In this document: one piece after another, positions 1 through 64,000 of the stretch | Layout: every line of letters begins with the position of its first letter | Numbering within the stretch: position 1 is the stretch's first letter | Source: Virgibacillus doumboii | Lineage (GTDB): Bacteria > Bacillota > Bacilli > Bacillales > Amphibacillaceae | Direction: 5' to 3' | Assembly (NCBI RefSeq): GCF_902806455.1 | Contig: NZ_CADCWQ010000002.1 | Span: forward strand, 372,001 to 436,000 | DNA length: 64,000 nt | Translations under genes and position numbers: made by a program | The notes under the pieces: model-generated | The model's database searches: none | What the model saw: only the letters and a program-made list of their open reading frames with translations | What the model was told of the DNA's origin: nothing

Positions 1-192
1 GCTCAGGAAGGCATTAACGAATGGTACAATTTCCTGAACAGAATGGGCAACTACTCGCTTGAAGCATTCAAAGGTCTTGGACAAATGTATGTTGATGATG
101 AACGTTTCACCAAAAACATCGATCAATTCGGTGAAGGCCTGGCAGTGTTCATGCGTGATGCAATGGCAGTATATGCCGATAGAAATAGGTAG
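1..192 (+). CDS. MerR-family regulator with TipAS domain, C-terminal fragment
   Basis: The window opens inside this gene. Frame 1 is open from the first base to a TAG at 190-192 and gives about 63 residues with the words GLGQMYVDDERFTKNID and GEGLAVFMRDAMAVY. This is the typical end of the TipAS antibiotic-recognition domain of TipAL/Mta-type MerR activators, which bind ligand through this all-helical domain and activate drug-response promoters by DNA distortion. The DNA-binding N-terminus lies outside the window, so the target is unknown. A terminator follows 35 bp after the stop. The domain call rests on remembered family motifs. Confidence 0.75.
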   Translation, partial: AQEGINEWYNFLNRMGNYSLEAFKGLGQMYVDDERFTKNIDQFGEGLAVFMRDAMAVYADRNR

Positions 193-226
193 TTCTACTA
201 GTATAATCGAAGCTCATAACAAATTA

Positions 227-265
227 GTGGCAAAAAAATATTAAATTTTTTTGCCACCTTTTTTG
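227..265 (+). terminator. Rho-independent terminator after the TipAS regulator
   Basis: A stem GTGGCAAAAAAAT / ATTTTTTTGCCAC is followed by CTTTTTT. The stem is long and AT-rich with a GTGGC clamp. It ends the MerR-type gene before the converging thi operon. Confidence 0.75.
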
Positions 266-320
266 GTTGGGAAACGATAGTAATTATGAAGGGTACTGGT
301 TGATAACTTTCCCTGATTAA

Positions 321-926
321 TTACAGTTTCCGGATGGATTTGTAAATATCGTCTGCCCTGGTTATCGCTGAAATCACAGCAACCCCATTTGCTCCTGAAT
401 CCATTATTGATGCGGCATTACTTTCATTGATTCCGCCAATTCCAACAATCGGTTTATGCGGGTAATCTATACGCAATTGTTTAATCCACCCGGGGCCAAC
501 GGGTTTCTTCGCGTCATCCTTGGAGGGGGTGTGGAAAATTGGCCCGGCACCCAAATAATCAACCAAATCGATTGGACTCCTGGCAACTTCAGCTTGATTT
601 GACACGGACAGTCCAATAATTTTATACGGAAAAGAAGCACGGACTTCCCGGACATCATGATCATCCTGCCCTACATGAATGCCATCAGCTTCCAACGGTT
701 TAACCAGGAAAAGATCATCGTTAACGATAAATGGTATGTTATGCCGGGAACAAATTGACCGTAATTTTATTCCCAGCTTTAGTTTGGCATCACCGGTGAG
801 TGACCCGTCACCTTTTTCCCTGAACTGAAATGCGGTAATGCCGGATTCAATTGCAGTTTCTAAAATTGGTGCAGGATCTCCATTACAATTCTGACTGCCC
901 ATGACAAGGTATTTTCGAAAATTCAT
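321..926 (-). CDS. thiE: Thiamine-phosphate synthase ThiE
   Basis: ThiE joins HMP pyrophosphate and thiazole phosphate to give thiamin phosphate in the cytoplasm. The 201-residue TIM-barrel protein has the expected motifs in order: FQFREKG near residue 34, FIVNDD near 66, DGIHVGQDD near 80, and the C-terminal phosphate-binding loop VGIGGI followed by GANGVAVISAI. Its length is typical of the family. The ATG at 926 lies 3 bp after the thiM stop, and the SD AAAGGGG falls inside the end of thiM, so it is the last gene of a tightly packed operon. Regulation is through the upstream TPP riboswitches. Confidence 0.93.
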   Translation of the reverse strand: MNFRKYLVMGSQNCNGDPAPILETAIESGITAFQFREKGDGSLTGDAKLKLGIKLRSICSRHNIPFIVNDDLFLVKPLEADGIHVGQDDHDVREVRASFPYKIIGLSVSNQAEVARSPIDLVDYLGAGPIFHTPSKDDAKKPVGPGWIKQLRIDYPHKPIVGIGGINESNAASIMDSGANGVAVISAITRADDIYKSIRKL

Positions 927-929
927 TGG

Positions 930-1700
930 CTAACCCCTTTCCAGTTCCTCAGGCTCAAGGGATAGTGCATCCATAAACCGGGGGATGAACGTGCCAGGCC
1001 CGTTTACATTCGTTTGATTGGCGGCAAAATCTGCAGCCAGTCCGTAAAATTCAACTGCAGCAAGTGCTTGCTCGTTAAAGGAATCTTCTGTTGTAAGGCA
1101 GGCGGTTAATACAGAGCCAAGCAGGCAGCCAGCACCGGTTATTCTTCCAAGATTCGGATTGCCCGTGTCATTGTGCAGAACCTCTCCACCACTGCAAATC
1201 ACATCGGTCTTACCGGTGACTATCGCGGCAGTCTGGTAGGTCTTGGCAACCTTCATTGCAATTTCATCGGGGTTACCGTCACCTACTGATTCAACTCCTT
1301 TTGTTTTCCATGGAATTTGCACAAGGTGAGCGAGTTCACCGGCATTCCCTTTAATGACAGTTGGATTTACTTCTTTTAAAATCCTTTTTACCGCTGTTGT
1401 ACGAAATGGTGTTGCCGCTACACCAACTGGATCAAGCACAACCGGAATTTCATTTTCATTCGCAGCCTGACCAGCTGCAATCATTGCCGGAATATCAGGG
1501 GCTGTTACTGTACCGATATTAAGAAGTACACCATCAGCAATTGCTGCCATATCAGATGCTTCTTCCTCGGACTTTGCCATAACAGGTGTTCCCCCAAAGG
1601 AAAGCAGACCATTTGCTGTAAAGTTCATGACCACCTGATTTGTCAGATGGTGTATCAAAGGTTGGTTTTCACGTACTTTATTAATGATATTTTTATCCAC
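930..1700 (-). CDS. thiM: Hydroxyethylthiazole kinase ThiM
   Basis: ThiM phosphorylates 4-methyl-5-(2-hydroxyethyl)thiazole in thiamin salvage. The 256-residue ribokinase-fold protein begins VRENQPLIHHLTNQVVMNF, then carries LLNIGTV near residue 60, VLDPVGVAATPFR near 89 and VIKGNAGE near 114, and ends with the ATP-site segment RITGAGCLLGS, whose Cys is the expected family residue. It starts at GTG 1700, immediately after the thiD TAA, with an AAAGGATG SD inside thiD. This spacing implies translational coupling in the thi operon. Confidence 0.93.
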   Translation of the reverse strand: MDKNIINKVRENQPLIHHLTNQVVMNFTANGLLSFGGTPVMAKSEEEASDMAAIADGVLLNIGTVTAPDIPAMIAAGQAANENEIPVVLDPVGVAATPFRTTAVKRILKEVNPTVIKGNAGELAHLVQIPWKTKGVESVGDGNPDEIAMKVAKTYQTAAIVTGKTDVICSGGEVLHNDTGNPNLGRITGAGCLLGSVLTACLTTEDSFNEQALAAVEFYGLAADFAANQTNVNGPGTFIPRFMDALSLEPEELERG

Positions 1701-2504
1701 TTATTTCATCCTTTCCTGACGTTGTGCCCAGTGATTTGTCGGACCGCTTCCATAGCCCAATGGGAATGAATCACGTATTGCAGCGGTCACAAAGTTCTTT
1801 GCCCTTTTTACAGCTTCAGGTATCGTTTCGCCTCTGCTTATATAAGCAGTGATGGCAGCGGAATATGTGCACCCGGTTCCATGTGTGTTTTTAGTGTTAA
1901 TGCGTTCCGCTGAATAAGTGTTTATCGTTTTACCATCATACAAAACATCCATCGCTTTACCTTCAAGGTGCCCGCCTTTTACCAATGCGGCACCAGCACC
2001 ATGCTTATGAACGATTTCTTTTGCCGCCATTTCCATCTCCTTGGGGGTTTCTATTTTCCATCCGACGATATCCTCTGCTTCCGGTATATTCGGTGTGATC
2101 AGGGTTGTCATTGGGAGAAGCTTTTCCCGTAAGTATTGCCGTGCGTCATTAGCGATTAAAGGATCTCCGCTTTTAGCAACCATAACCGGATCCATGATAA
2201 ACGGTACATCCAGATCGGTAACCCTTCCTGCAATTGCCTCCATCATGTCAATTGCTGCAATCATCCCTGTTTTGAATGCCTGGAAAGGAATGTCGGAAAT
2301 AATCGTGTCGAGCTGCTTTTCAATCATTTCCACTGGCAGGTGATGTACATCTTGGACCCCGGTTGTATTCTGAGCAACAACGGATGTTATCACAGACATC
2401 CCGTAAGACTGCAGTTCCTGGAATGTCTTTAAGTCTGCCTGAATCCCGGCACCGCCGCTTGGGTCGGTGCCTGCGATGGTGAGCGCACATGGTATCTGAT
2501 TCAT
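1701..2504 (-). CDS. thiD: HMP / HMP-phosphate kinase ThiD
   Basis: ThiD phosphorylates hydroxymethylpyrimidine and then its phosphate, supplying ThiE. The start chosen is the ATG at 2504, which overlaps the tenA stop by 4 bp (ATGA). It gives MNQIPCALTIAGTDPSGGAG, the canonical N-terminus, whereas the upstream ATG at 2534 lies in tenA sequence. Motifs seen are GAGIQADLKTF, a central FIMDPVMVAKSG, LITPNIPEAE, and near the C-terminus NTHGTGCTYSAAI with the catalytic-site GTGC. Length is normal at 267 residues. It is the third gene of a thiW-tenA-thiD-thiM-thiE operon. Confidence 0.93.
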   Translation of the reverse strand: MNQIPCALTIAGTDPSGGAGIQADLKTFQELQSYGMSVITSVVAQNTTGVQDVHHLPVEMIEKQLDTIISDIPFQAFKTGMIAAIDMMEAIAGRVTDLDVPFIMDPVMVAKSGDPLIANDARQYLREKLLPMTTLITPNIPEAEDIVGWKIETPKEMEMAAKEIVHKHGAGAALVKGGHLEGKAMDVLYDGKTINTYSAERINTKNTHGTGCTYSAAITAYISRGETIPEAVKRAKNFVTAAIRDSFPLGYGSGPTNHWAQRQERMK

Positions 2505-3190
2505 TTGCTGACCACCACATCTTTCATTGGCCATTCTTCACACGTATAGGCCATTTCCCAAAAGGAAAGCTCGAGCTGGCAGCTTTTACGGAATGCTTCT
2601 TTCATCTTTTGCTGCTGTTCCAATGAGGAATTTTCCGCAATTCTATCAATACGGTTACGCATTTCCATTGTTGTCGCACCAATCTTGTCATCAGCATAGA
2701 AACGGATCCACTCGTAAAACGGATGACTTGTTTTTGGTTTATATTTTTCCATTAACTCCTGGCCGATTTCGAGATACGTCCAGGGGCATGGCAAAAGAGC
2801 ACATAACGTCTCGCCCAGACTGCCCAACTGCGCATGATACATCATGTGCTTGACATAATGGTCGGCTGTCGGTGGCAGTGGGTAACCCTGAAGTTCATCG
2901 TATCCAACGCCAATATGGTTACAAAAATTGTGATGTGGATGAATTTCGCTGTTTAATACAAATTGAATTTGCTTATCAAAAAAACGCATATCCTCACGCA
3001 GGTCGCATTTCGAAACAGCAATGCCATAAATACGCATAAACGCATTCAAGTACTCAAAATCCGCTTTAATATAGTGGGCAATTGCCTGATCCGGCACATC
3101 ACCTTTCCCGATGCCATCAACAAAGGGATGATCAAAAATAGCCTGGAATACGTCTTTATTTTCTTCACGTAAATCTTGTGAAAATGTCAT
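2501..3190 (-). CDS. tenA: Aminopyrimidine aminohydrolase (thiaminase II) TenA
   Basis: TenA hydrolyses degraded-thiamin pyrimidines so that the HMP moiety can be reused, and it can also cleave thiamin. The 229-residue all-helical protein has FSQDLREENKDVFQAIFDHP at the start, YIKADFEYLNAF near residue 42, the active-site region CALLPCPWTYLEIG with the catalytic Cys near 135, and FYEWIRFYADD near 165. The ATG at 3190 follows the strong SD GGGGAGG. That SD can pair with an upstream CCCCG, and a TPP riboswitch lies directly before it, so translation is probably thiamin-controlled. Confidence 0.92.
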   Translation of the reverse strand: MTFSQDLREENKDVFQAIFDHPFVDGIGKGDVPDQAIAHYIKADFEYLNAFMRIYGIAVSKCDLREDMRFFDKQIQFVLNSEIHPHHNFCNHIGVGYDELQGYPLPPTADHYVKHMMYHAQLGSLGETLCALLPCPWTYLEIGQELMEKYKPKTSHPFYEWIRFYADDKIGATTMEMRNRIDRIAENSSLEQQQKMKEAFRKSCQLELSFWEMAYTCEEWPMKDVVVSK

Positions 3191-3197
3191 AAGTAAG

Positions 3198-3229
3198 CCT
3201 CCCCGAAATAGTTAAGGAGACTGCCGGGG
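3198..3229 (-). promoter_or_regulatory. SD-sequestering hairpin before tenA
   Basis: On the reverse strand, CCCCG (3225-3229) can pair with CGGGG (3201-3205), which is part of the tenA SD GGGGAGG (3198-3204). A nearby TCTCC can also pair with GGGGA. I find no hairpin followed by a U-run between this aptamer and tenA, so the expression platform looks translational. This is inferred from base pairing by eye. Confidence 0.5.
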
Positions 3230-3249
3230 AATAAAAAGTTAGGCATTAA

Positions 3250-3350
3250 ACGGTCCGACTACTTCCCTCTCGCAGGAATTATCCTGATCAGGTTCCAAGG
3301 GACAAAGGAACAACCTTTTCTCAGCCATAACAGCGCCCCCAGCAGTTCAT
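3250..3350 (-). ncRNA. TPP riboswitch (thi-box) before tenA
   Basis: Read on the reverse strand, the segment contains the thi-box landmarks in order: a GGGGGCGC start, GGCTGAGA (pyrimidine-sensing helix arm), a variable stem, AACCTGATCAGGATAAT, TCCTGCG and finally GAGGGAAGTAG. These match the conserved core of TPP aptamers. It sits between thiW and tenA, inside the operon, and is the second of two aptamers in the transcript. Confidence 0.93.
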
Positions 3351-3359
3351 CCTAAAAAA

Positions 3360-3854
3360 TTATAATTGATTTTCAAGTGATAGATGCCGCTGATTTACTT
3401 TGGCGACGACAAGCCAGCCAATGCATGCACCGGATACACTGCTGACGAGAAATGACGGCAAAAAGAACAACATGCCGGCAGAGCTGCCCATCAAGAGGTT
3501 GGCCACGGGAGCTGAGGCAAGTGCGCCGAGTATTCCCGTCCCGATTGCTTCGCCTAATGCAGCCATGCCTTTCTTGCCGGTTTTTTTGTAAAGTGTTCCG
3601 GCTAAAAATGCACCAATCATACCGCCGGGAAAAGCCAGCAGTGTACCAAGTCCCAGCATATTTCGGAGCAGTCCGATCATGAATGCAATCACAACTGCCG
3701 GACCAGGGCCGAGTGTTACTGCAGCCATCACATTAACTGCGTGCTGTACTGGGTAAGCTTTTGCAACGCCAGCCGGAAACCACAGCAATTGTGAGCCGAT
3801 TGTTCCAATTGCGACAAATACAGCCATCGTCGTCATCAATCTGGTTCGATTCAA
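3360..3854 (-). CDS. thiW: ECF transporter S component ThiW (thiazole uptake)
   Basis: ThiW is the substrate-binding membrane subunit of an energy-coupling-factor importer, thought to take up the thiazole moiety. Its ATPase/T module is not in this window and is usually shared. The 164-residue protein is hydrophobic throughout with about five to six membrane segments. It carries AYPVQHAVNVMAAVTLGPG near residue 33 and LLAFPGGMIGAFLAGTLY near 73, both typical of ThiW. The start ATG at 3854 follows AGGAGG. It is the first gene of the thi operon, directly downstream of a riboswitch with a terminator, which fits uptake of a precursor used by the neighbouring ThiM. Confidence 0.9.
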   Translation of the reverse strand: MNRTRLMTTMAVFVAIGTIGSQLLWFPAGVAKAYPVQHAVNVMAAVTLGPGPAVVIAFMIGLLRNMLGLGTLLAFPGGMIGAFLAGTLYKKTGKKGMAALGEAIGTGILGALASAPVANLLMGSSAGMLFFLPSFLVSSVSGACIGWLVVAKVNQRHLSLENQL

Positions 3855-3921
3855 TCAAATCCTCCTTTCGTCAGGAATGGGACCATGAAGAGGGAGTTAA
3901 AAAGAACAGTGTTTTGGGGAA

Positions 3922-3956
3922 ATAAAAAGCCAGATCCATAGAAAGGACCTGGCTTG
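3922..3956 (-). terminator. Riboswitch-controlled terminator before thiW
   Basis: On the reverse strand AAGCCAGGTCC / GGATCTGGCTT is followed by TTTTATTT. The left arm CAGGTCC is complementary to the GGACCTG inside the upstream aptamer (4013-4019), so the antiterminator and the ligand-bound aptamer exclude each other. This visible seven-base competition supports transcription attenuation by TPP. Confidence 0.85.
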
Positions 3957-3974
3957 AAATAGTTTGCTAGTCAA

Positions 3975-4085
3975 GATTGCAGTCTACTTCCCTCCGCTGG
4001 TATTAACCAGATCAGGTCCATAAGAGTCAGAAAGTTTATTTGCACTTTCCTCTCAGCCCGCATTTTGGGCACCCCTAGTAGTGAA
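3975..4085 (-). ncRNA. TPP riboswitch (thi-box) before thiW
   Basis: The reverse strand shows CTACTAGGGGTGC, GGGCTGAGAGG, GGACCTGATCTGGTTAAT, ACCAGCGGAGG and GAAGTAG. The outer CTACT/AGTAG pair can form helix P1. This is a complete thi-box aptamer at the head of the thi operon. With the terminator at 3922-3956 it should switch off the whole operon when TPP is plentiful. Confidence 0.95.
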
Positions 4086-4222
4086 ATTGGAACTATTTAA
4101 CTGTTCTGCTTAAGCATAACAAAAGAAATGCAGTTTGTCATGGGTAGTTTGGTGGAGTCTGCAATCACTGCTTTCTGCTATACTAATTGTAATTAATCGG
4201 CGAGGGGAGGTTGTTGATATAA

Positions 4223-5131
4223 ATGCATGCAAATTTGCCATCACGAGTGCTCGATTGGGTGGTAACTCATGTCGATCCGAAAGCAACAATTGAAACGGTC
4301 CAACAGCTGAAAGGAAGTACATCGTCAACGGTCCATAGTATTTCACTTCGAACAGACTCAAGGGTACATCATTATGTCGTCAGACAATTTGATAATAATG
4401 AATGGTTAAGGGAAGAACCAGATTTAGCATTACACGAAGCGAAGGCTTTGGAATTGGCAACGCAGTCATCAGTTGCCAGTCCGGAAATTATTGCCTTTGA
4501 TGAAACGGGGGATGAATGCGGAGTCCCGGCAGTTTTAATGACCCGTCTGGATGGGGAGGTTGAATTGAAGCCTGCCGATATGGATGATTGGTTGGACAAG
4601 CTGGCGGGAGCGCTTGTTGAAATTCATGCAGTCGAAGCGGAGGATTTTCCTTACCACCATAATAGCTACAATGATGTATCAACATTTGAGGTGCCTGGCT
4701 GGTCCAGTGTGCCCGAAACATGGAAAAAAGCTATTAATCTCCTGAACGGTCCACGACCTCAAGTAAAAGAATGTTTTATTCACCGGGATTACCATCCTGC
4801 CAATGTGTTATGGAATCAGGGAAAGGTTAGCGGCGTAGTAGATTGGGTGAACGGCTGCAAAGGACCCCGTGGTGTTGACATTGGTCATTGCAGAGTAAAC
4901 TTGGCGATGCTGTATGGTGTCAAAACAGCCGATGGATTTTTGAAGACATATCAACACCAGGCAGGGGCGGATTTCACCTATGATCCATATTGGGACTTGT
5001 TGTCTTTGACTGATATGCTGGTTGGTCCTCCAGAGGTTTATCCCGGATGGAAGGCTTTTGGAGTAACGGGGCTTACAAATCAGATGATGAAAGAACGATT
5101 GGACCAATATCTTGTTAGCCTAATGAAATAA
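4223..5131 (+). CDS. Aminoglycoside phosphotransferase-fold kinase
   Basis: This is a 302-residue APH/choline-kinase fold protein that probably phosphorylates a small hydroxylated substrate. The N-lobe region has HHYVVRQF, with an Arg where a Lys is common. The catalytic loop is FIHRDYHPANVLW near residue 187 and the metal-binding segment is VSGVVDWVNGCKG near 203. Sequence alone does not separate antibiotic resistance from metabolite or housekeeping kinases. The ATG at 4223 follows GGGGAGG by about 10 bp. It is divergent from the thi operon and appears to be monocistronic. Confidence 0.85.
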   Translation: MHANLPSRVLDWVVTHVDPKATIETVQQLKGSTSSTVHSISLRTDSRVHHYVVRQFDNNEWLREEPDLALHEAKALELATQSSVASPEIIAFDETGDECGVPAVLMTRLDGEVELKPADMDDWLDKLAGALVEIHAVEAEDFPYHHNSYNDVSTFEVPGWSSVPETWKKAINLLNGPRPQVKECFIHRDYHPANVLWNQGKVSGVVDWVNGCKGPRGVDIGHCRVNLAMLYGVKTADGFLKTYQHQAGADFTYDPYWDLLSLTDMLVGPPEVYPGWKAFGVTGLTNQMMKERLDQYLVSLMK

Positions 5132-5255
5132 GTTAATAGTTACCCGCCCATTTTTCGCCAAAATTCGCTGAAAGGAAACACTTGTCTAAGTCAATCGCAG
5201 TATTTTTCATACGATGTAAATGAGGTACTAATTTAATAGAAATGGAGGATACGTG

Positions 5256-6047
5256 ATGAAACTTTATTTAGACCCAGGTCATGGCGGTTCAGACCCGGGT
5301 GCTCAAGGAAGCGGTTTACAGGAAAAAGATATTAATCTGGATATAGCACTTCGAATTCGTTCGATATTAAACAATAATTATGAGAATGTAAACGTAAGAA
5401 TGAGCCGTACAAGTGATGTCTATAAAAGCCTGGATGAGCGGACAAATGAGGCAAATGCCTGGAATGCAGACTATTATTTATCAATTCACTGCAATGCTTT
5501 TAATGGCTCTGCCCAAGGCTATGAGGACTATATTCACAGCAGCCTGTCTGATTCTTCGACAACAGCTGAATATCAGGATATTATGCATGCGGAAATTACG
5601 AAAGTTAATCAACTTAGAGACCGCGGAATGAAAAAAGCAAATTTTCATGTGTTGCGTGAAACGACGATGTCGGCTCTGTTAACAGAAAACGGGTTTATCG
5701 ATAATGAACATGACGCTGCCTTAATGAGAAAAGAATCGTGGCGCCAAACGGTAGCACAAGGTCATGTGAATGGTTTGGCAAGAGCATTCAATCTTCAGCG
5801 TAAACAGGATGATTCAGACACGATTTATAAGGTGATCGCCGGTTCATTTCAGTCGGAGGAAAATGCGGAGGAACGAGAGACCTTTCTGCAATCAAACAGA
5901 ATTGAAGCATTCGTTTATTCCACAACAATTTCCGGTGAACGCTGGTATCGTGTTCAGGCAGGTGCCTTTTCAAGCAGGGATAATGCTGAAAACCGTTTAG
6001 AGGAAGTTAAGGATGCTGGTATTGAAGATGCTTATATTTTAACGTAA
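5256..6047 (+). CDS. N-acetylmuramoyl-L-alanine amidase with SPOR domain (CwlC-like)
   Basis: The enzyme cleaves the amide bond between MurNAc and L-Ala in peptidoglycan. The Amidase_3 domain (about residues 1-175) starts YLDPGHGGSDPGAQGSG with the Zn-binding His, then SIHCNAF and a late LLTENGFIDN with the catalytic Glu. Residues from about 190 to the end, including YKVIAGSFQSEENAE and WYRVQAGAFSSRDNAENR, are SPOR-type repeats that bind denuded glycan. There is no signal peptide, as in B. subtilis CwlC, a mother-cell lysis enzyme of late sporulation. ATG 5256 sits 7 bp after GGAGG; a GTG three bases upstream is too close. Confidence 0.9.
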   Translation: MKLYLDPGHGGSDPGAQGSGLQEKDINLDIALRIRSILNNNYENVNVRMSRTSDVYKSLDERTNEANAWNADYYLSIHCNAFNGSAQGYEDYIHSSLSDSSTTAEYQDIMHAEITKVNQLRDRGMKKANFHVLRETTMSALLTENGFIDNEHDAALMRKESWRQTVAQGHVNGLARAFNLQRKQDDSDTIYKVIAGSFQSEENAEERETFLQSNRIEAFVYSTTISGERWYRVQAGAFSSRDNAENRLEEVKDAGIEDAYILT

Positions 6048-6098
6048 ATATCTCAGTCATATAAGAAGAGGTTAATCTGTAAATGCCTTATTAGTTTA

Positions 6099-6130
6099 GT
6101 AGATCCTCGTTTCGCTATTAGAGGATCTAC
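6099..6130. terminator. Strong hairpin after the amidase gene
   Basis: GTAGATCCTC and GAGGATCTAC form a perfect 10-bp inverted repeat around a 12-base loop. There is no real T-tract on either side, so it may be a weak terminator, an mRNA 3'-end stabiliser or a protein site. Confidence 0.5.
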
Positions 6131-6271
6131 TTCTGCATAAACAAATAAATACTTATCCACTATCAATTCTATGAAGTTCGCAAAAATCTCCTGCAAAATA
6201 TTGAAAGCTACAAAACCCAATTCGCTGGTTATTTGCCTTTTTCGCCGATTTCTGCACCATTTCATTACGAA

Positions 6272-6321
6272 CTCTCTTAGAAGATTGCGTACGATATCGT
6301 GTCACGTAATTTCTAAGAGAG
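6272..6321. promoter_or_regulatory. Long inverted repeat overlapping the aprX SD
   Basis: CTCTCTTAGAA (6272-6282) and TTCTAAGAGAG (6311-6321) are perfect complements. Inside them ATTGCGT and ACGTAAT extend the stem, and the loop holds the palindrome ACGATATCGT. The 3' arm includes the first bases of the aprX SD AGAGAGGAAGG, so the folded RNA could hinder translation. As DNA it could be an operator. Confidence 0.55.
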
Positions 6322-6333
6322 GAAGGATTGTTC

Positions 6334-7614
6334 ATGCTAGGTTTTTCTATTATCCAAATGGTCCGGCGAATGGGGCATAAATTTGATAAAAACCTTCGCC
6401 GGGAACTGGTTCGACTTTATCATCCTTTCCGGTTTGTTCCATGTTTCCTGCACCGGCCATTGGAGTATGTGAGAAAAAAGACAAAGCGGTTACCGGTAAT
6501 TATTGAATTTGAATCAGATTCGTTTAAGGCAGGCATTAGTGATGTGCAAGATGCAAAATGCCCTAATCTCCGTCAATTCCCTTCCATAGCTTGTTGCTCC
6601 ACTAAAATATCAATCAATAAACTAGAATATTTGCTTGAAAATTGTAAGCCTATCAAAAAGTTCCATTATGATAAAAAAGTGACTGCTCTGCTTGACGTAG
6701 CCTCTCCGGCTATTAAATCCGATCAGTTAAAACGAACCGGCTTAACGGGAGAAGGTGTTAACATTGCGATTATCGATACAGGAATATATCCGCACCAGGA
6801 TTTAGAGGGAAGAATCATCGCCTTCAAAGACTTCGTTAAAAACAATACAGATCCATATGATGATAATGGACATGGTACCCATTGTGCAGGTGATGCGGCA
6901 GGTAATGGATTTTCATCTGATGGAGAGTATGAGGCACCAGCACCAGCTTCCAATCTGATTGGGGTAAAAGTATTAAATAAAATGGGTTCCGGTTCACTTT
7001 CAACAGTAATAGATGGAGTTGAATGGTGTATCCAAAACAGATCAGAATTTAATATTAACGTCCTATCGTTATCGCTTGGTTCAACAGCGCAAGAATCTGC
7101 AGAAGATGACCCAGTTGTAAAAGCGGTTGAAGCAGCGTGGCAGAATGGTATGGTTGTATGCGTAGCCGCTGGAAATTCAGGGCCTGAACCGGAAACAATC
7201 GGGAGCCCGGGAATCAGTCCTAAAGTAATTACAGTAGGTGCTGCCAACGATTCGAATACAGTTAACCGCTCAGACGATGTGGTAGCCGATTTCTCAAGCC
7301 GGGGTCCCACAATTGATGGTTTGACCAAACCGGATTTATTAACCCCCGGAGTAAATATTATCTCACTAAGGTCTCCAAACTCATTTCTTGATAAAACAAG
7401 TCCAGGATCACGAGTCGGCACAAATTATGCATCATTATCTGGAACCTCAATGGCTACGCCCATATGTGCAGGTGTAGTTGCACAATTGCTTCAGAAAGAA
7501 CCAAATCTATCCCCGGATCAAGTTAAGGAACAACTTATTAATGCATGTCAAGATATAGGACAACCCCCCAATGTTCAGGGTCATGGCTATTTAAATGCTG
7601 CCAATTTAATATAA
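6334..7614 (+). CDS. aprX: Intracellular subtilisin-type serine protease AprX
   Basis: This S8-family protease has the catalytic triad Asp in IAIIDTGIYP (about residue 150), His in DDNGHGTHCAG (about 185) and Ser in SLSGTSMATPICAG (about 370). The oxyanion Asn lies in VAAGNSGPEPETIGSPG. An N-terminal domain of about 120 residues with RLYHPFRFVPCFLH has no signal peptide, as in B. subtilis AprX, an alkaline protease that acts in the cytoplasm. The ATG at 6334 is preferred over TTG 6328 because the SD AGAGGAAGG ends at 6326. A long inverted repeat overlaps that SD. Confidence 0.92.
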   Translation: MLGFSIIQMVRRMGHKFDKNLRRELVRLYHPFRFVPCFLHRPLEYVRKKTKRLPVIIEFESDSFKAGISDVQDAKCPNLRQFPSIACCSTKISINKLEYLLENCKPIKKFHYDKKVTALLDVASPAIKSDQLKRTGLTGEGVNIAIIDTGIYPHQDLEGRIIAFKDFVKNNTDPYDDNGHGTHCAGDAAGNGFSSDGEYEAPAPASNLIGVKVLNKMGSGSLSTVIDGVEWCIQNRSEFNINVLSLSLGSTAQESAEDDPVVKAVEAAWQNGMVVCVAAGNSGPEPETIGSPGISPKVITVGAANDSNTVNRSDDVVADFSSRGPTIDGLTKPDLLTPGVNIISLRSPNSFLDKTSPGSRVGTNYASLSGTSMATPICAGVVAQLLQKEPNLSPDQVKEQLINACQDIGQPPNVQGHGYLNAANLI

Positions 7615-7632
7615 TAGTTATCCAAGTAAATC

Positions 7633-7664
7633 CAAGTCAACTTTAATTGTTGGCTTGTTTTTTT
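7633..7664 (+). terminator. Terminator after aprX
   Basis: The stem CAAGTCAAC / GTTGGCTTG (one G-U pair) is followed by TTTTTTT. It lies 19 bp after the aprX stop. Confidence 0.8.
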
Positions 7665-7824
7665 ATAATCTATATGAAACTTTTGGTGTTACTGGTCGTA
7701 TAAATAGTAAAATGGAAGAAAAATTGGATGAATATGTGATACACTTGGTTAAGTATGTGTACGGTGAATAATTCCATTTACCTATTGCATATGTTAAAAG
7801 AAGATCATTCGGGGAGGTACAGAG

Positions 7825-8247
7825 ATGAGTCGAACAGGAGAAATTGTGTTAACGGTTATTGGTGCATTAGTTTACGGTCTGTTTGCAGCATTAGGTATAT
7901 TTATGGGCTGGTTATTTAATAATGAACAATTGCTGAACGAAATAAATAACGAAGTACAGCAAACACAGCCCCAAGTAGCAGCAGGTGAATTTGAAGCCGC
8001 GATGGATATGCTTGGAGGCAGTGGATGGGTACTTGCAATTGTATCTATCATTGCTGTTATTCTTGGTATTGTTGCAATCATATTAGTTAAAGGTAATAAA
8101 AAACCGAAAGCAGCAGGAATTATTTTAATCGTAACGTCCGTTGTAGTAGCACTGATTACATTTGGTGCAGGTATCGTCAGCGGTATATTCTATTTAATCG
8201 CCGGAATTATGTGTCTGGCCCGTAAAGAACCACAACCATTGGAATAG
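7825..8247 (+). CDS. DUF4064-type membrane protein
   Basis: This is a 140-residue integral membrane protein with hydrophobic segments at about residues 7-29, 74-98 and 104-132. A short polar stretch after the first segment contains EINNEVQQTQPQVAAGEFE. Glycine-rich helix 1 and the overall layout match DUF4064 proteins of Bacillaceae, whose role is unknown. ATG 7825 lies 8 bp after GGGGAGG. It is a single gene with its own terminator. Confidence 0.75.
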   Translation: MSRTGEIVLTVIGALVYGLFAALGIFMGWLFNNEQLLNEINNEVQQTQPQVAAGEFEAAMDMLGGSGWVLAIVSIIAVILGIVAIILVKGNKKPKAAGIILIVTSVVVALITFGAGIVSGIFYLIAGIMCLARKEPQPLE

Positions 8248-8255
8248 GAAACTGC

Positions 8256-8288
8256 AAAAAGAGTAACTGAATTGGTTACTCTTTTTTT
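8256..8288 (+). terminator. Terminator after the DUF4064 gene
   Basis: AAAAAGAGTAAC and GTTACTCTTTTT pair around CTGAATTG and are followed by TTTAG. It is a clear intrinsic terminator. Confidence 0.85.
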
Positions 8289-8378
8289 AGACTCTTCTCG
8301 TAAGTTTTGTTACTTAAGTAGACGTAAATTGCGAACTAAATCTGATCAGTAATAAGTTAATGAGGCTCTCTGGCCACC

Positions 8379-8492
8379 GCAGCTGGAATATACTCGCTTT
8401 CCGCGGGCAGCTGGTGAGCCTCCTCGTGCCAAGGCACTTCGTAGTCTCACCTAGGCTTTTCTTCCCGCAGGAGTCTCGCATATTCCAGCTGC
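8379..8492 (+). repeat. Intergenic repeat, copy A, with 13-bp terminal inverted repeats
   Basis: A 114-bp element is bounded by the exact inverted repeat GCAGCTGGAATAT / ATATTCCAGCTGC. The interior carries CTCGCTTTCCGCGGGC, GGTGAGCCTCCTCG and TCTTCCCGCAGGAGTC, words I recognise as common in Bacillaceae intergenic DNA. It has no convincing gene. Copy B follows about 70 bp later in the opposite orientation, and a relic is at 45603-45743. Confidence 0.7.
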
Positions 8493-8560
8493 TTGTTTTG
8501 GTTTGAACCACCCCGAAAAAACTACATTGATACTCTATCGTGATACATACAGCAACTCTT

Positions 8561-8677
8561 AGCGGAGGAATATGCTGAGACTCCTGTGGGAGCAGAGGCC
8601 TAGATGAGACTAAGCAGCGACGTAGGAGCAAGAAGGCTCATCAGCCGCCCACGGAAAGCGAAGTGTATTTCCGTAGC
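8561..8677 (-). repeat. Intergenic repeat, copy B, inverted relative to copy A
   Basis: The reverse complement reads CGGAAATACACTTCGCTTTCC, GTGGGCGGCTGATGAGCC, TAGTCTCATCTAGGCC and CCACAGGAGTCTCAGCATATTCC, and aligns with copy A along its length with scattered differences. A and B together form a roughly 300-bp imperfect inverted pair that could fold into a long cruciform or RNA stem. The region 8288-9000 holds no gene that I can support. Confidence 0.65.
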
Positions 8678-8827
8678 GGTGTTGTAGCACCCAACTTTAT
8701 TTAAAGTAGTTCACAGTTTATGGATTTTGTGTCAAAAACAACCTTTTTTTAACAATTTAAAAGCGTAACATCATCGCGAGCGCATAAACATCATACCTAC
8801 AGCAAAAACATTCCGCCTAGGATAATA

Positions 8828-8841
8828 GTCAGGCGCCTGAC
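8828..8841. other. 14-bp perfect palindrome
   Basis: GTCAGGCGCCTGAC is perfectly self-complementary with no spacer and lies 160 bp upstream of the secreted nuclease gene. It could be a regulator site. No function can be assigned. Confidence 0.35.
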
Positions 8842-8890
8842 ATAGGTACTTATAACTGTTTTTTGAAAATACCTGATAATATAGTCTGTA

Positions 8891-8918
8891 TTTACTATTT
8901 TTTAACAAAAAGTTAATT
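8891..8918 (+). promoter_or_regulatory. Candidate PhoP box
   Basis: TTTACT (8891), TTAACA (8902) and TTAATT (8913) are direct repeats with an exact 11-bp period, which is the architecture of the B. subtilis PhoP box (TTAACA-like hexamers 5 bp apart). It lies about 80 bp upstream of a secreted nuclease/5'-nucleotidase, a sensible phosphate-starvation target. A possible -10 (CATATT) is at 8939-8944. The function is inferred. Confidence 0.5.
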
Positions 8919-9000
8919 GTATCCTCTATTTCATTATGCCATATTAAAAGTGTGAGACAGTCTAAATTGTGTCACAATATATCATTAATGGAGGGTACCA

Positions 9001-12000
9001 ATGAAAAATTCGACTGTGAAAAGAATACTGAATCTGCTTCTTATTTTCACGCTGGTGTTCATGAATTATTCTACAATTCTAGTGAATGCGGCAAGTAGTG
9101 AAGCGGCAGCAGAGGATTTATTCATCTCAGAGTATATCGAAGGCAGTTCGTATAACAAGGCAATCGAGATTTATAATGGTACAGGAAGTCCAGTGGATTT
9201 ATCGAATTACGAATTAGAATTGTACAGTAATGGTGCTACTGAAGCTAGTCAATCCGTTACATTGTCAGGAACATTGGAGCATAATGATGTATTTGTTGTA
9301 GCACATGGAAATGCAGGTTCGGAGATTTTGGCAGAAACAGATATGGAAAACGCTGCTGTTATTAATTTTAATGGTGATGACGCGTTTGTGCTAACAAAGA
9401 ATGATAGTGCAATAGATGTATTGGGTGAGGTTGGAAATGATAGTGATTATGCAAAAGACGTCACGCTGGTAAGAGACTCATCTGTAACACAGGCTAACCC
9501 GACATATGTTGAAACGGAATGGGCCGATTATGCAAAAGACACATTTGCATACCTGGGAAGTCACACGATGGATGGTGCCGGTGAAGAGGATCCACCAGAT
9601 GAGCCAGGTGATCCCGGAGCGGAATACTCTATTGCGGATGCGCGTCAGCTAAGTGATGGAACAGCGGTAACCGTCGAAGGAATCATAACCGCTGATAACG
9701 ATGCAATCAGTAATGGTGCACAATTTACAACTTACATACAAGACGAGACAGGCGGCATCAATCTGTTTGCATTTGAACAAGGGGAACTACCTGACCTCTC
9801 AAAAGGTGATAGAGTGAGAGTTTCCGGTGAGCTTGATTCGTATAATGGTTTAAAAGAAATTGTTCCATCCTCCGTGGAAATAATTGAAAGTGGACAGGCA
9901 TTACCGGAAGCGCAATCTATTACACTGGCTGACCTTCAGGATCCTGCTGTTGCAGAATCATACGAAGGTGAACGTGTTCAGGTTAATGGTTTTATCGATA
10001 ATATCCCTGACAGTCCAGCCGGCGGGGGGTACAATATCTCATTAATTGATTCGGAATTCAATGGCACGACACTTCGGGTGATGGAAAATGCGCTTGATGT
10101 TTCACAGATTGAACCGGAGAAATGGTATAACATTACAGCAATCGTAAGCCAGTATGATTCATATCAACTGATCCCGACTGAACAAGCGGATATTCAATTG
10201 GCTGATGAACAGCCGGAGCCGCCATCTGCAGCCGGAACCTATGAATCTACTGTTGCCAGTGTGACAGATGGCGATACGATTCATCTGGAGACGCCGGTGC
10301 TGGGTACGACAAAAGTACGATTTTTAAATATTGATACACCTGAAACCTATACGGCTCATAATGATAACCCGGCACGGGATGAAATCAATGCCAATCAAAA
10401 AGAATTCGGTGAAGCGGCAAAAGCTTATATGAAAGATTTGCTTCAGCCCGGTGACAAAGTTCAAGTAAAAGTCGGTGAAGAACCAACAGATAATTATGGC
10501 AGATTACTGGCGGAAATTATCCGCAAAGAAGACGGTATGAATATTAATCTGCAAATGGTGCAGGAAGGCTATGCCGTTTCGTACTTTATCGCACCGTTTA
10601 ACGAAGAAGTTTACCCGACCTATCAAAATGCGGTAAAAGAAGCAAAAGATGCTGGACTGGGAATCTGGAATCCGGAAGATCCGCTTCTGGAACTTCCATT
10701 CGTTTTCCGGACACATGATAATAACGAAGCATTTGATAAATATGTCGGGAATTCAGATACAAAAGAATATGTCATGCCAGCGGATTGGGCAGACGTTCCG
10801 GTTGAAAAGCGGGTGTTTTTCTGGGATGAAGCTGCTGCTCAGGAGAATGGGTACACATTTGCAGGTGATGATCAAGGGTCAAATGATAACCTTTCTCTGC
10901 AGTTACTAAGCATGAATGACCTGCACGGGAAAATTGATCAGCAATATGAGCTTGATCCTGATGGAGATGGCACATTCAATATGTATGGAAAAATGGATTA
11001 TACAGCTGCCGCAATCGGCGCTCGTGAACAGACCAATCCGAATACACTGATTGTCCATGGAGGAGACATGATTGGCGGAAGTTCACCGGTATCGGGGCTT
11101 CTTCAGGATGAACCGACCGTTGAAATTATGGAAGCAATCGGATTTGACGTTGGAACAGTCGGTAACCATGAATTTGATGAAGGTACCGATGAATTGCTGC
11201 GGATGGTTAACGGTGGAGAGCATCCGGACGGAACGGAAAATTATGATGGGATGAACTTCCCTGTATTATGCGCGAACTGTGTGTATAAAGACACAGGCGA
11301 TACATTCCTGCCGCCATATCATGTTGAAGAAGTTGATGGTGAGCAAATCGGTTTCGTTGGTGTCATCACTCAAGAAGCTGCCGGGATGGTAATGCCAGCT
11401 GGGATCCAGAATATTGAATTTACCAATGCCGCAGCTGCTGCGAACGAAGCTGTCACAGAGCTTAAGGCACAGGGGATAGAATCGATTATCCTGCTGTCAC
11501 ATATTCCGGGTGAACAAAGTGGCGATACCGTAACAGGTCAGGTGGCTGACCTCGCCAATACGGTCGATGATGAAGTGGACGTTATTTTCTCCGCACACAA
11601 TCATGTTGTTAATGATGGCGTAGTTGATAATAAACTGATCGTTCAGGCGTCAGAATATGGTAAAGCATTTGCCGACGTTGATCTGGAAATTGACCGTACA
11701 ACAGGAGATATTGTTAAAAAAGAAGCGGAAGTCGTATTTGTTAACCATAGTGAGGTTACTCCTGATCCGGAAGTTGCATCGATTCTGGATAAATATGCCG
11801 AGCAGGTTGCACCAATTATGAATGAGGTTGTCGGTTACAATGCAACAGATTTAACAGGTGACTACTCCAATGATGGGGACCATGGCCTTGGGAATCTGAT
11901 TGCTGATGGGATGAAAGCAGCAATGGACAGTGACTTCGCAATGATGAATGGCGGTGGAATCCGGGATGACCTGCTTGCCGGTGAAGTTACTTGGGGAGAT

Positions 12001-12705
12001 CTGTATAACATCCAGCCATTTGGTAATACGCTGATGATGTTTGAAATTAAAGGAGCGGATCTTTATCCGATAATTGAGGCACAGCTTTCACCGACTTATG
12101 GTCCGGATTACAGCATAAGCGGTTTCCACTATACTTGGGACCCTGAAACAAATACGGTTGTTGATGTGACACTGCCTGATGGTACGCCGGTTGATCCGGA
12201 TAAAACATATACCTTAACGGTTAATAATTATATGGGAACGTCAACAGGTTCAAAATATGCACCAATCAGTGAATTGGGTGAAAATCCAGTTATGGGACCA
12301 TCTGACTTGGATGCTACGGTGAATTTCGTTGAAAGCCAGAACAGTTCTGCGGAAAATCCGATTGAATATGGACCAGAAGGACGAATTACTGTTGCGGATG
12401 GTGAAGAAGAACCACAGGAAGTAGTTGTTACGCCAAAAGATAATAACGGTACTGCAACGGTTCATACGAAAGATCTGAGAGCGCTTGATAAAGGTGTTCA
12501 TGTAGTGATTGATATTTACAATGAGAAAAAGCCGAGAAAACTATTGCTGAATAAAAAGCAAGTGGACATTTTGAAGGAAAAAGAAGTTACTCTAACCGTT
12601 ACCAATGGTGAAAATTCTGCAGAGTTCGTTATGAAGGACTTCTCCGGAAAAGTTTTGAAGGTGAGTTTGCACGACAGTAACGGAAAAGGATTTAAAAATT
12701 ACTAG
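9001..12705 (+). CDS. Secreted multidomain nuclease / 5'-nucleotidase (YhcR-like)
   Basis: The 1234-residue exoenzyme would degrade nucleic acids and dephosphorylate the products outside the cell. A signal peptide covers about residues 1-31. The domains in order are: lamin-tail-like (33-150), a linker EEDPPDEPGDP, two OB-fold domains (about 205-295 and 305-400), thermonuclease (about 413-560; VTDGDTIHLE, RFLNIDTPET, DNYGRLLAE), metallophosphoesterase (about 632-890; SMNDLHGK, GGDMIGG, VGNHEFDEG, SAHNHV), and 5'-nucleotidase C-terminal domain (about 940-1110; MMNGGGIRDDL, NIQPFGNTL). This resembles B. subtilis YhcR. No sortase motif or membrane anchor is visible at the end, which is unusual for this architecture. 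A Pho-box-like array lies upstream. Confidence 0.9.
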   Translation: MKNSTVKRILNLLLIFTLVFMNYSTILVNAASSEAAAEDLFISEYIEGSSYNKAIEIYNGTGSPVDLSNYELELYSNGATEASQSVTLSGTLEHNDVFVVAHGNAGSEILAETDMENAAVINFNGDDAFVLTKNDSAIDVLGEVGNDSDYAKDVTLVRDSSVTQANPTYVETEWADYAKDTFAYLGSHTMDGAGEEDPPDEPGDPGAEYSIADARQLSDGTAVTVEGIITADNDAISNGAQFTTYIQDETGGINLFAFEQGELPDLSKGDRVRVSGELDSYNGLKEIVPSSVEIIESGQALPEAQSITLADLQDPAVAESYEGERVQVNGFIDNIPDSPAGGGYNISLIDSEFNGTTLRVMENALDVSQIEPEKWYNITAIVSQYDSYQLIPTEQADIQLADEQPEPPSAAGTYESTVASVTDGDTIHLETPVLGTTKVRFLNIDTPETYTAHNDNPARDEINANQKEFGEAAKAYMKDLLQPGDKVQVKVGEEPTDNYGRLLAEIIRKEDGMNINLQMVQEGYAVSYFIAPFNEEVYPTYQNAVKEAKDAGLGIWNPEDPLLELPFVFRTHDNNEAFDKYVGNSDTKEYVMPADWADVPVEKRVFFWDEAAAQENGYTFAGDDQGSNDNLSLQLLSMNDLHGKIDQQYELDPDGDGTFNMYGKMDYTAAAIGAREQTNPNTLIVHGGDMIGGSSPVSGLLQDEPTVEIMEAIGFDVGTVGNHEFDEGTDELLRMVNGGEHPDGTENYDGMNFPVLCANCVYKDTGDTFLPPYHVEEVDGEQIGFVGVITQEAAGMVMPAGIQNIEFTNAAAAANEAVTELKAQGIESIILLSHIPGEQSGDTVTGQVADLANTVDDEVDVIFSAHNHVVNDGVVDNKLIVQASEYGKAFADVDLEIDRTTGDIVKKEAEVVFVNHSEVTPDPEVASILDKYAEQVAPIMNEVVGYNATDLTGDYSNDGDHGLGNLIADGMKAAMDSDFAMMNGGGIRDDLLAGEVTWGDLYNIQPFGNTLMMFEIKGADLYPIIEAQLSPTYGPDYSISGFHYTWDPETNTVVDVTLPDGTPVDPDKTYTLTVNNYMGTSTGSKYAPISELGENPVMGPSDLDATVNFVESQNSSAENPIEYGPEGRITVADGEEEPQEVVVTPKDNNGTATVHTKDLRALDKGVHVVIDIYNEKKPRKLLLNKKQVDILKEKEVTLTVTNGENSAEFVMKDFSGKVLKVSLHDSNGKGFKNY

Positions 12706-12715
12706 CACTTGGGGG

Positions 12716-12828
12716 AGTACTGTCACTTCCTGAATTTTTTCGAGAGGCAAGGGAAATGGGCTTCAGTTTCATAGAAAGTGGAAAATCGCCGAAGTTTAGT
12801 GCAAAAACGCCGAAGTTAATTTTTCCCA
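12716..12828 (+). repeat. 21-bp-period repeat element, copy 1
   Basis: A degenerate header TACTGTCACTTCCTGAATTTT (12718-12738) starts about 12 bp after the nuclease stop. Two CGCCGAAGTT units follow at 12787 and 12808, exactly 21 bp apart. The same architecture recurs at 16318 and 49819. Confidence 0.65.
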
Positions 12829-12860
12829 GTTCATGACACGGGACTTTTCCTTATGTCCCA

Positions 12861-12902
12861 AAAAAGGATTCAGCCACATCATACGGGCTGAATCCTTTTT
12901 CA
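12861..12902. terminator. Bidirectional terminator
   Basis: AAAAAAGGATTCAGCC / GGGCTGAATCCTTTTT forms a long stem with A and T tracts on both sides. It serves the converging nuclease gene and the S51-like gene. Confidence 0.85.
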
Positions 12903-13541
12903 ATTATAGAAAGTATATATTTTCCCGCCATCTGTTTCCAAAAGATGTTCACTCTCAAACAGTAATCCTGCGCAGTCATCAATTCCATAGCCAACCGGTG
13001 CGTTTAGCTTTGCCAACGCTGCTTTCAGATTTTCCTCTTCGTTCCATTTGGAAAAATGGACACTGATAACACAATCGTTAATAAGACCTAAACCTTTGAG
13101 AAACAGGTGTTTTTTTTCTGCGTTATCTACTGGTGGTATGACACAATGTTCCGGACTAATCAACGCTCCTGCTGAAAAGCCTGCGACGGGAACACCACGC
13201 CGATACATTTCTTTTATTTTTTCACCAAGGGGTGTATCAACAATATACTTTCGGTAAAGCTCTGTATCCCCGCCACCGATAATTATTCCGGTACAGGAGG
13301 CTAACTGCTGCAGTATTGTTTTATCGGGGTTAGGCGAAAGCGGAAGGTAGAGAAAGTTATTTACGCCGTTACTTTCCAATATGTGCGTATATTTTGGCAT
13401 ATACTCTCGCCATCCGTCTCTTTCAATAAATAATATTGCAACCTTACCTTTTTCATTTAACGCGTAATCCGCAAATTTTTTGCCAAAATATGTACTGAAT
13501 GGCGGACTTCCGCCAAATAGAAAGAGATGTCTGTTTATCAA
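12900..13541 (-). CDS. Peptidase S51 / type 1 glutamine amidotransferase-like protein
   Basis: The 213-residue cytoplasmic protein belongs to the dipeptidase E/cyanophycinase-like group. GIIIGGGDTELYRKY lies near residue 88 and the nucleophile elbow VAGFSAGALISP (Ser) near 122. A later His in CVISVHFSKWNEE could complete the site. A substrate cannot be assigned. The start is TTG 13541, 8 bp after GGAGG. The terminator overlaps its stop codon. Confidence 0.8.
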   Translation of the reverse strand: MINRHLFLFGGSPPFSTYFGKKFADYALNEKGKVAILFIERDGWREYMPKYTHILESNGVNNFLYLPLSPNPDKTILQQLASCTGIIIGGGDTELYRKYIVDTPLGEKIKEMYRRGVPVAGFSAGALISPEHCVIPPVDNAEKKHLFLKGLGLINDCVISVHFSKWNEEENLKAALAKLNAPVGYGIDDCAGLLFESEHLLETDGGKIYTFYN

Positions 13542-13556
13542 TTATGTAACCTCCAG

Positions 13557-13751
13557 TTAAACGAAATCAAACACATCACGCAAAAGTCTTCCTAATCCTC
13601 TTATCATCCAAAATATAATCCGGAATGGGAAAACAATCAGCTCCGGAAGCCACAGGAGTACATCTGTAAAAAAGTCTTTAAATGTATATCCACCGTGTCC
13701 TCTTTTTCTTCTGCGCATTGCCTCTTGCTTACTTTTCCACCATTCTTTCAT
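13557..13751 (-). CDS. Small membrane-associated protein, unknown function
   Basis: The 64-residue product has a very basic, amphipathic N-terminus (WWKSKQEAMRRRKRGHGG) and a hydrophobic segment of aromatic and branched residues at about 25-58. It starts at ATG 13751 after a good SD (GGGGAGC). No family is recognised. It lies between the S51-like gene and the broken lipoprotein gene on the same strand. Confidence 0.55.
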   Translation of the reverse strand: MKEWWKSKQEAMRRRKRGHGGYTFKDFFTDVLLWLPELIVFPFRIIFWMIRGLGRLLRDVFDFV

Positions 13752-13766
13752 TTAAGCAGCTCCCCT

Positions 13767-14747
13767 TTATTTATAGTTGTCGGCATAATGACCGCTCTCA
13801 TAAATTTCTTTGGCACTTATTCCAGTCCATTCCTCCGGTGATAAATTTGGATGCAATTCCAGGTATGATTTAACCATTTTGAAGCCTTCGCTGTAGCCGT
13901 AACCACTTGGAAGGTTATCCCCGCCAAAAAGTATCTCCGATGTCCTTTTACCATCCGTCTTATTTAAGTCCGGTTCGATTTTAGACCAGTAATCGTTGTT
14001 GTAGCTGTAATTAACGGTTGTTGTATAAGTGGAGTCAGGATAAACCAGTTTTTCAAACATAACTGCTTTCCCTTCAAACACCAGGCTGCTGAGAATGGTT
14101 TGCGGTGAATCTGTAAGGTGTTTTTCGGTCCATACACTGTGATGGTATTCATGCGCTATTACTGTCTGAAGAAGTTCATCGGTGTAAAATGTATTATAAA
14201 GGATAATGATTTTTCCGGCACCTGCTGTGACACCTGATACTGCATTGGGGTCTGTGCTGGGAAAAACACAGACGGTTGTTTTCTCATCTGTTGGCAAAAG
14301 GTTGGAAGATTCAATTAACGCATCTCTGATCAGTCCGTTCAAGTCCGTACTTTCTATAAGTTGAACAACTTTTTTAACTTGGTCAAAGTCATCAGGTTCT
14401 TTATATACAATGGATTCACTTCCAAAAGAGTACTCCCCGTTAAAGCATTTATCGTAGACAGGATCGATGACTTGTTTTTTATATTGATAGGACTTTGATA
14501 CTTCTGGGTTCTCTTCTGTCTCATTTTTATAACCATCGAAAAGTTTGTATGCGTGTACGATTTCATAAGATTGGTCAGTCTGAGGGTGGTTTATTGAAAA
14601 AGTAAGTTCTTCAGAATTTGCTTGTTTATTCGCTGATTAGGCTGTTTCCTGTTTTGGCTTTGTTTCTGATTCAATAGATGGTTTTTCACAAGAAACTAAT
14701 GTAAATAACGTCAATAATAAAACGGTAACTCCAAGAGTCTTTTTCAA
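13767..14747 (-). pseudogene. DUF2268-type putative metalloprotease lipoprotein, interrupted by one stop codon
   Basis: From TTG 14747 (SD GGGGAG, 6 bp) the frame encodes a lipoprotein signal with lipobox LVSC and a polar linker, then hits TAA at 14637-14639 (codon 37). The same frame continues without another stop for 290 codons to 13767. It carries VIAHEYHHSV, the HExxH-like Zn site of DUF2268 proteins, and a conserved C-terminal helix region. Both sides are clearly parts of one gene, so a single nonsense change has disabled it, unless read-through or a sequencing error is involved. No good internal restart with an SD was seen. Confidence 0.8.
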
Positions 14748-14821
14748 AAATAACTCTCCCCACATTTCTATTACAATTTAATACGATGAATTTCACAAAA
14801 AGTTTCATTCATTCGTTTTAA

Positions 14822-14869
14822 AATAAAAAAACACATTACTGTTTAGCTGTACAGTAAACAATAATGTGT
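14822..14869 (-). terminator. Terminator after the HAAS gene
   Basis: On the reverse strand ACACATTATTGTTTA pairs with TAAACAGTAATGTGT (one mismatch) and is followed by TTTTTTATTTT. It ends the padR-HAAS transcript. Confidence 0.85.
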
Positions 14870-14889
14870 AAATGATAGAAATACATAAT

Positions 14890-15891
14890 TTATTTTCTCC
14901 GGCTTTTAATCAGTCCATCTATCACATCCCATATTAACCCAATCACAAGAAAAATTAGTATCCAATATGTGGATTGTTCCCAAATCGTGCTTACTGCCCC
15001 ATACGCCTCACTGCCTTTAGAAAGTAAGCCCGTCTGGGTCAATTCAGCCATGAAATCCGGATTCCAAAAAGCAGGTCCATTAATCATAATCATAACGGTT
15101 ACCAATGAAATTAAATTGACTATTGCTGTAAAAATGACCAGCATAAACGTCCATTTTCCATAAACGAGTTTTAAAGATTCCTTTATTATTCCAAAGCCCA
15201 GAATAAGGATAATCAGGAAGAGGTAAGAAGTATATGTTTCCTCATTTAAAAAGGGTACAACTCCAGAGAACCCATCATGAAAAATCCAGACACCAAAATA
15301 TTCGCTGGAAAAGGCGAATATTGCGATTAATAAGGTGTAAAATGCTATCCCAATAATTGGCTCATGTCGTTTGATTTGTCGCTTTTTGTCAGGAACAGGC
15401 GGAAGGTTTGAAGGACTCCATTCTTTATCAAATTGCAGATCTTTTGGCTTGATACCACCGAAGTGTTCACCAAGTGCAAACCCGAGTGTGGTCCACCCAA
15501 TGGCTGTTGGAACTGCTGTAACAAGCGAAATAATAAACTCGATGAAATGATCGAGAATGGAAATCGGATCCATAATTATTTGTATAATAAAACCAATGCC
15601 TACAGCTGCAACAACCGAAATCAATACAATTTTTAATACCAGAATATACGAATCAAAAATCTCCGGTCCAATTAGATACTTCTTTGTTCCCCGGTACTTT
15701 TGTGCTAAACGCCTGGGATTACCCAATTCAGTTAATACCTGTTCCACATCATTATCGGTGAATTTACCATCCTGTGTGCGTTCCTCCAACATGTCTTCAA
15801 TGAGACCATGCAGCTCTTCCGCAATGTCTTCTCTTTGAGCAGCCGGCAGTTTTTGAGTTACTGCATAAATATATCTTTCAATTATCTCCAT
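14890..15891 (-). CDS. HAAS-domain membrane protein (PadR partner)
   Basis: This protein has an N-terminal HAAS/DUF1700-like helical domain (about residues 1-75; RYIYAVTQKLPAAQREDIAEE, then VLTELGNPRRLAQKYRG) followed by about seven membrane segments. Such proteins are regularly encoded directly after a PadR repressor and are thought to sense or signal at the membrane. ATG 15891 is preferred over ATG 15912 because it lies 8 bp after GGGAGG. It overlaps the padR end by 14 bp, which implies coupled translation. The ligand and output are unknown. Confidence 0.8.
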   Translation of the reverse strand: MEIIERYIYAVTQKLPAAQREDIAEELHGLIEDMLEERTQDGKFTDNDVEQVLTELGNPRRLAQKYRGTKKYLIGPEIFDSYILVLKIVLISVVAAVGIGFIIQIIMDPISILDHFIEFIISLVTAVPTAIGWTTLGFALGEHFGGIKPKDLQFDKEWSPSNLPPVPDKKRQIKRHEPIIGIAFYTLLIAIFAFSSEYFGVWIFHDGFSGVVPFLNEETYTSYLFLIILILGFGIIKESLKLVYGKWTFMLVIFTAIVNLISLVTVMIMINGPAFWNPDFMAELTQTGLLSKGSEAYGAVSTIWEQSTYWILIFLVIGLIWDVIDGLIKSRRK

Positions 15892-16240
15892 TTCCCGGTC
15901 CTCCCGTTCCATTAATTAAATTGTCCAAGCTTGATGCAATGCGTTTCCACTCTACACAAAGTTGTTCATATACCTCTTTGCCTGGTTGACTTAACAAATA
16001 ATATTTTCTTGGCCTGGATTCATTTGTATCCCACTTACTATCTAAAAGACCTTGTTTCTCCAGTCTTCTTAGCAGCGGATATAACGTACCAGGCTCAACG
16101 TCAATGCCTTGTTCCTTTAACATGGACACCAGTGAATAGCCATACTGAGGTTCTTCCAGCTGACTAAGTACGCCAATCGTGATTGTTCCGCGTCTTAATT
16201 CCTGCATCAGTTTATCAAGTTGTTCGTTTGTATCGCTCAT
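15878..16240 (-). CDS. PadR-family transcriptional regulator
   Basis: The 120-residue protein has the PadR winged helix: LRRGTITIGVLSQLEEPQYGY near residue 14, then VEPGTLYPLLRRLEKQGLL, and SRPRKYYLLSQPGKEVYE with the wing. Its C-terminal helix is short, as in subfamily-2 PadR proteins. It probably represses its own operon with the HAAS membrane protein. The start ATG 16240 has a moderate SD (AGGAGTTGATATC). Confidence 0.9.
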   Translation of the reverse strand: MSDTNEQLDKLMQELRRGTITIGVLSQLEEPQYGYSLVSMLKEQGIDVEPGTLYPLLRRLEKQGLLDSKWDTNESRPRKYYLLSQPGKEVYEQLCVEWKRIASSLDNLINGTGGPGNGDN

Positions 16241-16317
16241 GATATCAACTCCTGCTCATAGTATACTGTATGTAATACACTATTGTAAAATGCATATTAT
16301 TGTGTGCAGGAAATGCG

Positions 16318-16446
16318 GTGCCTGTCACCACCCGGATTTTGTCGAAAAGCCAAAGTTCACACGGAATTCGCCAAAGTTCACAGGCAAGCCGCCGAAGTTC
16401 ACAACTAAAGTGCTCGAAGTTCACAATTAAAATGCCAAAGTTCACA
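16318..16446 (+). repeat. 21-bp-period repeat element, copy 2 (five units)
   Basis: The header GGTGCCTGTCAC with CCCGGATTTTGTCGAAAA is followed by five units of C(C/T)(A/G)AAGTTCACA or close variants starting at 16350, 16371, 16392, 16414 and 16435, which gives spacings of 21, 21, 22 and 21 bp. The 9-10 bases between cores are not conserved. It lies in the divergent region between padR and the alkyltransferase-like gene. Confidence 0.75.
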
Positions 16447-16527
16447 ATTACATACACAGGCAGCAGCCGGTTTCCACTCCGGCCACAAATACAATTTCCC
16501 ATGTTACACTATAAAAAGGACTCACAT

Positions 16528-16851
16528 ATGGAGGCAAAGCAATACATGGAAAAGTTCACAGCAGACGTCATCAAAATCATAAAAGGCATTCCCAGCGGCA
16601 AGGTCATGACATATGGCCAAATCGCCAACCGTGCCGGCAGTCCGCGCGGGGCACGACAGGTTTCGCGTATTCTGCATTCCATGAGCAGGAAATATAAGCT
16701 TCCGTGGCATCGTGTGATAAATGCTCAAGGTGAGATAAGTATCCGGGATGAGGAAATGGCTCAGGTGCAAAGGTTATCGCTGGAGAGTGAAGGTGTTGAG
16801 TTTTTAGATAACACCTATAAAATTGATTTAGACGAATATCTGCATCATTAG
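16528..16851 (+). CDS. Alkyltransferase-like protein (ATL, MGMT family)
   Basis: The 107-residue protein is the DNA-binding domain of O6-alkylguanine transferases: VMTYGQIANRAGSPRGARQVSRIL holds the recognition helix and Arg finger. The reactive-site motif is PWHRVI, so the alkyl-acceptor Cys of PCHRV is replaced by Trp. ATL proteins bind O6-alkylguanine without repair chemistry and hand lesions to nucleotide excision repair. ATG 16528 lies 7 bp after AAGGA; a second ATG at 16546 is possible. Confidence 0.88.
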   Translation: MEAKQYMEKFTADVIKIIKGIPSGKVMTYGQIANRAGSPRGARQVSRILHSMSRKYKLPWHRVINAQGEISIRDEEMAQVQRLSLESEGVEFLDNTYKIDLDEYLHH

Positions 16852-16923
16852 TTTTCAATCGTTTACAACGAAAGATTATTTCCGTAATATATACTCAGAA
16901 AGCTCTTTATGAAGGGGTGGAGC

Positions 16924-17214
16924 ATGGAGATGGGAGATCATAATTCACAGGAAAATGATTATCGTTATAAAGTTGCCAATCGTGAAGCATTAATTGGGGT
17001 AGGATTGGTTATTTTCAATTTCATCTGGTGGTTTGCATTTGCTTACGGTATGGGTGGAAAAGCCCCATCGGAGTATTCGTATGTTTTCGGCTTGCCTGCA
17101 TGGTTTTTTTACAGTTGTGTACTTGGATTTGTTGTGATGGCAGTTCTGGTTACGATTGTCGTGAAAAAATGGTTCGTGGAAGTTCCGTTTGATGATGAAG
17201 GAGAAGAGGAATGA
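16924..17214 (+). CDS. yhdT: YhdT-family small membrane protein
   Basis: The protein of about 96 residues has two membrane segments (EALIGVGLVIFNFIWWFAFAYG and WFFYSCVLGFVVMAVLVTIVV), separated by GKAPSEYSYVFGLPAW, and an acidic tail. This matches YhdT (DUF997), which is commonly encoded just before panF and is thought to be a small companion subunit. Its stop overlaps the panF start by 4 bp (ATGA). ATG 16924 was chosen with SD AAGGGGTGG. Confidence 0.85.
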   Translation: MEMGDHNSQENDYRYKVANREALIGVGLVIFNFIWWFAFAYGMGGKAPSEYSYVFGLPAWFFYSCVLGFVVMAVLVTIVVKKWFVEVPFDDEGEEE

Positions 17215-18656
17215 ACTGGCAGGCGCTAATTCCGTTGATAGGTTTATTGGTGATTATTTTTGGCGTCGGGGTATGGGCCGGAAAATATGTAAGGTCGTCG
17301 AACGCATTTTTGCAGGAGTATTTTTTAGGAAGCCGGAATCTTGGCGGGTTTGTATTGGCGATGACAATGACCGCCACGTATGGCAGTGCAAGCAGCTTTA
17401 TTGGAGGACCTGGTGCTGCATACGATATTGGCCTTGGCTGGGTGCTTCTGGCAATGACCCAGGTTGCGACTGGTTATTTTGTATTAATGATCCTGGGCAA
17501 AAAATTCGCAATTGTAACAAGGAAATATAATGCGGTAACACTGGTGGATTTTTTAAAAGAACGGTATCAATCGAAATGGGTTGTTCTGGTTTCGGCGTTC
17601 AGTATTGTTGTATTTCTGTTTTCTGCAATGGCAGCTCAGTGGATTGGCGGTGCCCGGCTAATTGAGTCACTGGTTGGGATCTCGTATACGAGTGCGTTAT
17701 TTATTTTTGCATTGTCTGTATTGGTTTATGTCACAATTGGCGGGTTTCGGGCAGTTGCACTGACGGATGCTATTCAGGGGACGATAATGTTCGTTGGAAC
17801 GCTTGTCCTGCTGATTGCCACGATTATCGCTGGCGGCGGGATTTCCAATATCATAACCGATCTCAGCAATGAGAACCCGAACCTTATCACGCCATTTGGA
17901 GCGGATGGAAGCCTGAGTCCGCAATATGTATCCTCTTTTTGGATTCTAGTCGGTGTAGGTGTAGTGGCATTGCCACAAATTGCAGTCCGTGCGATGTCCT
18001 ATAAAAGTGCCCGTTCGATGCACCGGGCATTGATTATTGGAACGATTGTAGTTGGCTTTATTATGTTGAATATGCATTTGATTGGAGTTTTTGCCCGGCC
18101 GATTTTACCCGGGATTGAAATTGGCGATAAAGTAATGCCGCTGATTGCTTTGGAGGTCTTACCGAACTGGCTTGCAGGTATTGTTCTGGCAGCCCCAATG
18201 GCAGCGATTATGTCGACAGTGGACTCCTTATTACTGCTGGTTAGTTCAGCAATTGTGAAGGACTTATACTTAAATTATGTACAGCCGGATGCATCCCATG
18301 ATAAGGTCAAGCGGTTGAGTATTGGGATTACTGCTGTATTGGGTGTCATTATTTTCGTAATGGCACTAAACCCGCCGGATTTAATTATTTGGCTGAATCT
18401 GTTCGCATTTGGCGGTCTGGAAGCGGCATTTATTTGGCCGGTAGTGTTGGGGCTTTACTGGAAAAAAGGAAATAAATATGGTGCGCTTGCCTCCATGTTT
18501 ACCGGAATCGGACTGTATGTTTTATCAGATTCATTTTTCCCTGAGCCGTTTGGATTGCACTCCGTTGTCCTGCCGGTCGTTGTGTCGTTCTTTGTGTATG
18601 TACTGGTCAGTTTAGGCACGCAAAAAGTTTCCGGTAAAGTGAACTTAAATGTCTAG
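17211..18656 (+). CDS. panF: Sodium/pantothenate symporter PanF
   Basis: This 481-residue sodium:solute symporter of the SSS family has about 13 membrane helices and imports pantothenate for CoA synthesis. The N-terminus holds VRSSNAFLQEYFLGSRNLGG, followed by TATYGSASSFIGGPGAAY, typical of PanF. A later segment is GIVLAAPMAAIMSTVDSLLL, the helix with conserved Ser/Thr/Asp residues involved in Na+ binding. The family call is firm, and the pantothenate specificity is supported by the YhdT neighbour. Confidence 0.9.
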   Translation: MNWQALIPLIGLLVIIFGVGVWAGKYVRSSNAFLQEYFLGSRNLGGFVLAMTMTATYGSASSFIGGPGAAYDIGLGWVLLAMTQVATGYFVLMILGKKFAIVTRKYNAVTLVDFLKERYQSKWVVLVSAFSIVVFLFSAMAAQWIGGARLIESLVGISYTSALFIFALSVLVYVTIGGFRAVALTDAIQGTIMFVGTLVLLIATIIAGGGISNIITDLSNENPNLITPFGADGSLSPQYVSSFWILVGVGVVALPQIAVRAMSYKSARSMHRALIIGTIVVGFIMLNMHLIGVFARPILPGIEIGDKVMPLIALEVLPNWLAGIVLAAPMAAIMSTVDSLLLLVSSAIVKDLYLNYVQPDASHDKVKRLSIGITAVLGVIIFVMALNPPDLIIWLNLFAFGGLEAAFIWPVVLGLYWKKGNKYGALASMFTGIGLYVLSDSFFPEPFGLHSVVLPVVVSFFVYVLVSLGTQKVSGKVNLNV

Positions 18657-19130
18657 GATGGTTCCATTGGAAAGTTGATTTGCTTTCCAAAGGTAATTGA
18701 TTGTGGATTTCCAAGGTTTTTAGCGGGCGTAACCGTGCCTGAAAAGATATAGCAATATGTATTGGGGGTGGACAGTATAACTGATTCACTCCCTTTTATA
18801 TTATCAACTACAAACAATGACCTCTTTTTTCAAATTTCTTCTTACTACTATTTTCCACGGATTAACACCTGCATGTTTTGGACGTATAGCAACAGCCTTT
18901 TTTACCGTTATTTACACGCATATCATGTTCAGTCTACTATTTATAGTCATAACTTATGGTATACCTGTTTCAACTTAATGATGCCACTATCTATCAGGGG
19001 GATGAACGAACCGGTTCAGGCGGTCTAATTTAAATAGATTCCTGTGTCCTGACCATTGGCTGTGTTCAACGCGTCTATTTCTCCTGATGGTATAAAACAT
19101 GGGCATTATCCCTGGAAGGAGTGCTTAAAT
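18657..19130. other. 474-bp gap without a supported gene
   Basis: A hairpin TTGGAAAG / CTTTCCAA lies at 18667-18690 without a T-tract. The middle is AT-rich, and a palindrome GAACCGGTTC lies near 19007-19016. No open frame here has a plausible SD and protein-like composition. Confidence 0.5.
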
Positions 19131-20132
19131 GTGTTTCAAAATACAACAATATTAATTACCGGAGGGACAGGTTCCTGGGGGTATGAACTAGTAAAAAAAC
19201 TACTTGCCTTTCACCCAAAAGAACTAAGAGTATTTTCACGTAATGAATATGCTCAGGTAAAAATGAAACGAGCGTTTTCGGATAACCCTTATTTAAATTT
19301 TGTGATTGGTGATGTAAGAGATTTTGAGGCAGTGAATGAAGCGGCAAAAGATGTCGATTATGTATTCCATCTTTCGGCACTGAAGCATGTACCGATATGT
19401 GAAGATCAGCCTTCGGAAGCATTGAAAACCAATGTAACCGGCACGGAAAATATTATTAAAGCAAGTTTGAATCAAAACGTTAAAAAAGTCATTGATGTAT
19501 CGACCGATAAGGCGGTTGAACCAATCAATTTTTATGGACTGACAAAAGCGATTGGTGAGAAACTAATTATTCAGGCCGATCAAATAAGCAGCCATACACG
19601 TTTTGTCTGTATCCGTGGCGGCAATGTTATTGGAACAAATGGCAGTGTTATTCCATTTTTTAAAGAACAAATTGCCACCCATCATTCCGTTCCTCTTACC
19701 TCAAAGGATATGACACGCTTTTTCCTGACAGTTTCTGAGGCCATCGATTTGCTGTTATACGCTTCTGAAAAAGCAATTGGCGGTGAAGTGTTTGTCATGA
19801 AAATGAAAGCTTGCCGGATTGTCGATTTAATTGAAGTCCTGGAAAGCCATTTTGCTGAAAAAGCTATTAATGTTAATGAGATTGGCATCCGTCCGGGCGA
19901 GAAACTTCATGAAGTATTAGTTTCAAATGCTGAATCGCCGAACACGTATAAATTTGATGACAATTATTATGTTATTTTACCTGCCAATACGTCAGAAAAA
20001 GTAAAAAAAAGATACGAGAATCTGCCAAAGGTCGCCTTCCAACGATATCAATCAAACGATCAATTAATGTCAACCAGCGAAATTGAACACCTTCTCAGGA
20101 AAGCAAATGTTATCACGTCAATGGTGGAGTAA
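19131..20132 (+). CDS. UDP-GlcNAc 4,6-dehydratase (CapE/PseB/FlaA1-like)
   Basis: This extended SDR enzyme makes a 4-keto-6-deoxy sugar nucleotide from UDP-GlcNAc. The cofactor loop ILITGGTGSWGYELVKKLL is at the start, followed by VIGDVRDFEAV, FHLSALKHVPICEDQP, VIDVSTDKAVEP and YGLTK as the YxxxK catalytic pair. The last differs from S. aureus CapE, where, as I recall, a Met replaces the Tyr. The start is GTG 19131, 9 bp after AAGGAG; the upstream in-frame extension is not conserved-looking. With the nearby CapG- and CapF-like genes it points to UDP-N-acetyl-L-fucosamine synthesis. Confidence 0.85.
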   Translation: MFQNTTILITGGTGSWGYELVKKLLAFHPKELRVFSRNEYAQVKMKRAFSDNPYLNFVIGDVRDFEAVNEAAKDVDYVFHLSALKHVPICEDQPSEALKTNVTGTENIIKASLNQNVKKVIDVSTDKAVEPINFYGLTKAIGEKLIIQADQISSHTRFVCIRGGNVIGTNGSVIPFFKEQIATHHSVPLTSKDMTRFFLTVSEAIDLLLYASEKAIGGEVFVMKMKACRIVDLIEVLESHFAEKAINVNEIGIRPGEKLHEVLVSNAESPNTYKFDDNYYVILPANTSEKVKKRYENLPKVAFQRYQSNDQLMSTSEIEHLLRKANVITSMVE

Positions 20133-20134
20133 TC

Positions 20135-20177
20135 CAAAAAAACCCTTATCACGCTAACAGTGGTAAGGGTTTTTTTA
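20135..20177. terminator. Bidirectional terminator
   Basis: AAAAAAACCCTTATCAC / GTGGTAAGGGTTTTTTT separates the converging dehydratase and 2-epimerase genes. Confidence 0.9.
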
Positions 20178-20218
20178 TACTATTATAAAATACATTCTAT
20201 TTGCTGTATTACATAAAT

Positions 20219-21337
20219 TCACTTTTTCCAAACATTTTTATTAATTATCTTCGTGTAGCTTTCAATTATCTTAACTACCTTCAGTGATACATTCCTGTCT
20301 TGATAATCCAGCGGCTTTACATGGTCCCCACTGTATAATTCAGTAGCTAAGTCTATGGATTGCAGGATCTCATTTGAGGTAATGCCGCCAATCACCATAG
20401 AGCCTTTATCAAGTACCTCTGGACGTTCAGTACTTGTTCTTATTAATACAGCCGGAAAATTAAGAATAGAAGATTCCTCACTTAGTGTGCCGCTGTCTGA
20501 CAGAACACAAAATGCATTTTGCTGAAGTTTGTTATAATCAAAGAAACCAAATGGCTTGAGGGATTGAACGAATGGATGAAAGGTTACGTTTCGTTCTTGA
20601 ATTTTCTTTAGACTTCTTGGATGGGTGGAGTAAACTACGGGCATATTATAAGTCTTTGCCACTGTATTCAAAGACTCCATAAGATTCCCAAAATGGTTTG
20701 CATCATCGATATTTTCTTCACGGTGGGCGCTCACGAGTATATATTTTTTCTTATCCAGTCCTAATCGATTGAGAACGTCGCTTTTGTTAATGTTTTCCTT
20801 ATGCAACATAAGAACCTCAGTCATTGGTGAACCAGTAACGAATATATATTCTTTTGGAATTCCTTCACTTAATAAATAGCGGCGGCTGTGTTCTGTATAA
20901 GGGAGATTGACATCACTGGTGTGATCGACGATTTTCCGGTTAATTTCCTCGGGCACATTTTGATCAAAGCAGCGATTACCAGCTTCCATATGAAAAATTG
21001 GAATTTTCAAGCGTTTGGCGGAAATCGCGCTTAATGTGCTATTGGTATCACCTAATAATAATAAGGCATCTGGTTTTTCCTTTTCCAGGACTTCATACGT
21101 TTTAGACATAACATTTCCAATCGTGTCGCCTAGATGATCGCCAACCACATTCAAGAAATAATCCGGTTCTCTGATTTCCAATTCCTCAAAAAATATTTTA
21201 TTAAGATGATAATCCCAATTTTGTCCGGTATGAACCAACGTGTGATCAAAATACTTATCACATGCCTTTATCACAGCCGATAAACGCAAAATTTCAGGTC
21301 GTGTCCCGACAATTGTCATGACTTTTCTTTTTTTCAT
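20219..21337 (-). CDS. UDP-GlcNAc/UDP-sugar 2-epimerase (WecB/CapG-like)
   Basis: The 372-residue GT-B-fold epimerase starts MTIVGTRPEILRLSAVIKAC. It continues with LVHTGQNWDYHLNKIFFEEL, LLLGDTNSTLSA, FHMEAGNRCFDQNVPEEINR and a C-terminal FCVLSDSGTLSEESSIL, which together form the UDP-sugar site. In the L-FucNAc route CapG performs the 2-epimerisation to the final sugar. Plain WecB (ManNAc) cannot be excluded, but the CapF-like gene 2.7 kb away favours CapG. It starts at ATG 21337 with SD GAGGTG. Confidence 0.88.
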   Translation of the reverse strand: MKKRKVMTIVGTRPEILRLSAVIKACDKYFDHTLVHTGQNWDYHLNKIFFEELEIREPDYFLNVVGDHLGDTIGNVMSKTYEVLEKEKPDALLLLGDTNSTLSAISAKRLKIPIFHMEAGNRCFDQNVPEEINRKIVDHTSDVNLPYTEHSRRYLLSEGIPKEYIFVTGSPMTEVLMLHKENINKSDVLNRLGLDKKKYILVSAHREENIDDANHFGNLMESLNTVAKTYNMPVVYSTHPRSLKKIQERNVTFHPFVQSLKPFGFFDYNKLQQNAFCVLSDSGTLSEESSILNFPAVLIRTSTERPEVLDKGSMVIGGITSNEILQSIDLATELYSGDHVKPLDYQDRNVSLKVVKIIESYTKIINKNVWKK

Positions 21338-21388
21338 ATATTGTTACACCTCGTTATAATACCTATCTGGATTTTTGGGTCAAAGGCT

Positions 21389-23008
21389 TCATTTACCCAT
21401 CTTATAATTAGGTCCCAGAAACTCCTGCAGAATTCTTTGTTTTTCCTCATTATCAGATATCGTTTTTCCAACTGAGTTTAAGGCTTCCCCTTTTTTATTT
21501 CTCCAAATCTGTCTTTTTTCATCCTCAAGGAAAAAAGCTGAATTAGTCTCGTGGGCATGATTAATATAAACCCGATCGCTTATTATTTCATGTGGAAGAT
21601 TGATAGCTCCGGTCCATATTCCTGTATCCGACGGCTGGAAAATATTGTGTCTTACTCCCTTTAAATAATCTGCTGCTTTATAGATTAAACAATTAAAAGA
21701 ACTTGAGAAATTATAATATTCTCCGAGTTCCTCTGTAATGGAATAATAAATATAGCCGTTTTGACAAATTAAAACTTTTGTTTGAGGGGAAGGTCTATAA
21801 TGATAAAGCTGTTCGATAAAGTTTTTATGGTATGCATCATCACTGTGAAGATGAAGTTCATAGAAATATTTATAGCCGTTCAATGTTTTTATCACAGCTT
21901 CTTCATACTCACTGCTGGAAACAAATCTAATATTAAAAGGGAGATTTGGGTAGTTTTGCAGTTCTTTTTCAATAAACTGTCTGGAGCTGTCTTGGTACAC
22001 GATAAACGCAAGATAATTTTGATTGGATTGGTTAATAAGACTCTTTAACGTAAAATTCATGAATATATTCATTCTTTTACTGATCCATTCCTCTGTTAAA
22101 TGTGCATGCTCTTCGGGTTGATTCGCATCAGCATCTTTGGGCAGTGTCTGTTGAACATTAAGATTGTTAAAAGGAATATATACAATAATACGGTTATTTG
22201 CAATTGTTGGTCCGGTATACTGATTTTTAGTCAATGCATTTTTTTTATTTATTCTTTTGAATTTACGTGATCTTTCCCTGCGTTGACGTGCCTCCTTCAT
22301 CACTAAACGCAACAGATAATTCCTCTTTCTCTTTTTTTCAAGGGAATTATTTATTTGTATCGAGTTACTGTAGGGTGAGCTAAGCCTAAATGCCATAAGT
22401 TTTTGAGGCACAAATGTAATGTCGCAGTGCTCAGTTAAACGTAAAAAATAATCATAATCCTCAACTGGCATATATCTATACCCTTCTATTTTTTGTGCGA
22501 AAACTTTCCGGTACATGAATGCGTAACCGATAAAGTACTCATTTATTAATTTTTCCTTTGGTTGATTCAGACGTTTATTCCATGAGTCAGTTGCTTCATT
22601 ATGGTTCCCATTATCATCTATTAAATCAAAGCAGCCATATGCCAAACCTACATGTTGGGGAGAATTTTCCAGTTGTTCCTTCAAGACTCCTGCAAAGTCA
22701 GGATAGTAAATATTATCACTTGAAACCCAAGTCAAGTAATGGATATTTGTATTATTTTGCAAAAATTGAAATCCAATATTTAGAGCAACATCCGTTCCTC
22801 TGTTTTCCTCCCTTCGAATCAGTGTTATCCGTGTATCTTTCAAGGCATATGCTTTTGCAATACTGTCTACATTAGGCGTAATTCCGTCAATTACAATAAC
22901 CAATTGAAAATAGGGATACGTTTGATTGATAATGGATTCTATTGCTTCTTCAAATAGTTTGCTGTCCTGTCTGTATACAGGCATAACAATCCCTACATCA
23001 GGTTCCAT
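21389..23008 (-). CDS. Two-domain glycosyltransferase (GT2 plus second GT-like domain)
   Basis: The 539-residue protein opens with a GT2 domain (about residues 1-220): VGIVMPVYRQDSKLFEEAI, INQTYPYFQLVIVIDG, WVSSDNIYYPDF (DxD region) and VEDYDYFLRL. A basic linker RKRNYLLRLVMKEARQRRERS follows. Residues of about 270-539 look like a second glycosyltransferase, with TLKSLINQSNQNYLAFIVY and ELHLHSDDAYHKNF, which resembles the putative rhamnosyltransferase family PF11316. It probably adds two sugars, or one sugar with an acceptor domain, to the local polysaccharide. Confidence 0.75.
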   Translation of the reverse strand: MEPDVGIVMPVYRQDSKLFEEAIESIINQTYPYFQLVIVIDGITPNVDSIAKAYALKDTRITLIRREENRGTDVALNIGFQFLQNNTNIHYLTWVSSDNIYYPDFAGVLKEQLENSPQHVGLAYGCFDLIDDNGNHNEATDSWNKRLNQPKEKLINEYFIGYAFMYRKVFAQKIEGYRYMPVEDYDYFLRLTEHCDITFVPQKLMAFRLSSPYSNSIQINNSLEKKRKRNYLLRLVMKEARQRRERSRKFKRINKKNALTKNQYTGPTIANNRIIVYIPFNNLNVQQTLPKDADANQPEEHAHLTEEWISKRMNIFMNFTLKSLINQSNQNYLAFIVYQDSSRQFIEKELQNYPNLPFNIRFVSSSEYEEAVIKTLNGYKYFYELHLHSDDAYHKNFIEQLYHYRPSPQTKVLICQNGYIYYSITEELGEYYNFSSSFNCLIYKAADYLKGVRHNIFQPSDTGIWTGAINLPHEIISDRVYINHAHETNSAFFLEDEKRQIWRNKKGEALNSVGKTISDNEEKQRILQEFLGPNYKMGK

Positions 23009-23232
23009 TTACATCACTCCATCTTTTATCTACTATAAAATAAGTGTATTCCAGCAATAAACTTTAGCAACGGCACACTCCTAAAAACCTGTCAAATTCC
23101 GAATTCTTCTGAAGAAAACCGCAAACGTACTAAGCACTGTGTCTTTTACATATTCTTAACTATTGCATAACTATAAATAAAGGTCCTTGAACAAATATAA
23201 ATAATAGTTTAAAAGCTATGGAGGTTATCAAG

Positions 23233-23892
23233 TTGAGCGTTGAGGATAATTTATTACTTTTTATGCATATCCCTAAAACCGGCGGAACAACATTAAGCAC
23301 AATCATTGAAAACCAATACGATAAAAATGTAGTTCTTACTGGAAACAATAGCATGGGCTATAAAGCTATTGAAAAATCTAATTCCTTAATGGGCCACTTT
23401 ACTTTTGGAATACACCGTCATTTCTCAAAACCATGTACCTATATAACTATGATGCGTGACCCTATAGAACTAATTATCTCTTCCTATTTTTATATTAAAG
23501 AAACTGAAGTACACCCAGATCATATCGAGGTAAATAATACGAGTTTAGATCAATTCGTTAATTCCAATGAATATAATTTAAATAATCTGCAAACCCGTTA
23601 TTTTTGTGGAGGAAAAACCCCCAATCTGGATCAAGCGAAGGAGATTCTAAATACTCATTTCGCTGTAGTTGGAATAACTGAAATGTTTGACGACTCCCTT
23701 TCCTTAATGAAACATCATTTAAAATGGAAAAATATTGAGTACGAAAGAATAAATGTAAACAATAATCGTCCATCCAAAAATGATATACCAACAAATATCA
23801 TTTCAGATATAAAACAAAATAACACCATGGATTTAGAATTATATAAGTATGCAAAGGAGAAATTAATAAATAAGCTTGATGCGATTAAGTAA
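23233..23892 (+). CDS. Sulfotransferase-family protein
   Basis: The protein of about 219 residues carries FMHIPKTGGTTLSTII near the start, the 5'-phosphosulfate-binding loop of PAPS-dependent carbohydrate sulfotransferases, and YITMMRDPIELIISSYFY, matching the 3'-phosphate-binding motif. It would sulfate a sugar hydroxyl. The gene is more AT-rich than its neighbours and is transcribed against them, suggesting separate acquisition. TTG 23233 lies 8 bp after GGAGG; ATG 23218 overlaps that SD. Sulfated surface glycans are rare in Firmicutes, so the product is of interest. Confidence 0.75.
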   Translation: MSVEDNLLLFMHIPKTGGTTLSTIIENQYDKNVVLTGNNSMGYKAIEKSNSLMGHFTFGIHRHFSKPCTYITMMRDPIELIISSYFYIKETEVHPDHIEVNNTSLDQFVNSNEYNLNNLQTRYFCGGKTPNLDQAKEILNTHFAVVGITEMFDDSLSLMKHHLKWKNIEYERINVNNNRPSKNDIPTNIISDIKQNNTMDLELYKYAKEKLINKLDAIK

Positions 23893-23904
23893 ACTATTAA
23901 AATA

Positions 23905-23945
23905 GGCTGGTATGCGTACGGTTCAGTACCGTATTCACACCAGCC
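23905..23945. terminator. Hairpin between the sulfotransferase and CapF-like genes
   Basis: GGCTGGT / CACCAGCC encloses a second stem TACGG / CCGTA. T-tracts are weak on both sides. It is a likely terminator for the converging genes. Confidence 0.6.
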
Positions 23946-23990
23946 AGTTTACTGTTGTATAAAACGCTCCTTTGAGGGTCACCTTTCTTT

Positions 23991-25124
23991 TTAATCACTA
24001 GTTTCGCTTGTCTGGACTTTCAAGGGAAAAGTATCCGGCTTATCCGGATCAAAAAGTTCATTGGCCCAAAACAAAACAGTTAACTCACCATCCGTTACGT
24101 TTTCAATCGAATGGGTAAAACCTGGAGGTATGTCTATCATTTCAATGTTTTGGTCCGAAACCGTATAAGTGATCAGTTCCTCGGAATCGAATTTTCTTAA
24201 TTTAATAGTTGCCGTTCCTTTGATGACACAAAATTTCTCAACTTTTGTATGATGATAATGATTTCCTCTTATGACGCCCTTTCGTGATGTTGACATAAAG
24301 ACCTGACCGGCCTGATGTGATTTGATTAACTCAACCAGACTTCCTCTTTCATCTTGATGTGTCGGCAAATCATATGAAAAATTATTCTTATTTAAATAAG
24401 ATAGATAAGTCGTATACAAGTACTTTGTAAATTTATCGGACAAATCGGGTATGATCAGTGATTTTCGTATATACTTCATTTTGTAAAGTTTTTGAGCCAG
24501 TTCGCCTACCGTTGTATGGAAGGTATTACTGATAGGATAATAGAATTTCTTTTCCGTGTTTGTTCGGGTAAGACAATCCATAAAATCGTCTACCACATCG
24601 TCAATATATACAAGTTCAAGTTTTTTGTCCGCATCATGAATCTCGATTTCTTTATCATGAGAAATTTCATGACAAAAGGTGGCGACGACTGAGTTGTAAT
24701 GCGGTTTAGACCACTTGCCAAAAACACCCGGCAGTCGATAAATGTAAACCTCTGCACCGGTATCATTACTATAATTTTTCAGCACTTCTTCGGCAGCTTT
24801 TTTGCTTAAACCATATGGTGTATCAAGTTCTGCCTTGGCAGATGATGAAAAAACAAGCTTCGGTGATTTTTGATGCTTATTTAAATAGTTGACAATTAAT
24901 TCGGTAAGTCCTCTATTGACTCTAGTAAATTCATCATTGTTTTCGGGTCTGTTCACCCCTGCCAGATGATAGATGATATCAGCATTGTCTAAATGTTCAT
25001 ACAGTAATGACAGGTCATCACCACGATGATACTGGTTGACGATAACCCCTTTTTCCCTGTTCAGACGTTGAACAAGATTTTTACCGATAAATCCGCCTGC
25101 ACCGGTAACTAGTACGTTTATCAT
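23991..25124 (-). CDS. CapF-like bifunctional SDR/cupin enzyme
   Basis: Residues of about 1-245 are an SDR domain (INVLVTGAGGFIGKNLVQRL, IYHLAGVNRPE, PYGLSKKAAEE with YxxxK). Residues of about 255-377 are a cupin (DERGSLVELIKS, RGNHYHHTKVEKFCVIKG with the metal-binding His cluster, DIPPGFTHSIENV). In S. aureus CapF the cupin epimerises at C3 and the SDR reduces C4 on the way to UDP-L-FucNAc. The two-domain order and length match exactly. This is the most diagnostic gene of the sugar pathway in the island. Confidence 0.88.
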   Translation of the reverse strand: MINVLVTGAGGFIGKNLVQRLNREKGVIVNQYHRGDDLSLLYEHLDNADIIYHLAGVNRPENNDEFTRVNRGLTELIVNYLNKHQKSPKLVFSSSAKAELDTPYGLSKKAAEEVLKNYSNDTGAEVYIYRLPGVFGKWSKPHYNSVVATFCHEISHDKEIEIHDADKKLELVYIDDVVDDFMDCLTRTNTEKKFYYPISNTFHTTVGELAQKLYKMKYIRKSLIIPDLSDKFTKYLYTTYLSYLNKNNFSYDLPTHQDERGSLVELIKSHQAGQVFMSTSRKGVIRGNHYHHTKVEKFCVIKGTATIKLRKFDSEELITYTVSDQNIEMIDIPPGFTHSIENVTDGELTVLFWANELFDPDKPDTFPLKVQTSETSD

Positions 25125-25300
25125 GTAATCATTCTCCCGTATTCATTATTTATCCAGTGATATAGTCGGACAATAGTTTAACACTGTTGACGACTTTTCT
25201 ACATATTATGGAGTACTCGTAGAGATGTGCAAAAATAGGGCATTGGCCAAGTGCTTATTGGAAATAATAATGTACGGTTTTTGAAGGGCATGACCCAAAG

Positions 25301-25329
25301 TTGACTTTTCACACGCCCGCTCATATAAT
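25301..25329 (+). promoter_or_regulatory. Sigma-A promoter of the ABC-F leader
   Basis: TTGACT (25301-25306), a 17-bp spacer and TATAAT (25324-25329) form a near-consensus promoter. The start point should be near 25336, 15 bp before the leader-peptide SD, leaving an untranslated leader of about 315 nt. Confidence 0.8.
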
Positions 25330-25366
25330 AAATTGTAATTCGAAATTAAAGGAGGATTATTAAAGA

Positions 25367-25408
25367 ATGGCTTCAATCAGATTGCGTTTCCCAACTTTGA
25401 ACAAGTAA
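25367..25408 (+). CDS. ErmD-leader-like regulatory peptide MASIRLRFPTLNK
   Basis: A 13-codon frame follows AAAGGAGG and ends in TAA. The core RLRFPTLN is the same as in the ErmD/ErmK leader peptide (MTHSMRLRFPTLNQ, from memory), whose RLR motif stalls ribosomes that hold a macrolide. The last codons (CTTTGAAC, 25395-25402) pair perfectly with GTTCAAAG (25417-25424), so a ribosome stalled at RLR would open this hairpin. It is therefore read as an antibiotic sensor for the ABC-F gene downstream. Confidence 0.8.
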   Translation: MASIRLRFPTLNK

Positions 25409-25504
25409 TTTCATACGTTCAAAGGCTCTGCTTGTGTATGCGGAGTAAACGGGAGTAGTCTGTCCTTTTTTAATAATCTATAATTAACGTAAATGTCAGT
25501 TGTA

Positions 25505-25538
25505 GAAAGGCGGCTCGTTCTGCCTTTCTTTATTTTTT
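25505..25538 (+). terminator. Leader terminator 1
   Basis: GAAAGGC / GCCTTTC with an internal loop is followed by TTTATTTTTT. It lies inside the leader between the sensor peptide and the ABC-F gene, so it is a likely attenuator. Confidence 0.75.
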
Positions 25539-25607
25539 ATGCAACAAATTCATTGGGGAAGTATATTTTTTTGGCAACAGGATTTGTTCCACTTCCGTTT
25601 ACCTCGG

Positions 25608-25637
25608 ATCACAGGCAGCTGTCTGTGATTTTTTATT
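25608..25637 (+). terminator. Leader terminator 2, abutting the ABC-F SD
   Basis: ATCACAG / CTGTGAT with an 8-base loop is followed by TTTTTATT and ends 2 bp before the GGAGGG SD. Reading through it must be required for expression. A possible competing stem is formed by GGAAGT (near 25558) and ACTTCC (near 25591). Confidence 0.75.
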
Positions 25638-25652
25638 ATGGAGGGAACATAT

Positions 25653-27116
25653 ATGGAACAATTAAAACTGGAGTTAACGAACATCGAAGTGTCATTTTTG
25701 GATAAATTGGTACTGGATATTCCGAAATTATCGGTTTATCAATTTGACCGGATTGGGCTTGTTGGAAAAAATGGATCAGGGAAAAGCACGTTGTTGAAAC
25801 TGATGAATGGAGATATTAATCCAAATAAAGGCAATATTCATTGTCTCACTGATATTGGTTATTTTGAACAGACATCATCACCTGTCGATGGTGAGATGGA
25901 TTATGAACTGCTTGGAAAATTAGCTGTTCCCAATATGGATATTGGAAAGCTGAGCGGCGGAGAGCAAACACGAAAAAAGATGGCACAATTATTTTCAACG
26001 TATTATGAATTGATGCTGATTGATGAACCTACCACACATTTGGACAGCACTGGAACAGATTTTCTAATCGACCAGTTGAAGTATTATTATGGTGCCTTCC
26101 TATTGGTGAGTCATGACCGCTACTTGTTGGATCAGCTGGTGACAAAAATCTGGGAAATTAAAGATGGGAAGATTACCGAGTACACAGGGAATTATTCGGA
26201 TTATGAAGAGCAGAAGGAATTGGAAACAAGACAGCAGCAGGAACAGCATGAGTTATACGTAAAAGAGAAAAACAGGCTGTTAAAAGCTGCTGATGAGAAG
26301 ATGGAAAAAGCGAAAAAGGTGACCCAGACAAACAAAAATTTATCCAAAAAAGATATAAAGGCAAAAGCCAACAAAATGTTTATGACAAAATCAAAAGGAA
26401 CCAGCCAAAAGTCGGTACAGCGTGCAGCGAAGGCCATTGAGCAGCGGGTAGAACAACTTGATGCGGTGGAAGCACCTGAAGAGGAAAAACTGCTTTATTT
26501 TCATCAGTCCGAGGCACTGCAACTGCATAATAAGCTTCCGGTTATGGCAGACCGGCTGACATTGTATGCTGGTGATAAACTTCTTTTACAGGAGGCAAGT
26601 TTTCAATTCCCGTTGGGGGCAACCATTGCAATTACAGGGGAGAATGGGTCCGGAAAGACGACGCTTCTCGAGCATATAGTAAATCATGGAGAATGTATTG
26701 AGTTGTCTCCCAAAGTCGCTTTTGGAGTATATGAACAAATGGAATTTCAATTTAATAAGGCAGAAACAGTCCTTTCGTATATGAAAAACAGGAGTGATCA
26801 TAATGAGGGAAGGATTCGGGCTGTTCTTAATTCCATGAACTTTACCGGTAATGACATTAAAAAAGATGTACGTGAATTAAGCGGCGGTGAAGCGATTCGC
26901 CTTGTGCTGTGTCAGCTTTTTCTGGGAAGATACAACGTGCTTATTCTGGATGAACCGACGAATTTTCTGGATGTCGATTGCATCGTAGCTTTGGAGAAGT
27001 TCTTGAAAGCTTATCAGGGAACGGTACTTCTGGTTTCACATGATCGGCGGTTTGTCGAACGGGTGGCTGATTATAAATATGTGATTGAAGAGCAGCGGTT
27101 GAAATTGAAAGATTAA
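25653..27116 (+). CDS. ABC-F ribosome-protection protein (Msr/Vga/VmlR type)
   Basis: The 487-residue protein has two ABC ATPase domains and no membrane domain. Domain 1 has GLVGKNGSGKSTLLKL (Walker A), KLSGGEQTRKKMA (signature) and LMLIDEPTTHLD. Domain 2 has ITGENGSGKTTLLEH, ELSGGEAIRLVL and VLILDEPTNFLD. The charged linker between them (about 190-300) is the P-site-reaching region of ABC-F proteins that displace antibiotics from the ribosome. Its length is close to Msr and Vga proteins. The macrolide-type leader suggests macrolide-class protection, though VmlR-like lincosamide/pleuromutilin specificity is possible. ATG 25653 has SD GGAGGG at 7 bp. Confidence 0.85.
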   Translation: MEQLKLELTNIEVSFLDKLVLDIPKLSVYQFDRIGLVGKNGSGKSTLLKLMNGDINPNKGNIHCLTDIGYFEQTSSPVDGEMDYELLGKLAVPNMDIGKLSGGEQTRKKMAQLFSTYYELMLIDEPTTHLDSTGTDFLIDQLKYYYGAFLLVSHDRYLLDQLVTKIWEIKDGKITEYTGNYSDYEEQKELETRQQQEQHELYVKEKNRLLKAADEKMEKAKKVTQTNKNLSKKDIKAKANKMFMTKSKGTSQKSVQRAAKAIEQRVEQLDAVEAPEEEKLLYFHQSEALQLHNKLPVMADRLTLYAGDKLLLQEASFQFPLGATIAITGENGSGKTTLLEHIVNHGECIELSPKVAFGVYEQMEFQFNKAETVLSYMKNRSDHNEGRIRAVLNSMNFTGNDIKKDVRELSGGEAIRLVLCQLFLGRYNVLILDEPTNFLDVDCIVALEKFLKAYQGTVLLVSHDRRFVERVADYKYVIEEQRLKLKD

Positions 27117-27140
27117 GGGGTAATACCAGAGGGTGTTTTA

Positions 27141-27190
27141 TAAAAATAGCCGGGAAAAGATATTTCTGTCTACTATCATTCCCGGCTATT
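27141..27190 (-). terminator. Terminator overlapping the toxin stop
   Basis: AATAGCCGGGAA / TTCCCGGCTATT is a perfect 12-bp stem with a 22-base loop. On the reverse strand it is followed by TTTATAAAA. It includes the toxin stop codon and separates it from the converging ABC-F gene. Confidence 0.75.
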
Positions 27191-27461
27191 GATTTTGTCC
27201 GGAGTGTTTAAAGTACTCTATATTACAGGTTTTCCTGTCTTCTGAAAATGAATAGTAAACTGTATACTTGTCGATAATTACTTTGTAACTGCTTTTCCAG
27301 ATTGGATCGTTTACTTTTAGGCTTGTACCTAGTAGAGAAATTTTTTCCTGAATCCTAATTGTTAAAGTTTTCTTATATTCTTTTGTCTCTGCAGTAGTGA
27401 AATATTGACTTTGAATATTATTGAATCCTTCTAAAGCCTGATTGGTCCATTTTATTTCCAA
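27186..27461 (-). CDS. RelE/ParE-family toxin
   Basis: The 91-residue protein begins MEIKWTNQALEGFNNIQSQY, continues with IRIQEKISLLG, and has SYKVIIDKYTVYYSFSED near the end, the typical layout of the RelE/ParE toxin fold. It starts at TTG 27461, immediately after the antitoxin TAA, so the two are translationally coupled. Whether it cuts ribosome-bound mRNA (RelE) or poisons gyrase (ParE) cannot be told from sequence. Confidence 0.75.
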   Translation of the reverse strand: MEIKWTNQALEGFNNIQSQYFTTAETKEYKKTLTIRIQEKISLLGTSLKVNDPIWKSSYKVIIDKYTVYYSFSEDRKTCNIEYFKHSGQNQ

Positions 27462-27713
27462 TTATAGATCACCTTGATCAATCATTTTTAAAACGTCATC
27501 GGTTGAGTATACATTTCCGCTCGATATGTCTTTTTTTGCCTGTCTCAATTTACCTTCCAGTTCGGGGGCGGATTCAATATCTTCTTGTATTGTAGTCTCA
27601 GGTTCCTCAATTACAGCAAGGTGATATCTCTTACCATCTATTTCATAAACAGACTCTTCATCGTGGATAATGTTTTTCATAATTTCAGCTGCATTTCCTT
27701 TTAGCTTCTTCAT
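27462..27713 (-). CDS. Antitoxin of the RelE/ParE-type pair
   Basis: The 83-residue protein is upstream of and adjacent to the toxin, the usual order. The N-terminal half (AAEIMKNIIHDEESVYEIDG) could form the DNA-binding part, and the acidic helical C-terminal half (APELEGKLRQAKKDISSG) could wrap the toxin. ATG 27713 has GGAGGTAATGGTGGC before it. The assignment relies mainly on position and size. Confidence 0.7.
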   Translation of the reverse strand: MKKLKGNAAEIMKNIIHDEESVYEIDGKRYHLAVIEEPETTIQEDIESAPELEGKLRQAKKDISSGNVYSTDDVLKMIDQGDL

Positions 27714-27869
27714 GCCACCATTACCTCCATTTCAGCCATTACTTTATCTTATTATATGATATTTATAGGAGTCAGGAAAGTATTATTGAGTACTGACTCA
27801 ATTTTAAACGGGACGAATGATTGTAAGTATTTATAAAGCCGCAATCCAATCAGGAAAGCAGCCTTAATC

Positions 27870-28883
27870 CTACACAATGAAATAAACGATAACCGACAGG
27901 CATACAGACGTAATTCCCATCGCCATTAGTGGTTTCATTGCCTTTGTCCGTAAATCACGAAGACTGACATTAAGTCCGAGACCCACCATTGCGGCGGTCA
28001 GCAGCCAGTTTGTGATACCGAAGACGGCATTCATGACTCCATCAGAAACTGGAATCGAATGGCCAAACACATAACTTCCTAATAAACTCAGAATGATAAA
28101 TCCGATCAGAAACCATGGGAATTCGATTTTTGTTTCGACCTGTTCCGAGTTTTTATTTCTCCGCTTCATAATATAGATTAAAATAAAGCACAACGGAATA
28201 AGCAAAAATACACGCCCCAGTTTTGCCAACAGAGCAATTGCCAGTGCATTTTCCCCGCCGGGTGCTGCAGCGAGTGCAACATGGGCGACTTCATGCAGGC
28301 TGGATCCCGCCCACGTACCGTATTCAACGGAAGTCATTGGCAGGAACGGTCGTAAAATCGTATAGCCAATCGCAAAAACCGTACCAACAAGAGCAATAAT
28401 GCCGACTCCAATCGCGGTGTCTTCATCCTTTGATTTTACAATCGGTGCCACTGCTGCAATTGCCGCAGCTCCGCAAACGCCGGTCCCGACACCTAATAAC
28501 AGCGAAATGGTTTTATTCGCCTTAAATACTTTTGCCAGCCAGACTGTCAGAAGAATGGCAAACAGAATAACGCCTGCATCACGGGCAAGCAAGCCTAATC
28601 CATCATTTAAAATAACATCGATATTTAATTTTAATCCGTATAAAATAATAGCCGTCCGCAGTAAACGTTTTGATGAAAAGCCAATTCCTGCCCGTATTGC
28701 TTCCGGGTACCCAAAAAATTGCCGGTAAATGATTGCGATTATAATGGCACATGCCAATTGGCCGACATGATCAAACCCGGGTACCATCGCAAGTAAATAA
28801 CCCAATAATGCAATAAAAAAGGTAAATGCAACTCCAACAATCCAGTTTACTGTTGCTGAACGGTTTTTAATGATATGTGACAT
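27870..28883 (-). CDS. YeiH-family putative sulfate exporter
   Basis: The protein of about 337 residues has about ten membrane helices and belongs to PF03601 (YeiH/YadS, annotated as conserved hypothetical sulfate exporter). Landmarks are YGLKLNIDVILNDG, LLLGVGTGVCGAAAIAAVAP, YGTWAGSSLHEVAHVALAA and GLGLNVSLRDLR. The actual substrate is not established. ATG 28883 lies 8 bp after GGGAGG. It is divergent from a LysR regulator with a LysR-type operator between them. Confidence 0.85.
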   Translation of the reverse strand: MSHIIKNRSATVNWIVGVAFTFFIALLGYLLAMVPGFDHVGQLACAIIIAIIYRQFFGYPEAIRAGIGFSSKRLLRTAIILYGLKLNIDVILNDGLGLLARDAGVILFAILLTVWLAKVFKANKTISLLLGVGTGVCGAAAIAAVAPIVKSKDEDTAIGVGIIALVGTVFAIGYTILRPFLPMTSVEYGTWAGSSLHEVAHVALAAAPGGENALAIALLAKLGRVFLLIPLCFILIYIMKRRNKNSEQVETKIEFPWFLIGFIILSLLGSYVFGHSIPVSDGVMNAVFGITNWLLTAAMVGLGLNVSLRDLRTKAMKPLMAMGITSVCLSVIVYFIV

Positions 28884-28946
28884 CACGTAAACCTCCCTAT
28901 AATTAGATTAAGGGATAGATTGCTATAAGAGAAATAAATCATTATT

Positions 28947-28967
28947 ATAGTAATCATAAGTAACTAT
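28947..28967. promoter_or_regulatory. LysR-type operator between yeiH-like and lysR-like genes
   Basis: ATAGT-N11-ACTAT is an interrupted inverted repeat that fits the T-N11-A rule for LysR-type regulators. It lies in the 100-bp divergent interval, 20 bp before the LysR start, and could serve both promoters. Confidence 0.6.
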
Positions 28968-28986
28968 TATAATAGGGGTGTTTTGA

Positions 28987-29880
28987 ATGGATCAGCATCT
29001 GCAAGTATTCGTATCTGTTGCAGAGAATAAGAACTTCTCGAGGGCAGCTGAAGATTTACATATGACACAGCCAGCCGTAAGCCAATATATTCGTACATTT
29101 GAAGAAAGCATTGGCACAAGGCTCTTGGAACGTACCAATAAATATGTCCGTTTAAATAAAGCCGGCGACATTGTTTACCATCATGCAAAAGAAATTCTTG
29201 GGCTTTATACAACGATGCAGAACCTTGTCGATGATTTAACTAACAAGGCTGGCGGACCACTTTCGATTGGAGCCAGTTATACATTTGGCGAGTATGTTCT
29301 CCCACGTATTATTGCAGGTTTAGAGGAAACTTATCCGGATATTAAGCCCACAGTTACGATTGGAAATACAGCCGATATTGCCGACTTGGTTTCCAAACAC
29401 CAACTGGATATCGGCATTGTTGAGGGACATTTAAAAGAACAACAGTTGACTATTGAAAAATTTGCCAACGATGACATGTTTGTAGTCGCCTCCCCTGAAT
29501 ATCCTTTGGTAAAAGGGAAGGAAAATGTCGAAATTCAGCAGCTGGAGAAAGAAAAATGGATTGTTCGTGAAGTCGGATCCGGTACGAGGGAAGCAACAGA
29601 TACAATGTTTCAGCGTTTCGACATTTCCCCTTCCAGAAAAATGACCTTCAGCAGTACACAACCAATCAAGGAGTCAGTGGAAGCAGGATTAGGGATTACG
29701 TTGTTATCGCAGTGGGCTATACAAAAAGAGCTGCGCAATGGGGATTTAAAAATGCTTAATATAGAAGGATTTCCATTTTCGAGAGAATTTTTCTTTATAA
29801 CAAAATCACCTTTCAGGACCATGGCTCTGGAGGTTTTTATAGATATGCTGAGGAATAGGTCGCTGACCAGTTTATTTTAA
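28987..29880 (+). CDS. LysR-family transcriptional regulator
   Basis: The 297-residue protein starts with the LysR helix-turn-helix (LQVFVSVAENKNFSRAAEDL, QPAVSQYIRTFEESIGTRLLER) and continues with a periplasmic-binding-fold effector domain (GPLSIGASYTFGEYVLPRII, then LDIGIVEGHL and VREVGSGTREATD). The effector domain resembles those of CysL/YeiE-type sulfur or anion responders. It probably controls the divergent YeiH exporter. ATG 28987 has SD AGGGGTG. Confidence 0.9.
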   Translation: MDQHLQVFVSVAENKNFSRAAEDLHMTQPAVSQYIRTFEESIGTRLLERTNKYVRLNKAGDIVYHHAKEILGLYTTMQNLVDDLTNKAGGPLSIGASYTFGEYVLPRIIAGLEETYPDIKPTVTIGNTADIADLVSKHQLDIGIVEGHLKEQQLTIEKFANDDMFVVASPEYPLVKGKENVEIQQLEKEKWIVREVGSGTREATDTMFQRFDISPSRKMTFSSTQPIKESVEAGLGITLLSQWAIQKELRNGDLKMLNIEGFPFSREFFFITKSPFRTMALEVFIDMLRNRSLTSLF

Positions 29881-29891
29881 ATTAAAAAACA

Positions 29892-29921
29892 CTGACATTA
29901 ATTTTTACAACTCTCTATAAT
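29892..29921 (+). promoter_or_regulatory. Candidate sigma-A promoter of the RibD-like gene
   Basis: CTGACA, an 18-bp spacer and TATAAT lie 33 bp upstream of the start codon at 29954. Confidence 0.55.
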
Positions 29922-29953
29922 GATAAGCAAATATACATAAGAGGTGATGAGGA

Positions 29954-30634
29954 ATGATAAACAGGCCAAAGGTAATTATGAACGTTTTTTCGTCGATGGA
30001 CGGCAGAATCACAACCGCACCTAATCGTAATGTGACCGAGTGGACGGCAAAAGGACTGGACGGCGGTGCAAATGATATTACACACCAACTATATGATGAA
30101 TTAAATTGTGATGCGTTACTCTCGGGAAGTGAAACCCTTATTGTTTATGGAAATGATTGGGTTGACTTGCAGGAGCCAATCTATCAACCGAAAAAATCAA
30201 AGGCGTATATCGTTTTTGACGGCAGAGGACGAATTAATTGGGCTCAAACCGAGGGACTTATCGTTGTAACGAGAGAGGATGTAAATCCAACATATATTAA
30301 GCAGCTGGAAGATAAGGATATCACCTATTTCAAAGCGGGAAATGGTGAACATATTGATTTACATGAAGCATTAAACAAATTGTATCAGTCTGGATTCCGA
30401 AAAATTGGACTAAGTGGAGGAGGTTCTATTAATGGAGCCTTACTTAGAGCGGGTTTAATTGATGAAATAAGTTTGGTCGTTGCCCCGCTTGCTATCGGCG
30501 GAACAAATACTCCTACAATACTAGATTGTGAGGATTTGGAGTCAATTGAGAATGCTGCTTCACTGGAACTCATTGATACGAAACCTGTTGGAGACCAAGG
30601 AGCGGTTTGGATGCATTATCGGGTTCGAAACTGA
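29954..30634 (+). CDS. Dihydrofolate reductase-like protein (RibD C-terminal domain)
   Basis: The 226-residue protein is a stand-alone RibD_C/DHFR-fold reductase: PKVIMNVFSSMDGRITTAPN at the start, CDALLSGSETL near residue 52, the NADPH-binding IGLSGGGSINGALLRAGL near 153 and ISLVVAPLAIGG near 175. RibD_C enzymes reduce the ribosylamino-pyrimidine in riboflavin synthesis, but lone copies outside rib operons have uncertain substrates. SD GAGGTGATGAGG precedes ATG 29954. Confidence 0.82.
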   Translation: MINRPKVIMNVFSSMDGRITTAPNRNVTEWTAKGLDGGANDITHQLYDELNCDALLSGSETLIVYGNDWVDLQEPIYQPKKSKAYIVFDGRGRINWAQTEGLIVVTREDVNPTYIKQLEDKDITYFKAGNGEHIDLHEALNKLYQSGFRKIGLSGGGSINGALLRAGLIDEISLVVAPLAIGGTNTPTILDCEDLESIENAASLELIDTKPVGDQGAVWMHYRVRN

Positions 30635-30738
30635 TATTTTTATTGGTTAATTGTTTCAGAAAATTATGATTCCATACAGCAAAATTATGTTAATATGAAA
30701 CTAGCGTTTTTAAAATATTTTCCTTGGGAGTGTCGTTT

Positions 30739-31332
30739 ATGACCAAAATCGGATTTGTTCGTCATGGGGTAACACATTGGAATAAAGAAGGAAGAGCACA
30801 GGGGAGTTCTGATATACCATTGAATGAAGAAGGACTGAGCCAGGCTCGCTTACTTGCTGATCGAATGAAGACCGGTGAATGGGATGTTGTGTATTCCAGT
30901 GACCTTTTGAGGGCAAAGCAAACGGCAGAGATTTTAACTGAAAAAATCGGTGCCCAGTTACATTTGGATCCGAGACTCCGTGAACGAAGCGGCGGACTTA
31001 TAGAGGGGACGACAGAGGAGGAAAGGGTTCAAAAGTGGGGACCCAACTGGCGTGAACTGGATATGGAATTCGAAACGAGTGAACGCATTATTTCCAGAGG
31101 GATTTCGTTTATGGAAGAAATCAATAAAAAACATGTCGGTGAGAATGTATTGATTGTCAGTCATGGTGCATTCATTAAATACCTATTAAACGAACTTATG
31201 CCTGAATCGGGTATGGAAGAATCCCTGAATAATACCTCGTTAACTTGCCTTGTAAAGCGTGAGGACGGGTGGGATTGTAATTTGCATAATTGTACAGAGC
31301 ATTTGGAAAAGCGTGATTCGTTAAAAATGTAA
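30739..31332 (+). CDS. Histidine phosphatase-family protein
   Basis: The 197-residue protein has the RHG motif in IGFVRHGVTHWNKEGRAQG (catalytic His near residue 8), VVYSSDLLRAKQTAEIL, and the second His in VLIVSHGAFIKYLL. It belongs to the phosphoglycerate-mutase-like phosphatases, whose substrates are diverse. ATG 30739 is used because the upstream TTG overlaps the SD GGGAG. It opens a same-strand run of small enzyme genes that continues to 37.3 kb. Confidence 0.85.
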   Translation: MTKIGFVRHGVTHWNKEGRAQGSSDIPLNEEGLSQARLLADRMKTGEWDVVYSSDLLRAKQTAEILTEKIGAQLHLDPRLRERSGGLIEGTTEEERVQKWGPNWRELDMEFETSERIISRGISFMEEINKKHVGENVLIVSHGAFIKYLLNELMPESGMEESLNNTSLTCLVKREDGWDCNLHNCTEHLEKRDSLKM

Positions 31333-31352
31333 TCTACCAGGGAGTGACGTGT

Positions 31353-31775
31353 TTGAAAAGAGTGGATGTCGTATATGTTCTTTTGTTTGACAAAAGTAAT
31401 GAAAGTATCTTGATGGTGAAAAACAAAGGCGAAGCTAATTCATACTACACACTTCCCGGTGGTGCGGTAGAGCATGGTGAGACACTTGAACAAGCAGCCA
31501 TTCGTGAAGTTAAAGAGGAAACCGGATTGGATGTGGAGGTAAACGGCATTCTGTCAGTGTGTGAGGCATTCTTTGAAAAGAGGGGACATCAAGCAGTTTT
31601 CTTTAACTTCGTTGGAAAAATTACTGGCGGAGAAATTAAAATCACTTATCCTGAGGAAATTGAAGAAGTTACGTGGATGGAATCAGGTCTGGCAGAAAAC
31701 TACATCCAAATACCAGACGAATTAAAAGCTTCAGTTAATGAAAAGTACTTGGCACCTTATATACTAAGGAAGTGA
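31353..31775 (+). CDS. NUDIX hydrolase
   Basis: The protein of about 140 residues has the complete Nudix box GGAVEHGETLEQAAIREVKE followed by ETG, so it should hydrolyse a nucleoside diphosphate linked to another group; the substrate is unknown. TTG 31353 lies 7 bp after GGGAG and only 20 bp after the phosphatase stop. Confidence 0.87.
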   Translation: MKRVDVVYVLLFDKSNESILMVKNKGEANSYYTLPGGAVEHGETLEQAAIREVKEETGLDVEVNGILSVCEAFFEKRGHQAVFFNFVGKITGGEIKITYPEEIEEVTWMESGLAENYIQIPDELKASVNEKYLAPYILRK

Positions 31776-31781
31776 AATACT

Positions 31782-31853
31782 TTGCAATCGAAATTAGATG
31801 ATCTAATAACATTTCCAGAAAAGAAGCACTATAACAACATAGGAGAGATCTAA
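31782..31853 (+). CDS. Possible 23-residue micro-ORF coupled to the S41 gene
   Basis: TTG 31782 follows AGGAAGTG by about 8 bp and opens 23 codons (LQSKLDDLITFPEKKHYNNI and three more). Its TAA overlaps the next ATG as TAATG, a classic coupling arrangement. It may be a regulatory or leader ORF, or the relic of a deleted gene. No family is recognised. Confidence 0.35.
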   Translation: MQSKLDDLITFPEKKHYNNIGEI

Positions 31854-33124
31854 TGTACTTAGAGATTTTTAATGAAATTGTCAGCATCCTTCACAATGAT
31901 TACTCGGGATGTATGGATAAAAAGGGTCAGGATAATCCTGAATTTTTTCGAAATAAGATAATTTTAGAACAAGATAACATGACTGATGAAAAGTTCACGG
32001 AAATAGTACAGGACTATTTGTTGGACTTTAAGGACTTGCATATGACCTTTAGAAATGCTGCACAATCAGAAAAGCCTGTACAAGATGTTGGATTTTCAGT
32101 TAGAAGGTATGAGGATCTGCTTTATGTCGTATCCGCCGAAAAGGAAACCAAAGTAAAACCGGGGTTTTCGATTTCAGAGCTTGATGGAAAAGGAATTTCC
32201 GAACTAGCAGGAGTACATAAAAGAAGATTGATGGAAACAAAGGCAGAAAGGGAGAATTGGAGTGGAATCCTGCCGCTTTATCAAAATGCCCTTGTAAAAG
32301 ATGAGTCCGGTAATACGTTTAACCTTCCACTAAGTAAATACGATAAAGAAGCGTTTATCCCGGAATATTCTATCCGGAAAATATCTGAGAGTTTATTGTA
32401 TATGAAACTGACAGATTTTATGAATCATGCAGAAATATCCAGCCTGATAAAGGATAACGACGATTTGTTGTCTTCCCGAGAGAATTTAATTATTGATGTG
32501 CGTGTTAACAAGGGCGGAAGTGATCTGGCGTATTTTGAACTGCTGCCTTATTTGTTTGAAGGCGACGAAATAGATCTGACAAGCTTTGATGAAGGAGTAA
32601 TGCTCACAAACTGTACAGACCGGAATGTAGACCTTCGACGAGAGATGCTGCATGGTGTTTTATCCTCTGTAGACGACGAAACGTCCCGTAATCAAATAGA
32701 ATCTTTAATAAATGAAATGGAGAAACATAGAGGTAAAGGCTTTGTTGACATTGATTTTGGAAAGTCAGGTGAGGATTTCCTGTTAAAAACAAAATCCGGT
32801 CCCGAAAAGGTGATCCTGCTGACCGATGTATACTGCGGGAGTTCGGGGGACTCTTTTGTGGAAGTATGTAAAAACTCGTCCAAGGTTACTGTAATCGGCA
32901 GACCAACATTAGGATTAAATGATTATTCCAATCTTGCAATAATGCGTTGGAGGGACACGTTCGAACTTTGGTATCCGACATCTAAACTTTCCATCGTTGA
33001 TGAAGGAAAAGGAATGAGCGGCGTTGGGATTCAGCCGGATATGTACATTCCATGGACGCCCGAGCATATCGAAATTGATTTGGATTACAAGAGAGCATTA
33101 GATTTATTGGGGGTTACCGTATGA
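31853..33124 (+). CDS. S41-family (tail-specific-like) peptidase
   Basis: The 423-residue protein is a C-terminal-processing-peptidase-like enzyme. A helical N-terminal part (about 1-75) precedes a PDZ-like or strand-rich region (about 78-130). The peptidase core has SLLYMKLTDFMNHAEISSLI, LIIDVRVNKGGSDLAYFELL and VILLTDVYCGSSGDSFVE, where the last carries the catalytic Ser. The usual Lys is not obvious (VTVIGRPTLGLNDYSN follows). No signal peptide is seen, which suggests cytoplasmic location. Confidence 0.8.
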   Translation: MYLEIFNEIVSILHNDYSGCMDKKGQDNPEFFRNKIILEQDNMTDEKFTEIVQDYLLDFKDLHMTFRNAAQSEKPVQDVGFSVRRYEDLLYVVSAEKETKVKPGFSISELDGKGISELAGVHKRRLMETKAERENWSGILPLYQNALVKDESGNTFNLPLSKYDKEAFIPEYSIRKISESLLYMKLTDFMNHAEISSLIKDNDDLLSSRENLIIDVRVNKGGSDLAYFELLPYLFEGDEIDLTSFDEGVMLTNCTDRNVDLRREMLHGVLSSVDDETSRNQIESLINEMEKHRGKGFVDIDFGKSGEDFLLKTKSGPEKVILLTDVYCGSSGDSFVEVCKNSSKVTVIGRPTLGLNDYSNLAIMRWRDTFELWYPTSKLSIVDEGKGMSGVGIQPDMYIPWTPEHIEIDLDYKRALDLLGVTV

Positions 33125-33531
33125 TTGCACCACCAAAGCATATTGTATCAGCAGCTACAATCATTCTAAATGAAAAAAATGAACTCCTATTAATAAAAGG
33201 ACCAAGAAGGGGCTGGGAAATGCCTGGCGGACAAGTGGAAGAGGGGGAATCATTGAAAGAAGCCGCAATCCGGGAAACGAAAGAAGAATGCGGTGTGGAT
33301 GTTGAAGTTACAAAATTTTGCGGCGTGTTCCAGAATGTAAAAAAGTCCATCTGCAATACCTTATTTTTGGCAAAGCCGACTGGTGGCGAGTTAACGACGA
33401 CTGAGGAAGCACTTGAGGTGGGATATTTTCCGATTGAAACCGCTCTGGAAATGGTTACGTGGAAAAATTTCAGTCACCGTATCGAATATTGCCTGAAAGA
33501 GGAACTTCAGCCGTTTTATGTGGAATTTTGA
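33121..33531 (+). CDS. NUDIX hydrolase
   Basis: The 136-residue protein has the Nudix box GGQVEEGESLKEAAIRETKE followed by ECG, after LLIKGPRRGWEMP. It overlaps the S41 gene by 4 bp (ATGA). It is the second NUDIX gene in this run and is not close enough to the first to look like a recent duplicate. Confidence 0.87.
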   Translation: MIAPPKHIVSAATIILNEKNELLLIKGPRRGWEMPGGQVEEGESLKEAAIRETKEECGVDVEVTKFCGVFQNVKKSICNTLFLAKPTGGELTTTEEALEVGYFPIETALEMVTWKNFSHRIEYCLKEELQPFYVEF

Positions 33532-33561
33532 CAGCGAAATAAGACAGGGAGAGAGAAAAAA

Positions 33562-34098
33562 GTGAAATTACTGACGGGAAGTAAAACAAGACTAACTAGA
33601 TTTAAAGAAGCAGATTTACCTGTGTTGGAACAATGGTATCAAGATGAGGAGTTCATGCGGTTGATGGATACTTCTCCTGCTTTTCCAAAAACAGTAGAAG
33701 AATTAAAAGAATGGTACGTGAAAAAACAGAAGAACAATGAATTTCTGTTTGCTGTACGAACATTGGAATCAGATGAGTTGATTGGCTTTATAGCATTGGA
33801 TGAAATTGACTGGGCAAACCGAAATTCCTGGCTGGCACTCGGGATCGGTGACAAAGCGAACTGGAATAAAGGCTATGGCCAGGAAATTCTTAGATTGGCT
33901 CTGGGATTTGCATTCAGGGAGTTAAATCTGCATCGTGTTCAATTATCCGTGTTTGAGAGCAATAAACGGGCTATTGCGGCCTATGAAAAATGTGGGTTTA
34001 AGCATGAGGGCGGACACAGGGAATACTTAATCCGTGATAGCGAGCCTGAAGACATGCTTATCTTTGGAGTTTTGCGCCGTGAATGGGAGGCGAAGTAA
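33562..34098 (+). CDS. GNAT-family N-acetyltransferase (RimJ/RimL type)
   Basis: The 178-residue acetyltransferase has RLTRFKEADLPVLEQWYQDE at the start, LIGFIALDEIDWANRNSWLA, the acetyl-CoA pyrophosphate loop GDKANWNKGYGQEILRLAL, and LHRVQLSVFESNKRAIAAYE with KCGF. It could acetylate a protein N-terminus or small amine. The start is GTG 33562 after GGGAGAG. Confidence 0.87.
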   Translation: MKLLTGSKTRLTRFKEADLPVLEQWYQDEEFMRLMDTSPAFPKTVEELKEWYVKKQKNNEFLFAVRTLESDELIGFIALDEIDWANRNSWLALGIGDKANWNKGYGQEILRLALGFAFRELNLHRVQLSVFESNKRAIAAYEKCGFKHEGGHREYLIRDSEPEDMLIFGVLRREWEAK

Positions 34099-34111
34099 GG
34101 AGGAGGATTTT

Positions 34112-35056
34112 TTGAAACTATCAAATCAAACATTCTACAAAACAAGTGAATGGATAAGACGAAATGCACGTCCATTAGAATGTGCAAGATGGGAGTATTT
34201 TTTCGAAGGTGCTTCACGTGACAAGGTCATTCAATATTTATCAGCTTTTCAAAATGATGACGGCGGTTTTGGTAATGGGATTGAACCTGATTTTTGGTCA
34301 CCGCATTCCTCGCCAATGGCTACATGGGCAGCGGGGCAAATTTTAATGGAAATCGGGGTCGATTCCAACGAACAAGTTGTAATATCCATGCTTTCGTATT
34401 TGGAAAATAATTATCAAAAAGATGCTGGTTTGTGGCTATCCGTGCTTCCGGAAAACAATGACCATCCACACGCACCATGGTGGCATTGGAAAGAAGGAGT
34501 TCAAAAGAATTGGATGTATAATCCCAGTGCGGAGTTGGCTGCTTTTCTTGTTCATTGGTCACCAGAAGACAGTGAAACTGCCCGAATTGGATGGGAAGTC
34601 ACTGAAAATGCCGTGAACCATGTAATGAACAGCGATAGTATGGGCAAGCATGAAATTAATAATTTTCAACAGCTGGCCAACATAATGACGCCTTTTGAAA
34701 GTAAGTTTAATTCAAAAATGAACTATTCATTGGACGATGTGTCAGAAAAGGTTATGACGCTTGCTGAAGAGTGTGTTGATAAAGATGTATCATCATGGTC
34801 AACAGGATACAAACCGCTTCCATTGGATTTTGTGGATAGTCCTGATGATCCTCTGTACGAAAGATTTGGAGCGGATCTGATTGAAAAAAACCTGCAATTT
34901 TACATTGCCCAAATAGCTGAGGACGGTACATGGGATATTTCCTGGAATTGGGGGAGCTATCCTGAAGAATTCCCTGTTGCACGAAGATACTGGAAAGGTG
35001 TACTTGCAGTAGATAGATATAAACTGCTTCATTCGTTCGGATACGCAGGGGATTAA
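34112..35056 (+). CDS. Terpenoid-cyclase-fold protein, unknown function
   Basis: The 314-residue protein has repeats resembling the prenyltransferase/squalene-cyclase alpha/alpha barrel, most clearly FQNDDGGFGNGIEPDFW followed by SSPMATWAAGQIL, and later IAEDGTWDISWNWG. The catalytic DxDD motif of true cyclases is not evident, so it is probably a non-catalytic or different-activity member. TTG 34112 lies 6 bp after AGGAGGA; longer upstream reading overlaps the GNAT gene. Confidence 0.6.
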   Translation: MKLSNQTFYKTSEWIRRNARPLECARWEYFFEGASRDKVIQYLSAFQNDDGGFGNGIEPDFWSPHSSPMATWAAGQILMEIGVDSNEQVVISMLSYLENNYQKDAGLWLSVLPENNDHPHAPWWHWKEGVQKNWMYNPSAELAAFLVHWSPEDSETARIGWEVTENAVNHVMNSDSMGKHEINNFQQLANIMTPFESKFNSKMNYSLDDVSEKVMTLAEECVDKDVSSWSTGYKPLPLDFVDSPDDPLYERFGADLIEKNLQFYIAQIAEDGTWDISWNWGSYPEEFPVARRYWKGVLAVDRYKLLHSFGYAGD

Positions 35057-35057
35057 G

Positions 35058-35786
35058 ATGTACAGAATCGCTGTAATAACAGATATCCATGGAAATATTT
35101 ACGCACTGAATGCAGTGTTAAATGATATGAAAAATAAGTCCGTGGATTTTGTCTATTGTTTGGGAGACATGATTGGCATTGGCCCTTTTGTTAATGAAAT
35201 TTTTGATGCTTTGCTGGATAAGGATAATCTTGAAATGATTACCGGTAATCATGATGAAGCCATTTTAGCGCTTCTTAACAATGAACCTTATTCCAAAAGA
35301 AGGTTAGATGTTATAACTCACCACGAATGGATTGCGGAACGGCTCAGCAAAGAAAACAAGGCCGTGCTGGAAAAGCTTCCTCGCATCATAAATCCTACCA
35401 TCAATGAACAAAACCTGCATTTGACCCATTATCCGATAAAGCAATCATACTATCACAAACATATCAGTGATGATCCTTTTGATTACACTGGTTTACCTTC
35501 TCAAGAGAATTTCAGCGTAATAGATGGATTGGATGATTTTTCATTGATTTGTTTTGGGCATGACCATGACAGCACCCAGTTAGTATATAATGAAAAAATG
35601 TTTTACAACCCAGGCTCTCTCGGTTGCTACAATCAGCCTTATGCCCGTTATGGGATTATTGACTTTGACGAGCAAGGATTCAATGTCTCGCAGAAGCATG
35701 TTCCATATGACTTTGATAGATATATTAATAAACTAAAAAAATCATCCATTCCACGCAAAGAAATAATTCTTGAAATGTACGAATAA
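35058..35786 (+). CDS. Calcineurin-like metallophosphoesterase
   Basis: The 242-residue protein has the metal-binding series AVITDIHGNIYALNAVL, VYCLGDMIGIGP, MITGNHDEAI, LTHYPI and ICFGHDHDS in the standard order. It is of the YfcE/PrpE-like group. Substrate cannot be predicted. It starts 1 bp after the preceding stop, so translation is probably coupled. Confidence 0.87.
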   Translation: MYRIAVITDIHGNIYALNAVLNDMKNKSVDFVYCLGDMIGIGPFVNEIFDALLDKDNLEMITGNHDEAILALLNNEPYSKRRLDVITHHEWIAERLSKENKAVLEKLPRIINPTINEQNLHLTHYPIKQSYYHKHISDDPFDYTGLPSQENFSVIDGLDDFSLICFGHDHDSTQLVYNEKMFYNPGSLGCYNQPYARYGIIDFDEQGFNVSQKHVPYDFDRYINKLKKSSIPRKEIILEMYE

Positions 35787-35805
35787 AGGGAAGTGGGGTA
35801 TAAAA

Positions 35806-36150
35806 ATGGGAAAAGTTGCAGGATTTGAAATCAGCAGTCAGGATCCGGAAAAGGCGGTAAAGTTTTATTCTGAGGTGTTCGGATGGGAGACTTCTGATCC
35901 TCAATGGGGTTACTGGCCAGTATCAATGGAGAAAGGCAACGGAGTCAGTGGCGGAATAAGTAAAGGTCCCAGTGATTTTCCACATGGTACACGCATTCAG
36001 ATTGAAGTGGATTCTATTGATGACACTATCGCTAAGGCAAAGAAAAATGGCGCAATGGTAGTGCGGGATAAAATGGAGTTCGATGAATTTTTCTTAGCGT
36101 ATTTAGTCGATCCTGCCGGTGTAGGCTTTGGTCTTATTCAGCAAAAATAA
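35806..36150 (+). CDS. VOC-family (glyoxalase/bleomycin-resistance-like) protein
   Basis: The 114-residue single-module protein has VAGFEISSQDPEKAVKFYSE, then FGWETSDPQWGYWPV, GISKGPSDFPHGTRIQIEVD and FLAYLVDPAGVGFGLIQ, the beta-alpha-beta-beta-beta layout of VOC proteins. The conserved FYSEVFGW is typical of the group. Function is open (enzyme or binding protein). Confidence 0.82.
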   Translation: MGKVAGFEISSQDPEKAVKFYSEVFGWETSDPQWGYWPVSMEKGNGVSGGISKGPSDFPHGTRIQIEVDSIDDTIAKAKKNGAMVVRDKMEFDEFFLAYLVDPAGVGFGLIQQK

Positions 36151-36168
36151 GAAGGAGTTTCGATAAAC

Positions 36169-36624
36169 ATGTCTAATCCAAAATTGCCGCTGACGCCCAA
36201 TGAAAAAGCCAAACTAAGAAAGGCAAAACTAAAAATCAGCGAGATACATACGCAGCGTGTCGAACAATTAATTGAAATATTAAACGTTCCAAATGAAAGG
36301 GCAAAAGAACTGCTGGGACTGGCTGAATTTCAACTAGTCCCTTCCATTGGACATAAATTGGCAGAAAAGCTTGTTTATCAGTTAAATATTTTTTCTATGG
36401 AAGAAATAAAAAATAAGAACGGTGCTAAATTGCTTGATAAGCTGGAAAAACGATTAGGAGTGTGGACCGACAGTTGTGTGGAAGATCAGATCCGCTGTGT
36501 AGTCAGCTATGCAAATGCTCCGAATCCTGATGTACAATGGTTTGATTTTACGGAAGAACGAAAAAGATATCGGGAAAAGGTTGGGTATCCTGAGGACAGA
36601 CCTGTGAAGGCCTGGTATGAATAG
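36169..36624 (+). CDS. Cdd1-like helix-hairpin-helix protein
   Basis: The 151-residue protein resembles the pathogenicity-locus Cdd1 family (PF11731). A helix-hairpin-helix-like LVPSIGHKLAEKLVYQLNIF lies near residue 62, followed by CVEDQIRCVVSYANAPN and the C-terminal DRPVKAWYE. Members are small, of unknown function, and possibly nucleic-acid binding. SD AAGGAG precedes ATG 36169. Confidence 0.75.
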   Translation: MSNPKLPLTPNEKAKLRKAKLKISEIHTQRVEQLIEILNVPNERAKELLGLAEFQLVPSIGHKLAEKLVYQLNIFSMEEIKNKNGAKLLDKLEKRLGVWTDSCVEDQIRCVVSYANAPNPDVQWFDFTEERKRYREKVGYPEDRPVKAWYE

Positions 36625-36661
36625 ATGGGACAGTATTAAATCAGAGATTGGAAGTGAATAA

Positions 36662-37273
36662 ATGGACAAAGATAAGCTAATTAAAAAATATGATAAGCAT
36701 GTAAATAAGTATAAGCGCACACTTGATACCAACCATACACTGGCCAAGTGGCGTACAGAAATATTAAATGATGCTCATGGCAAGGTTTTGGAAGTTGGTG
36801 TTGGAGTCGGGTCGAATTTCCCGTTTTACAATCGTGAAAATGTTCAGGTTACAGGGGTTGATTTCAGTCCGGAGATGATTAAAAGTGCAAAACAAACCGC
36901 TTTAGCCTGTAAGCTTGATATAAAACTTTTGCAAAAGGATGTTGAGGAACTGCAGTTTGAAGATGATTCATTTGATTGTATTGTTTCAACATTAACCATG
37001 TGCGGCTACCCAAACCCTGTTACTGTACTAAACAATTTCAATAACTGGTGCAAAAAAGACGGCAGAGTACTGTTGATGGAACATGGCATCAGTTCGAAGG
37101 TGCTCCTGTCACGAACACAAAAAATGGTTGATCCGTTATTTATTAAATTTACCGGATGTCATTGTGACCGGAATATTATTGATATGGTTGAGAAATCGTG
37201 CCTGGAAATTGACCGTACACAAAGTCATTGGTCAGATATTATTCAGATGATTTGGGCGAGGCCGGATAAGTAG
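36662..37273 (+). CDS. Class I SAM-dependent methyltransferase
   Basis: The 203-residue enzyme has motif I VLEVGVGVGSNFPFYN, motif II VTGVDFSPEMIKSAK, motif III DVEELQFEDDSFDCIVST, and VLLMEHGISS. It is close to the UbiE/phospholipid methyltransferase-like group, but the substrate is not clear. It is the last gene of the same-strand run and converges on the Uma2 gene. Confidence 0.85.
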   Translation: MDKDKLIKKYDKHVNKYKRTLDTNHTLAKWRTEILNDAHGKVLEVGVGVGSNFPFYNRENVQVTGVDFSPEMIKSAKQTALACKLDIKLLQKDVEELQFEDDSFDCIVSTLTMCGYPNPVTVLNNFNNWCKKDGRVLLMEHGISSKVLLSRTQKMVDPLFIKFTGCHCDRNIIDMVEKSCLEIDRTQSHWSDIIQMIWARPDK

Positions 37274-37299
37274 CTATGGGAAACTTGGCATATGTTGAT

Positions 37300-37881
37300 T
37301 TAGTCCAAAAATGAAAATATCTCATCAGTTGAAAATGAGATGTCAGGAAAAATGGATGAATAAAATACTTTATTTTCCTGATCATAAATATTTTCAAGTA
37401 CAAATGCCCCGTCATTTAATACATATTTTTCAATACTTCTATATTTATGACCAACAATTAAATATTCCTTGACACCAGCCTTTTCATAATAATTCTTTTT
37501 CAGCAGACGGTCATTTCTGGATGTACTGGGAGATAATACTTCGACAATTAAATCCGGTGCTCCATAACAACTATTATTATGCAATTTATTTTTATCGCAT
37601 ACAATAGAAATGTCGGGTAATACAACAACATCGTTTTTTCCTTTATTTTTATTTTCAAATGGAAAGATAACTTGAAGATTACTTCCAAATATGTAACATG
37701 ATTTTCCTTTAAGTGCGTTCCCAAATTCTCTACCCAAATTCATAATGATGTTTTCATGCTGGAAAGAAGCTGGTGCCATAAAAACAGGGGTACCTTCATG
37801 TAATTCAGCGCGCTCCTCCTCTTTAACATATTGTATAAACTCACCCAATGTATATTTTTTGTTTTTATCCAACTGCGTCAT
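37300..37881 (-). CDS. Uma2-family (PD-(D/E)XK) protein
   Basis: The 193-residue protein has VVVLPDISIVCDK, APDLIVEVLSPSTSRNDRLL and KNYYEKAGVKEYLIV, the signature of Uma2/DUF820 proteins, a restriction-endonuclease-like fold common in cyanobacteria and found sporadically in Bacillaceae. Function is not known. The putative active residues (D, E, K) are present. ATG 37881 follows AAAGGAGG. Confidence 0.85.
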   Translation of the reverse strand: MTQLDKNKKYTLGEFIQYVKEEERAELHEGTPVFMAPASFQHENIIMNLGREFGNALKGKSCYIFGSNLQVIFPFENKNKGKNDVVVLPDISIVCDKNKLHNNSCYGAPDLIVEVLSPSTSRNDRLLKKNYYEKAGVKEYLIVGHKYRSIEKYVLNDGAFVLENIYDQENKVFYSSIFPDISFSTDEIFSFLD

Positions 37882-38077
37882 TTTGCAATCCTCCTTTAAA
37901 TCTCATAATTTATTTAAATATAGCAAGTATTACCTGATAAAGCAATATTGAAAAAACTATCACATAAGAATAAGTGGAATTCGCTAAACAGACAGAGGTG
38001 AAATAATTTAGCATATTATTAAAGATAACTAGGGCGGGAAGATAAATAGACAACTATAAAATAAATGTTAGATTTAT

Positions 38078-38106
38078 TTGACAATTAAACTGAAGTATTG
38101 TATTAT
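38078..38106 (+). promoter_or_regulatory. Sigma-A promoter in the 37.9-38.3 kb gap
   Basis: TTGACA, 17 bp and TATTAT form a near-consensus promoter. Transcription would start near 38113 and leave a 5' UTR of about 210 nt before the gene at 38323. The rest of 37882-38322 is AT-rich without a supported gene. Confidence 0.65.
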
Positions 38107-38322
38107 TACTTTGCATTATCTACATATTTGCTCTCTGCATTAATTGCTTCTCTTTATACCACAAACGAAAACTTCTTTTTACCTTTCAGTAGTTTAAACT
38201 CAAACAAACACTTCATTACCACGTTACTAGATTCAATTTATAGAGGTCCCGCAACTAGTTCATCATTATTCTTTCCAGTTACATGTTATTTCCAATATTA
38301 TCTACACAAGGAGTGGTTCGAA

Positions 38323-38655
38323 ATAGGACACGATATAGCTTCATACAATAAAGCAAGAAAAGAAGTCGGCTATGTTCGCTTTACAATGTGGGATGCGAAC
38401 TCCAATTTATTCTACGATTTATTTGATGCGAATGAATTTCATGCAGGTGTCAGCGGATCCGGTCAAGCTGTCGAAATGTCATTGCCCCGGGTTAAAAAGG
38501 CATTGGCTGCATATAAGAAATTAAAAGAAGAAGATTTCGTTATGCGCGGAAATCCGGAATTTATCGTGTGGCACCGAAATGAGATGTTAAAGTTCATCAA
38601 CAGTTGCCTGGAAACCGCCAAAAAAGAGGGTAAAGTTACAGTGGTATTTGCTTAA
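38323..38655 (+). CDS. Conserved small protein with an apparent ATA start
   Basis: The conserved-looking part begins IGHDIASYNKARKEVGY and continues with YDLFDANEFHAGVSGSG and FINSCLETAKKEGKV. Related Bacillaceae proteins, as I recall them, start MGHDI. Here that Met codon is ATA, 9 bp after a good AAGGAG SD (38308-38313), and no in-frame ATG, GTG or TTG lies nearby. Reading further upstream gives low-complexity, non-protein-like sequence. It is either a rare ATA start or a start-loss mutation. Function is unknown. Confidence 0.5.
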   Translation: MGHDIASYNKARKEVGYVRFTMWDANSNLFYDLFDANEFHAGVSGSGQAVEMSLPRVKKALAAYKKLKEEDFVMRGNPEFIVWHRNEMLKFINSCLETAKKEGKVTVVFA

Positions 38656-38707
38656 ATTATAAAGCGGATTGTGAGGATGCAATAAATAATCGGAGAGCAA
38701 AAGAGTG

Positions 38708-38746
38708 AAAAACGCACAGGGATATCAACTTCCTGTGCGTTTTTTA
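38708..38746. terminator. Bidirectional terminator
   Basis: AAAAACGCACAGGA / TCCTGTGCGTTTTTT is a strong stem flanked by A and T tracts between the 38.3-kb gene and the acetoacetyl-CoA synthetase gene. Confidence 0.9.
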
Positions 38747-38749
38747 TCA

Positions 38750-40741
38750 TTACTTTCGTTCAAACCGCTTTTCCGCAAATTCTATAAAATAATCCAACGA
38801 CTCCTGATTGCTCAGCGATCCTTTATTAACGACTTTCTCAATAGATTTTCCCATCAATATTTTCTTAACCGGGATTTCAAGTTTCTTGCCATTCAATGTT
38901 GTTGGCAGGCCAGGCACTTGATAGATTCCAGTTGGGATATGGCGTGGAGAGCATTTTTCCTTTATTTCCTTTTTGATGGTTTTTTGAATTTCCTCAGTCA
39001 ATTCCTCGCCATCCTGCATCGTGACAAATAACGGTGTATAAGAGTCACCATTATTTCCTGGTATATCAACAATCAGGCTATCCGCCACCTGTTTGACATG
39101 GTCGACAGCACGATAAATTTCGCTGGTGCCAATGCGGATGCCGCCGCGGTTAATCGTTGCATCAGACCGTCCGTAAATAACACAAGTATGCCGGTCGGTA
39201 ATCTTCAAATAATCCCCGTGACGCCAGATCCCCTCAAATACATCAAAATAACTGTCATGCAGACGGCTGCCATCTTCATCATTCCAAAAATAAATCGGCA
39301 TGGAAGGGAATGGCTCAGTTAGTACCAGTTCACCGACTTCTTCTATCTGCGGCTGTGCATCATCATTAAAGCTTTCTATTTTTGCACCGAGTCCGCGGCA
39401 CTGCAGTTCACCTGCGTATACCGGCAATGTTGGAGCACCAAGGATAAAGGCTGTACACACGTCGGTTCCCCCGCTTGCCGAGGCAATCCATAGATTCTTT
39501 TTAACATTGTCATAGCACCACTGGAATCCCTCAGGCGGAAGCGGTGAGCCGGTTGAACTGATACTTTTTAGATGTGTAAGGTCAAACTCCTCACCAGGCA
39601 CCAGACTTTCATCCTTCATGCAGGCGGTAATGTAACTTGCACTTGTGCCGAACACGGTCATTTTCGTATCCTGTGCGAACTTCCAGAGCATTTTTTTGCC
39701 CGGGTAAGCCGGGTTTCCGTCATATAAAATAATCGCACTTCCAGTGAGCAATCCGCCGACAAGGAAGTTCCACATCATCCAGCCGGTCGTCGTGAACCAG
39801 AAAAACCGTTCGCCTTTTCCAAGGTCAACATGGAAGGTAAGTGCCTTCAGGTGTTCCAGCAAAATACCTCCCTGGCTTTGCACGATTGGCTTTGGCTTGC
39901 CGGTTGTGCCGGATGAGAATAATACCCATAGCGGGTCATTGAATGGCACATGCTCGTATGTTAATTCAGGTTTTCCGTTCGATTTTACGGCATCTTTCCA
40001 CTCTATAGCATTTTTTAGGCTACCGAAATCCGGGTCTTCTTTTAAATAAGGAATGGCGATTGTTGCTTCCAGTGTCGGCAGTTCTGACTGGATATTTTCA
40101 ACCACTGGCATTCGATTGAATTCTTTTCCGCCGTAGCTGTACCCATCAACCGTAATCATCACTTTCGGCTCGATTTGCTTAAAACGATCGATAACACTCT
40201 GTGTACCAAAGTCAGGTGATGCACTCGACCAAATCGCACCTAGGCTTGCGGTTGCCAAAAATGCAACAACCGTTTCGTAAATATTAGCTGCATAGGCAAC
40301 AACCCGGTCACCTTTTGTTACACCGATTTTTATGAGGGTCTGCTGGAAGGCGGCAGTATCTATGTAGAGCTGTCCCCAGGTTATTTCATCTTTTTTTCTA
40401 GTTTCGGAGGCATGAATGATAGCTGGTTCATTGTCATCCCGGTCTCTGAAAATATGTTCCGTGTAATTGATGGTTGCTTCCGGGAACCACTTCGCACCAG
40501 GCATCTTGTGTGTGGTCAGCACGGTTTGGTATGGTTCTTTGGCCTGAATATCAAAATACTCCCAGATGGATTTCCAGAAAAGCTCTAATTTCTCGGTCGA
40601 CCATTTCCAGAGGGAATGGTAATCATCAAAATGCAGGTTTTTATGCTGTTTCAGCCATTTCATATAGTTATAGATATTGGAATCTTCTTTACGTTTTTCA
40701 TCGGGTTCCCAAAGCAGGGCACCCTCTTTTATCTCACTCAT
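38750..40741 (-). CDS. Acetoacetate--CoA ligase (acetoacetyl-CoA synthetase)
   Basis: The 663-residue ANL-superfamily enzyme activates acetoacetate to acetoacetyl-CoA with ATP. It has YNYMKWLKQHKNLHFDDYHSL, typical of this subfamily, IGVTKGDRVVAYAANIYETV, the AMP-binding loop VLFSSGTTGKPKPIVQSQGG near residue 270, SASGGTDVCTAF, and the hinge and ligase region YGRSDATINRGGIRIGTSEIY. The length and YxW-rich N-terminus separate it from acetyl-CoA synthetase. It is a single gene with its own terminator. Confidence 0.92.
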   Translation of the reverse strand: MSEIKEGALLWEPDEKRKEDSNIYNYMKWLKQHKNLHFDDYHSLWKWSTEKLELFWKSIWEYFDIQAKEPYQTVLTTHKMPGAKWFPEATINYTEHIFRDRDDNEPAIIHASETRKKDEITWGQLYIDTAAFQQTLIKIGVTKGDRVVAYAANIYETVVAFLATASLGAIWSSASPDFGTQSVIDRFKQIEPKVMITVDGYSYGGKEFNRMPVVENIQSELPTLEATIAIPYLKEDPDFGSLKNAIEWKDAVKSNGKPELTYEHVPFNDPLWVLFSSGTTGKPKPIVQSQGGILLEHLKALTFHVDLGKGERFFWFTTTGWMMWNFLVGGLLTGSAIILYDGNPAYPGKKMLWKFAQDTKMTVFGTSASYITACMKDESLVPGEEFDLTHLKSISSTGSPLPPEGFQWCYDNVKKNLWIASASGGTDVCTAFILGAPTLPVYAGELQCRGLGAKIESFNDDAQPQIEEVGELVLTEPFPSMPIYFWNDEDGSRLHDSYFDVFEGIWRHGDYLKITDRHTCVIYGRSDATINRGGIRIGTSEIYRAVDHVKQVADSLIVDIPGNNGDSYTPLFVTMQDGEELTEEIQKTIKKEIKEKCSPRHIPTGIYQVPGLPTTLNGKKLEIPVKKILMGKSIEKVVNKGSLSNQESLDYFIEFAEKRFERK

Positions 40742-40845
40742 CAGTATCCTCCCCCAAATAAAAAGTCACTATCTTTATTATATGTAACCGTTTGCTTTGT
40801 GTAAAGAATCTCCCGCTATACGTATGGAGGATTCAAACTATTTTT

Positions 40846-41727
40846 CTAGTCACCGCCGACCCGCCGAAAGCTCTCGGGAGTAGGTACATACTTCTGATCA
40901 TTATTATCGGCTTCAGTCTTTTTAATTTGTTTGTTTTTAGGTAATTTAGTAATAATACCAATTTTTTGCTGCTGAACATCTTTTATGCCTTTTATAATGA
41001 ACTGCATGGCAAATATGGTTAGCATGAAGGCCATTAACGGCCATATCGCCAACCAGTAACTCCCGTCGTCTAAGATGGAGGTTTTGGCGGCCCCGATAAA
41101 TCCGGACCATTCATTAGATACCGATCTTGGAGGCTTATCAAAAATCGTACCCCCGAAAAAGAATGAAAACACACCCAAGTGGATGAAAATAAGCAATACC
41201 TGAATAAATTGCTGTCCCAGGAGGATGGCAAGCCGTGGACCAATATGCGGTAATACATGATGCCATAGTATGTGCGGTTTACTGCCGCCAAGGGTTCTGG
41301 CACTCATAATGAATTCATTTTTCAATACACTTTTCATTTCATTGCCGATTAAAGCGGTAGTTAATGGAATAACGAAGATGGTTAAAATAATGATCTCCAG
41401 TATAATTCGTTCAGGTGTTGTATAGTTAGGCTCCGAATTATATGGTACATACAGAATTGGTTGAAGCAATACATAGGCAATAATTGTCAATGGAATGAAG
41501 TGTATGGAGTCTGCCAGCTTTTCAATCCAGCTTTGGACCTTTTTCCCCAATGAAAATGCAAAGAAAATCCCGGCAAGAAAACCAATCAAAACGCGCAACA
41601 GTGCTATCAGCAACCCAAAAAATAATGTGTATTTTCCGCCAATAATAAGCTGATCCAAAAAATCAAAACCAGCATTATCGGATCCTAGTAAAAAGGGGGT
41701 TCCCGGCGGGTGTATTTTTATAGGCAA
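40846..41727 (-). pseudogene. OppC/DppC-type permease, N-terminus deleted
   Basis: The 293-residue frame has IHPPGTPFLLGSDNAGFDFL at its very start, a segment that in intact OppC-like permeases follows roughly 60-80 residues including the first membrane helix. It then has the inner-membrane loop motif MSARTLGGSKPHILWHHVLP (EAA-loop type) and further helices. It lacks a credible SD at its TTG start, and its first 53 bp overlap the end of the upstream permease in another frame. The simplest reading is an internal deletion that fused two adjacent permease genes out of frame. Confidence 0.7.
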
Positions 41728-42154
41728 AAATTGTTAATGCCTGCAATAAAACGGCAATAACAAGGTCCGGAACAGATTCTAAAAAATCCAGCGTCCCCTT
41801 AAGCCCCTTTAGCATTGATTGTGGCAGATAACTTGACAGCAATGTTAGTAAAAAGGCCAGAATAAATCCTGATAATATGGCTCCAAAAAATATTTGCATG
41901 GAGTATATGTAAGGTTCCCAAAGTGTTTCCAAGATGGGGAAACCGAAATCTGTTTTAGATTGTGTGTAGATAGTTGTCAGTTTATATTCCCAGAAATCCG
42001 GTTGAAATAAATTAGCGATAAAGGTTGCCAGATCCTGAAAATAGTTTAAAAGATTTGAGAGTCCATTTTCGGAAAAGAACTGAGAAAACACACTTATACA
42101 AATGATTCCAAACACACCGAATAAATAAAAAACAACTATCCTGAGTAATCTCAT
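41675..42154 (-). pseudogene. OppB/DppB-type permease, C-terminal half deleted
   Basis: The intact N-terminal part starts at ATG 42154 (SD GGAGG). It has one membrane helix at about residues 5-27, a loop, then a second and third helix and TLDFLESVPDLVIAVLLQAL. The similarity then ends abruptly at IFAYKN, and an out-of-frame tail runs to the stop. The transmembrane half with the ATPase-contact loop is missing, so the protein should not function. It was one half of a two-permease peptide/nickel-type importer; no ATPase or binding protein gene is adjacent. Confidence 0.7.
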
Positions 42155-42282
42155 CAACCGCTTCCTCCTCCCAGCCCCAAACCTAAAATTGTCTTTCTCT
42201 TAAAACAAATCTGACAATTTTATGCTACAACAAAGTGAAGGAGGTGTAAAGTTGCAAGAGGATTGTTGGGAAGTCCTGAAGT

Positions 42283-42459
42283 GGACATATTTTCCACTAT
42301 TCGCGGTGAAACGGGTGATATTAAGCAGTTCGCGGACATATTTTCCTTTATTGATCAAAAATCGGCATGATTTCTTGTAATCACTGTTGATTAACGGAAA
42401 ATATGTCCGGCAAAGTGCTAAATCCAGTGTGAATGTTAAAAATAACGGAAAATATGTCC
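42283..42459. repeat. Symmetric array of four GGACATATTTTCC words
   Basis: Direct copies start at 42283 and 42334; inverted copies (GGAAAATATGTCC) start at 42396 and 42447. Each arm has exactly 51 bp between starts, and a 49-base centre separates the arms. The flanking GCG and GTTA bases are partly conserved, but the 38-bp interiors are not. The array occupies the gap between the permease relic and a Zn-ribbon gene. I see no gene in it. Confidence 0.75.
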
Positions 42460-42509
42460 GCATGATAATTAAAATCCCCCGCTGTCTTACGGGGGAGGAA
42501 AATTTTCTG

Positions 42510-42764
42510 CTATCTGTTGTTCTGATCATGCTCAGCAAATTTCATAAACGTAAGTTCATCCTCAACAAGGCCACAGGACCCGCATTGTATTCTATATTGC
42601 GGACCATTATAAGTAGTGTGGAAAACCTCCACCTGATCTTCCGTATAGTCATTGATAATGTCACCGGTCTGCGGATCCAATTTTACCGGCTTGGCTACTT
42701 GTTCAATAATATTAAACCGGGAACGATTTGTTTTACAGTTTGGGCAAAGGTATTGCTGTGCCAT
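42510..42764 (-). CDS. Small zinc-ribbon protein
   Basis: The protein of about 84 residues carries [13 protein letters not shown] and later [13 protein letters not shown], two CxxC pairs that would bind one Zn2+. The segment between them is strand-like ([20 protein letters not shown]). ATG 42764 lies 8 bp after GGAGG. Function is unknown. Confidence 0.65.
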
Positions 42765-42842
42765 GTTAAACACCTCCAGCCCTTATTATTCCTGAATTGT
42801 AAAATTCCATTCGGTAAACTCGAGTGGTTTCACATGCTGCGG

Positions 42843-43256
42843 TCAGTCTTTGTTCGGCAAATTGGCATTCATTGATTCTTCCACTTTTTTATAATACAGA
42901 TAATAGCCGATCCAAAATAGGGCATAAACGAATATAAAACCCAGAAAGCTGAATAGAATGGCTGCTATGGTAAATGGAATCCAATTGGCGATAAACAGGG
43001 AGATGATAAAGTAAATGACAATCGACAAGATGAAATGAATAACCGTTTGTTTTAAGTAACTCCACCCGTTATCCTCAAAAATAAACGAAGCCAACCCAAA
43101 ATAGATTCCGATGATAAAGGAACAGAGCATATAATTCCATATTTGCGAAACGGAGGCATTTGTGCCAGTAAACTTTACAATCGTAAGTGCAATGAATGTA
43201 ACGATGCCTCCAAAAGCTATCCCAGTCATGCTTCTTTTAATTGCTTCAATGATCAT
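42843..43256 (-). CDS. DUF3021 membrane protein
   Basis: The 137-residue protein has four membrane helices: IAFGGIVTFIALTIVKF, MLCSFIIGIYFGLASFIF, TVIHFILSIVIYFIISLFIA and FTIAAILFSFLGFIFVYALF. DUF3021 proteins are nearly always encoded next to a LytTR regulator, thought to be their membrane-bound modulator. It overlaps the LytTR stop by 11 bp, with SD AGGAGG 8 bp before its ATG. Confidence 0.85.
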   Translation of the reverse strand: MIIEAIKRSMTGIAFGGIVTFIALTIVKFTGTNASVSQIWNYMLCSFIIGIYFGLASFIFEDNGWSYLKQTVIHFILSIVIYFIISLFIANWIPFTIAAILFSFLGFIFVYALFWIGYYLYYKKVEESMNANLPNKD

Positions 43257-43707
43257 CTGCTTGACCTCCTATAGCCAGTCTATTTTTGATTGCCGCCACA
43301 TATTTTCGTGTAATATACTCTTTATTGCCGGAGTGGAAGTAGACACAGAGGTTTCCGTTAAATGACAATTCGAAGCGCTCAATTTGGTTCAGATTGCCGA
43401 TAACTGATTTGGAAAACCGCATGAATTCGTAGGGAGCTAAAATATCTTCTATCTCATAAAGTTTCATTCTTATCTCCACATTTCGATTTCCAATGCACGC
43501 AAAAACTCTCCTTTTCTCGGCGTACACGAATTCAATCGTTTTTGGATCAAGCAGTATGGTTTGATCGACTTCAACCCCAAATAGCCGCTGCCGGTTTTTT
43601 CGCTTAATAATAGCAACGATTTCTTCCAGCTCCTCTGACCATTCATTCGTCTGAATGGTGATGGACGGCTCTGTATTTTTTTCGTCAATATCGATGTTTA
43701 CTTTCAT
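43246..43707 (-). CDS. LytTR DNA-binding response protein
   Basis: The protein of about 153 residues has a short strand-rich N-terminal part (KVNIDIDEKNTEPSITIQ) and a LytTR domain (about residues 55-148): VEVDQTILLDPKTIEFVYAE, KLYEIEDILAPYEFMRFSKS and NLNQIERFELSFNG. It has no receiver domain. Such LytTR-DUF3021 pairs control adjacent ABC exporters. ATG 43707 lies 7 bp after GGGGG. Confidence 0.88.
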   Translation of the reverse strand: MKVNIDIDEKNTEPSITIQTNEWSEELEEIVAIIKRKNRQRLFGVEVDQTILLDPKTIEFVYAEKRRVFACIGNRNVEIRMKLYEIEDILAPYEFMRFSKSVIGNLNQIERFELSFNGNLCVYFHSGNKEYITRKYVAAIKNRLAIGGQADDH

Positions 43708-43727
43708 CATCAATCCCCCAAGCGTAA

Positions 43728-44474
43728 CTATCCCTTTGCCCGCTTTAAGAAGTTCGGGTAATATAAAAGTGCTGCTATAAATCCGGCCAGGCCAAATCCC
43801 AAAAGAATAAGTGATGTCTGTAAAAGGTCTGTATATCCAATCGTTCCTGCCATTGCATTTTGAAAAGCCTGGTGTGCCCAGTATTGTGGCAGAAAACGGC
43901 TGATTATCTGCAGGATATCCGGCATCATGTCCACCGGCATCCAGAGTCCGCCAAGCATCGCGCCACCCAGCGCTATAATCTGTGTCAGGGCAATCCCCAT
44001 GTTATTTGTTTTGACAATGACGGCAAGTGCCAATCCTAATCCCGTCACCGAGAAAGTCAGTATTGCTGACAAAATCAGCAAATGCACGGGCTGCTCCAGC
44101 GGAATATTATAAACAAGTTTTCCAAACAACAGCAGTATTACAATCTGTATAAACACAATATACATGTAAGACAGCCATTTTCCCAGTAAATATAAATACG
44201 GGGAAAGCGGTGTGCTGGCGATTCTGGCAACCATGCCAATATTCCGGTCCTTAATAAAGGATTCTGTCATGGCTATCATAATAAAGAAAACAAACATGAT
44301 TGTATACCCCGGGACAATCGACAATATGATTTGTCTGCTTGCTGTCTCGTCTGCCCCGAAAGTGAATACAGAGATAAACAAAATGGTAAAAATGATTGGC
44401 AGAATCAGTGTCCAGAATAAAAGCCCCCAATCCTGAAGATTTTTCTTTAATTCCAAATTGATCATGGCATTCAT
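43728..44474 (-). CDS. ABC-2 type permease
   Basis: The 248-residue protein has six membrane helices and the ABC-2 layout, including LLGKWLSYMYIVFIQIVILL and IALGGAMLGGLWMPVDMMPD, the family's conserved glycine/proline segment. It forms an exporter with the preceding ATPase. ATG 44474 lies 8 bp after AAGGAGG. Confidence 0.88.
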   Translation of the reverse strand: MNAMINLELKKNLQDWGLLFWTLILPIIFTILFISVFTFGADETASRQIILSIVPGYTIMFVFFIMIAMTESFIKDRNIGMVARIASTPLSPYLYLLGKWLSYMYIVFIQIVILLLFGKLVYNIPLEQPVHLLILSAILTFSVTGLGLALAVIVKTNNMGIALTQIIALGGAMLGGLWMPVDMMPDILQIISRFLPQYWAHQAFQNAMAGTIGYTDLLQTSLILLGFGLAGFIAALLYYPNFLKRAKG

Positions 44475-44496
44475 TTATAGTTCCTCCTTTATTTGT

Positions 44497-45387
44497 TTAA
44501 TCTCTCAGCTGCGTCCCTGTCAACGAAAAGAAAACATCCTCGAGCCGTGGTTTAACAAGTTCCAGCCGGTCCGGTTCTCTGTTATTGTTCCTGCAGAAGC
44601 TGAGGACTTTTTCCATGGCGGTAAGCGGATCGCCGGTTGTAATTACATGACCGCCGCTCTTGTTTGTGACCGAACCATACTGCCCGATATCATCAGGCAG
44701 ACTGTTTTGCCCCATAACATAAACGGAAGGGACAGCATGTTTTTGCAGTAAACTGTCGATTGAGCCGTATTCAACAATTTGACCATGATCGATAAAGGCT
44801 GCCTCATCACAGAGCTGTTCGATTTCCTCCATATAATGGCTGGCATAGATGATCGTACAGCCATCGTGTTTTAATTGTTCAATCATTTGGAAAATATAAT
44901 GACGCGATTGCGGGTCGATCCCTACTGTCGGTTCATCCATAATGATCAGATTCGGTTTGTGCATGATCGCACAGCCAATATTTAATCGCCGCTTCATGCC
45001 TCCCGAAAACGTCTGCACCCTATCTTTTCCACGTTCTGTCAAACCAATGTCGGATAAAACCTCGGTTCCACGTTTTTTTAACGATTTACCGCGTAAGCCA
45101 TAAAGTTTTCCGAAAAAATATAAGTTATCAAGTGCCGTAACCGTTTCCTCCAGGGAAATCTCCTGAGGGACATAACCTATCCCAAGTTTGTTGTGGGAAA
45201 ATTGAATCGTACCATCATAATCGTTAATAATTGATGCGATAATTTTAATCAATGTTGATTTGCCGGCTCCATTTGGACCAACGAGACCATAACAGATTCC
45301 TCCTGAAATGGTCAGTGAGACATTTTTTAACGCATGATCATCAGCATAGTATTTATCAATATTTGTAATGGTGAGCACCACTGACAC
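44497..45387 (-). CDS. ABC transporter ATPase (drug/bacteriocin-export type)
   Basis: The 296-residue ATPase has Walker A GLVGPNGAGKSTLIKI, signature TFSGGMKRRLNIGCAI, Walker B LIIMDEPTVGIDPQ and the switch His in YASHYMEEIE. A C-terminal tail of about 80 residues is typical of DrrA/CcmA-like exporters. It heads the operon with the ABC-2 permease, LytTR and DUF3021. The start is GTG, with two alternatives within 9 bp. Confidence 0.88.
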   Translation of the reverse strand: MSVVLTITNIDKYYADDHALKNVSLTISGGICYGLVGPNGAGKSTLIKIIASIINDYDGTIQFSHNKLGIGYVPQEISLEETVTALDNLYFFGKLYGLRGKSLKKRGTEVLSDIGLTERGKDRVQTFSGGMKRRLNIGCAIMHKPNLIIMDEPTVGIDPQSRHYIFQMIEQLKHDGCTIIYASHYMEEIEQLCDEAAFIDHGQIVEYGSIDSLLQKHAVPSVYVMGQNSLPDDIGQYGSVTNKSGGHVITTGDPLTAMEKVLSFCRNNNREPDRLELVKPRLEDVFFSLTGTQLRD

Positions 45388-45493
45388 CCGCCTTTCCCTG
45401 TTTATTTGATTATGACAAAGAACGGCTTAGATGATAGTAAAAAATGTATAACACGTTTGATTTTCTGATTGACATGGCAGAAAACATGTATGT

Positions 45494-45526
45494 AAAAAAA
45501 CATCACCCAAATTGAGTGATGTTTTT
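45494..45526 (-). terminator. Hairpin terminator upstream of the ABC operon
   Basis: AAAAACATCAC / GTGATGTTTTT around a 9-base loop has a T-run on either strand. Both neighbours are on the reverse strand, so it probably ends a transcript from the yueI side. Confidence 0.7.
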
Positions 45527-45602
45527 CGAAGGCTGTATTCGTACAAAAGGAGATATATTATGAACTAAGTTTTTGAGAGTTATCAACTAGTGAGGTTTCC
45601 AT

Positions 45603-45743
45603 GCTCCGCAAATGGAATATACTCGCTTTCCCATTCTTTTTCGCCGAAACAGCATTCCTCAAGATGGTTTCTAACCCATTATTTGCATGAATTGAGGGAT
45701 CACCCAAATGACGAGCGCAACAGTGTATTTCCGCAGCGGCGGC
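45603..45743. repeat. Degenerate copy of the 8.4-kb intergenic repeat
   Basis: GGAATATACTCGCTTTCC (45614-45631) and GTGTATTTCCGCAGCGG (45723-45739) repeat the outer words of copies A and B in inverted orientation, but the interior between them has diverged. The gap 45527-45842 contains no supportable gene. Confidence 0.55.
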
Positions 45744-45842
45744 CTAACACGTTACTTCGCGGTTTATATCAATAGTGAGGTTAAGAAGCAACAAAATTTA
45801 CGAAAAATGGGTCTTTACAAAGTATATGAAGAATACCAGCTA

Positions 45843-46289
45843 CTAAGTAAACCACTGCTTTATTTTGCCAAAGATAGTTTCTCTTTCAGTGTTTTTGTCG
45901 GCTTTTTCATCTGCAACTAATTCGTCATCGACAAATATATTCTCCTTATCAATTGCATAATCATACGTTAAGACCGCACCAATGTCAGTATCGCTATCTT
46001 CATTTGTAACAACTGTATATGGGATATTGTATTTTTTGGCCAGTGCTTTTTCCTCTTTTAAAAATTTTGACGAGACATGGCCGTTAATCAGTAATTTGGC
46101 ATCTTTATTTGCTTTCATTGCTTCATCAAGTTTCCTGATACCTTTATCTGTCATCACCTGGCCCTTTGACAGTGCAATGACAATCCGCTCTCTGATTGTA
46201 CCTAAAAATTTTTTGCGTTCAGACCTTTTCGTTTGTTTCGCACCATAAATTCCTTCCGTAAGATAATCCTCTACATTTTTCTTCCCCAT
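45843..46289 (-). CDS. yueI: YueI-family protein (DUF1694)
   Basis: The 148-residue cytoplasmic protein has VEDYLTEGIYGAKQTKRSER, then FLGTIRERIVIALSKGQV and KLLINGHVSSKFLKEEKALA, characteristic of YueI. Function is unknown in the family. ATG 46289 follows a modest SD (GAGGTGC). Confidence 0.88.
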   Translation of the reverse strand: MGKKNVEDYLTEGIYGAKQTKRSERKKFLGTIRERIVIALSKGQVMTDKGIRKLDEAMKANKDAKLLINGHVSSKFLKEEKALAKKYNIPYTVVTNEDSDTDIGAVLTYDYAIDKENIFVDDELVADEKADKNTERETIFGKIKQWFT

Positions 46290-46360
46290 TCAAGCACCTC
46301 AATTTATTGTTTATTTCAATTCTACATGATTCTCAGCCAATATTCATGCAGACCATAGTG

Positions 46361-46389
46361 AAAAAGTGCCCCGAATGACGGGGCACTTA
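46361..46389 (-). terminator. Terminator after yfhD
   Basis: AAGTGCCCCG / CGGGGCACTT with a 5-base loop is followed on the reverse strand by TTTC. Confidence 0.85.
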
Positions 46390-46394
46390 CATGA

Positions 46395-46571
46395 TTAATC
46401 CTTTTTAGCTCGCTTATCAGCGGCTCTGCTTCTTGCCTGAGCCTCTTTATCATCGTGATCAGCAAATTCCTCGGAAAACTCAATGTCACGGCCATCCGAT
46501 TTCTGTTTTTTTGGAGTTTGCGCCAATCGGCTTCTGCCTCGTCGACTGGTTTTGTGTTCATCTCTGCCCAT
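46395..46571 (-). CDS. yfhD: YfhD-family small protein
   Basis: The 58-residue, highly charged protein begins MGRDEHKTSRRGRSRL and has DIEFSEEFADHDDKEAQARS, the YfhD pattern. YfhD-type proteins are small and often sporulation-linked, with unknown role. ATG 46571 lies 5 bp after GAGGTGG. Confidence 0.75.
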   Translation of the reverse strand: MGRDEHKTSRRGRSRLAQTPKKQKSDGRDIEFSEEFADHDDKEAQARSRAADKRAKKD

Positions 46572-46659
46572 AGTATCCACCTCAATTTTGTAGTTTCATG
46601 GATAGTATGTGCAGTTGGATGTTTTTCTAAAAGTGCACACTTTCAAATCGACTGACAAA

Positions 46660-46715
46660 AAACGACAAAAACCGGGAAGTGACAGGCACCCTCTAGCCAC
46701 AGGCACCCTCTAGCC
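46660..46715 (-). repeat. GGTGCCTGTCAC header copy with a 17-bp tandem duplication
   Basis: On the reverse strand the header GGTGCCTGTCACTTCCCGG and TTTTGTCG follow the AIM24 stop directly. ACAGGCACCCTCTAGCC occurs twice back to back on the forward strand (46682-46698 and 46699-46715). No CGCCGAAGTT units follow, so this is a header-only member of the dispersed family. Confidence 0.65.
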
Positions 46716-47509
46716 TATTTTCCACCGAAAAGATTATATAATCCGTCTGCAACACTGCCTTCTCCTTTATTTTTACCGCCTTCCTGAGGCGCGGAAGCAA
46801 ATACGCGGCTTGCCAGGCGGCTGAATGGAAGTGACTGAATCCATACGGAACCCGGTCCGCGCAAAGTTGCAAAGAACAAACCTTCTCCGCCAAACAGCGC
46901 TGTTTTTACGCCACCGACAAATTCTACGTTGTAGTCAATATTGCCAGTCATTGCTACAAGACAACCGGTATCAACCTTTAATGTTTCTCCAGGTTGAAGT
47001 TCTTTTTTATGAATCGTTCCACCGGCATGAACAAAAGCCATTCCGTCGCCTTCCAGCTTTTGCATGATAAAACCTTCACCACCGAAGAATCCTGCGCCGA
47101 CTTTTCTCTGAAATTCAATGCCCACTGAGACACCTTTTGCGGCAGCGAGAAATGCGTCCTTTTGACAAATTAATTTTCCATCGATTTCGCTCAAGTCCAT
47201 TGGAATTATTTTACCGGGATATGGTGAGGCAAAAGATACGTGTTTTTTACCGTTTCCTTCATTTGTGAAAGTGGTCATGAACAGACTTTCCCCGGTAATA
47301 ACCCGTTTCCCCGCTCCAAGAAGTTTGCCCATGATGCCGCTGCCCTGGTTTGATGACCCGTCGCCAAAGATGGTTTCCATTCGAATATGTTCATCCATCA
47401 TCATTAAACTGCCTGCTTCAGCGATTACGGTCTCCTGAGGATCAAGTTCCACCTCGACAAACTGCATATCATCCCCGTGTAATTCATAATCAATTTCGTG
47501 ATTATTCAA
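46715..47509 (-). CDS. AIM24/TIGR00266-family protein
   Basis: The 264-residue protein is the tryptophan-RNA-binding-attenuator-fold AIM24 type. It has [20 protein letters not shown] at the start, [20 protein letters not shown] near 220 and a Gly-rich middle ([19 protein letters not shown]). The C-terminus ends LYNLFGGK. Bacterial members are unassigned. Its stop codon touches the 17-bp tandem repeat. Confidence 0.88.
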
Positions 47510-47604
47510 TTTTTCCCAGCCCCTTTTGAGTTTAATAATAATTAATACGTAGAAATTCGAAAATAGATTCGAATATCCTGCAAATAATTATAGGCTTTTT
47601 TTCA

Positions 47605-47631
47605 TATACTAAAAAAGTATACTAGAGTATA
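47605..47631. promoter_or_regulatory. Candidate operator before aconitase
   Basis: TATACT-N5-AGTATA forms an inverted repeat, followed 3 bp later by a further GAGTATA half-site. It is 33 bp upstream of the start codon, so a bound protein could block transcription or initiation. The regulator is unknown. Confidence 0.45.
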
Positions 47632-47663
47632 AAAAATTATGAATTGTGATTAGGAGGAATTCC

Positions 47664-49613
47664 ATGCCGTTGAATATTACACAGAAGCTCATAAAAGATC
47701 ACCTTGTAGCCGGTGAAATGGAAGCAGGGGAAGAAATTGGGCTGAAAATTGATCAGACATTGACCCAGGATGCTACAGGGACTTTAGTCATGCTGGAGCT
47801 TGAAGCGATGGAGCTGGACCGTGCAAAGACGGAAGCATCCGCTCAGTATGTCGACCATAATCTAATCCAGGTGGATAGTAAAAACCCGGATGACCATCTG
47901 TTTTTACAAAGTGCTACACAACGGTTTGGGCTGTATTACAGCCGTCCCGGAAACGGTGTTAGCCACCCTGTACATATGCAGCGGCTAGCTAAGCCTGGTA
48001 AAACATTACTTGGTTCGGACAGTCACACATGTGCTAATGGCTGTATGGGAATGCTTGCGATGGGAGCCGGCGGGATTGATGTAGCCCTGGCAATTGCGGG
48101 TGAGCCATTTTATGTCAAAATGCCTAAAGTGTGGGGCATAAAATTAACAGGAAAATTACCAGATTGGGTAAGTGCAAAGGACGTCATTTTGGAATTGCTT
48201 CGCCGGCATGATGTCAAAGGCGGTGTAGGAAAAGTTATCGAATACTTTGGTCCTGGACTGAAGGAACTAAGTGCAATGGACCGACATGTCATCGCGAACA
48301 AGGGTGCTGAGCTCGGGGCAACAGGTACCGTTTTCCCTTCTGACAAGGAAATTAAGCGTTTCTTAAAGACGCAGGATCGGGAAGATGATTGGATTGAACT
48401 GGAAGCAGATAAGGATGCGACCTATGATATTTATGAAGAAATCGACTTGTCCGAATTAGAACCGCTTGTTGCAAAACCTTCAAGTCCAGGCAATGTTGTT
48501 TCGGTTACAGAACTGGTCGGAACACCAATTTACCAGTCATACATCGGATCTTCAGCAAACCCCGGATACCGCGACTTTGCTGTAGCTGCAGAAATTGTTC
48601 ATAATAAGCAGGTAGCGGATGGGGTCTCGCTTGATATTAACCCTACTTCCAGGCAGATGCTGACGGATCTGGTAAAAGAAAGTCATATTGCAAGTCTGCT
48701 GCAGGCCGGCGCAAGAATGCACCAGGCCGGATGTAACGGCTGTATTGGAATGGGCCAGGCTCCGGCGACAGGGAGAAACAGTCTGCGTACTACGCCGAGG
48801 AACTTTCCAGGCAGGTCCGGTACGAAAGAAGACAGTGTGTTTCTAAGCAGTCCGGAAACAGCAGCGGCATCAGCCTTGAAAGGGGAAATCACGGATCCGC
48901 GGTCACTTGATATGGACTATCCCGTGGTAAAAGAACCAAAAAGTCCAACCATCGATATAAACCTGTTGGATACGCCATTGCCTTATGAGCAAGCTAAGAA
49001 TGTGAAATTACAAAAAGGGCCAAATATTGCATCCATTCCCAAAATGGATGAACTGCCTGATAGCCTGGAACTTCCGGTTCTTTTGAAGATGGGAGATAAC
49101 ATTTCAACAGATGAAATATTGGCCGGCGGGGCCCGTGTACTGCCTTTCCGGAGCAATCTTCCGGAAATAAGTAAGTTTACTTTTGAGATAATCGATGAAA
49201 CGTATTATAAGCGTGGAAAAGAAACAGTGGATAAGGGAGGACATGCGGTTGTCGGCGGATTCAACTATGGTCAGGGGTCAAGTCGTGAGCATGCTGCACT
49301 TGCACCAAGATATTTGGGTTTGCGTATAGCGCTTGTTAAGGATTTCGCCAGGATTCACTGGCAAAATCTGGTCAACTTTGGGGTACTCCCGTTAACATTT
49401 GCGAATGAAGAGGACTATGACTTACTTTCATCAGGTGATGTATTGGAATTGACTGACTTAAGAAATAAGATTCAACAGACTAATGAATTCACGATAAAAG
49501 TAAAAGATAAGGATCAGGAAATAAAGGTTAATCACGCTCTTTCGGAACGTCAAATTGAGATTATGCTGAAGGGCGGTATTATCAACTGGGTAAAAGATAA
49601 GCAATACAGTTAA
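47664..49613 (+). CDS. Aconitate hydratase, short (about 650-residue) type
   Basis: This [4Fe-4S] enzyme interconverts citrate and isocitrate. SDSHTCANGCMGMLAMGAGG near residue 113 and the paired cysteines of GCNGCIGMGQAPATG near 360 are cluster ligands. The C-terminal swivel domain has GDNISTDEILAGGARVLPFR and GSSREHAALAPRYLGLR. At 649 residues it is shorter than B. subtilis CitB (about 909) and belongs to the putative-aconitase group seen in clostridia and some bacilli. The start is ATG 47664 after TAGGAGG. Confidence 0.9.
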   Translation: MPLNITQKLIKDHLVAGEMEAGEEIGLKIDQTLTQDATGTLVMLELEAMELDRAKTEASAQYVDHNLIQVDSKNPDDHLFLQSATQRFGLYYSRPGNGVSHPVHMQRLAKPGKTLLGSDSHTCANGCMGMLAMGAGGIDVALAIAGEPFYVKMPKVWGIKLTGKLPDWVSAKDVILELLRRHDVKGGVGKVIEYFGPGLKELSAMDRHVIANKGAELGATGTVFPSDKEIKRFLKTQDREDDWIELEADKDATYDIYEEIDLSELEPLVAKPSSPGNVVSVTELVGTPIYQSYIGSSANPGYRDFAVAAEIVHNKQVADGVSLDINPTSRQMLTDLVKESHIASLLQAGARMHQAGCNGCIGMGQAPATGRNSLRTTPRNFPGRSGTKEDSVFLSSPETAAASALKGEITDPRSLDMDYPVVKEPKSPTIDINLLDTPLPYEQAKNVKLQKGPNIASIPKMDELPDSLELPVLLKMGDNISTDEILAGGARVLPFRSNLPEISKFTFEIIDETYYKRGKETVDKGGHAVVGGFNYGQGSSREHAALAPRYLGLRIALVKDFARIHWQNLVNFGVLPLTFANEEDYDLLSSGDVLELTDLRNKIQQTNEFTIKVKDKDQEIKVNHALSERQIEIMLKGGIINWVKDKQYS

Positions 49614-49642
49614 AAGATTAAACAATAATGGAGGATGAAATG

Positions 49643-49816
49643 ATGGACAGAGAAACTACCTGTAAAGCATGTCAGGGTGACGGAATGCTTTCAGATGACG
49701 AAGGCTGGCAATATCAGTGCAGTGTTTGTAATGGTGCAGGAGTATATGACGCGACCAACCATTCCAGGTCGGCCAGAGTAATGGAAGTGGATGAAATGAA
49801 TCGGCTGCTGGATTAA
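49643..49816 (+). CDS. Small CxxC zinc-binding protein
   Basis: The 57-residue product has TCKACQGDGML and QCSVCNGAGVY, two CxxCxGxG motifs as in the DnaJ cysteine-rich domain, so it probably binds one Zn2+. It lies 30 bp after the aconitase stop, perhaps in the same transcript. SD GGAGG stands 8 bp before ATG 49643. Confidence 0.65.
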   Translation: MDRETTCKACQGDGMLSDDEGWQYQCSVCNGAGVYDATNHSRSARVMEVDEMNRLLD

Positions 49817-49818
49817 GG

Positions 49819-49961
49819 GGGGTGCCTGTCACTTCCCGAATTTTGTCAAAAGAAAACTACCTGTTTGCATAGTTGCAAACAGGTAGTTTTCTTCTATAAT
49901 ATTTTAAATCGCCGAAGTTTACTGTGTTTTCGCCGAAGTTTGTATTAAAATCGCCGAAGTC
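49819..49961 (+). repeat. 21-bp-period repeat element, copy 3 (three units)
   Basis: The header GGGTGCCTGTCACTTCCCGA and ATTTTGTC begin right after the small CxxC gene. CGCCGAAGTT units start at 49910, 49931 and 49952, spaced 21 and 21 bp. A strong hairpin (49852-49891) lies between header and units. Confidence 0.75.
49852..49891. terminator. Perfect 17-bp hairpin inside repeat copy 3
   Basis: GAAAACTACCTGTTTGC / GCAAACAGGTAGTTTTC encloses a six-base loop. TTCTATAAT follows. It is probably a bidirectional terminator for the aconitase side and the converging coat gene. Confidence 0.75.
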
Positions 49962-49987
49962 AGGACGTTGCGATTAAGCCTGCATTT

Positions 49988-50602
49988 TTAATGCGGCATA
50001 GTACCCTGGCTGGGTGCATAACTGTTCTGGAAAGCCTGCATGTCCTGTTGTTTTAATTGAGGAACCTGATAATATTGATTTTTATTCTGGTATAAGAATA
50101 CTTCATATGCCATTTCGACTAAATTCGGAACACTGTCTGCCATCATGCGGCGCATTACCGGGTTTGTCATTTCTGTTGCTGCCATTGTAAATGCGGACGC
50201 ATTTGCTTTTAATGATCCAAGCATGAATCCGGAAATGCACTGGTCGTTAATTTCTGACACAGATTGACTTGGTGTTTTTGGCTGTGATGGGGGTTGCATC
50301 CCGTAAGTGACATTATTGTTCTGATCCATTTTGTAGGATTGTGTTGGCACTGCAGGGTCCTGGCCGGATTTCAGTGTGTCCACCATTGAATTGTATAGCT
50401 GATTGCAAAAGGCCCGGTGTTTTTGTGACATTGTCATTAATTCCGGGTCCTGGATATGCTGTTCATACAATAAGCATTGTTCCATCGCGCCGACCAGTCC
50501 GGATATTGCTTCATGGGCATCAAACATATCATGCCCGCCATAATTTTGTTGCGGCTGCATTTGCGGTGATGCTTGCATGTTTTGTTGTTGCTGATTTTCC
50601 AT
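49988..50602 (-). CDS. Spore coat protein, CotF-like
   Basis: The 204-residue protein has a Gln/Met-rich N-terminus (MENQQQQNMQASPQMQPQQN), then two four-helix-type segments: HEAISGLVGAMEQCLLYEQH and INDQCISGFMLGSLKANASA. Between them is a disordered Pro/Gln linker, and a Gln-rich tail follows. This matches coat protein F-like members of Bacillaceae. The start ATG 50602 has GGAGG about 8 bp upstream. Confidence 0.8.
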   Translation of the reverse strand: MENQQQQNMQASPQMQPQQNYGGHDMFDAHEAISGLVGAMEQCLLYEQHIQDPELMTMSQKHRAFCNQLYNSMVDTLKSGQDPAVPTQSYKMDQNNNVTYGMQPPSQPKTPSQSVSEINDQCISGFMLGSLKANASAFTMAATEMTNPVMRRMMADSVPNLVEMAYEVFLYQNKNQYYQVPQLKQQDMQAFQNSYAPSQGTMPH

Positions 50603-50755
50603 CTAATTAACCTCCTTCGTGTATTCCTTATTATTTTGAGCTTAAAAATACGCTAGTATGTAACGAAATAATTGCTAAAACTGTTAAGAAAAAATAATTG
50701 AAACATTATTGGTTATTTTTCGTATCACTGTTGAAAAGTACTTAGGAGGATTCCA

Positions 50756-52051
50756 GTGAAAAAATGGTTAGGAATTATATTATTAATGATAATAACTTTA
50801 ATTGTTGTTGCGGGCTGCGATGACGAAAAAAAGGATACCAAAAATAAGTATGAAAAAGACTTCACGGGAAAGTGGACAGGATCAATCGAGATACCTAATC
50901 AGCCACTTGACTTTATCGTAAACCTGAAAAAGAATGACGAGTGGAGCGGAACCATCAGCATTCCAATTCAGGGTGTTAAGGATTTTCCGCTTTCATCTGT
51001 CACGGTTAATAACCAGGATGTAGCTTTCTTTATGAAAATTCAAGGACAGCAGATTTCGTTTGATGGCAAACTGAAGGAGAACACAATTGAAGGAACGTTT
51101 AGTCAGCAAGGTCAATCATTTCCGTTTGAATTGACAAAAGGGAAACTATCAACAGAGGAATCCGGCGAGTTTTTAAGCATCGAAACGGATAAGGGAACAC
51201 TATATGGTGAGGTGGAGAAGCCGGATGGTGAAGGGCCATTTCCGATTATGATCATCATTCCGGGGTCCGGGCCGACTGATCGTGATGGAAACACTGCTGC
51301 CGGGGAAAATAATAGCCTGAAGCTTTTAGCAGAAGGTTTGGCTGAGCATGGCATTGCCAGCGTGCGTTACGATAAACGAGGGGTTGGTAAAAACCTGGAA
51401 GCGGCTATTCCTGAAAACGAATTGAGTTTCGATCAATTTGTTAAAGATGCGACGGCCTGGGTGGAACTGTTGCAACAGAAAGATGCCTATTCAAAAATCG
51501 GGATTATCGGGCACAGCCAGGGTTCGCTGGTTGGGATGCTTGCTGCTCAGCAAGGTGAAGTGGATGCATTTATATCACTTGCAGGGGCCGGCCGTTCAAT
51601 TGATCAGGTGCTATATGACCAATTGAAATCCCAATTGTCAGATGAATTATTAAAAGAAAGCCGGGGGATCATTGAAAAAATAAAACACGGTGAACAGGTT
51701 GATGATGTAAGTCAACAGCTTCAAAGTGTGTTTCGTCCATCCGTACAGGCATTTTTGACGTCATGGACGCAGTTTGACCCTGCAGTGGAAATAGCTAAAC
51801 TGGATATTCCGAGCTTAATTGTAAATGGGGATAACGACCTTCAGGTTCCAGTAAGTGAGGCAAAAATACTCCACAAAGCCAATCCGGATGCTGAACTGCT
51901 GCTTATCGATAAAATGAATCACGTATTAAAAGAAGCTCCCGAAGACAGACAGGGAAACATGGAAACATACAGTAACCCTGATCTGCCTTTGGCAAAAGGG
52001 CTAATGGATGGATTAACGAATTTTTTAGAAGAGCATGAATTTGTAAAATAA
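50756..52051 (+). CDS. Lipoprotein alpha/beta hydrolase
   Basis: The 431-residue secreted hydrolase has a lipobox IVVAGCDDEK after a hydrophobic N-terminus. Residues 35-125 form a strand-rich domain with WTGSIEIPNQPLDFIVNLKK. The hydrolase domain has IIPGSGPTDRDGN, VRYDKRGVGKN, IGIIGHSQGSLVGMLAAQQG with the nucleophile Ser, IPSLIVNGDNDLQVPVSEAK with the Asp, and MNHVLKEAPED with the His. It would act on esters or peptides at the cell surface. The start is GTG 50756 after AGGAGG. Confidence 0.87.
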   Translation: MKKWLGIILLMIITLIVVAGCDDEKKDTKNKYEKDFTGKWTGSIEIPNQPLDFIVNLKKNDEWSGTISIPIQGVKDFPLSSVTVNNQDVAFFMKIQGQQISFDGKLKENTIEGTFSQQGQSFPFELTKGKLSTEESGEFLSIETDKGTLYGEVEKPDGEGPFPIMIIIPGSGPTDRDGNTAAGENNSLKLLAEGLAEHGIASVRYDKRGVGKNLEAAIPENELSFDQFVKDATAWVELLQQKDAYSKIGIIGHSQGSLVGMLAAQQGEVDAFISLAGAGRSIDQVLYDQLKSQLSDELLKESRGIIEKIKHGEQVDDVSQQLQSVFRPSVQAFLTSWTQFDPAVEIAKLDIPSLIVNGDNDLQVPVSEAKILHKANPDAELLLIDKMNHVLKEAPEDRQGNMETYSNPDLPLAKGLMDGLTNFLEEHEFVK

Positions 52052-52072
52052 CCGTTTACTGATTCAGTAAAA

Positions 52073-52107
52073 CTAAATTTCCCTGTGCAGGAATTTCCTT
52101 TTTCAAC
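52073..52107 (+). terminator. Terminator after the lipoprotein hydrolase
   Basis: AAATTTCC / GGAATTT with one bulge around CTGTGCA is followed by CCTTTTTC. Confidence 0.65.
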
Positions 52108-52121
52108 ACCTATTTACAGCG

Positions 52122-52145
52122 ACGAATCGGTTTTTACCGATTCGT
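52122..52145. terminator. Second hairpin
   Basis: ACGAATCGG / CCGATTCGT is a perfect 9-bp stem around TTTTTA. It may be a backup terminator or an operator for the downstream pair. Confidence 0.5.
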
Positions 52146-52199
52146 TAGTTTGAAACGTTTTTTGTATAATGAACAAAATGCTATAAGGTGGGGTTATGG

Positions 52200-52430
52200 A
52201 TGAGTTATAATGATTATTATGATGAAAAACCTTTTGAACTGCTAAGTGATGTTGAAATTGAAATGCTGCATTGGCGGGAGGAGCGAGAAAGAGAACAACA
52301 AAGAAGGAAAGAAAAAATTGAGGAATTGCAGGAAATTTACGTTCCACTCTTCAAACAATGTGTCGATTATTATTTCGAACGTAAGGAAAAGTCTGAACGA
52401 ATTAATCTGGATAAGGGGGCGAAGGAATGA
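52200..52430 (+). CDS. Small charged coiled-coil protein
   Basis: The 76-residue protein begins MSYNDYYDEKPFELL and then forms a long charged helix (LHWREEREREQQRRKEKIEE). The SD AAGGTGGGG is 6 bp upstream of ATG 52200. The stop overlaps the MBL gene by 4 bp, so the two are coupled. No family is recognised. Confidence 0.6.
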   Translation: MSYNDYYDEKPFELLSDVEIEMLHWREEREREQQRRKEKIEELQEIYVPLFKQCVDYYFERKEKSERINLDKGAKE

Positions 52431-53377
52431 TGGAGGAGAAAGAACCGATCCAACTGGATAAGCGAATCCAATTGATCGATGGTTTTGATTTAGGAATGCC
52501 GGAACGAACCGGTACATATGTGATAAATGAAGATGAACTGACACTTGTTGAAACAGGACCGAGCCCGTCCGTTAAGTACATAAAAAAAGGATTGGACGAT
52601 CTTGGCTTCGCATTGGATGAAGTGAAATATATTATCGTCACACATATTCATCTTGATCATGCTGGTGGTGCGGGATTGTTCCTGAGGGAATGCCCAAATG
52701 CAACAGTTGTCGTTCATCCAAAAGGTGCCAGACATTTAGTGAACCCCAAAAAATTGGCTGCAGGAGCAAGAGCTGTATATGGTGACAGCTTCAGTGAATT
52801 GTTTGATCCGATTATTCCTATTCCGGAAGAGCGATTGCTTATAAAGGATGAAGGGGACACACTGAAAATCGGCGGAAATTGTACACTTCAATTTTTTGAT
52901 ACACCCGGTCATTCCAAACACCACTTCAGTATATACGATCCTGTCAGTAATGGTATGTTTACCGGTGATACAGTTGGGATTCGCTACGAACAGCTTGTCC
53001 GAGATGGAATGGATTTCTTTCTACCGACAACATCGCCAAACCAATTTGATCCAAATGCCATGCATCAGTCGATTGAACGAATGCGGGAGATGAAGTTGGG
53101 CAGAATTTATTTCGGACATTTCGGCATGACAGAGAATGTTAACATGGCATTAAATCAGGTTGCGGAATGGCTTGATGTGTTCATGGAAATTGGAGAGGAA
53201 ACAGTGTCGGAAGGAAAAGGCTACGATGTCCTTGCTGAAAGGATGTTCAACCGGGTGAAAAGGGAGTTAAGCAAACTGGGTGTGCCGGATGAGCATGATG
53301 TCTATGTTCTGATTAATCTGGATATGCAAGTAAGTGCACTTGGTATTATTGATTATTTTAAAAAATTGAAGCAATAA
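52427..53377 (+). CDS. MBL-fold metallo-hydrolase
   Basis: The 316-residue protein has TGTYVINEDELTLVETGPSP, the zinc motif VTHIHLDHAGGAG near residue 70, FFDTPGHSKHHFSIYD near 155 and MFTGDTVGIRYE, then a helical C-terminal domain. It belongs to the glyoxalase-II-like/YqjP-type hydrolases. Substrate is unknown. Confidence 0.87.
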   Translation: MMEEKEPIQLDKRIQLIDGFDLGMPERTGTYVINEDELTLVETGPSPSVKYIKKGLDDLGFALDEVKYIIVTHIHLDHAGGAGLFLRECPNATVVVHPKGARHLVNPKKLAAGARAVYGDSFSELFDPIIPIPEERLLIKDEGDTLKIGGNCTLQFFDTPGHSKHHFSIYDPVSNGMFTGDTVGIRYEQLVRDGMDFFLPTTSPNQFDPNAMHQSIERMREMKLGRIYFGHFGMTENVNMALNQVAEWLDVFMEIGEETVSEGKGYDVLAERMFNRVKRELSKLGVPDEHDVYVLINLDMQVSALGIIDYFKKLKQ

Positions 53378-53381
53378 AAAA

Positions 53382-53408
53382 TGCCTGTCATTTCGTATGG
53401 CAGGCAAT
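53382..53408 (-). terminator. Hairpin after the MBL gene
   Basis: TGCCTG(T/C)CA / TGGCAGGCA forms a stem; on the reverse strand it is followed by TTTTTT. It might end a transcript from the VOC side. The rest of 53409-53539 holds nothing I can name. Confidence 0.55.
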
Positions 53409-53539
53409 GCTAATGGATTAGCAGCCATTACTCGACTAACTATTCAGATGGATCATAGTACATCCGCCGCTTTCCAACATTTTCATCTTACCTTATATTT
53501 ATTATAGTCAAAATTATGAAAAACAGTGCGATGATATAC

Positions 53540-53566
53540 AAAGCCAGGCGAATGGCCCGGCTTTCA
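53540..53566 (-). terminator. Terminator after the PhnB-like VOC gene
   Basis: GAAAGCCGGGC / GCCTGGCTTT around CATTC on the reverse strand. The T-tract is short. Confidence 0.6.
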
Positions 53567-53567
53567 A

Positions 53568-53966
53568 TTAGTGCTTCGTATAATTCAATTCCCATGATAC
53601 GCCATTTCTATCCTTTACAATAGCGTGTTTCGCACCCCAGAAGGTATCCTGCAATTCCATTTTAACTTCGCCATCTTCAGCGAGCTTATTGTAAATAGCA
53701 ATGATCTCCTCTTCGCTTTCAAGGTCAGGGCCAAGCAGGATGTTGCTGTCTTCAGGAAATTGACTTCCCAACGTATCGGCAAAATATATGATGCAATTTT
53801 CATTTATATGTAACTCTGCATGAATGTATTTGCCTTCATGCCCCTTAAACATTTCAATGCCATCAGCGAGTTGGGTGTTTTTAATTTCGCCACCAAATAC
53901 TTTCTGATAATACTCGACTTCTTCTTTACAGTTTTCAATTCTGATATGCGGGATAAGTTGTTTCAT
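53568..53966 (-). CDS. VOC-family protein (PhnB-like)
   Basis: The 132-residue protein has LIPHIRIENCKEEVEYYQKV, then FGGEIKNTQLADG, YIHAELHINENCIIYFADTL and the C-terminal FWGAKHAIVKDRNGVSWELN, typical of PhnB/YjdN-like single-module VOC proteins. These proteins are of unknown activity. ATG 53966 follows GGAGG. Confidence 0.85.
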   Translation of the reverse strand: MKQLIPHIRIENCKEEVEYYQKVFGGEIKNTQLADGIEMFKGHEGKYIHAELHINENCIIYFADTLGSQFPEDSNILLGPDLESEEEIIAIYNKLAEDGEVKMELQDTFWGAKHAIVKDRNGVSWELNYTKH

Positions 53967-53987
53967 ATGAATACCTCCATTTTGTCA

Positions 53988-54380
53988 TTATTTCTCTTCT
54001 TCCATTTTCGTAAACACTAAAATAGCAAAGAATACAAAACTCAATAGAAGTATGGACCCACCAACAATAAAGAAAACAGTCACGAGTCCATCCGCCAAAT
54101 CAAACGGTCGCAGGTAATAAAGCCACATACCTGCCGTTAGTCCGATTGCCCCGATAATGGCTGACCAGACATGAAATATTGCCAATAATTTGTTTGCTGG
54201 GGTGAAGATTTTATAGAAAACAGCCCATGCAAATAACGTCAGCCAGCCGACAACCAGAATATGGGCGTGTACCGTTTTAAATGCCAGACTGCCTGCACCG
54301 GCCATATGTGAGCCCAGGAATGCTCCCACCAGGGCGAATATTGCTGAAAATCTGAGTAATGTTTTGCTGAATGTATTCAA
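53988..54380 (-). CDS. Four-helix membrane protein resembling oxidase subunit I segments
   Basis: The 130-residue protein has four hydrophobic segments. The second contains TVHAHILVVGWLTLFAWAVF, a His-containing motif like those of cbb3-type or nitric-oxide-reductase-like subunit I helices and of related small haem-copper-oxidase-like proteins. There are too few helices for an oxidase. It may bind haem or be a domain relic. ATG 54380 follows AGGAGAGG. Confidence 0.6.
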   Translation of the reverse strand: MNTFSKTLLRFSAIFALVGAFLGSHMAGAGSLAFKTVHAHILVVGWLTLFAWAVFYKIFTPANKLLAIFHVWSAIIGAIGLTAGMWLYYLRPFDLADGLVTVFFIVGGSILLLSFVFFAILVFTKMEEEK

Positions 54381-54456
54381 TTAGTACCTCTCCTTTTACA
54401 GTAACTTCTTGTAGTCTACCTGATGAATGTGAATGGAGTATGAATGGAATGTTACA

Positions 54457-55260
54457 CTAAATACGGATCATTTTTATTGTGGAAGTAATCTCCTTTTCCG
54501 CAGATCCACTGGTCCATTCATGCGGGTAGTATCCTAACGGGTTACAGATGATTTCCATGCCATCCTTCTGTTCATGGTAACGTTTATGTACATGACCAAA
54601 TATATACTTTTTCACATTATATTGCTCTGCCAGTTCGCCAAATGTCGAGCTTCCCATCATCGAATTGAAAAAGTCCCAGCCTGGATCGCCCTTATACTCC
54701 ACATAATTACTGAATGGAACGAAATGGGTAACCATGATGATGTTTTGGTCACGGTGATTTTCGAGCCAGTAGGAAAGTTTTCTGGTATAACGATCAGTGA
54801 CATCCTGATCTGATTCCGCCCAATTAACATGGGTTTTGTCCGGCCAGGTGAATCCGTAGATGGTTCCTTTTTTAAAATCATCCGTTGTGTATTCGGGAAG
54901 TCCAAAGCTGTAGTCATACCAGCCACCATCACCTATTATAATCCAGTCTTTATTCAGTTCGACAACACCATTCCCCAGGTTACCCGGAAATTGCAATAGC
55001 GTTTCATATGCTTCGACAGCGCTTTTATCATGAATATCATGATTGCCATGGACATACAACACTTTTGTCTCCGGACACGCCTCTTGAAGCTGGTTCAGTT
55101 TATCCAGCGCTTTTTGCGGTTTTTGCGCCACATCACCGGCAATGATAAATACATCGGGGTTATTTTCTATAATCCAATTTGTTAGAATGGACATGATATT
55201 TTCCCCTGTATTCTTCCTGTTCAGACCTTCATGAATGTCGGATAGTACACCAAGTTTCAT
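54457..55260 (-). CDS. Metallophosphoesterase
   Basis: The 267-residue calcineurin-like enzyme begins MKLGVLSDIHEGLNRK. The series DVFIIAGDVAQKP, VLYVHGNHDIHDK, IIMVTHFVPFSNYVEY and IFGHVHKRYH gives all the metal ligands. ATG 55260 is used because GAGGAG precedes it and the upstream 49 codons are not protein-like. Substrate is unknown. Confidence 0.87.
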   Translation of the reverse strand: MKLGVLSDIHEGLNRKNTGENIMSILTNWIIENNPDVFIIAGDVAQKPQKALDKLNQLQEACPETKVLYVHGNHDIHDKSAVEAYETLLQFPGNLGNGVVELNKDWIIIGDGGWYDYSFGLPEYTTDDFKKGTIYGFTWPDKTHVNWAESDQDVTDRYTRKLSYWLENHRDQNIIMVTHFVPFSNYVEYKGDPGWDFFNSMMGSSTFGELAEQYNVKKYIFGHVHKRYHEQKDGMEIICNPLGYYPHEWTSGSAEKEITSTIKMIRI

Positions 55261-55373
55261 TTCAATCCACTCCTCACATTCGGATTTGTTATTTCCTAAA
55301 AAATATTGGTAAATTAATCTTAACATACAGCCACGCCCGATACTGTCTATTTTAAAAAATCTCAATTTTGCTG

Positions 55374-55403
55374 TTGACTTCCAGGGTGTATCAATCGTAT
55401 AAT
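55374..55403 (+). promoter_or_regulatory. Promoter of the ytr-like operon
   Basis: TTGACT (55374-55379), an 18-bp spacer and TATAAT (55398-55403). The -10 lies within a GTGTAT-N10-ATACAC inverted repeat (55386-55407), so regulator binding there would block RNA polymerase. Confidence 0.65.
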
Positions 55404-55475
55404 ACACAATATAAGCGTATTAACCTCTTAATACACGCATTTTTTTGACCATAGTGTATTAAGCTATTAATACAC
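55386..55475 (+). promoter_or_regulatory. Cluster of three GntR (YtrA-type) operators
   Basis: Site 1 is GTGTAT...ATACAC at 55386-55407, over the -10. Site 2 is GCGTATTAA-CCTC-TTAATACACGC at 55415-55438. Site 3 is GTGTATTAA-GCTA-TTAATACAC at 55454-55475, a perfect 9-bp inverted repeat. They share the half-site GTGTATTAA and precede the GntR gene, consistent with autorepression. Confidence 0.7.
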
Positions 55476-55508
55476 AAGATTACACATACAAGATTAGGAG
55501 CTGTGGTG

Positions 55509-55898
55509 ATGAATGTGAATTTCAATAAACGGGACCCGGTTTATGTACAGGTTATCCGCCATTTCAAAGAACAGATTGCCACTGGGATTTTTGAACCGGG
55601 GCAGGAGATTCCGTCACGGCGGGAATTAGCCAACAAATTAAAAATAAATCCGAACACGGCGCAGCGGGCGTACAAAGAAATGGAGGAAGAGGGCTTGATT
55701 TATACCGAGCGGAATTTGCCGAGTAAAATTACTAAAGATGAAAAAATACTTGGTTCAGTACGGGAGGAACTTATTTTGGAAGCGGTAGACGCCTTTATCC
55801 ATTCCATTCGTTCGATAAATGTTCCCGTTGACGAAGTGCTGGATCTGGTCAAAGAGAAATATACAAATGAACGTAATGGGAGGCGATCAGATGATTGA
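55509..55898 (+). CDS. GntR-family regulator, YtrA subfamily
   Basis: The 129-residue protein has the short YtrA-type layout: winged helix (PVYVQVIRHFKEQIATGIFE, PSRRELANKLKINPNTAQRA, EEEGLIYTERNLPS) and a C-terminal dimerisation helix of about 45 residues with no large effector domain. It probably represses the ABC operon through the three palindromes upstream. ATG 55509 lies 8 bp after AGGAG. It overlaps the ATPase gene by 8 bp. Confidence 0.9.
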   Translation: MNVNFNKRDPVYVQVIRHFKEQIATGIFEPGQEIPSRRELANKLKINPNTAQRAYKEMEEEGLIYTERNLPSKITKDEKILGSVREELILEAVDAFIHSIRSINVPVDEVLDLVKEKYTNERNGRRSDD

Positions 55899-56580
55899 AG
55901 TAAAAGATATTAGGAAAAAATTCGGCCGAAAACAAGTGCTGAAAGGGGTTTCTTTTACCGCAAATAAAGGTGAAATCACTTGTATTATCGGTATAAATGG
56001 GGTTGGTAAGACGACGATTTTGAATGCGATAATGGCGCTCACCCCGCTTAATGGCGGTCAAATTCTGATTAATGGTGAAAAAGTTAACAAAGAAAGCTTT
56101 GAAAAAGTCACATTCATTCCGGATGCAATCACAATGATGCCGAGCATGACGATAGCTGAGGCGATGCAGTTTATGGATGATTTTTATGACAGCTGGAATC
56201 AGGAGCGCGCAACGGAGTTACTAAAGTTTTTTAAACTCCAGGAAAGCGAGAAAATTTCCAGTTTGTCAAAAGGGAATACCGCAAAAGTTAACCTGCTTCT
56301 GGGATTGGCACTGGACGTGGATTTTCTATTAATGGATGAGCCTTTCTCCGGGATTGATATTTTCAGCCGGGAACAGATTGCCGAAGTATTTACCAGCCAT
56401 CTGGTGGAAGACCGCGGCGTTATCATTACAACACACGAAATAGGCGACATCGAGCATCTGATTGACAATGTTGTGCTCCTTGATGAAGGTGTTGTGTTGA
56501 AAGAATTCAACAGTGAAGAAGTACGGGAAAATGAAGGGAAATCTGTTGTTGACGTGATGAGAGAGGTGTATCAGAAATGA
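55891..56580 (+). CDS. ABC transporter ATPase (YtrB-like)
   Basis: The 229-residue ATPase starts MIEVKDIRKKFGRKQVLKG at ATG 55891, with GGGAGG upstream. Walker A is IIGINGVGKTTILNAI, the signature LSKGNTAKVNLLLGLAL is degenerate (LSKGN rather than LSGGQ), as is common in the YtrB/BcrA-like group, and Walker B is FLLMDEPFSGID. It would power the adjacent permease. Confidence 0.88.
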   Translation: MIEVKDIRKKFGRKQVLKGVSFTANKGEITCIIGINGVGKTTILNAIMALTPLNGGQILINGEKVNKESFEKVTFIPDAITMMPSMTIAEAMQFMDDFYDSWNQERATELLKFFKLQESEKISSLSKGNTAKVNLLLGLALDVDFLLMDEPFSGIDIFSREQIAEVFTSHLVEDRGVIITTHEIGDIEHLIDNVVLLDEGVVLKEFNSEEVRENEGKSVVDVMREVYQK

Positions 56581-57410
56581 ACCGTTTTATAAAATTAGTG
56601 AACTTTGAATTAAGCCGGTTTATGAAAATTTACCTGGTGCTGATTGGGGTAACACTAGTTGCTCAAGTGGCTGGTGTGATCGTAAAAGCGAATCAATACA
56701 TGGGTAAGGCAAACCAGGCTATCTATGAGGATATGGTCTCGAAAGCACAATTTCTTGACCAGACCGGGCCAATGTCAATGATGCATTTTGTCAAAAGCAT
56801 GTGGTTTATGGGGCCAATTGCTTTATGTGTTGTTACCTTAGTTATTTATATATTCTTTATCTGGTATCGTGACTGGGTTGGTAAAAACACGTTTATCTAT
56901 CGTTTACTGATGTTGCCGACGTCCAGACTGAATGTGTATCTTGCTAAAGCAATATCCATCTTTTTAATGGTACTGGGGCTTGTTGCGATTCAGTTGTTGC
57001 TGCTGCCACTTGAAAGCAAGGTTTTAACATGGGTTGTTCCAAGTGATTTCAGAATGGATATGCCGGTTGATCAGATTGTTAGTAATTTTTATTATTTAAC
57101 GATACTTTATCCGAAATCATTTATTGAATTTGTCTTGTATTATGGAGCAGGATTTATGGTTTTGACAGTTCTGTTTACCGCAGTATTGTTCGAGCGCAGC
57201 TATAAATGGAAAGGAATTTTGCTCGGTGCCGGATACGGTTTTCTGTCAATTGTTATTTTTGTATTGCCTTTAATACCCATGGTGATTTTTCAAAAAGAAT
57301 ACCTTTATCCGATAGAAATTCTTATCGTGGAAATTATCATGGGATTGATCGTAACAGCCGCAGCAATCTGGCTGGGTGGATTCCTGTTGAAGAAAAAAAT
57401 AACGGTGTGA
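56577..57410 (+). CDS. ABC transporter permease (YtrC/D-like)
   Basis: The 277-residue protein has six hydrophobic segments, among them MKIYLVLIGVTLVAQVAGVI, IALCVVTLVIYIFFIWY, AISIFLMVLGLVAIQLLLL and IEILIVEIIMGLIVTAAAIW. A soluble loop of about 50 residues follows segment 1. It overlaps the ATPase by 4 bp. Confidence 0.8.
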   Translation: MNRFIKLVNFELSRFMKIYLVLIGVTLVAQVAGVIVKANQYMGKANQAIYEDMVSKAQFLDQTGPMSMMHFVKSMWFMGPIALCVVTLVIYIFFIWYRDWVGKNTFIYRLLMLPTSRLNVYLAKAISIFLMVLGLVAIQLLLLPLESKVLTWVVPSDFRMDMPVDQIVSNFYYLTILYPKSFIEFVLYYGAGFMVLTVLFTAVLFERSYKWKGILLGAGYGFLSIVIFVLPLIPMVIFQKEYLYPIEILIVEIIMGLIVTAAAIWLGGFLLKKKITV

Positions 57411-57423
57411 AAGGAGTATCTAC

Positions 57424-58608
57424 ATGAAACGCTATTGGAAATTAATCGCAATCGTAACGGTTGCTGTTTTAACGATTGGAACGTTTTATATACAGTCGGC
57501 TATATCGGCAAGCAATTATCCGGAAGTAATTATTAAAAAAGAAAGCGGGAATGAAGAGCTGATTGAGAACATTACATTAAATGGGTCTTATTTTGCGGGT
57601 GGTAATACTAGTCAGCCGCTGACACTTACCAGCGAAGAGTCAAACTTTCGTGGTGAACGGTCTTTCTTTGAGCGATTGCGTGGGATGCATAGTCCTGAGA
57701 TGAACCAGCTGCAGGATGAATACCGGGGCTTTATGCGCGGAAAAGGTGGTGTCGTATCATCTTATCTGGATTCGGAAAATGTGCTTGCCTATGTTGACAT
57801 TGTCAATCAATCGTTTAATCAAACACCAAGTGAAATGGAGTTTGAAATTGCTGTCCTAAACAAAGAAAGTGGTGAAACGACTACATTTTCATTGCCTGTT
57901 CCGAACAGAGCATTATATTCACGTGCACATGTAGTCGATGTTCAAATGGTTAATGGTGACCTTAAGGTTTTGACGCAAAATACCCTAAAGCCATCTGAGG
58001 GTGAATTTATCAGTCAGGAAATTCATATGTACAGTTTTAATGTGGATGAGCAAGAAATAAATGGAGAAAATGAAATTACGATTGCCAAGAGTAAGGGTAC
58101 CAACGTGTTCAGCTATATTAACACAATGGGTGAGATGGATCGGATGGGCCTTCACAATTATATGGTGTTCTCCACAGGAATGGATAACTTAGGGCCAGAG
58201 GGAAAAGTAGAACAAAGCAGCCAGCAGTATATAGCTTATAATTTTGCAGAGAATAAAAAAGAAATAATTGAAATTCCGGAACAACTTCAGAATAGTAGAC
58301 AATACAGTTTTGATGGCGAAAATCTATATGCGGTTGCCGGCCAGGAAAAAACGAGTATTATTGTTTACAACTTGAAGTCCAAAAAGATAGAGAACGAGAT
58401 CGAAGTACCGTCGCAAAGTATGAATCATCCGTTAATTAGTGCATCAGATGGCAAGTTGTATATGCTCCAAACGCTGGAAACAGAATTCCCGGAATTAATT
58501 GTGTTTGACGTAAAAACGGGTGAAACTTTATACAAAGGAAAAGTTACCACAAAAGAACCTGTTAAAGGTGATGTGTTCTTTAACTTTTATGAAATGAAAG
58601 TAAACTGA
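57424..58608 (+). CDS. Exported protein of the ytr-like operon, unknown function
   Basis: The 394-residue protein has an N-terminal membrane anchor or signal (LIAIVTVAVLTIGTFYIQSA) followed by a strand-rich extracytoplasmic domain. Regularly spaced motifs such as LKVLTQNTLKPSEGEF, QYSFDGENLYAVAGQEKTSI and LISASDGKLYMLQTLE suggest a beta-propeller. It follows the permease by 13 bp with SD AAAGGAG, so it is probably an accessory to the transporter or an envelope-stress sensor. Confidence 0.65.
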   Translation: MKRYWKLIAIVTVAVLTIGTFYIQSAISASNYPEVIIKKESGNEELIENITLNGSYFAGGNTSQPLTLTSEESNFRGERSFFERLRGMHSPEMNQLQDEYRGFMRGKGGVVSSYLDSENVLAYVDIVNQSFNQTPSEMEFEIAVLNKESGETTTFSLPVPNRALYSRAHVVDVQMVNGDLKVLTQNTLKPSEGEFISQEIHMYSFNVDEQEINGENEITIAKSKGTNVFSYINTMGEMDRMGLHNYMVFSTGMDNLGPEGKVEQSSQQYIAYNFAENKKEIIEIPEQLQNSRQYSFDGENLYAVAGQEKTSIIVYNLKSKKIENEIEVPSQSMNHPLISASDGKLYMLQTLETEFPELIVFDVKTGETLYKGKVTTKEPVKGDVFFNFYEMKVN

Positions 58609-58645
58609 ATTTATTACTGATTATTTTGAGTTGGATAAGAAATAT

Positions 58646-58688
58646 GAGCCCCTAAGGGTTATAACCTTAATCTTAGGGGCTCTCTTAT
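58646..58688 (+). terminator. Terminator of the ytr-like operon
   Basis: GAGCCCCTAAG / CTTAGGGGCTC encloses a 15-base loop containing a small inner stem. TCTTATT follows. Confidence 0.75.
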
Positions 58689-58728
58689 TCGACTTTCATC
58701 AAGTAATACGCTCATGGCTGCATATGGT

Positions 58729-59301
58729 TTATGCAAAAGGAAAATCATTAACCGATATCGGTGTAACAGGATCCAGGCATGTAATTCCAACAAATTTATT
58801 TAAATCCACAGTTAAACATATTCCGGTTGACTGAAAACCAGTAACAGGGTCATCGGCCGGGAAGTAATGTGAAAGTGCACTATGGCTATCCTCTATTTTG
58901 GTCATTAAAATCTCACAGTCCGTGACCGGCAAAAGTAATTCCAACCGAACACAACAGTCACTGTCGTCTACAAAACTTTTTGCCCTGAAAATCGGTGTTT
59001 CAGCATTACCAAAGAAAGTTCCATCTTCATCAGACATTGGTGCCTGAAATACACCGGTTCCTATAAACGGGTCACAGGATCCTTCGCAATATAGGATGAT
59101 TGGGATAGTTGTATTTACATTGTTACTATTATTATTGCCTCTCCTCAATTGTTGAATAGCGTCATTACAACCGCTCCGGCAATTATTATTATCGGCAACT
59201 TCATCCTGTGCTTTTACAATTTTTTTCACAACGTCACATACACAACCCTTGGAGGAACAATGTTTCTGTTCGGGTATTTTTTTGTGCTTATATTTGCCCA
59301 A
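58729..59301 (-). CDS. Spore coat protein of the CotY/CotZ family
   Basis: The protein of about 190 residues has the Cys-rich N-terminal part (HCSSKGCVCDVVKKIVKAQD, then CRSGCNDAIQQL) and a strand-rich C-terminal domain with DSDCCVRLELLLP and TGICLTVDLNKFVGITCLDP. CotY/CotZ proteins crosslink through disulfides to form the crust/outer-coat lattice. TTG 59301 is used because AGGAGAGG lies 5 bp upstream. A sigma-K type promoter stands before it. Confidence 0.88.
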   Translation of the reverse strand: MGKYKHKKIPEQKHCSSKGCVCDVVKKIVKAQDEVADNNNCRSGCNDAIQQLRRGNNNSNNVNTTIPIILYCEGSCDPFIGTGVFQAPMSDEDGTFFGNAETPIFRAKSFVDDSDCCVRLELLLPVTDCEILMTKIEDSHSALSHYFPADDPVTGFQSTGICLTVDLNKFVGITCLDPVTPISVNDFPFA

Positions 59302-59339
59302 AATAACCTCTCCTATCATATGAAATATATATCACTAGT

Positions 59340-59367
59340 TAATATATGTAAGAAAAAGTTGGGGGGT
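59340..59367 (-). promoter_or_regulatory. Sigma-K-type promoter of the CotY/Z gene
   Basis: On the reverse strand AC-N17-CATATATTA matches the sigma-K consensus (AC, 16-17 bp, CATANNNTA) at all defined positions. It is 39 bp before the TTG start and fits late mother-cell expression. Confidence 0.6.
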
Positions 59368-59749
59368 TTGTTTAAGAGTCTATTTCCTTATAAATTGAGC
59401 AATGTACACAAGAAGATTCGAATGCATTAGTATCTGTTCACCCATTTAAGCAGAATTGGAAAGCCGGTGATCAGCCGGCCGTCAGGGAGTATATTCATGG
59501 GTAAAATCTCAACAAGACCTTGTATCGATTACTGTATGTTATGTATTGGAAACGAATCTGAATCGGCGCTTCTACCAAGAAATTTGCACATTCTATTATT
59601 TAGTCTGCTGTTGATAGACGGATGACTGAAAATGACTTATAGTTTTCCTCACTTTTACATTTATGATTCATATACATGAGTAATGGACCATATTATGTCA
59701 GTTTAACTGCACAGCGAAGTGTTTTATTTTTGGGAATGGAGGATTTGTG
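59368..59749. other. 382-bp gap without a supported gene
   Basis: The gap separates divergent cotY/Z-like and glycosyltransferase genes. It contains an interrupted palindrome GCCGGTGATCAGCCGGC near 59462-59478. I do not see a clean promoter for the glycosyltransferase. Confidence 0.4.
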
Positions 59750-61012
59750 TTGAAAGATATTACCGCTATTCTTGTCCAATATTCAGACCAGGCAGTATTG
59801 AATAAGGCTTTAGCCTCTTTAAACAGATTCAGTTCCAGACTGGATAAGGTTATTATTTTTCAGGAGGGTAATCGTTCTTTTAGCAGCGTGAATGCGTACG
59901 ATTGGTCTAACCGGACACAGTACATTACTTATAATGGTACTGGAAAAGCACTGCGTCAAACCGTAAATACGATAAATAGTCCGTATGTATTATTCCTGCA
60001 ACGTACAGATTATCTTTCAAGTGCCGCAACTATTCAAATACCTCATCACCATCAGGTTTTAGGAACTTTCCATTCCAATCAGAAAACTGAAGTTCATTTT
60101 CCGTTACTTGTTCGTACATCGCTTCTCAAAAGTCATTCTTTTTTAACGTATAATCAGCTGCCTTTCAAAGAAGCCCTGCTCCCCTCCTGGCTTTCAACTG
60201 TTGATACTTCTCTGCAGTTGATAGAAAAAGACCTTACGAAGCAAACGAGAAATAATTATTCTACTACCATATTAGAGAAGCAAAAGTTTATGCAGAAATA
60301 TAATCTGGAGAAGGTTAACACTGGATCCGCAAACCTTTCCGTTATTATTCCAACTTATAATATGGCCGCGTATGTGGAGAATGCTGTTGTTTCCTGTCTT
60401 TTACAGAACGAACAATTGGAGGAAATACTTATTATGGATGATGGATCAACGGACGATTCCTATGAACAGATTAGGCGCTGGCATGACGGAAAACAAGTAA
60501 AGGTATTTACGAAAGAAAATGGGGGGAAGGCAAGGGCCTTAAACGATTTATTACCTCATGTCACCTCTGACTTTATATTGGAACTTGATGCTGATGACTG
60601 GCTTGACCCTGATGCTGTTTCTGAAATAAAAAAACAGCTTTTAAAGCTTCCTGATGATATTTCGGTTCTATATGGTAATTTACGAAAATGGAAACAAATA
60701 GATGGCGATGTTCTTTTTAAAAGTATTTCTAAAGGGGTCGCGGTCAAGAGCAGAGCGAATCTGCTGTCATATCGTTTTCCGCTGGGGCCAAGAATCTACC
60801 GGACTTCTTTACTTAAAAAGGCGGGAGGATTTCCGGTGATTACATGGAAAGATGGCAGACTTTATGAGGATATCAGTGTATTAAACCGATTAATCAAGAA
60901 TTCCCGCTTCCAGTACAGTGATTTCACCGTATATAATGTTCGGAAACATAAGGATAGTATTACAAAAGACAATCATTCAAACTGGAAGGACTTCTTGAAA
61001 ATATTGGAGTAA
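59750..61012 (+). CDS. GT2 glycosyltransferase in the spore-coat cluster
   Basis: The 420-residue protein has an N-terminal domain of about 190 residues with a degenerate GT-A-like start (DITAILVQYSDQAVLNKALA) and no clear DxD. Then a full GT2 domain follows: LSVIIPTYNMAAYVENAVV, EILIMDDGSTDDSYEQIRRW, NGGKARALNDLLPH and LELDADDWLDPDAV with the DxD. It is likely to glycosylate coat or crust components made by the neighbouring genes. The start is TTG 59750, 7 bp after GGAGG. Confidence 0.85.
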   Translation: MKDITAILVQYSDQAVLNKALASLNRFSSRLDKVIIFQEGNRSFSSVNAYDWSNRTQYITYNGTGKALRQTVNTINSPYVLFLQRTDYLSSAATIQIPHHHQVLGTFHSNQKTEVHFPLLVRTSLLKSHSFLTYNQLPFKEALLPSWLSTVDTSLQLIEKDLTKQTRNNYSTTILEKQKFMQKYNLEKVNTGSANLSVIIPTYNMAAYVENAVVSCLLQNEQLEEILIMDDGSTDDSYEQIRRWHDGKQVKVFTKENGGKARALNDLLPHVTSDFILELDADDWLDPDAVSEIKKQLLKLPDDISVLYGNLRKWKQIDGDVLFKSISKGVAVKSRANLLSYRFPLGPRIYRTSLLKKAGGFPVITWKDGRLYEDISVLNRLIKNSRFQYSDFTVYNVRKHKDSITKDNHSNWKDFLKILE

Positions 61013-61051
61013 AGTCAAAAGCATATGTGCGGTTAGTGACTGGGAAAAGAG

Positions 61052-61100
61052 AACAAACGAGTCCCCACCCAATTCCGGTGAGGACTCGTTTGTTAAAAAA
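61052..61100. terminator. Terminator between the glycosyltransferase and coat genes
   Basis: AACAAACGAGTCC / GGACTCGTTTGTT (13-bp stem) continues with CCACC / GGTGA and is followed by AAAAAA or, on the reverse strand, TTCTC. It serves the converging genes. Confidence 0.75.
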
Positions 61101-61149
61101 CACCCCTGTCTTTAGCCGGGATATTGAAAGGCATTTTACCATCATAGCG

Positions 61150-61362
61150 TTATACTGCCATGGCAGGAAAACGGATATAGCTGATGGCATCTACTGAAAT
61201 ATACATATTATCATTTTCATAGCCATTATTCACGTCAATTACGAGAACCAAATTTGCAGTAACAGTAGAGAGGATACCTTCGATGAAATTATTTTCGGTA
61301 AACACTTCGACCATTGAGCCTGTGCGTGTAGCCAGTTCGGCTGCAAATGTTTCTTCAAACAT
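61150..61362 (-). CDS. Small coat-associated protein with an Sm-like/DUF2642-like core
   Basis: The 70-residue protein has VEVFTENNFIEGILSTVTAN followed by LVLVIDV and then YISVDAISYIRFP. This is a small beta-barrel pattern (strand, x-G-x-L-x-x-V, strand, x-V-x-x-x-x-I) as in DUF2642 proteins of Bacillaceae spores. It shares this pattern with the larger neighbour at 61379. ATG 61362 follows AAAGGAGG, 16 bp after that gene. Confidence 0.6.
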   Translation of the reverse strand: MFEETFAAELATRTGSMVEVFTENNFIEGILSTVTANLVLVIDVNNGYENDNMYISVDAISYIRFPAMAV

Positions 61363-61378
61363 TTAAATTCCTCCTTTG

Positions 61379-61768
61379 TTAGTCGCTGATTACTTCAATA
61401 CTGTCGACAGGAACAAATACTTGTGATCCGTCATCTTCAACTAATACGATATAGTTTTCCCTTACAGCAATTAACGTTCCGCTTACAGGGCCAGCAGGGG
61501 TATTGACCTGCACTTGCTCGTTTCGTAATTCAAACAGCAGCTCTCGAAGGGTTGTTGGTTCATCCGGCCCATTATCAGGTCCATTATCTGGATCTCCATT
61601 AAAGTCGAAACTAACGCCTGCATTCAAATCTACCCCTGGTAAATCTACGGAAACATTACTTTCTAGGCCGTTGTCATCATTCGAATCTGTATTGTTATCA
61701 ATTAAATTTTGAGAAAATTGATTGGCCATACGCAACAGATTTCTCTGGCGATTTGTCAGATTAGCCAT
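61379..61768 (-). CDS. Coat-associated protein with a DUF2642-like C-terminal core
   Basis: The 129-residue protein has a basic helical N-terminus (ANLTNRQRNLLRMANQFSQN), a long acidic Asp/Asn/Gly/Pro-rich middle (NGDPDNGPDNGPDEP), and a C-terminal beta-barrel-like VSGTLIAVRENYIVLVED. It probably belongs to the spore coat. ATG 61768 lies 6 bp after AAAGGA. Its leader holds a GGTCTC / GAGACC hairpin at 61805-61826. Confidence 0.65.
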   Translation of the reverse strand: MANLTNRQRNLLRMANQFSQNLIDNNTDSNDDNGLESNVSVDLPGVDLNAGVSFDFNGDPDNGPDNGPDEPTTLRELLFELRNEQVQVNTPAGPVSGTLIAVRENYIVLVEDDGSQVFVPVDSIEVISD

Positions 61769-61932
61769 TTTCATTTCATTCCTTTCGTAAAGTTTATTTT
61801 TAGTGGTCTCTTTCTTACACGAGACCAAAAGTAGTTTTAGATACTGCAATACCCTGGAGAGAGGAGATAGATTACCTGGTTGGTACTATACAGATAAATG
61901 GTTGATTCCTCTTCCCCGGGAGTTCTACATTA

Positions 61933-62370
61933 CTAAATGTCCAGGGTGGCAACGATGGTAGCAAGAATTTGGAATAACAACTGGATATTAACAGCAATAT
62001 CCGTGTCTCTTGTTGTAATCTGTATCTCTCTTGATTGCTCGACAATTGTTTTTTGATGATTTCCCTGCCTTGTTCTGATAACTTGTTTTAGATCTTGAAG
62101 GATACCATTAGATTGGTTTTCACCAACAGTAATATTAATAACTGCTCCGATTGCTGCCTGAATACCGAGCTGCAGGGAGAATGCTACTTGCCTGTCAGTA
62201 GTAGTCACATTTATATCTTCGGAATCCTTAATGATTATCCATTCATCTGATACTTGCTGGTTGGAAACAGATTGGTCAGCATCTTGTGCTATAACTGCAT
62301 TGTTTTCATCAGTTGTATTATCATCACATTGATCAAGTGCACGCCATTTCGTTTGGGACATATCATTCAT
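61933..62370 (-). CDS. Spore coat protein of the CotX/CotV family (2)
   Basis: The protein of about 145 residues has two copies of the X/V motif (SEDINVTTTDRQVAFSLQLG and SREIQITTRDTDIAVNIQLL), each a strand with alternating Ser/Thr followed by an amphipathic or hydrophobic helix (IQAAIGAVINITVG, FQILATIVATLDI). This is the CotX domain PF07552, found in the spore crust. ATG 62370 and 62361 are both possible starts. It is 28 bp after its paralogue. Confidence 0.88.
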   Translation of the reverse strand: MNDMSQTKWRALDQCDDNTTDENNAVIAQDADQSVSNQQVSDEWIIIKDSEDINVTTTDRQVAFSLQLGIQAAIGAVINITVGENQSNGILQDLKQVIRTRQGNHQKTIVEQSREIQITTRDTDIAVNIQLLFQILATIVATLDI

Positions 62371-62398
62371 CACTCCTTAACTCCTTTCTCCTGAAAAT

Positions 62399-62974
62399 TT
62401 ATAAGACATCAATCATTACGGCCAATGCTAACAGTAATTGCAGCATAGCTTGAATATTGACTGCCAAATCAGTATCTGTAGTCGTTACCGTAGCGTCTTT
62501 AGTGTTATAGATGAAGATTTTCTGTCTATTTATTTGGTCTGCGTTAAAGTGTTGCATAAGCTCTTGTGAAACAGCCTCACCTCGTTCTGAATCACCTACT
62601 ACAATATTGAGGACCAGCATTATCGCCAACTGTAAACTTGCCTGCAGTGACACTCCGGTTTGTGTGTCCATTGAATCGATCGTGATATTGCAAGACTCTT
62701 TTACCCAAATCATTTCGGCGGATTCCTGATCCATAAATGAATATTGACCACCATCCTGTGAAACGGCTGCTTCGGGATCACTGTATAAAACTTCTACAAG
62801 ATTATTGGTTTCATAGTTGTCAGCGCACGCATTGCATCTGGTTTTGTTTTTTTTAACTTTACAATTACAATCACGACAATAATGTTGATCTGTTTTATGC
62901 CGACCTTTATAGTAAAAATATCTATTTTTCCGGTCGTGGGAATGAGAAGTATTAGATTTTCTGTCATATTTCAT
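62399..62974 (-). CDS. Spore coat protein of the CotX/CotV family (1), with Zn-ribbon-like N-terminus
   Basis: The 191-residue protein begins with a His/Lys-rich stretch and a Cys cluster (HYCRDCNCKVKKNKTRCNAC) that could bind zinc. It then has two X/V repeats: ESCNITIDSMDTQTGVSLQA with a hydrophobic helix, and NTKDATVTTTDTDLAVNIQA with LLLALAVMIDVL. It is paralogous to the following gene. ATG 62974 lies 8 bp after AAAGGAG. A CATAGATTA sequence at 63003-63011 (reverse strand) may be a sigma-K -10. Confidence 0.87.
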   Translation of the reverse strand: MKYDRKSNTSHSHDRKNRYFYYKGRHKTDQHYCRDCNCKVKKNKTRCNACADNYETNNLVEVLYSDPEAAVSQDGGQYSFMDQESAEMIWVKESCNITIDSMDTQTGVSLQASLQLAIMLVLNIVVGDSERGEAVSQELMQHFNADQINRQKIFIYNTKDATVTTTDTDLAVNIQAMLQLLLALAVMIDVL

Positions 62975-63070
62975 AGTTAACACTCCTTTCTTTGGTTACT
63001 AATAATCTATGGATTTTCCTACTAAAAGACTGTACACATTAACCAGAATCCCACTTTTTTTCAAAATTAA

Positions 63071-63103
63071 AGAAAACACCTATCATTTGGTGTTTTCTTA
63101 ATA
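63071..63103 (-). terminator. Terminator between the 63.1-kb coat gene and cotX (1)
   Basis: AAGAAAACACC / GGTGTTTTCTT is followed on the reverse strand by TAATTTT. The two coat genes are thus separate transcripts. Confidence 0.8.
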
Positions 63104-63108
63104 GACTC

Positions 63109-63327
63109 TTATTCACTTGTTTTATTAATGTCTTTTTCACCTTTGTTAAATTGATCGACCTGTTTTCTTAAGTCCTCGACCATTTCTTTCAGCATTTGCC
63201 TTTGTTCATTTGTTATATTTTGTTTAACTTCTTCCGGTTTAACATTATTCTTTTTGAAAATATCATCAATCAACAGTTTGACTACCTTATCAGGGACTAC
63301 CTGCTGTTTAGAGAAATCATCTCCCAT
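63109..63327 (-). CDS. Small charged coat-cluster protein (CotW-like)
   Basis: The 72-residue helical protein begins MGDDFSKQQVVPDKVVKLLI and continues DIFKKNNVKPEEV and MLKEMVEDLRKQVDQFNKGE. It resembles small coat proteins found beside cotX genes in Bacillaceae, in the position of cotW. ATG 63327 is used because AGGCAGGTG precedes it. Confidence 0.6.
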   Translation of the reverse strand: MGDDFSKQQVVPDKVVKLLIDDIFKKNNVKPEEVKQNITNEQRQMLKEMVEDLRKQVDQFNKGEKDINKTSE

Positions 63328-63359
63328 AATATATTTCACCTGCCTTACATAGAGTACTA

Positions 63360-63368
63360 TATACTATG
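63360..63368 (-). promoter_or_regulatory. Sigma-K-type -10 element
   Basis: CATAGTATA on the reverse strand fits CATANNNTA and lies 32 bp before the start codon. The -35 AC is not at the ideal distance, so this is less certain than the site at 59340. Confidence 0.4.
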
Positions 63369-63531
63369 GTATGGAGGAAATTTTGACTGTATTGTTGTCT
63401 ATCGTTTTTATAGATGTTGGTTACACAGTGCAGGATATTGTATACTAACGGAAACTGTCTTAAGAAAGCACAAATTAACAGGATAATAGACTCCTGTGCT
63501 GCTAGAGTTGAGTTAGAAGGGAAGTTGTCGT

Positions 63532-64000
63532 ATGGAAGGTCTACAGCGAATGACAGACAGTATTGATTATATTGAACGGAATTTGGATGGGGAACTTTAT
63601 ATGGAACATATAGCCGGGATTGCCTGCATGTCCAAATTTCATTACCAGCGAATGTTTCATATGCTGACAGGGGTTACTGTTGCAGAGTATATTCGAAAGC
63701 GTCGAATTACACTTGCTGCACAGGATTTGATGCATTCTGATCGTAAAGTAATTGATATCGCGTTGAAATACGGATATGAAACCCCGGAGGCATTTTCAAA
63801 AGCATTCCGTAAAATACATGGAGTGAATCCCTCGGCTATACATCAGTCAGGTGAACCGCTGAAGGCCTTTCCGCGACTCTCCTTTCAAATTCAATTAAAG
63901 GGTGATGAGGAAATGGATTACCGAATTGTGGAGAAAGAGGCTTTTCAAGTTGTCGGAAAGGGTATTCGTACGAAAACGATTGAAGGGCAGAATCATCGTG
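63532..64000 (+). CDS. AraC-family regulator with GyrI-like domain, truncated by window end
   Basis: The frame is open from ATG 63532 (SD AGAAGGGAAG) to the last base. Residues 5-105 form the double helix-turn-helix: IDYIERNLDGELYMEHIAGI, MSKFHYQRMFHMLTG, VIDIALKYGYETPEAFSKAF and KIHGVNPSAIH. From about residue 128 (MDYRIVEKEAFQVVGKGIRT) a GyrI/Rob-type small-molecule-binding domain begins and runs out of the window. The order (N-terminal HTH, C-terminal GyrI-like domain) is that of SoxS/Rob-like drug-response regulators. Confidence 0.87.
   Translation, partial: MEGLQRMTDSIDYIERNLDGELYMEHIAGIACMSKFHYQRMFHMLTGVTVAEYIRKRRITLAAQDLMHSDRKVIDIALKYGYETPEAFSKAFRKIHGVNPSAIHQSGEPLKAFPRLSFQIQLKGDEEMDYRIVEKEAFQVVGKGIRTKTIEGQNHR

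Follow-up and report, generated by a model that had tools for sequence, protein, structure and literature searches.

Organization of the msr locus

The window analysed here, a 64,000-nt stretch of a Virgibacillus doumboii contig, carries on its + strand an ABC-F gene (25653..27116) preceded by a promoter-like site, a short leader ORF encoding MASIRLRFPTLNK, and two terminator-like hairpins. The 487-aa product of the ABC-F gene matches NCBIfam model NF000168 at 731.4 bits (curated cutoff 680) over residues 1-486; its best solved-structure relative by sequence is 5zlu_EE, its nearest Msr relative stands at 80% (genome G009), and the next best match within its own genome is only 34% identical. 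By its NF000168 score the protein belongs to the Msr family of ABC-F ribosomal protection proteins, and it would be expected to confer macrolide/streptogramin B resistance when expressed.

A consensus scan placed a sigma-A-type promoter-like site, TTGACT-17-TATAAT, at 25301..25329 (+ strand, as are all features below) with 11 of 12 matches, agreeing with the near-perfect sigma-A promoter reported in a first-pass annotation made from the sequence alone; transcription probably starts at about 25336. The leader ORF (25367..25408), read from the sequence and recovered in the pattern search and alignment of 28 leaders described below, follows an SD (AAGGAGG, 25349-25355) and contains the RLR arrest motif. 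A hairpin scan located T1, with its U-tail, at 25504..25529, and T2 occupies 25606-25631 (to 25637 including its U-tail), with the SD of the msr gene adjoining its 3' end; these are the two terminators, the second abutting the ABC-F SD, that the same annotation had proposed. The ermK leader reportedly has two terminators.

Shared ancestry with the erm(D) leader region

The core of the leader peptide, RLRFPTLN, was named in the first-pass annotation as identical to that of the ErmD/ErmK leader peptide, and it does recur in the published erm(K) peptide MTHAMRLRFPTLNQ (PMC4335068, Table 3) and in ErmDL, MTHSMRLRFPTLNQ (PMC10314930). A degenerate DNA pattern for this core had a single match in the window and no match in any of 100 shuffles; of the 159 genomes of the family, 27 carried it, at 28 places in all, and a reversed control pattern turned up once. 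Judged by reading ORFs, the first sizeable ORF 3' of these 28 patterns was msr in 16 cases, erm in 5, rlmA-like in 4 and mef-like in 3, with NCBIfam scans covering relatives of the erm, rlmA-like and mef-like classes and the window msr itself. At two of the 28 loci (L039 and L043) the msr ORF is shortened. The N-terminus of the window leader, MASI, is unusual, MTH or VTH being found in 17 of the 27 other leaders.

Alignment of the 28 leaders showed that DNA conservation reaches well outside the reading frame, taking in the SD spacer on one side and about 70 nt 3' of the stop codon on the other. The window element matched 23 plasmid records, the best being Bacillus licheniformis pBL141-1 (NZ_CP021671), with 88.7% identity over 98% of the 133-nt element and a predicted ErmD gene adjoining the element downstream; the first-pass annotation had proposed aligning the leader and its flanks to erm(D)/erm(K) leaders. 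In phage records the element had a single 26-base match at E 0.4 and none that reached E 1e-5. Because identity spans the SD spacer and some 70 nt after the stop codon, we take the attenuator to have descended as a unit: on the evidence of the aligned DNA, the window leader and the erm(D) leader share ancestry, beyond mere sharing of a peptide.

A covarying RNA structure that includes the leader codons

A covariance model, R1, was built from the 28 leaders, and matches were accepted at E 1e-3 or better. It delimits a 133-nt attenuator core (25349..25481), which scores 137.5 bits (E 4.8e-28) in the window, whose sequence is one of the 28 used to build the model. Four helices make up the core. 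P0, from the MFE fold and with two-sided changes in relatives, pairs the SD/start spacer (25354..25370) with a U-tract (25464-25479); P1, also from the MFE fold, pairs the RLR-FP codons (25378..25392) with 25451-25462; P2 pairs the TLN codons with GTTCAAAG (25395-25402 with 25417-25424); and P3, found by folding and with paired cells in relatives, is a hairpin (25425-25431 with 25440-25446). Single-sequence folds and a consensus fold under one scoring agree on all four, while a default consensus fold has P1, P2 and P3 and lacks P0. The free window RNA up to 25490 folds into a closed structure of -44.6 kcal/mol. P2 is the 8-bp hairpin of the first-pass annotation, which is confirmed as one of four helices in a larger structure. 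No Rfam 15 family reached its gathering score on the window element (the best sub-threshold match had 16.7 bits vs. 58.7), nor was there any match in the elements of eight other loci, the single match among them falling elsewhere in locus L306.

In the 28-sequence seed alignment the paired fraction is 94.9% of cells, and sliding the partners lowers it to 37-53%. Covariation in this alignment alone is weak by two of the five measures used, for which 26 and 81 of 500 shuffles scored as high. Two sets of relatives, A3 and A4, both fitted to the model and hence biased towards it, gave 95.1% and 89.9% paired cells, with 123 two-sided cells in A3 (22.6 shuffled, at most 42 slid) and 412 in A4 (132 shuffled, at most 124 slid). 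Pairing was high in P0 (97.3% in A3, 91.2% in A4) and P3 (98.8% and 96.5%) and reached only 81.1% and 71.6% in inner P1. Within P1 as a whole, the third base of the Leu codon accounted for 22 and 14 two-sided cells and for 32 and 41 unpaired ones. In P2, C-G is replaced by U-A on both sides in two leaders, both upstream of erm.

Codon choice in the leader follows RNA pairing. Where sites are paired, the 28 leaders are nearly invariant (AGA for Arg5 in 27, ACT for Thr in 28, TTG for Leu11 in 27); at unpaired third bases, Pro shows four different bases and Arg7 three. The wider set of 177 leaders with a script-found motif has AGA for the first Arg in 167 and CGN for the second in 171. This pairing explains in part why ErmDL has the same FPTLN residues beyond its arrest site: many bases of the codons concerned take part in RNA helices.

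T2 as the predicted regulated terminator

We folded the leader free and with bases up to 25397 masked, as by a ribosome stalled with Leu6 in its P site. The predicted probability of T2 in the window fell from 0.83 to 0.00, because the strand 25427..25463 then pairs with 25576-25618, a predicted antiterminator duplex of -38.3 kcal/mol. The probability of T1 in the full leader went only from 0.94 to 0.90 (0.93 to 0.68 on a shorter transcript ending after T1); that is, stalling does not dissolve T1 in the model. Scripts identified T1 in 97 and T2 in 95 of 186 examinable loci. Mean T2 probability in 94 relatives dropped from 0.86 to 0.35 (51 switch, none reverses, 33 keep T2, and 10 lack it in both states), with mph elements switching least among the classes (just 2 of 19), and mean T1 probability in 89 relatives moved from 0.92 to 0.84 (5 switch, 1 reverses).

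The antiterminator strand also fits its own T2 region: the energy of the native pairing was lower than that of swapped pairings at 75 of 97 loci (P = 4.5e-11), and the window value was the lowest of the nine loci shown. The corresponding control for T1 gave 44 of 95 (P = 0.33). Since T2 both switches and fits its own partner and T1 does neither, T2 is the predicted regulated terminator. A candidate antiterminator for T1, formed by AGUCUGUCCUUUUU with the T1 5' arm, was dropped, since folding keeps T1 and the native pairing is no better than the swapped; this pairing is stronger than with shuffled arms (median z -1.86). Between leader and gene, then, lie putative terminators with a competing antiterminator predicted for T2 and none for T1. 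How polymerase would pass T1 is unexplained by the folding model, which counts against a complete account.

Two further constraints concern the ribosome. Masking for a ribosome at the stop codon also gives T2 a probability of 0.00, the same equilibrium prediction as for a stalled one, and the OFF state must therefore depend on ribosome release and timing. The leader SD lies inside P0, so translation must start before the U-tract is made; the U6 tract could serve as a pause site, by analogy with tlrB (PMC6851288). The first-pass annotation had the stalled ribosome melting the 8-bp hairpin. This does not hold for a footprint that reaches 25397, which covers only 3 bases of the 5' arm of P2; with the footprint so taken, the stalled ribosome would block the SD/U-tract and RLR-codon helices, and not chiefly P2.

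Distribution of the element and the genes behind it

A protein search of the genome contigs with the ABC-F returned two loci only, and most relatives came from the genome searches. R1 had matches in 76 of the 159 family genomes; for higher ranks the figures were 128 of 397 sampled genomes (order), 77 of 398 (class) and 7 of 299 (phylum). The samples overlap, and the window's own genome is in each. At the level of the Msr gene, the element lies within 2.5 kb upstream on the same strand at 54 of the 58 Msr loci found in the family (within 750 nt at 41 of these). One of the four remaining loci is cut by a contig end; at the other three, an R1 search with filters off had as its best hit a plain hairpin at E 0.024.

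We classified the first sizeable downstream gene at 200 element loci by script and BLAST clusters: mph-like 42, ABC-F 40, mef-like 33, erm 29, hflX 27, rlmA-like 14, lmrB-like 4, SDR 2, odd 2 and none 7, counts in which msr is under-represented, most family rows with an existing Msr match having been left out. The 200 comprise 60 loci given by the searches and 140 fetched, mostly by score, and leave out unprinted matches, the weakest matches and roughly twelve mid-scoring ones in genera that the set already covered. An NCBIfam scan of twenty downstream proteins brought Erm, HflX, DHA2 efflux and one SDR proteins to curated cutoffs; proteins of the Mph, Mef and RlmA groups were nearest those families and below the cutoffs of the named models, the ABC-F of locus L229 was nearest Sal, and the Erm of L245 nearest Erm(C)/(G). 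Another 23 loci, taken from the search of the class, added ABC-F (12), mef (3), rlmA (2), erm (2), mph (1) and three unassigned. By script, an R/K-X-R/K motif was present in 178 of 191 leaders of eight named classes, and RLR in 160. Hairpins resembling T1 and T2 are seen again upstream of genes of different classes. Taken on sequence and model matches, one homologous attenuator family precedes erm, msr, mef, rlmA, mph and hflX genes.

A tree of 186 distinct elements required 48 changes of downstream class, with a minimum of 7 and a shuffled mean of 118 (lowest 108), which suggests repeated changes of the gene behind the element. We draw no count of transfers from this tree, because some of the changes arise where an operon has gained or lost its first gene (msr-mph at 9 loci, rlmA-msr at 8, mef-msr at 3).

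Among plasmids, we examined 13 of the 23 matching records and one from a second search. Behind the element were a predicted ErmD gene in B. licheniformis, msr in Lysinibacillus fusiformis, and mef(F)-msr(G) in Lysinibacillus capsici, Exiguobacterium acetylicum and Macrococcoides canis; a Metabacillus plasmid had an MFS gene and an msr(G)-like gene, and two from Priestia had a putative RNA methyltransferase gene and msr. Mph genes followed the element on plasmids of Planococcus, Priestia and Exiguobacterium arabatum (predicted mphN), and SDR oxidoreductase genes on those of Latilactobacillus curvatus and Acinetobacter variabilis (beside IS26). A record named Stenotrophomonas rhizophila also has msr, but the genes around it are those seen on the L. 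fusiformis plasmid, so that its host assignment looks doubtful.

Relation to described attenuators

The erm(D)/erm(K) attenuator of Bacillus licheniformis (PMC5418344) has the same RLRFPTLN core and homologous leader DNA, with termination in the leader; the window differs in controlling an Msr ABC-F in place of a 23S rRNA methylase and in its MASI N-terminus. Leaders of RLR type before msr or mef genes, as in the window, have been reported for msr(A) (MTASMRLK), msr(C) (MTASMKLRFELLNNN) and mef(E)/mel, the last being macrolide-inducible through transcription attenuation (PMC4335068). Such a leader before an ABC-F gene is thus less exceptional than was supposed, given these published cases and the 54 of 58 Msr loci noted above. 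Membership of the streptococcal mef attenuator in the family was rejected: in the related mef(A) leader region of phage phi1207.3, R1 found nothing with filters off and E allowed up to 1.

Another close described system is uORFC-6-1, a covarying RLR motif found mainly before hflX (51 representatives; PMC8632094). It resembles the window element as a conserved RNA, mainly of Bacillales, with an Arg-Leu-Arg uORF and covariation, and the window element has just such an RLR uORF in a covarying Bacillales RNA. Compared by description, the structure of uORFC-6-1 lies wholly downstream of the uORF start, whereas P0 of the window element takes in the SD and spacer (PMC8632094). The description names hflX and, in the text available, none of erm, msr, mph, mef or rlmA (PMC8632094); hflX follows 27 of the 200 element relatives and not the window element. 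Listeria hflXr/rli80 likewise combines a 14-aa RLR leader with a terminator/antiterminator switch, there supported by mutants, and controls HflXr, with lincomycin and erythromycin as inducers (PMC6310831). In B. subtilis, tlrB/yxjB controls an RlmAII gene, comparable to the rlmA-like gene behind some element relatives, and its leader SD is trapped in a closed structure, as in the window element; it differs in its peptide (MIIQFIRYR), in induction by tylosin and not erythromycin, and in needing NusG pausing (PMC6851288).

RLR leaders before msr (PMC4335068) and an RLR motif before hflX (uORFC-6-1, PMC8632094) are therefore already published, and the window locus itself belongs to a known kind; the interesting part is the family shared across gene classes. 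The literature searched included few subscription papers and is weak evidence of absence; within it we met no statement of one homologous RNA serving erm, msr, mef, rlmA, mph and hflX.

Interpretation

We read the window locus as an ermK-type, ribosome-sensed transcription attenuator that would induce a chromosomal Msr ABC-F gene upon exposure to macrolides, and put the probability of this reading at roughly 0.87. Its short SD-preceded leader ORF with RLR, and its homology to the erm(D) leader region, place it with the ermK type. Without drug, the leader would be translated and the ribosome released, upon which the RNA would close (P0, P1, P2, P3) and transcription would end at the terminators before msr. 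A macrolide-bound ribosome would stall at RLR, with Leu6 expected in the P site and Arg7 in the A site, covering the SD spacer and RLR codons and preventing P0 and P1; the freed strand 25427-25463 would pair with 25576-25618, including the T2 5' arm, letting RNA polymerase enter msr, whose product would then protect the ribosome. The ermK and mef/mel attenuators (reviewed in PMC5418344) are experimental precedents, as is hflXr/rli80 with its RLR leader (PMC6310831).

The scheme invokes termination, and one may ask whether control is instead chiefly by translation attenuation, with the msr start hidden, or by mRNA stability. The msr SD does adjoin T2, and B. subtilis tlrB combines termination with SD sequestration (PMC6851288); against this, T1 and T2 are terminator-like with U-tails, and antiterminator strands pair better with their native T2 regions than with swapped ones, leaving such control improbable, if the least so of the alternatives considered. 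It is very unlikely that the element is a decayed remnant, its leader kept, its regulation lost and msr constitutive or silent: an unusual N-terminus such as MASI might point that way, but the promoter-like site, SD, RLR, four helices, antiterminator and T2 are all present, and no locus among the nine shown has a lower antiterminator energy.

The slimmest chance falls to convergence of the RLRFPTLN core in erm and msr leaders through selection for one arrest peptide, in which any likeness of the RNAs would be limited to what the peptide needs. RLR leaders do exist on RNA that is not recognisably related, as in the phage phi1207.3 mef(A) leader MTASMRLR, which R1 does not match, and for mef(E)/mel the leader region was reported to lack any discernible homology to that of erm(K) (PMC4335068). 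Here, however, identity runs through the SD spacer and well beyond the stop codon, synonymous sites are nearly fixed where paired and variable where unpaired, and similar T1 and T2 hairpins precede different gene classes; with non-coding parts and paired synonymous sites conserved, we reject convergence of the peptide alone. Offered recombination between an erm leader and an ABC-F gene or convergent selection as explanations, we thus favour common descent of the whole attenuator, and erm is not its evident donor, at least six gene classes following the element and erm only 29 of 200 loci. The first-pass interpretation is supported in part (the Msr-family ABC-F, the ErmD/ErmK core and the fit to an ermK-type architecture), minus erm as evident donor and the supposed unusualness.

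A broader proposal is more tentative, and we hold it, taken jointly, at a little under even odds. One RNA chassis with an exchangeable sensor peptide would precede nearly every macrolide-resistance class in Bacilli (methylation, ABC-F protection, efflux, phosphorylation and ribosome splitting), and those downstream genes that have no known role would be new resistance genes; the SDRs behind the RLR-less leader MIDILTLNR (the L. curvatus and A. variabilis plasmids and L266), and that behind L226, would be drug-modifying enzymes so far uncharacterised, with a different peptide as sensor.

Attenuators described singly, such as ermK and uORFC-6-1/hflX, are here joined as one RNA family with a testable structure, and the R1 model can locate such attenuators in genomes, some of them ahead of genes that are not known to confer resistance. 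This raises the evolutionary question of whether sensor modules spread independently of the resistance mechanisms.

Additional features of the window

Two TPP riboswitches lie on the minus strand about 620 bases apart, at positions 3247-3350 and 3972-4086 of the window. Downstream of msr, the Msr-family ABC-F gene that follows the attenuator RNA element, two short adjacent ORFs on the minus strand (27186-27713) look, by eye, like a putative toxin-antitoxin pair of the RelE/ParE type.

Element variants and their downstream genes

Related elements in other genomes and plasmids (L-numbered loci) do not all carry the leader peptide with the Arg-Leu-Arg (RLR) arrest motif. Our script did not detect even the looser R/K-X-R/K form in the leaders of six elements preceding erm genes (L248, L250 and L255-L258), MLNIMGVIKTYRALNM being an example of such a leader; this suggests that the sensor peptide has changed while the RNA has remained the same. 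Weaker elements precede lmrB-like DHA2 efflux genes at L209, L228, L263 and L267, and the leaders that the script found there lack RLR. At L229 an element match of 40.9 bits is followed by an ABC-F gene whose nearest relative is Sal, not Msr. Two elements were perhaps orphaned by gene loss: the one at L085, behind which lies a gene for a sugar ABC transporter, and the one at L098, which precedes a glycine-betaine binding protein-like gene and in which an RLR leader was sought and none found.

Plasmid loci L303 (CP031730) and L304 (NZ_CP130332) share their neighbors (D-alanine--D-alanine ligase, YitT and msr), although one plasmid is labeled Stenotrophomonas rhizophila and the other Lysinibacillus fusiformis; the Stenotrophomonas record is possibly misassigned.

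An RLR-less variant of the element precedes short-chain dehydrogenase genes at four loci, with the leader MIDILTLNR at L306 (2473-2586), L307 (2977-3090) and L266, and MLVNFRVLNS at L226. Its settings are a Latilactobacillus curvatus plasmid, an Acinetobacter variabilis plasmid, where IS26 lies alongside, and two genomes. The dehydrogenase is possibly an uncharacterized resistance enzyme.
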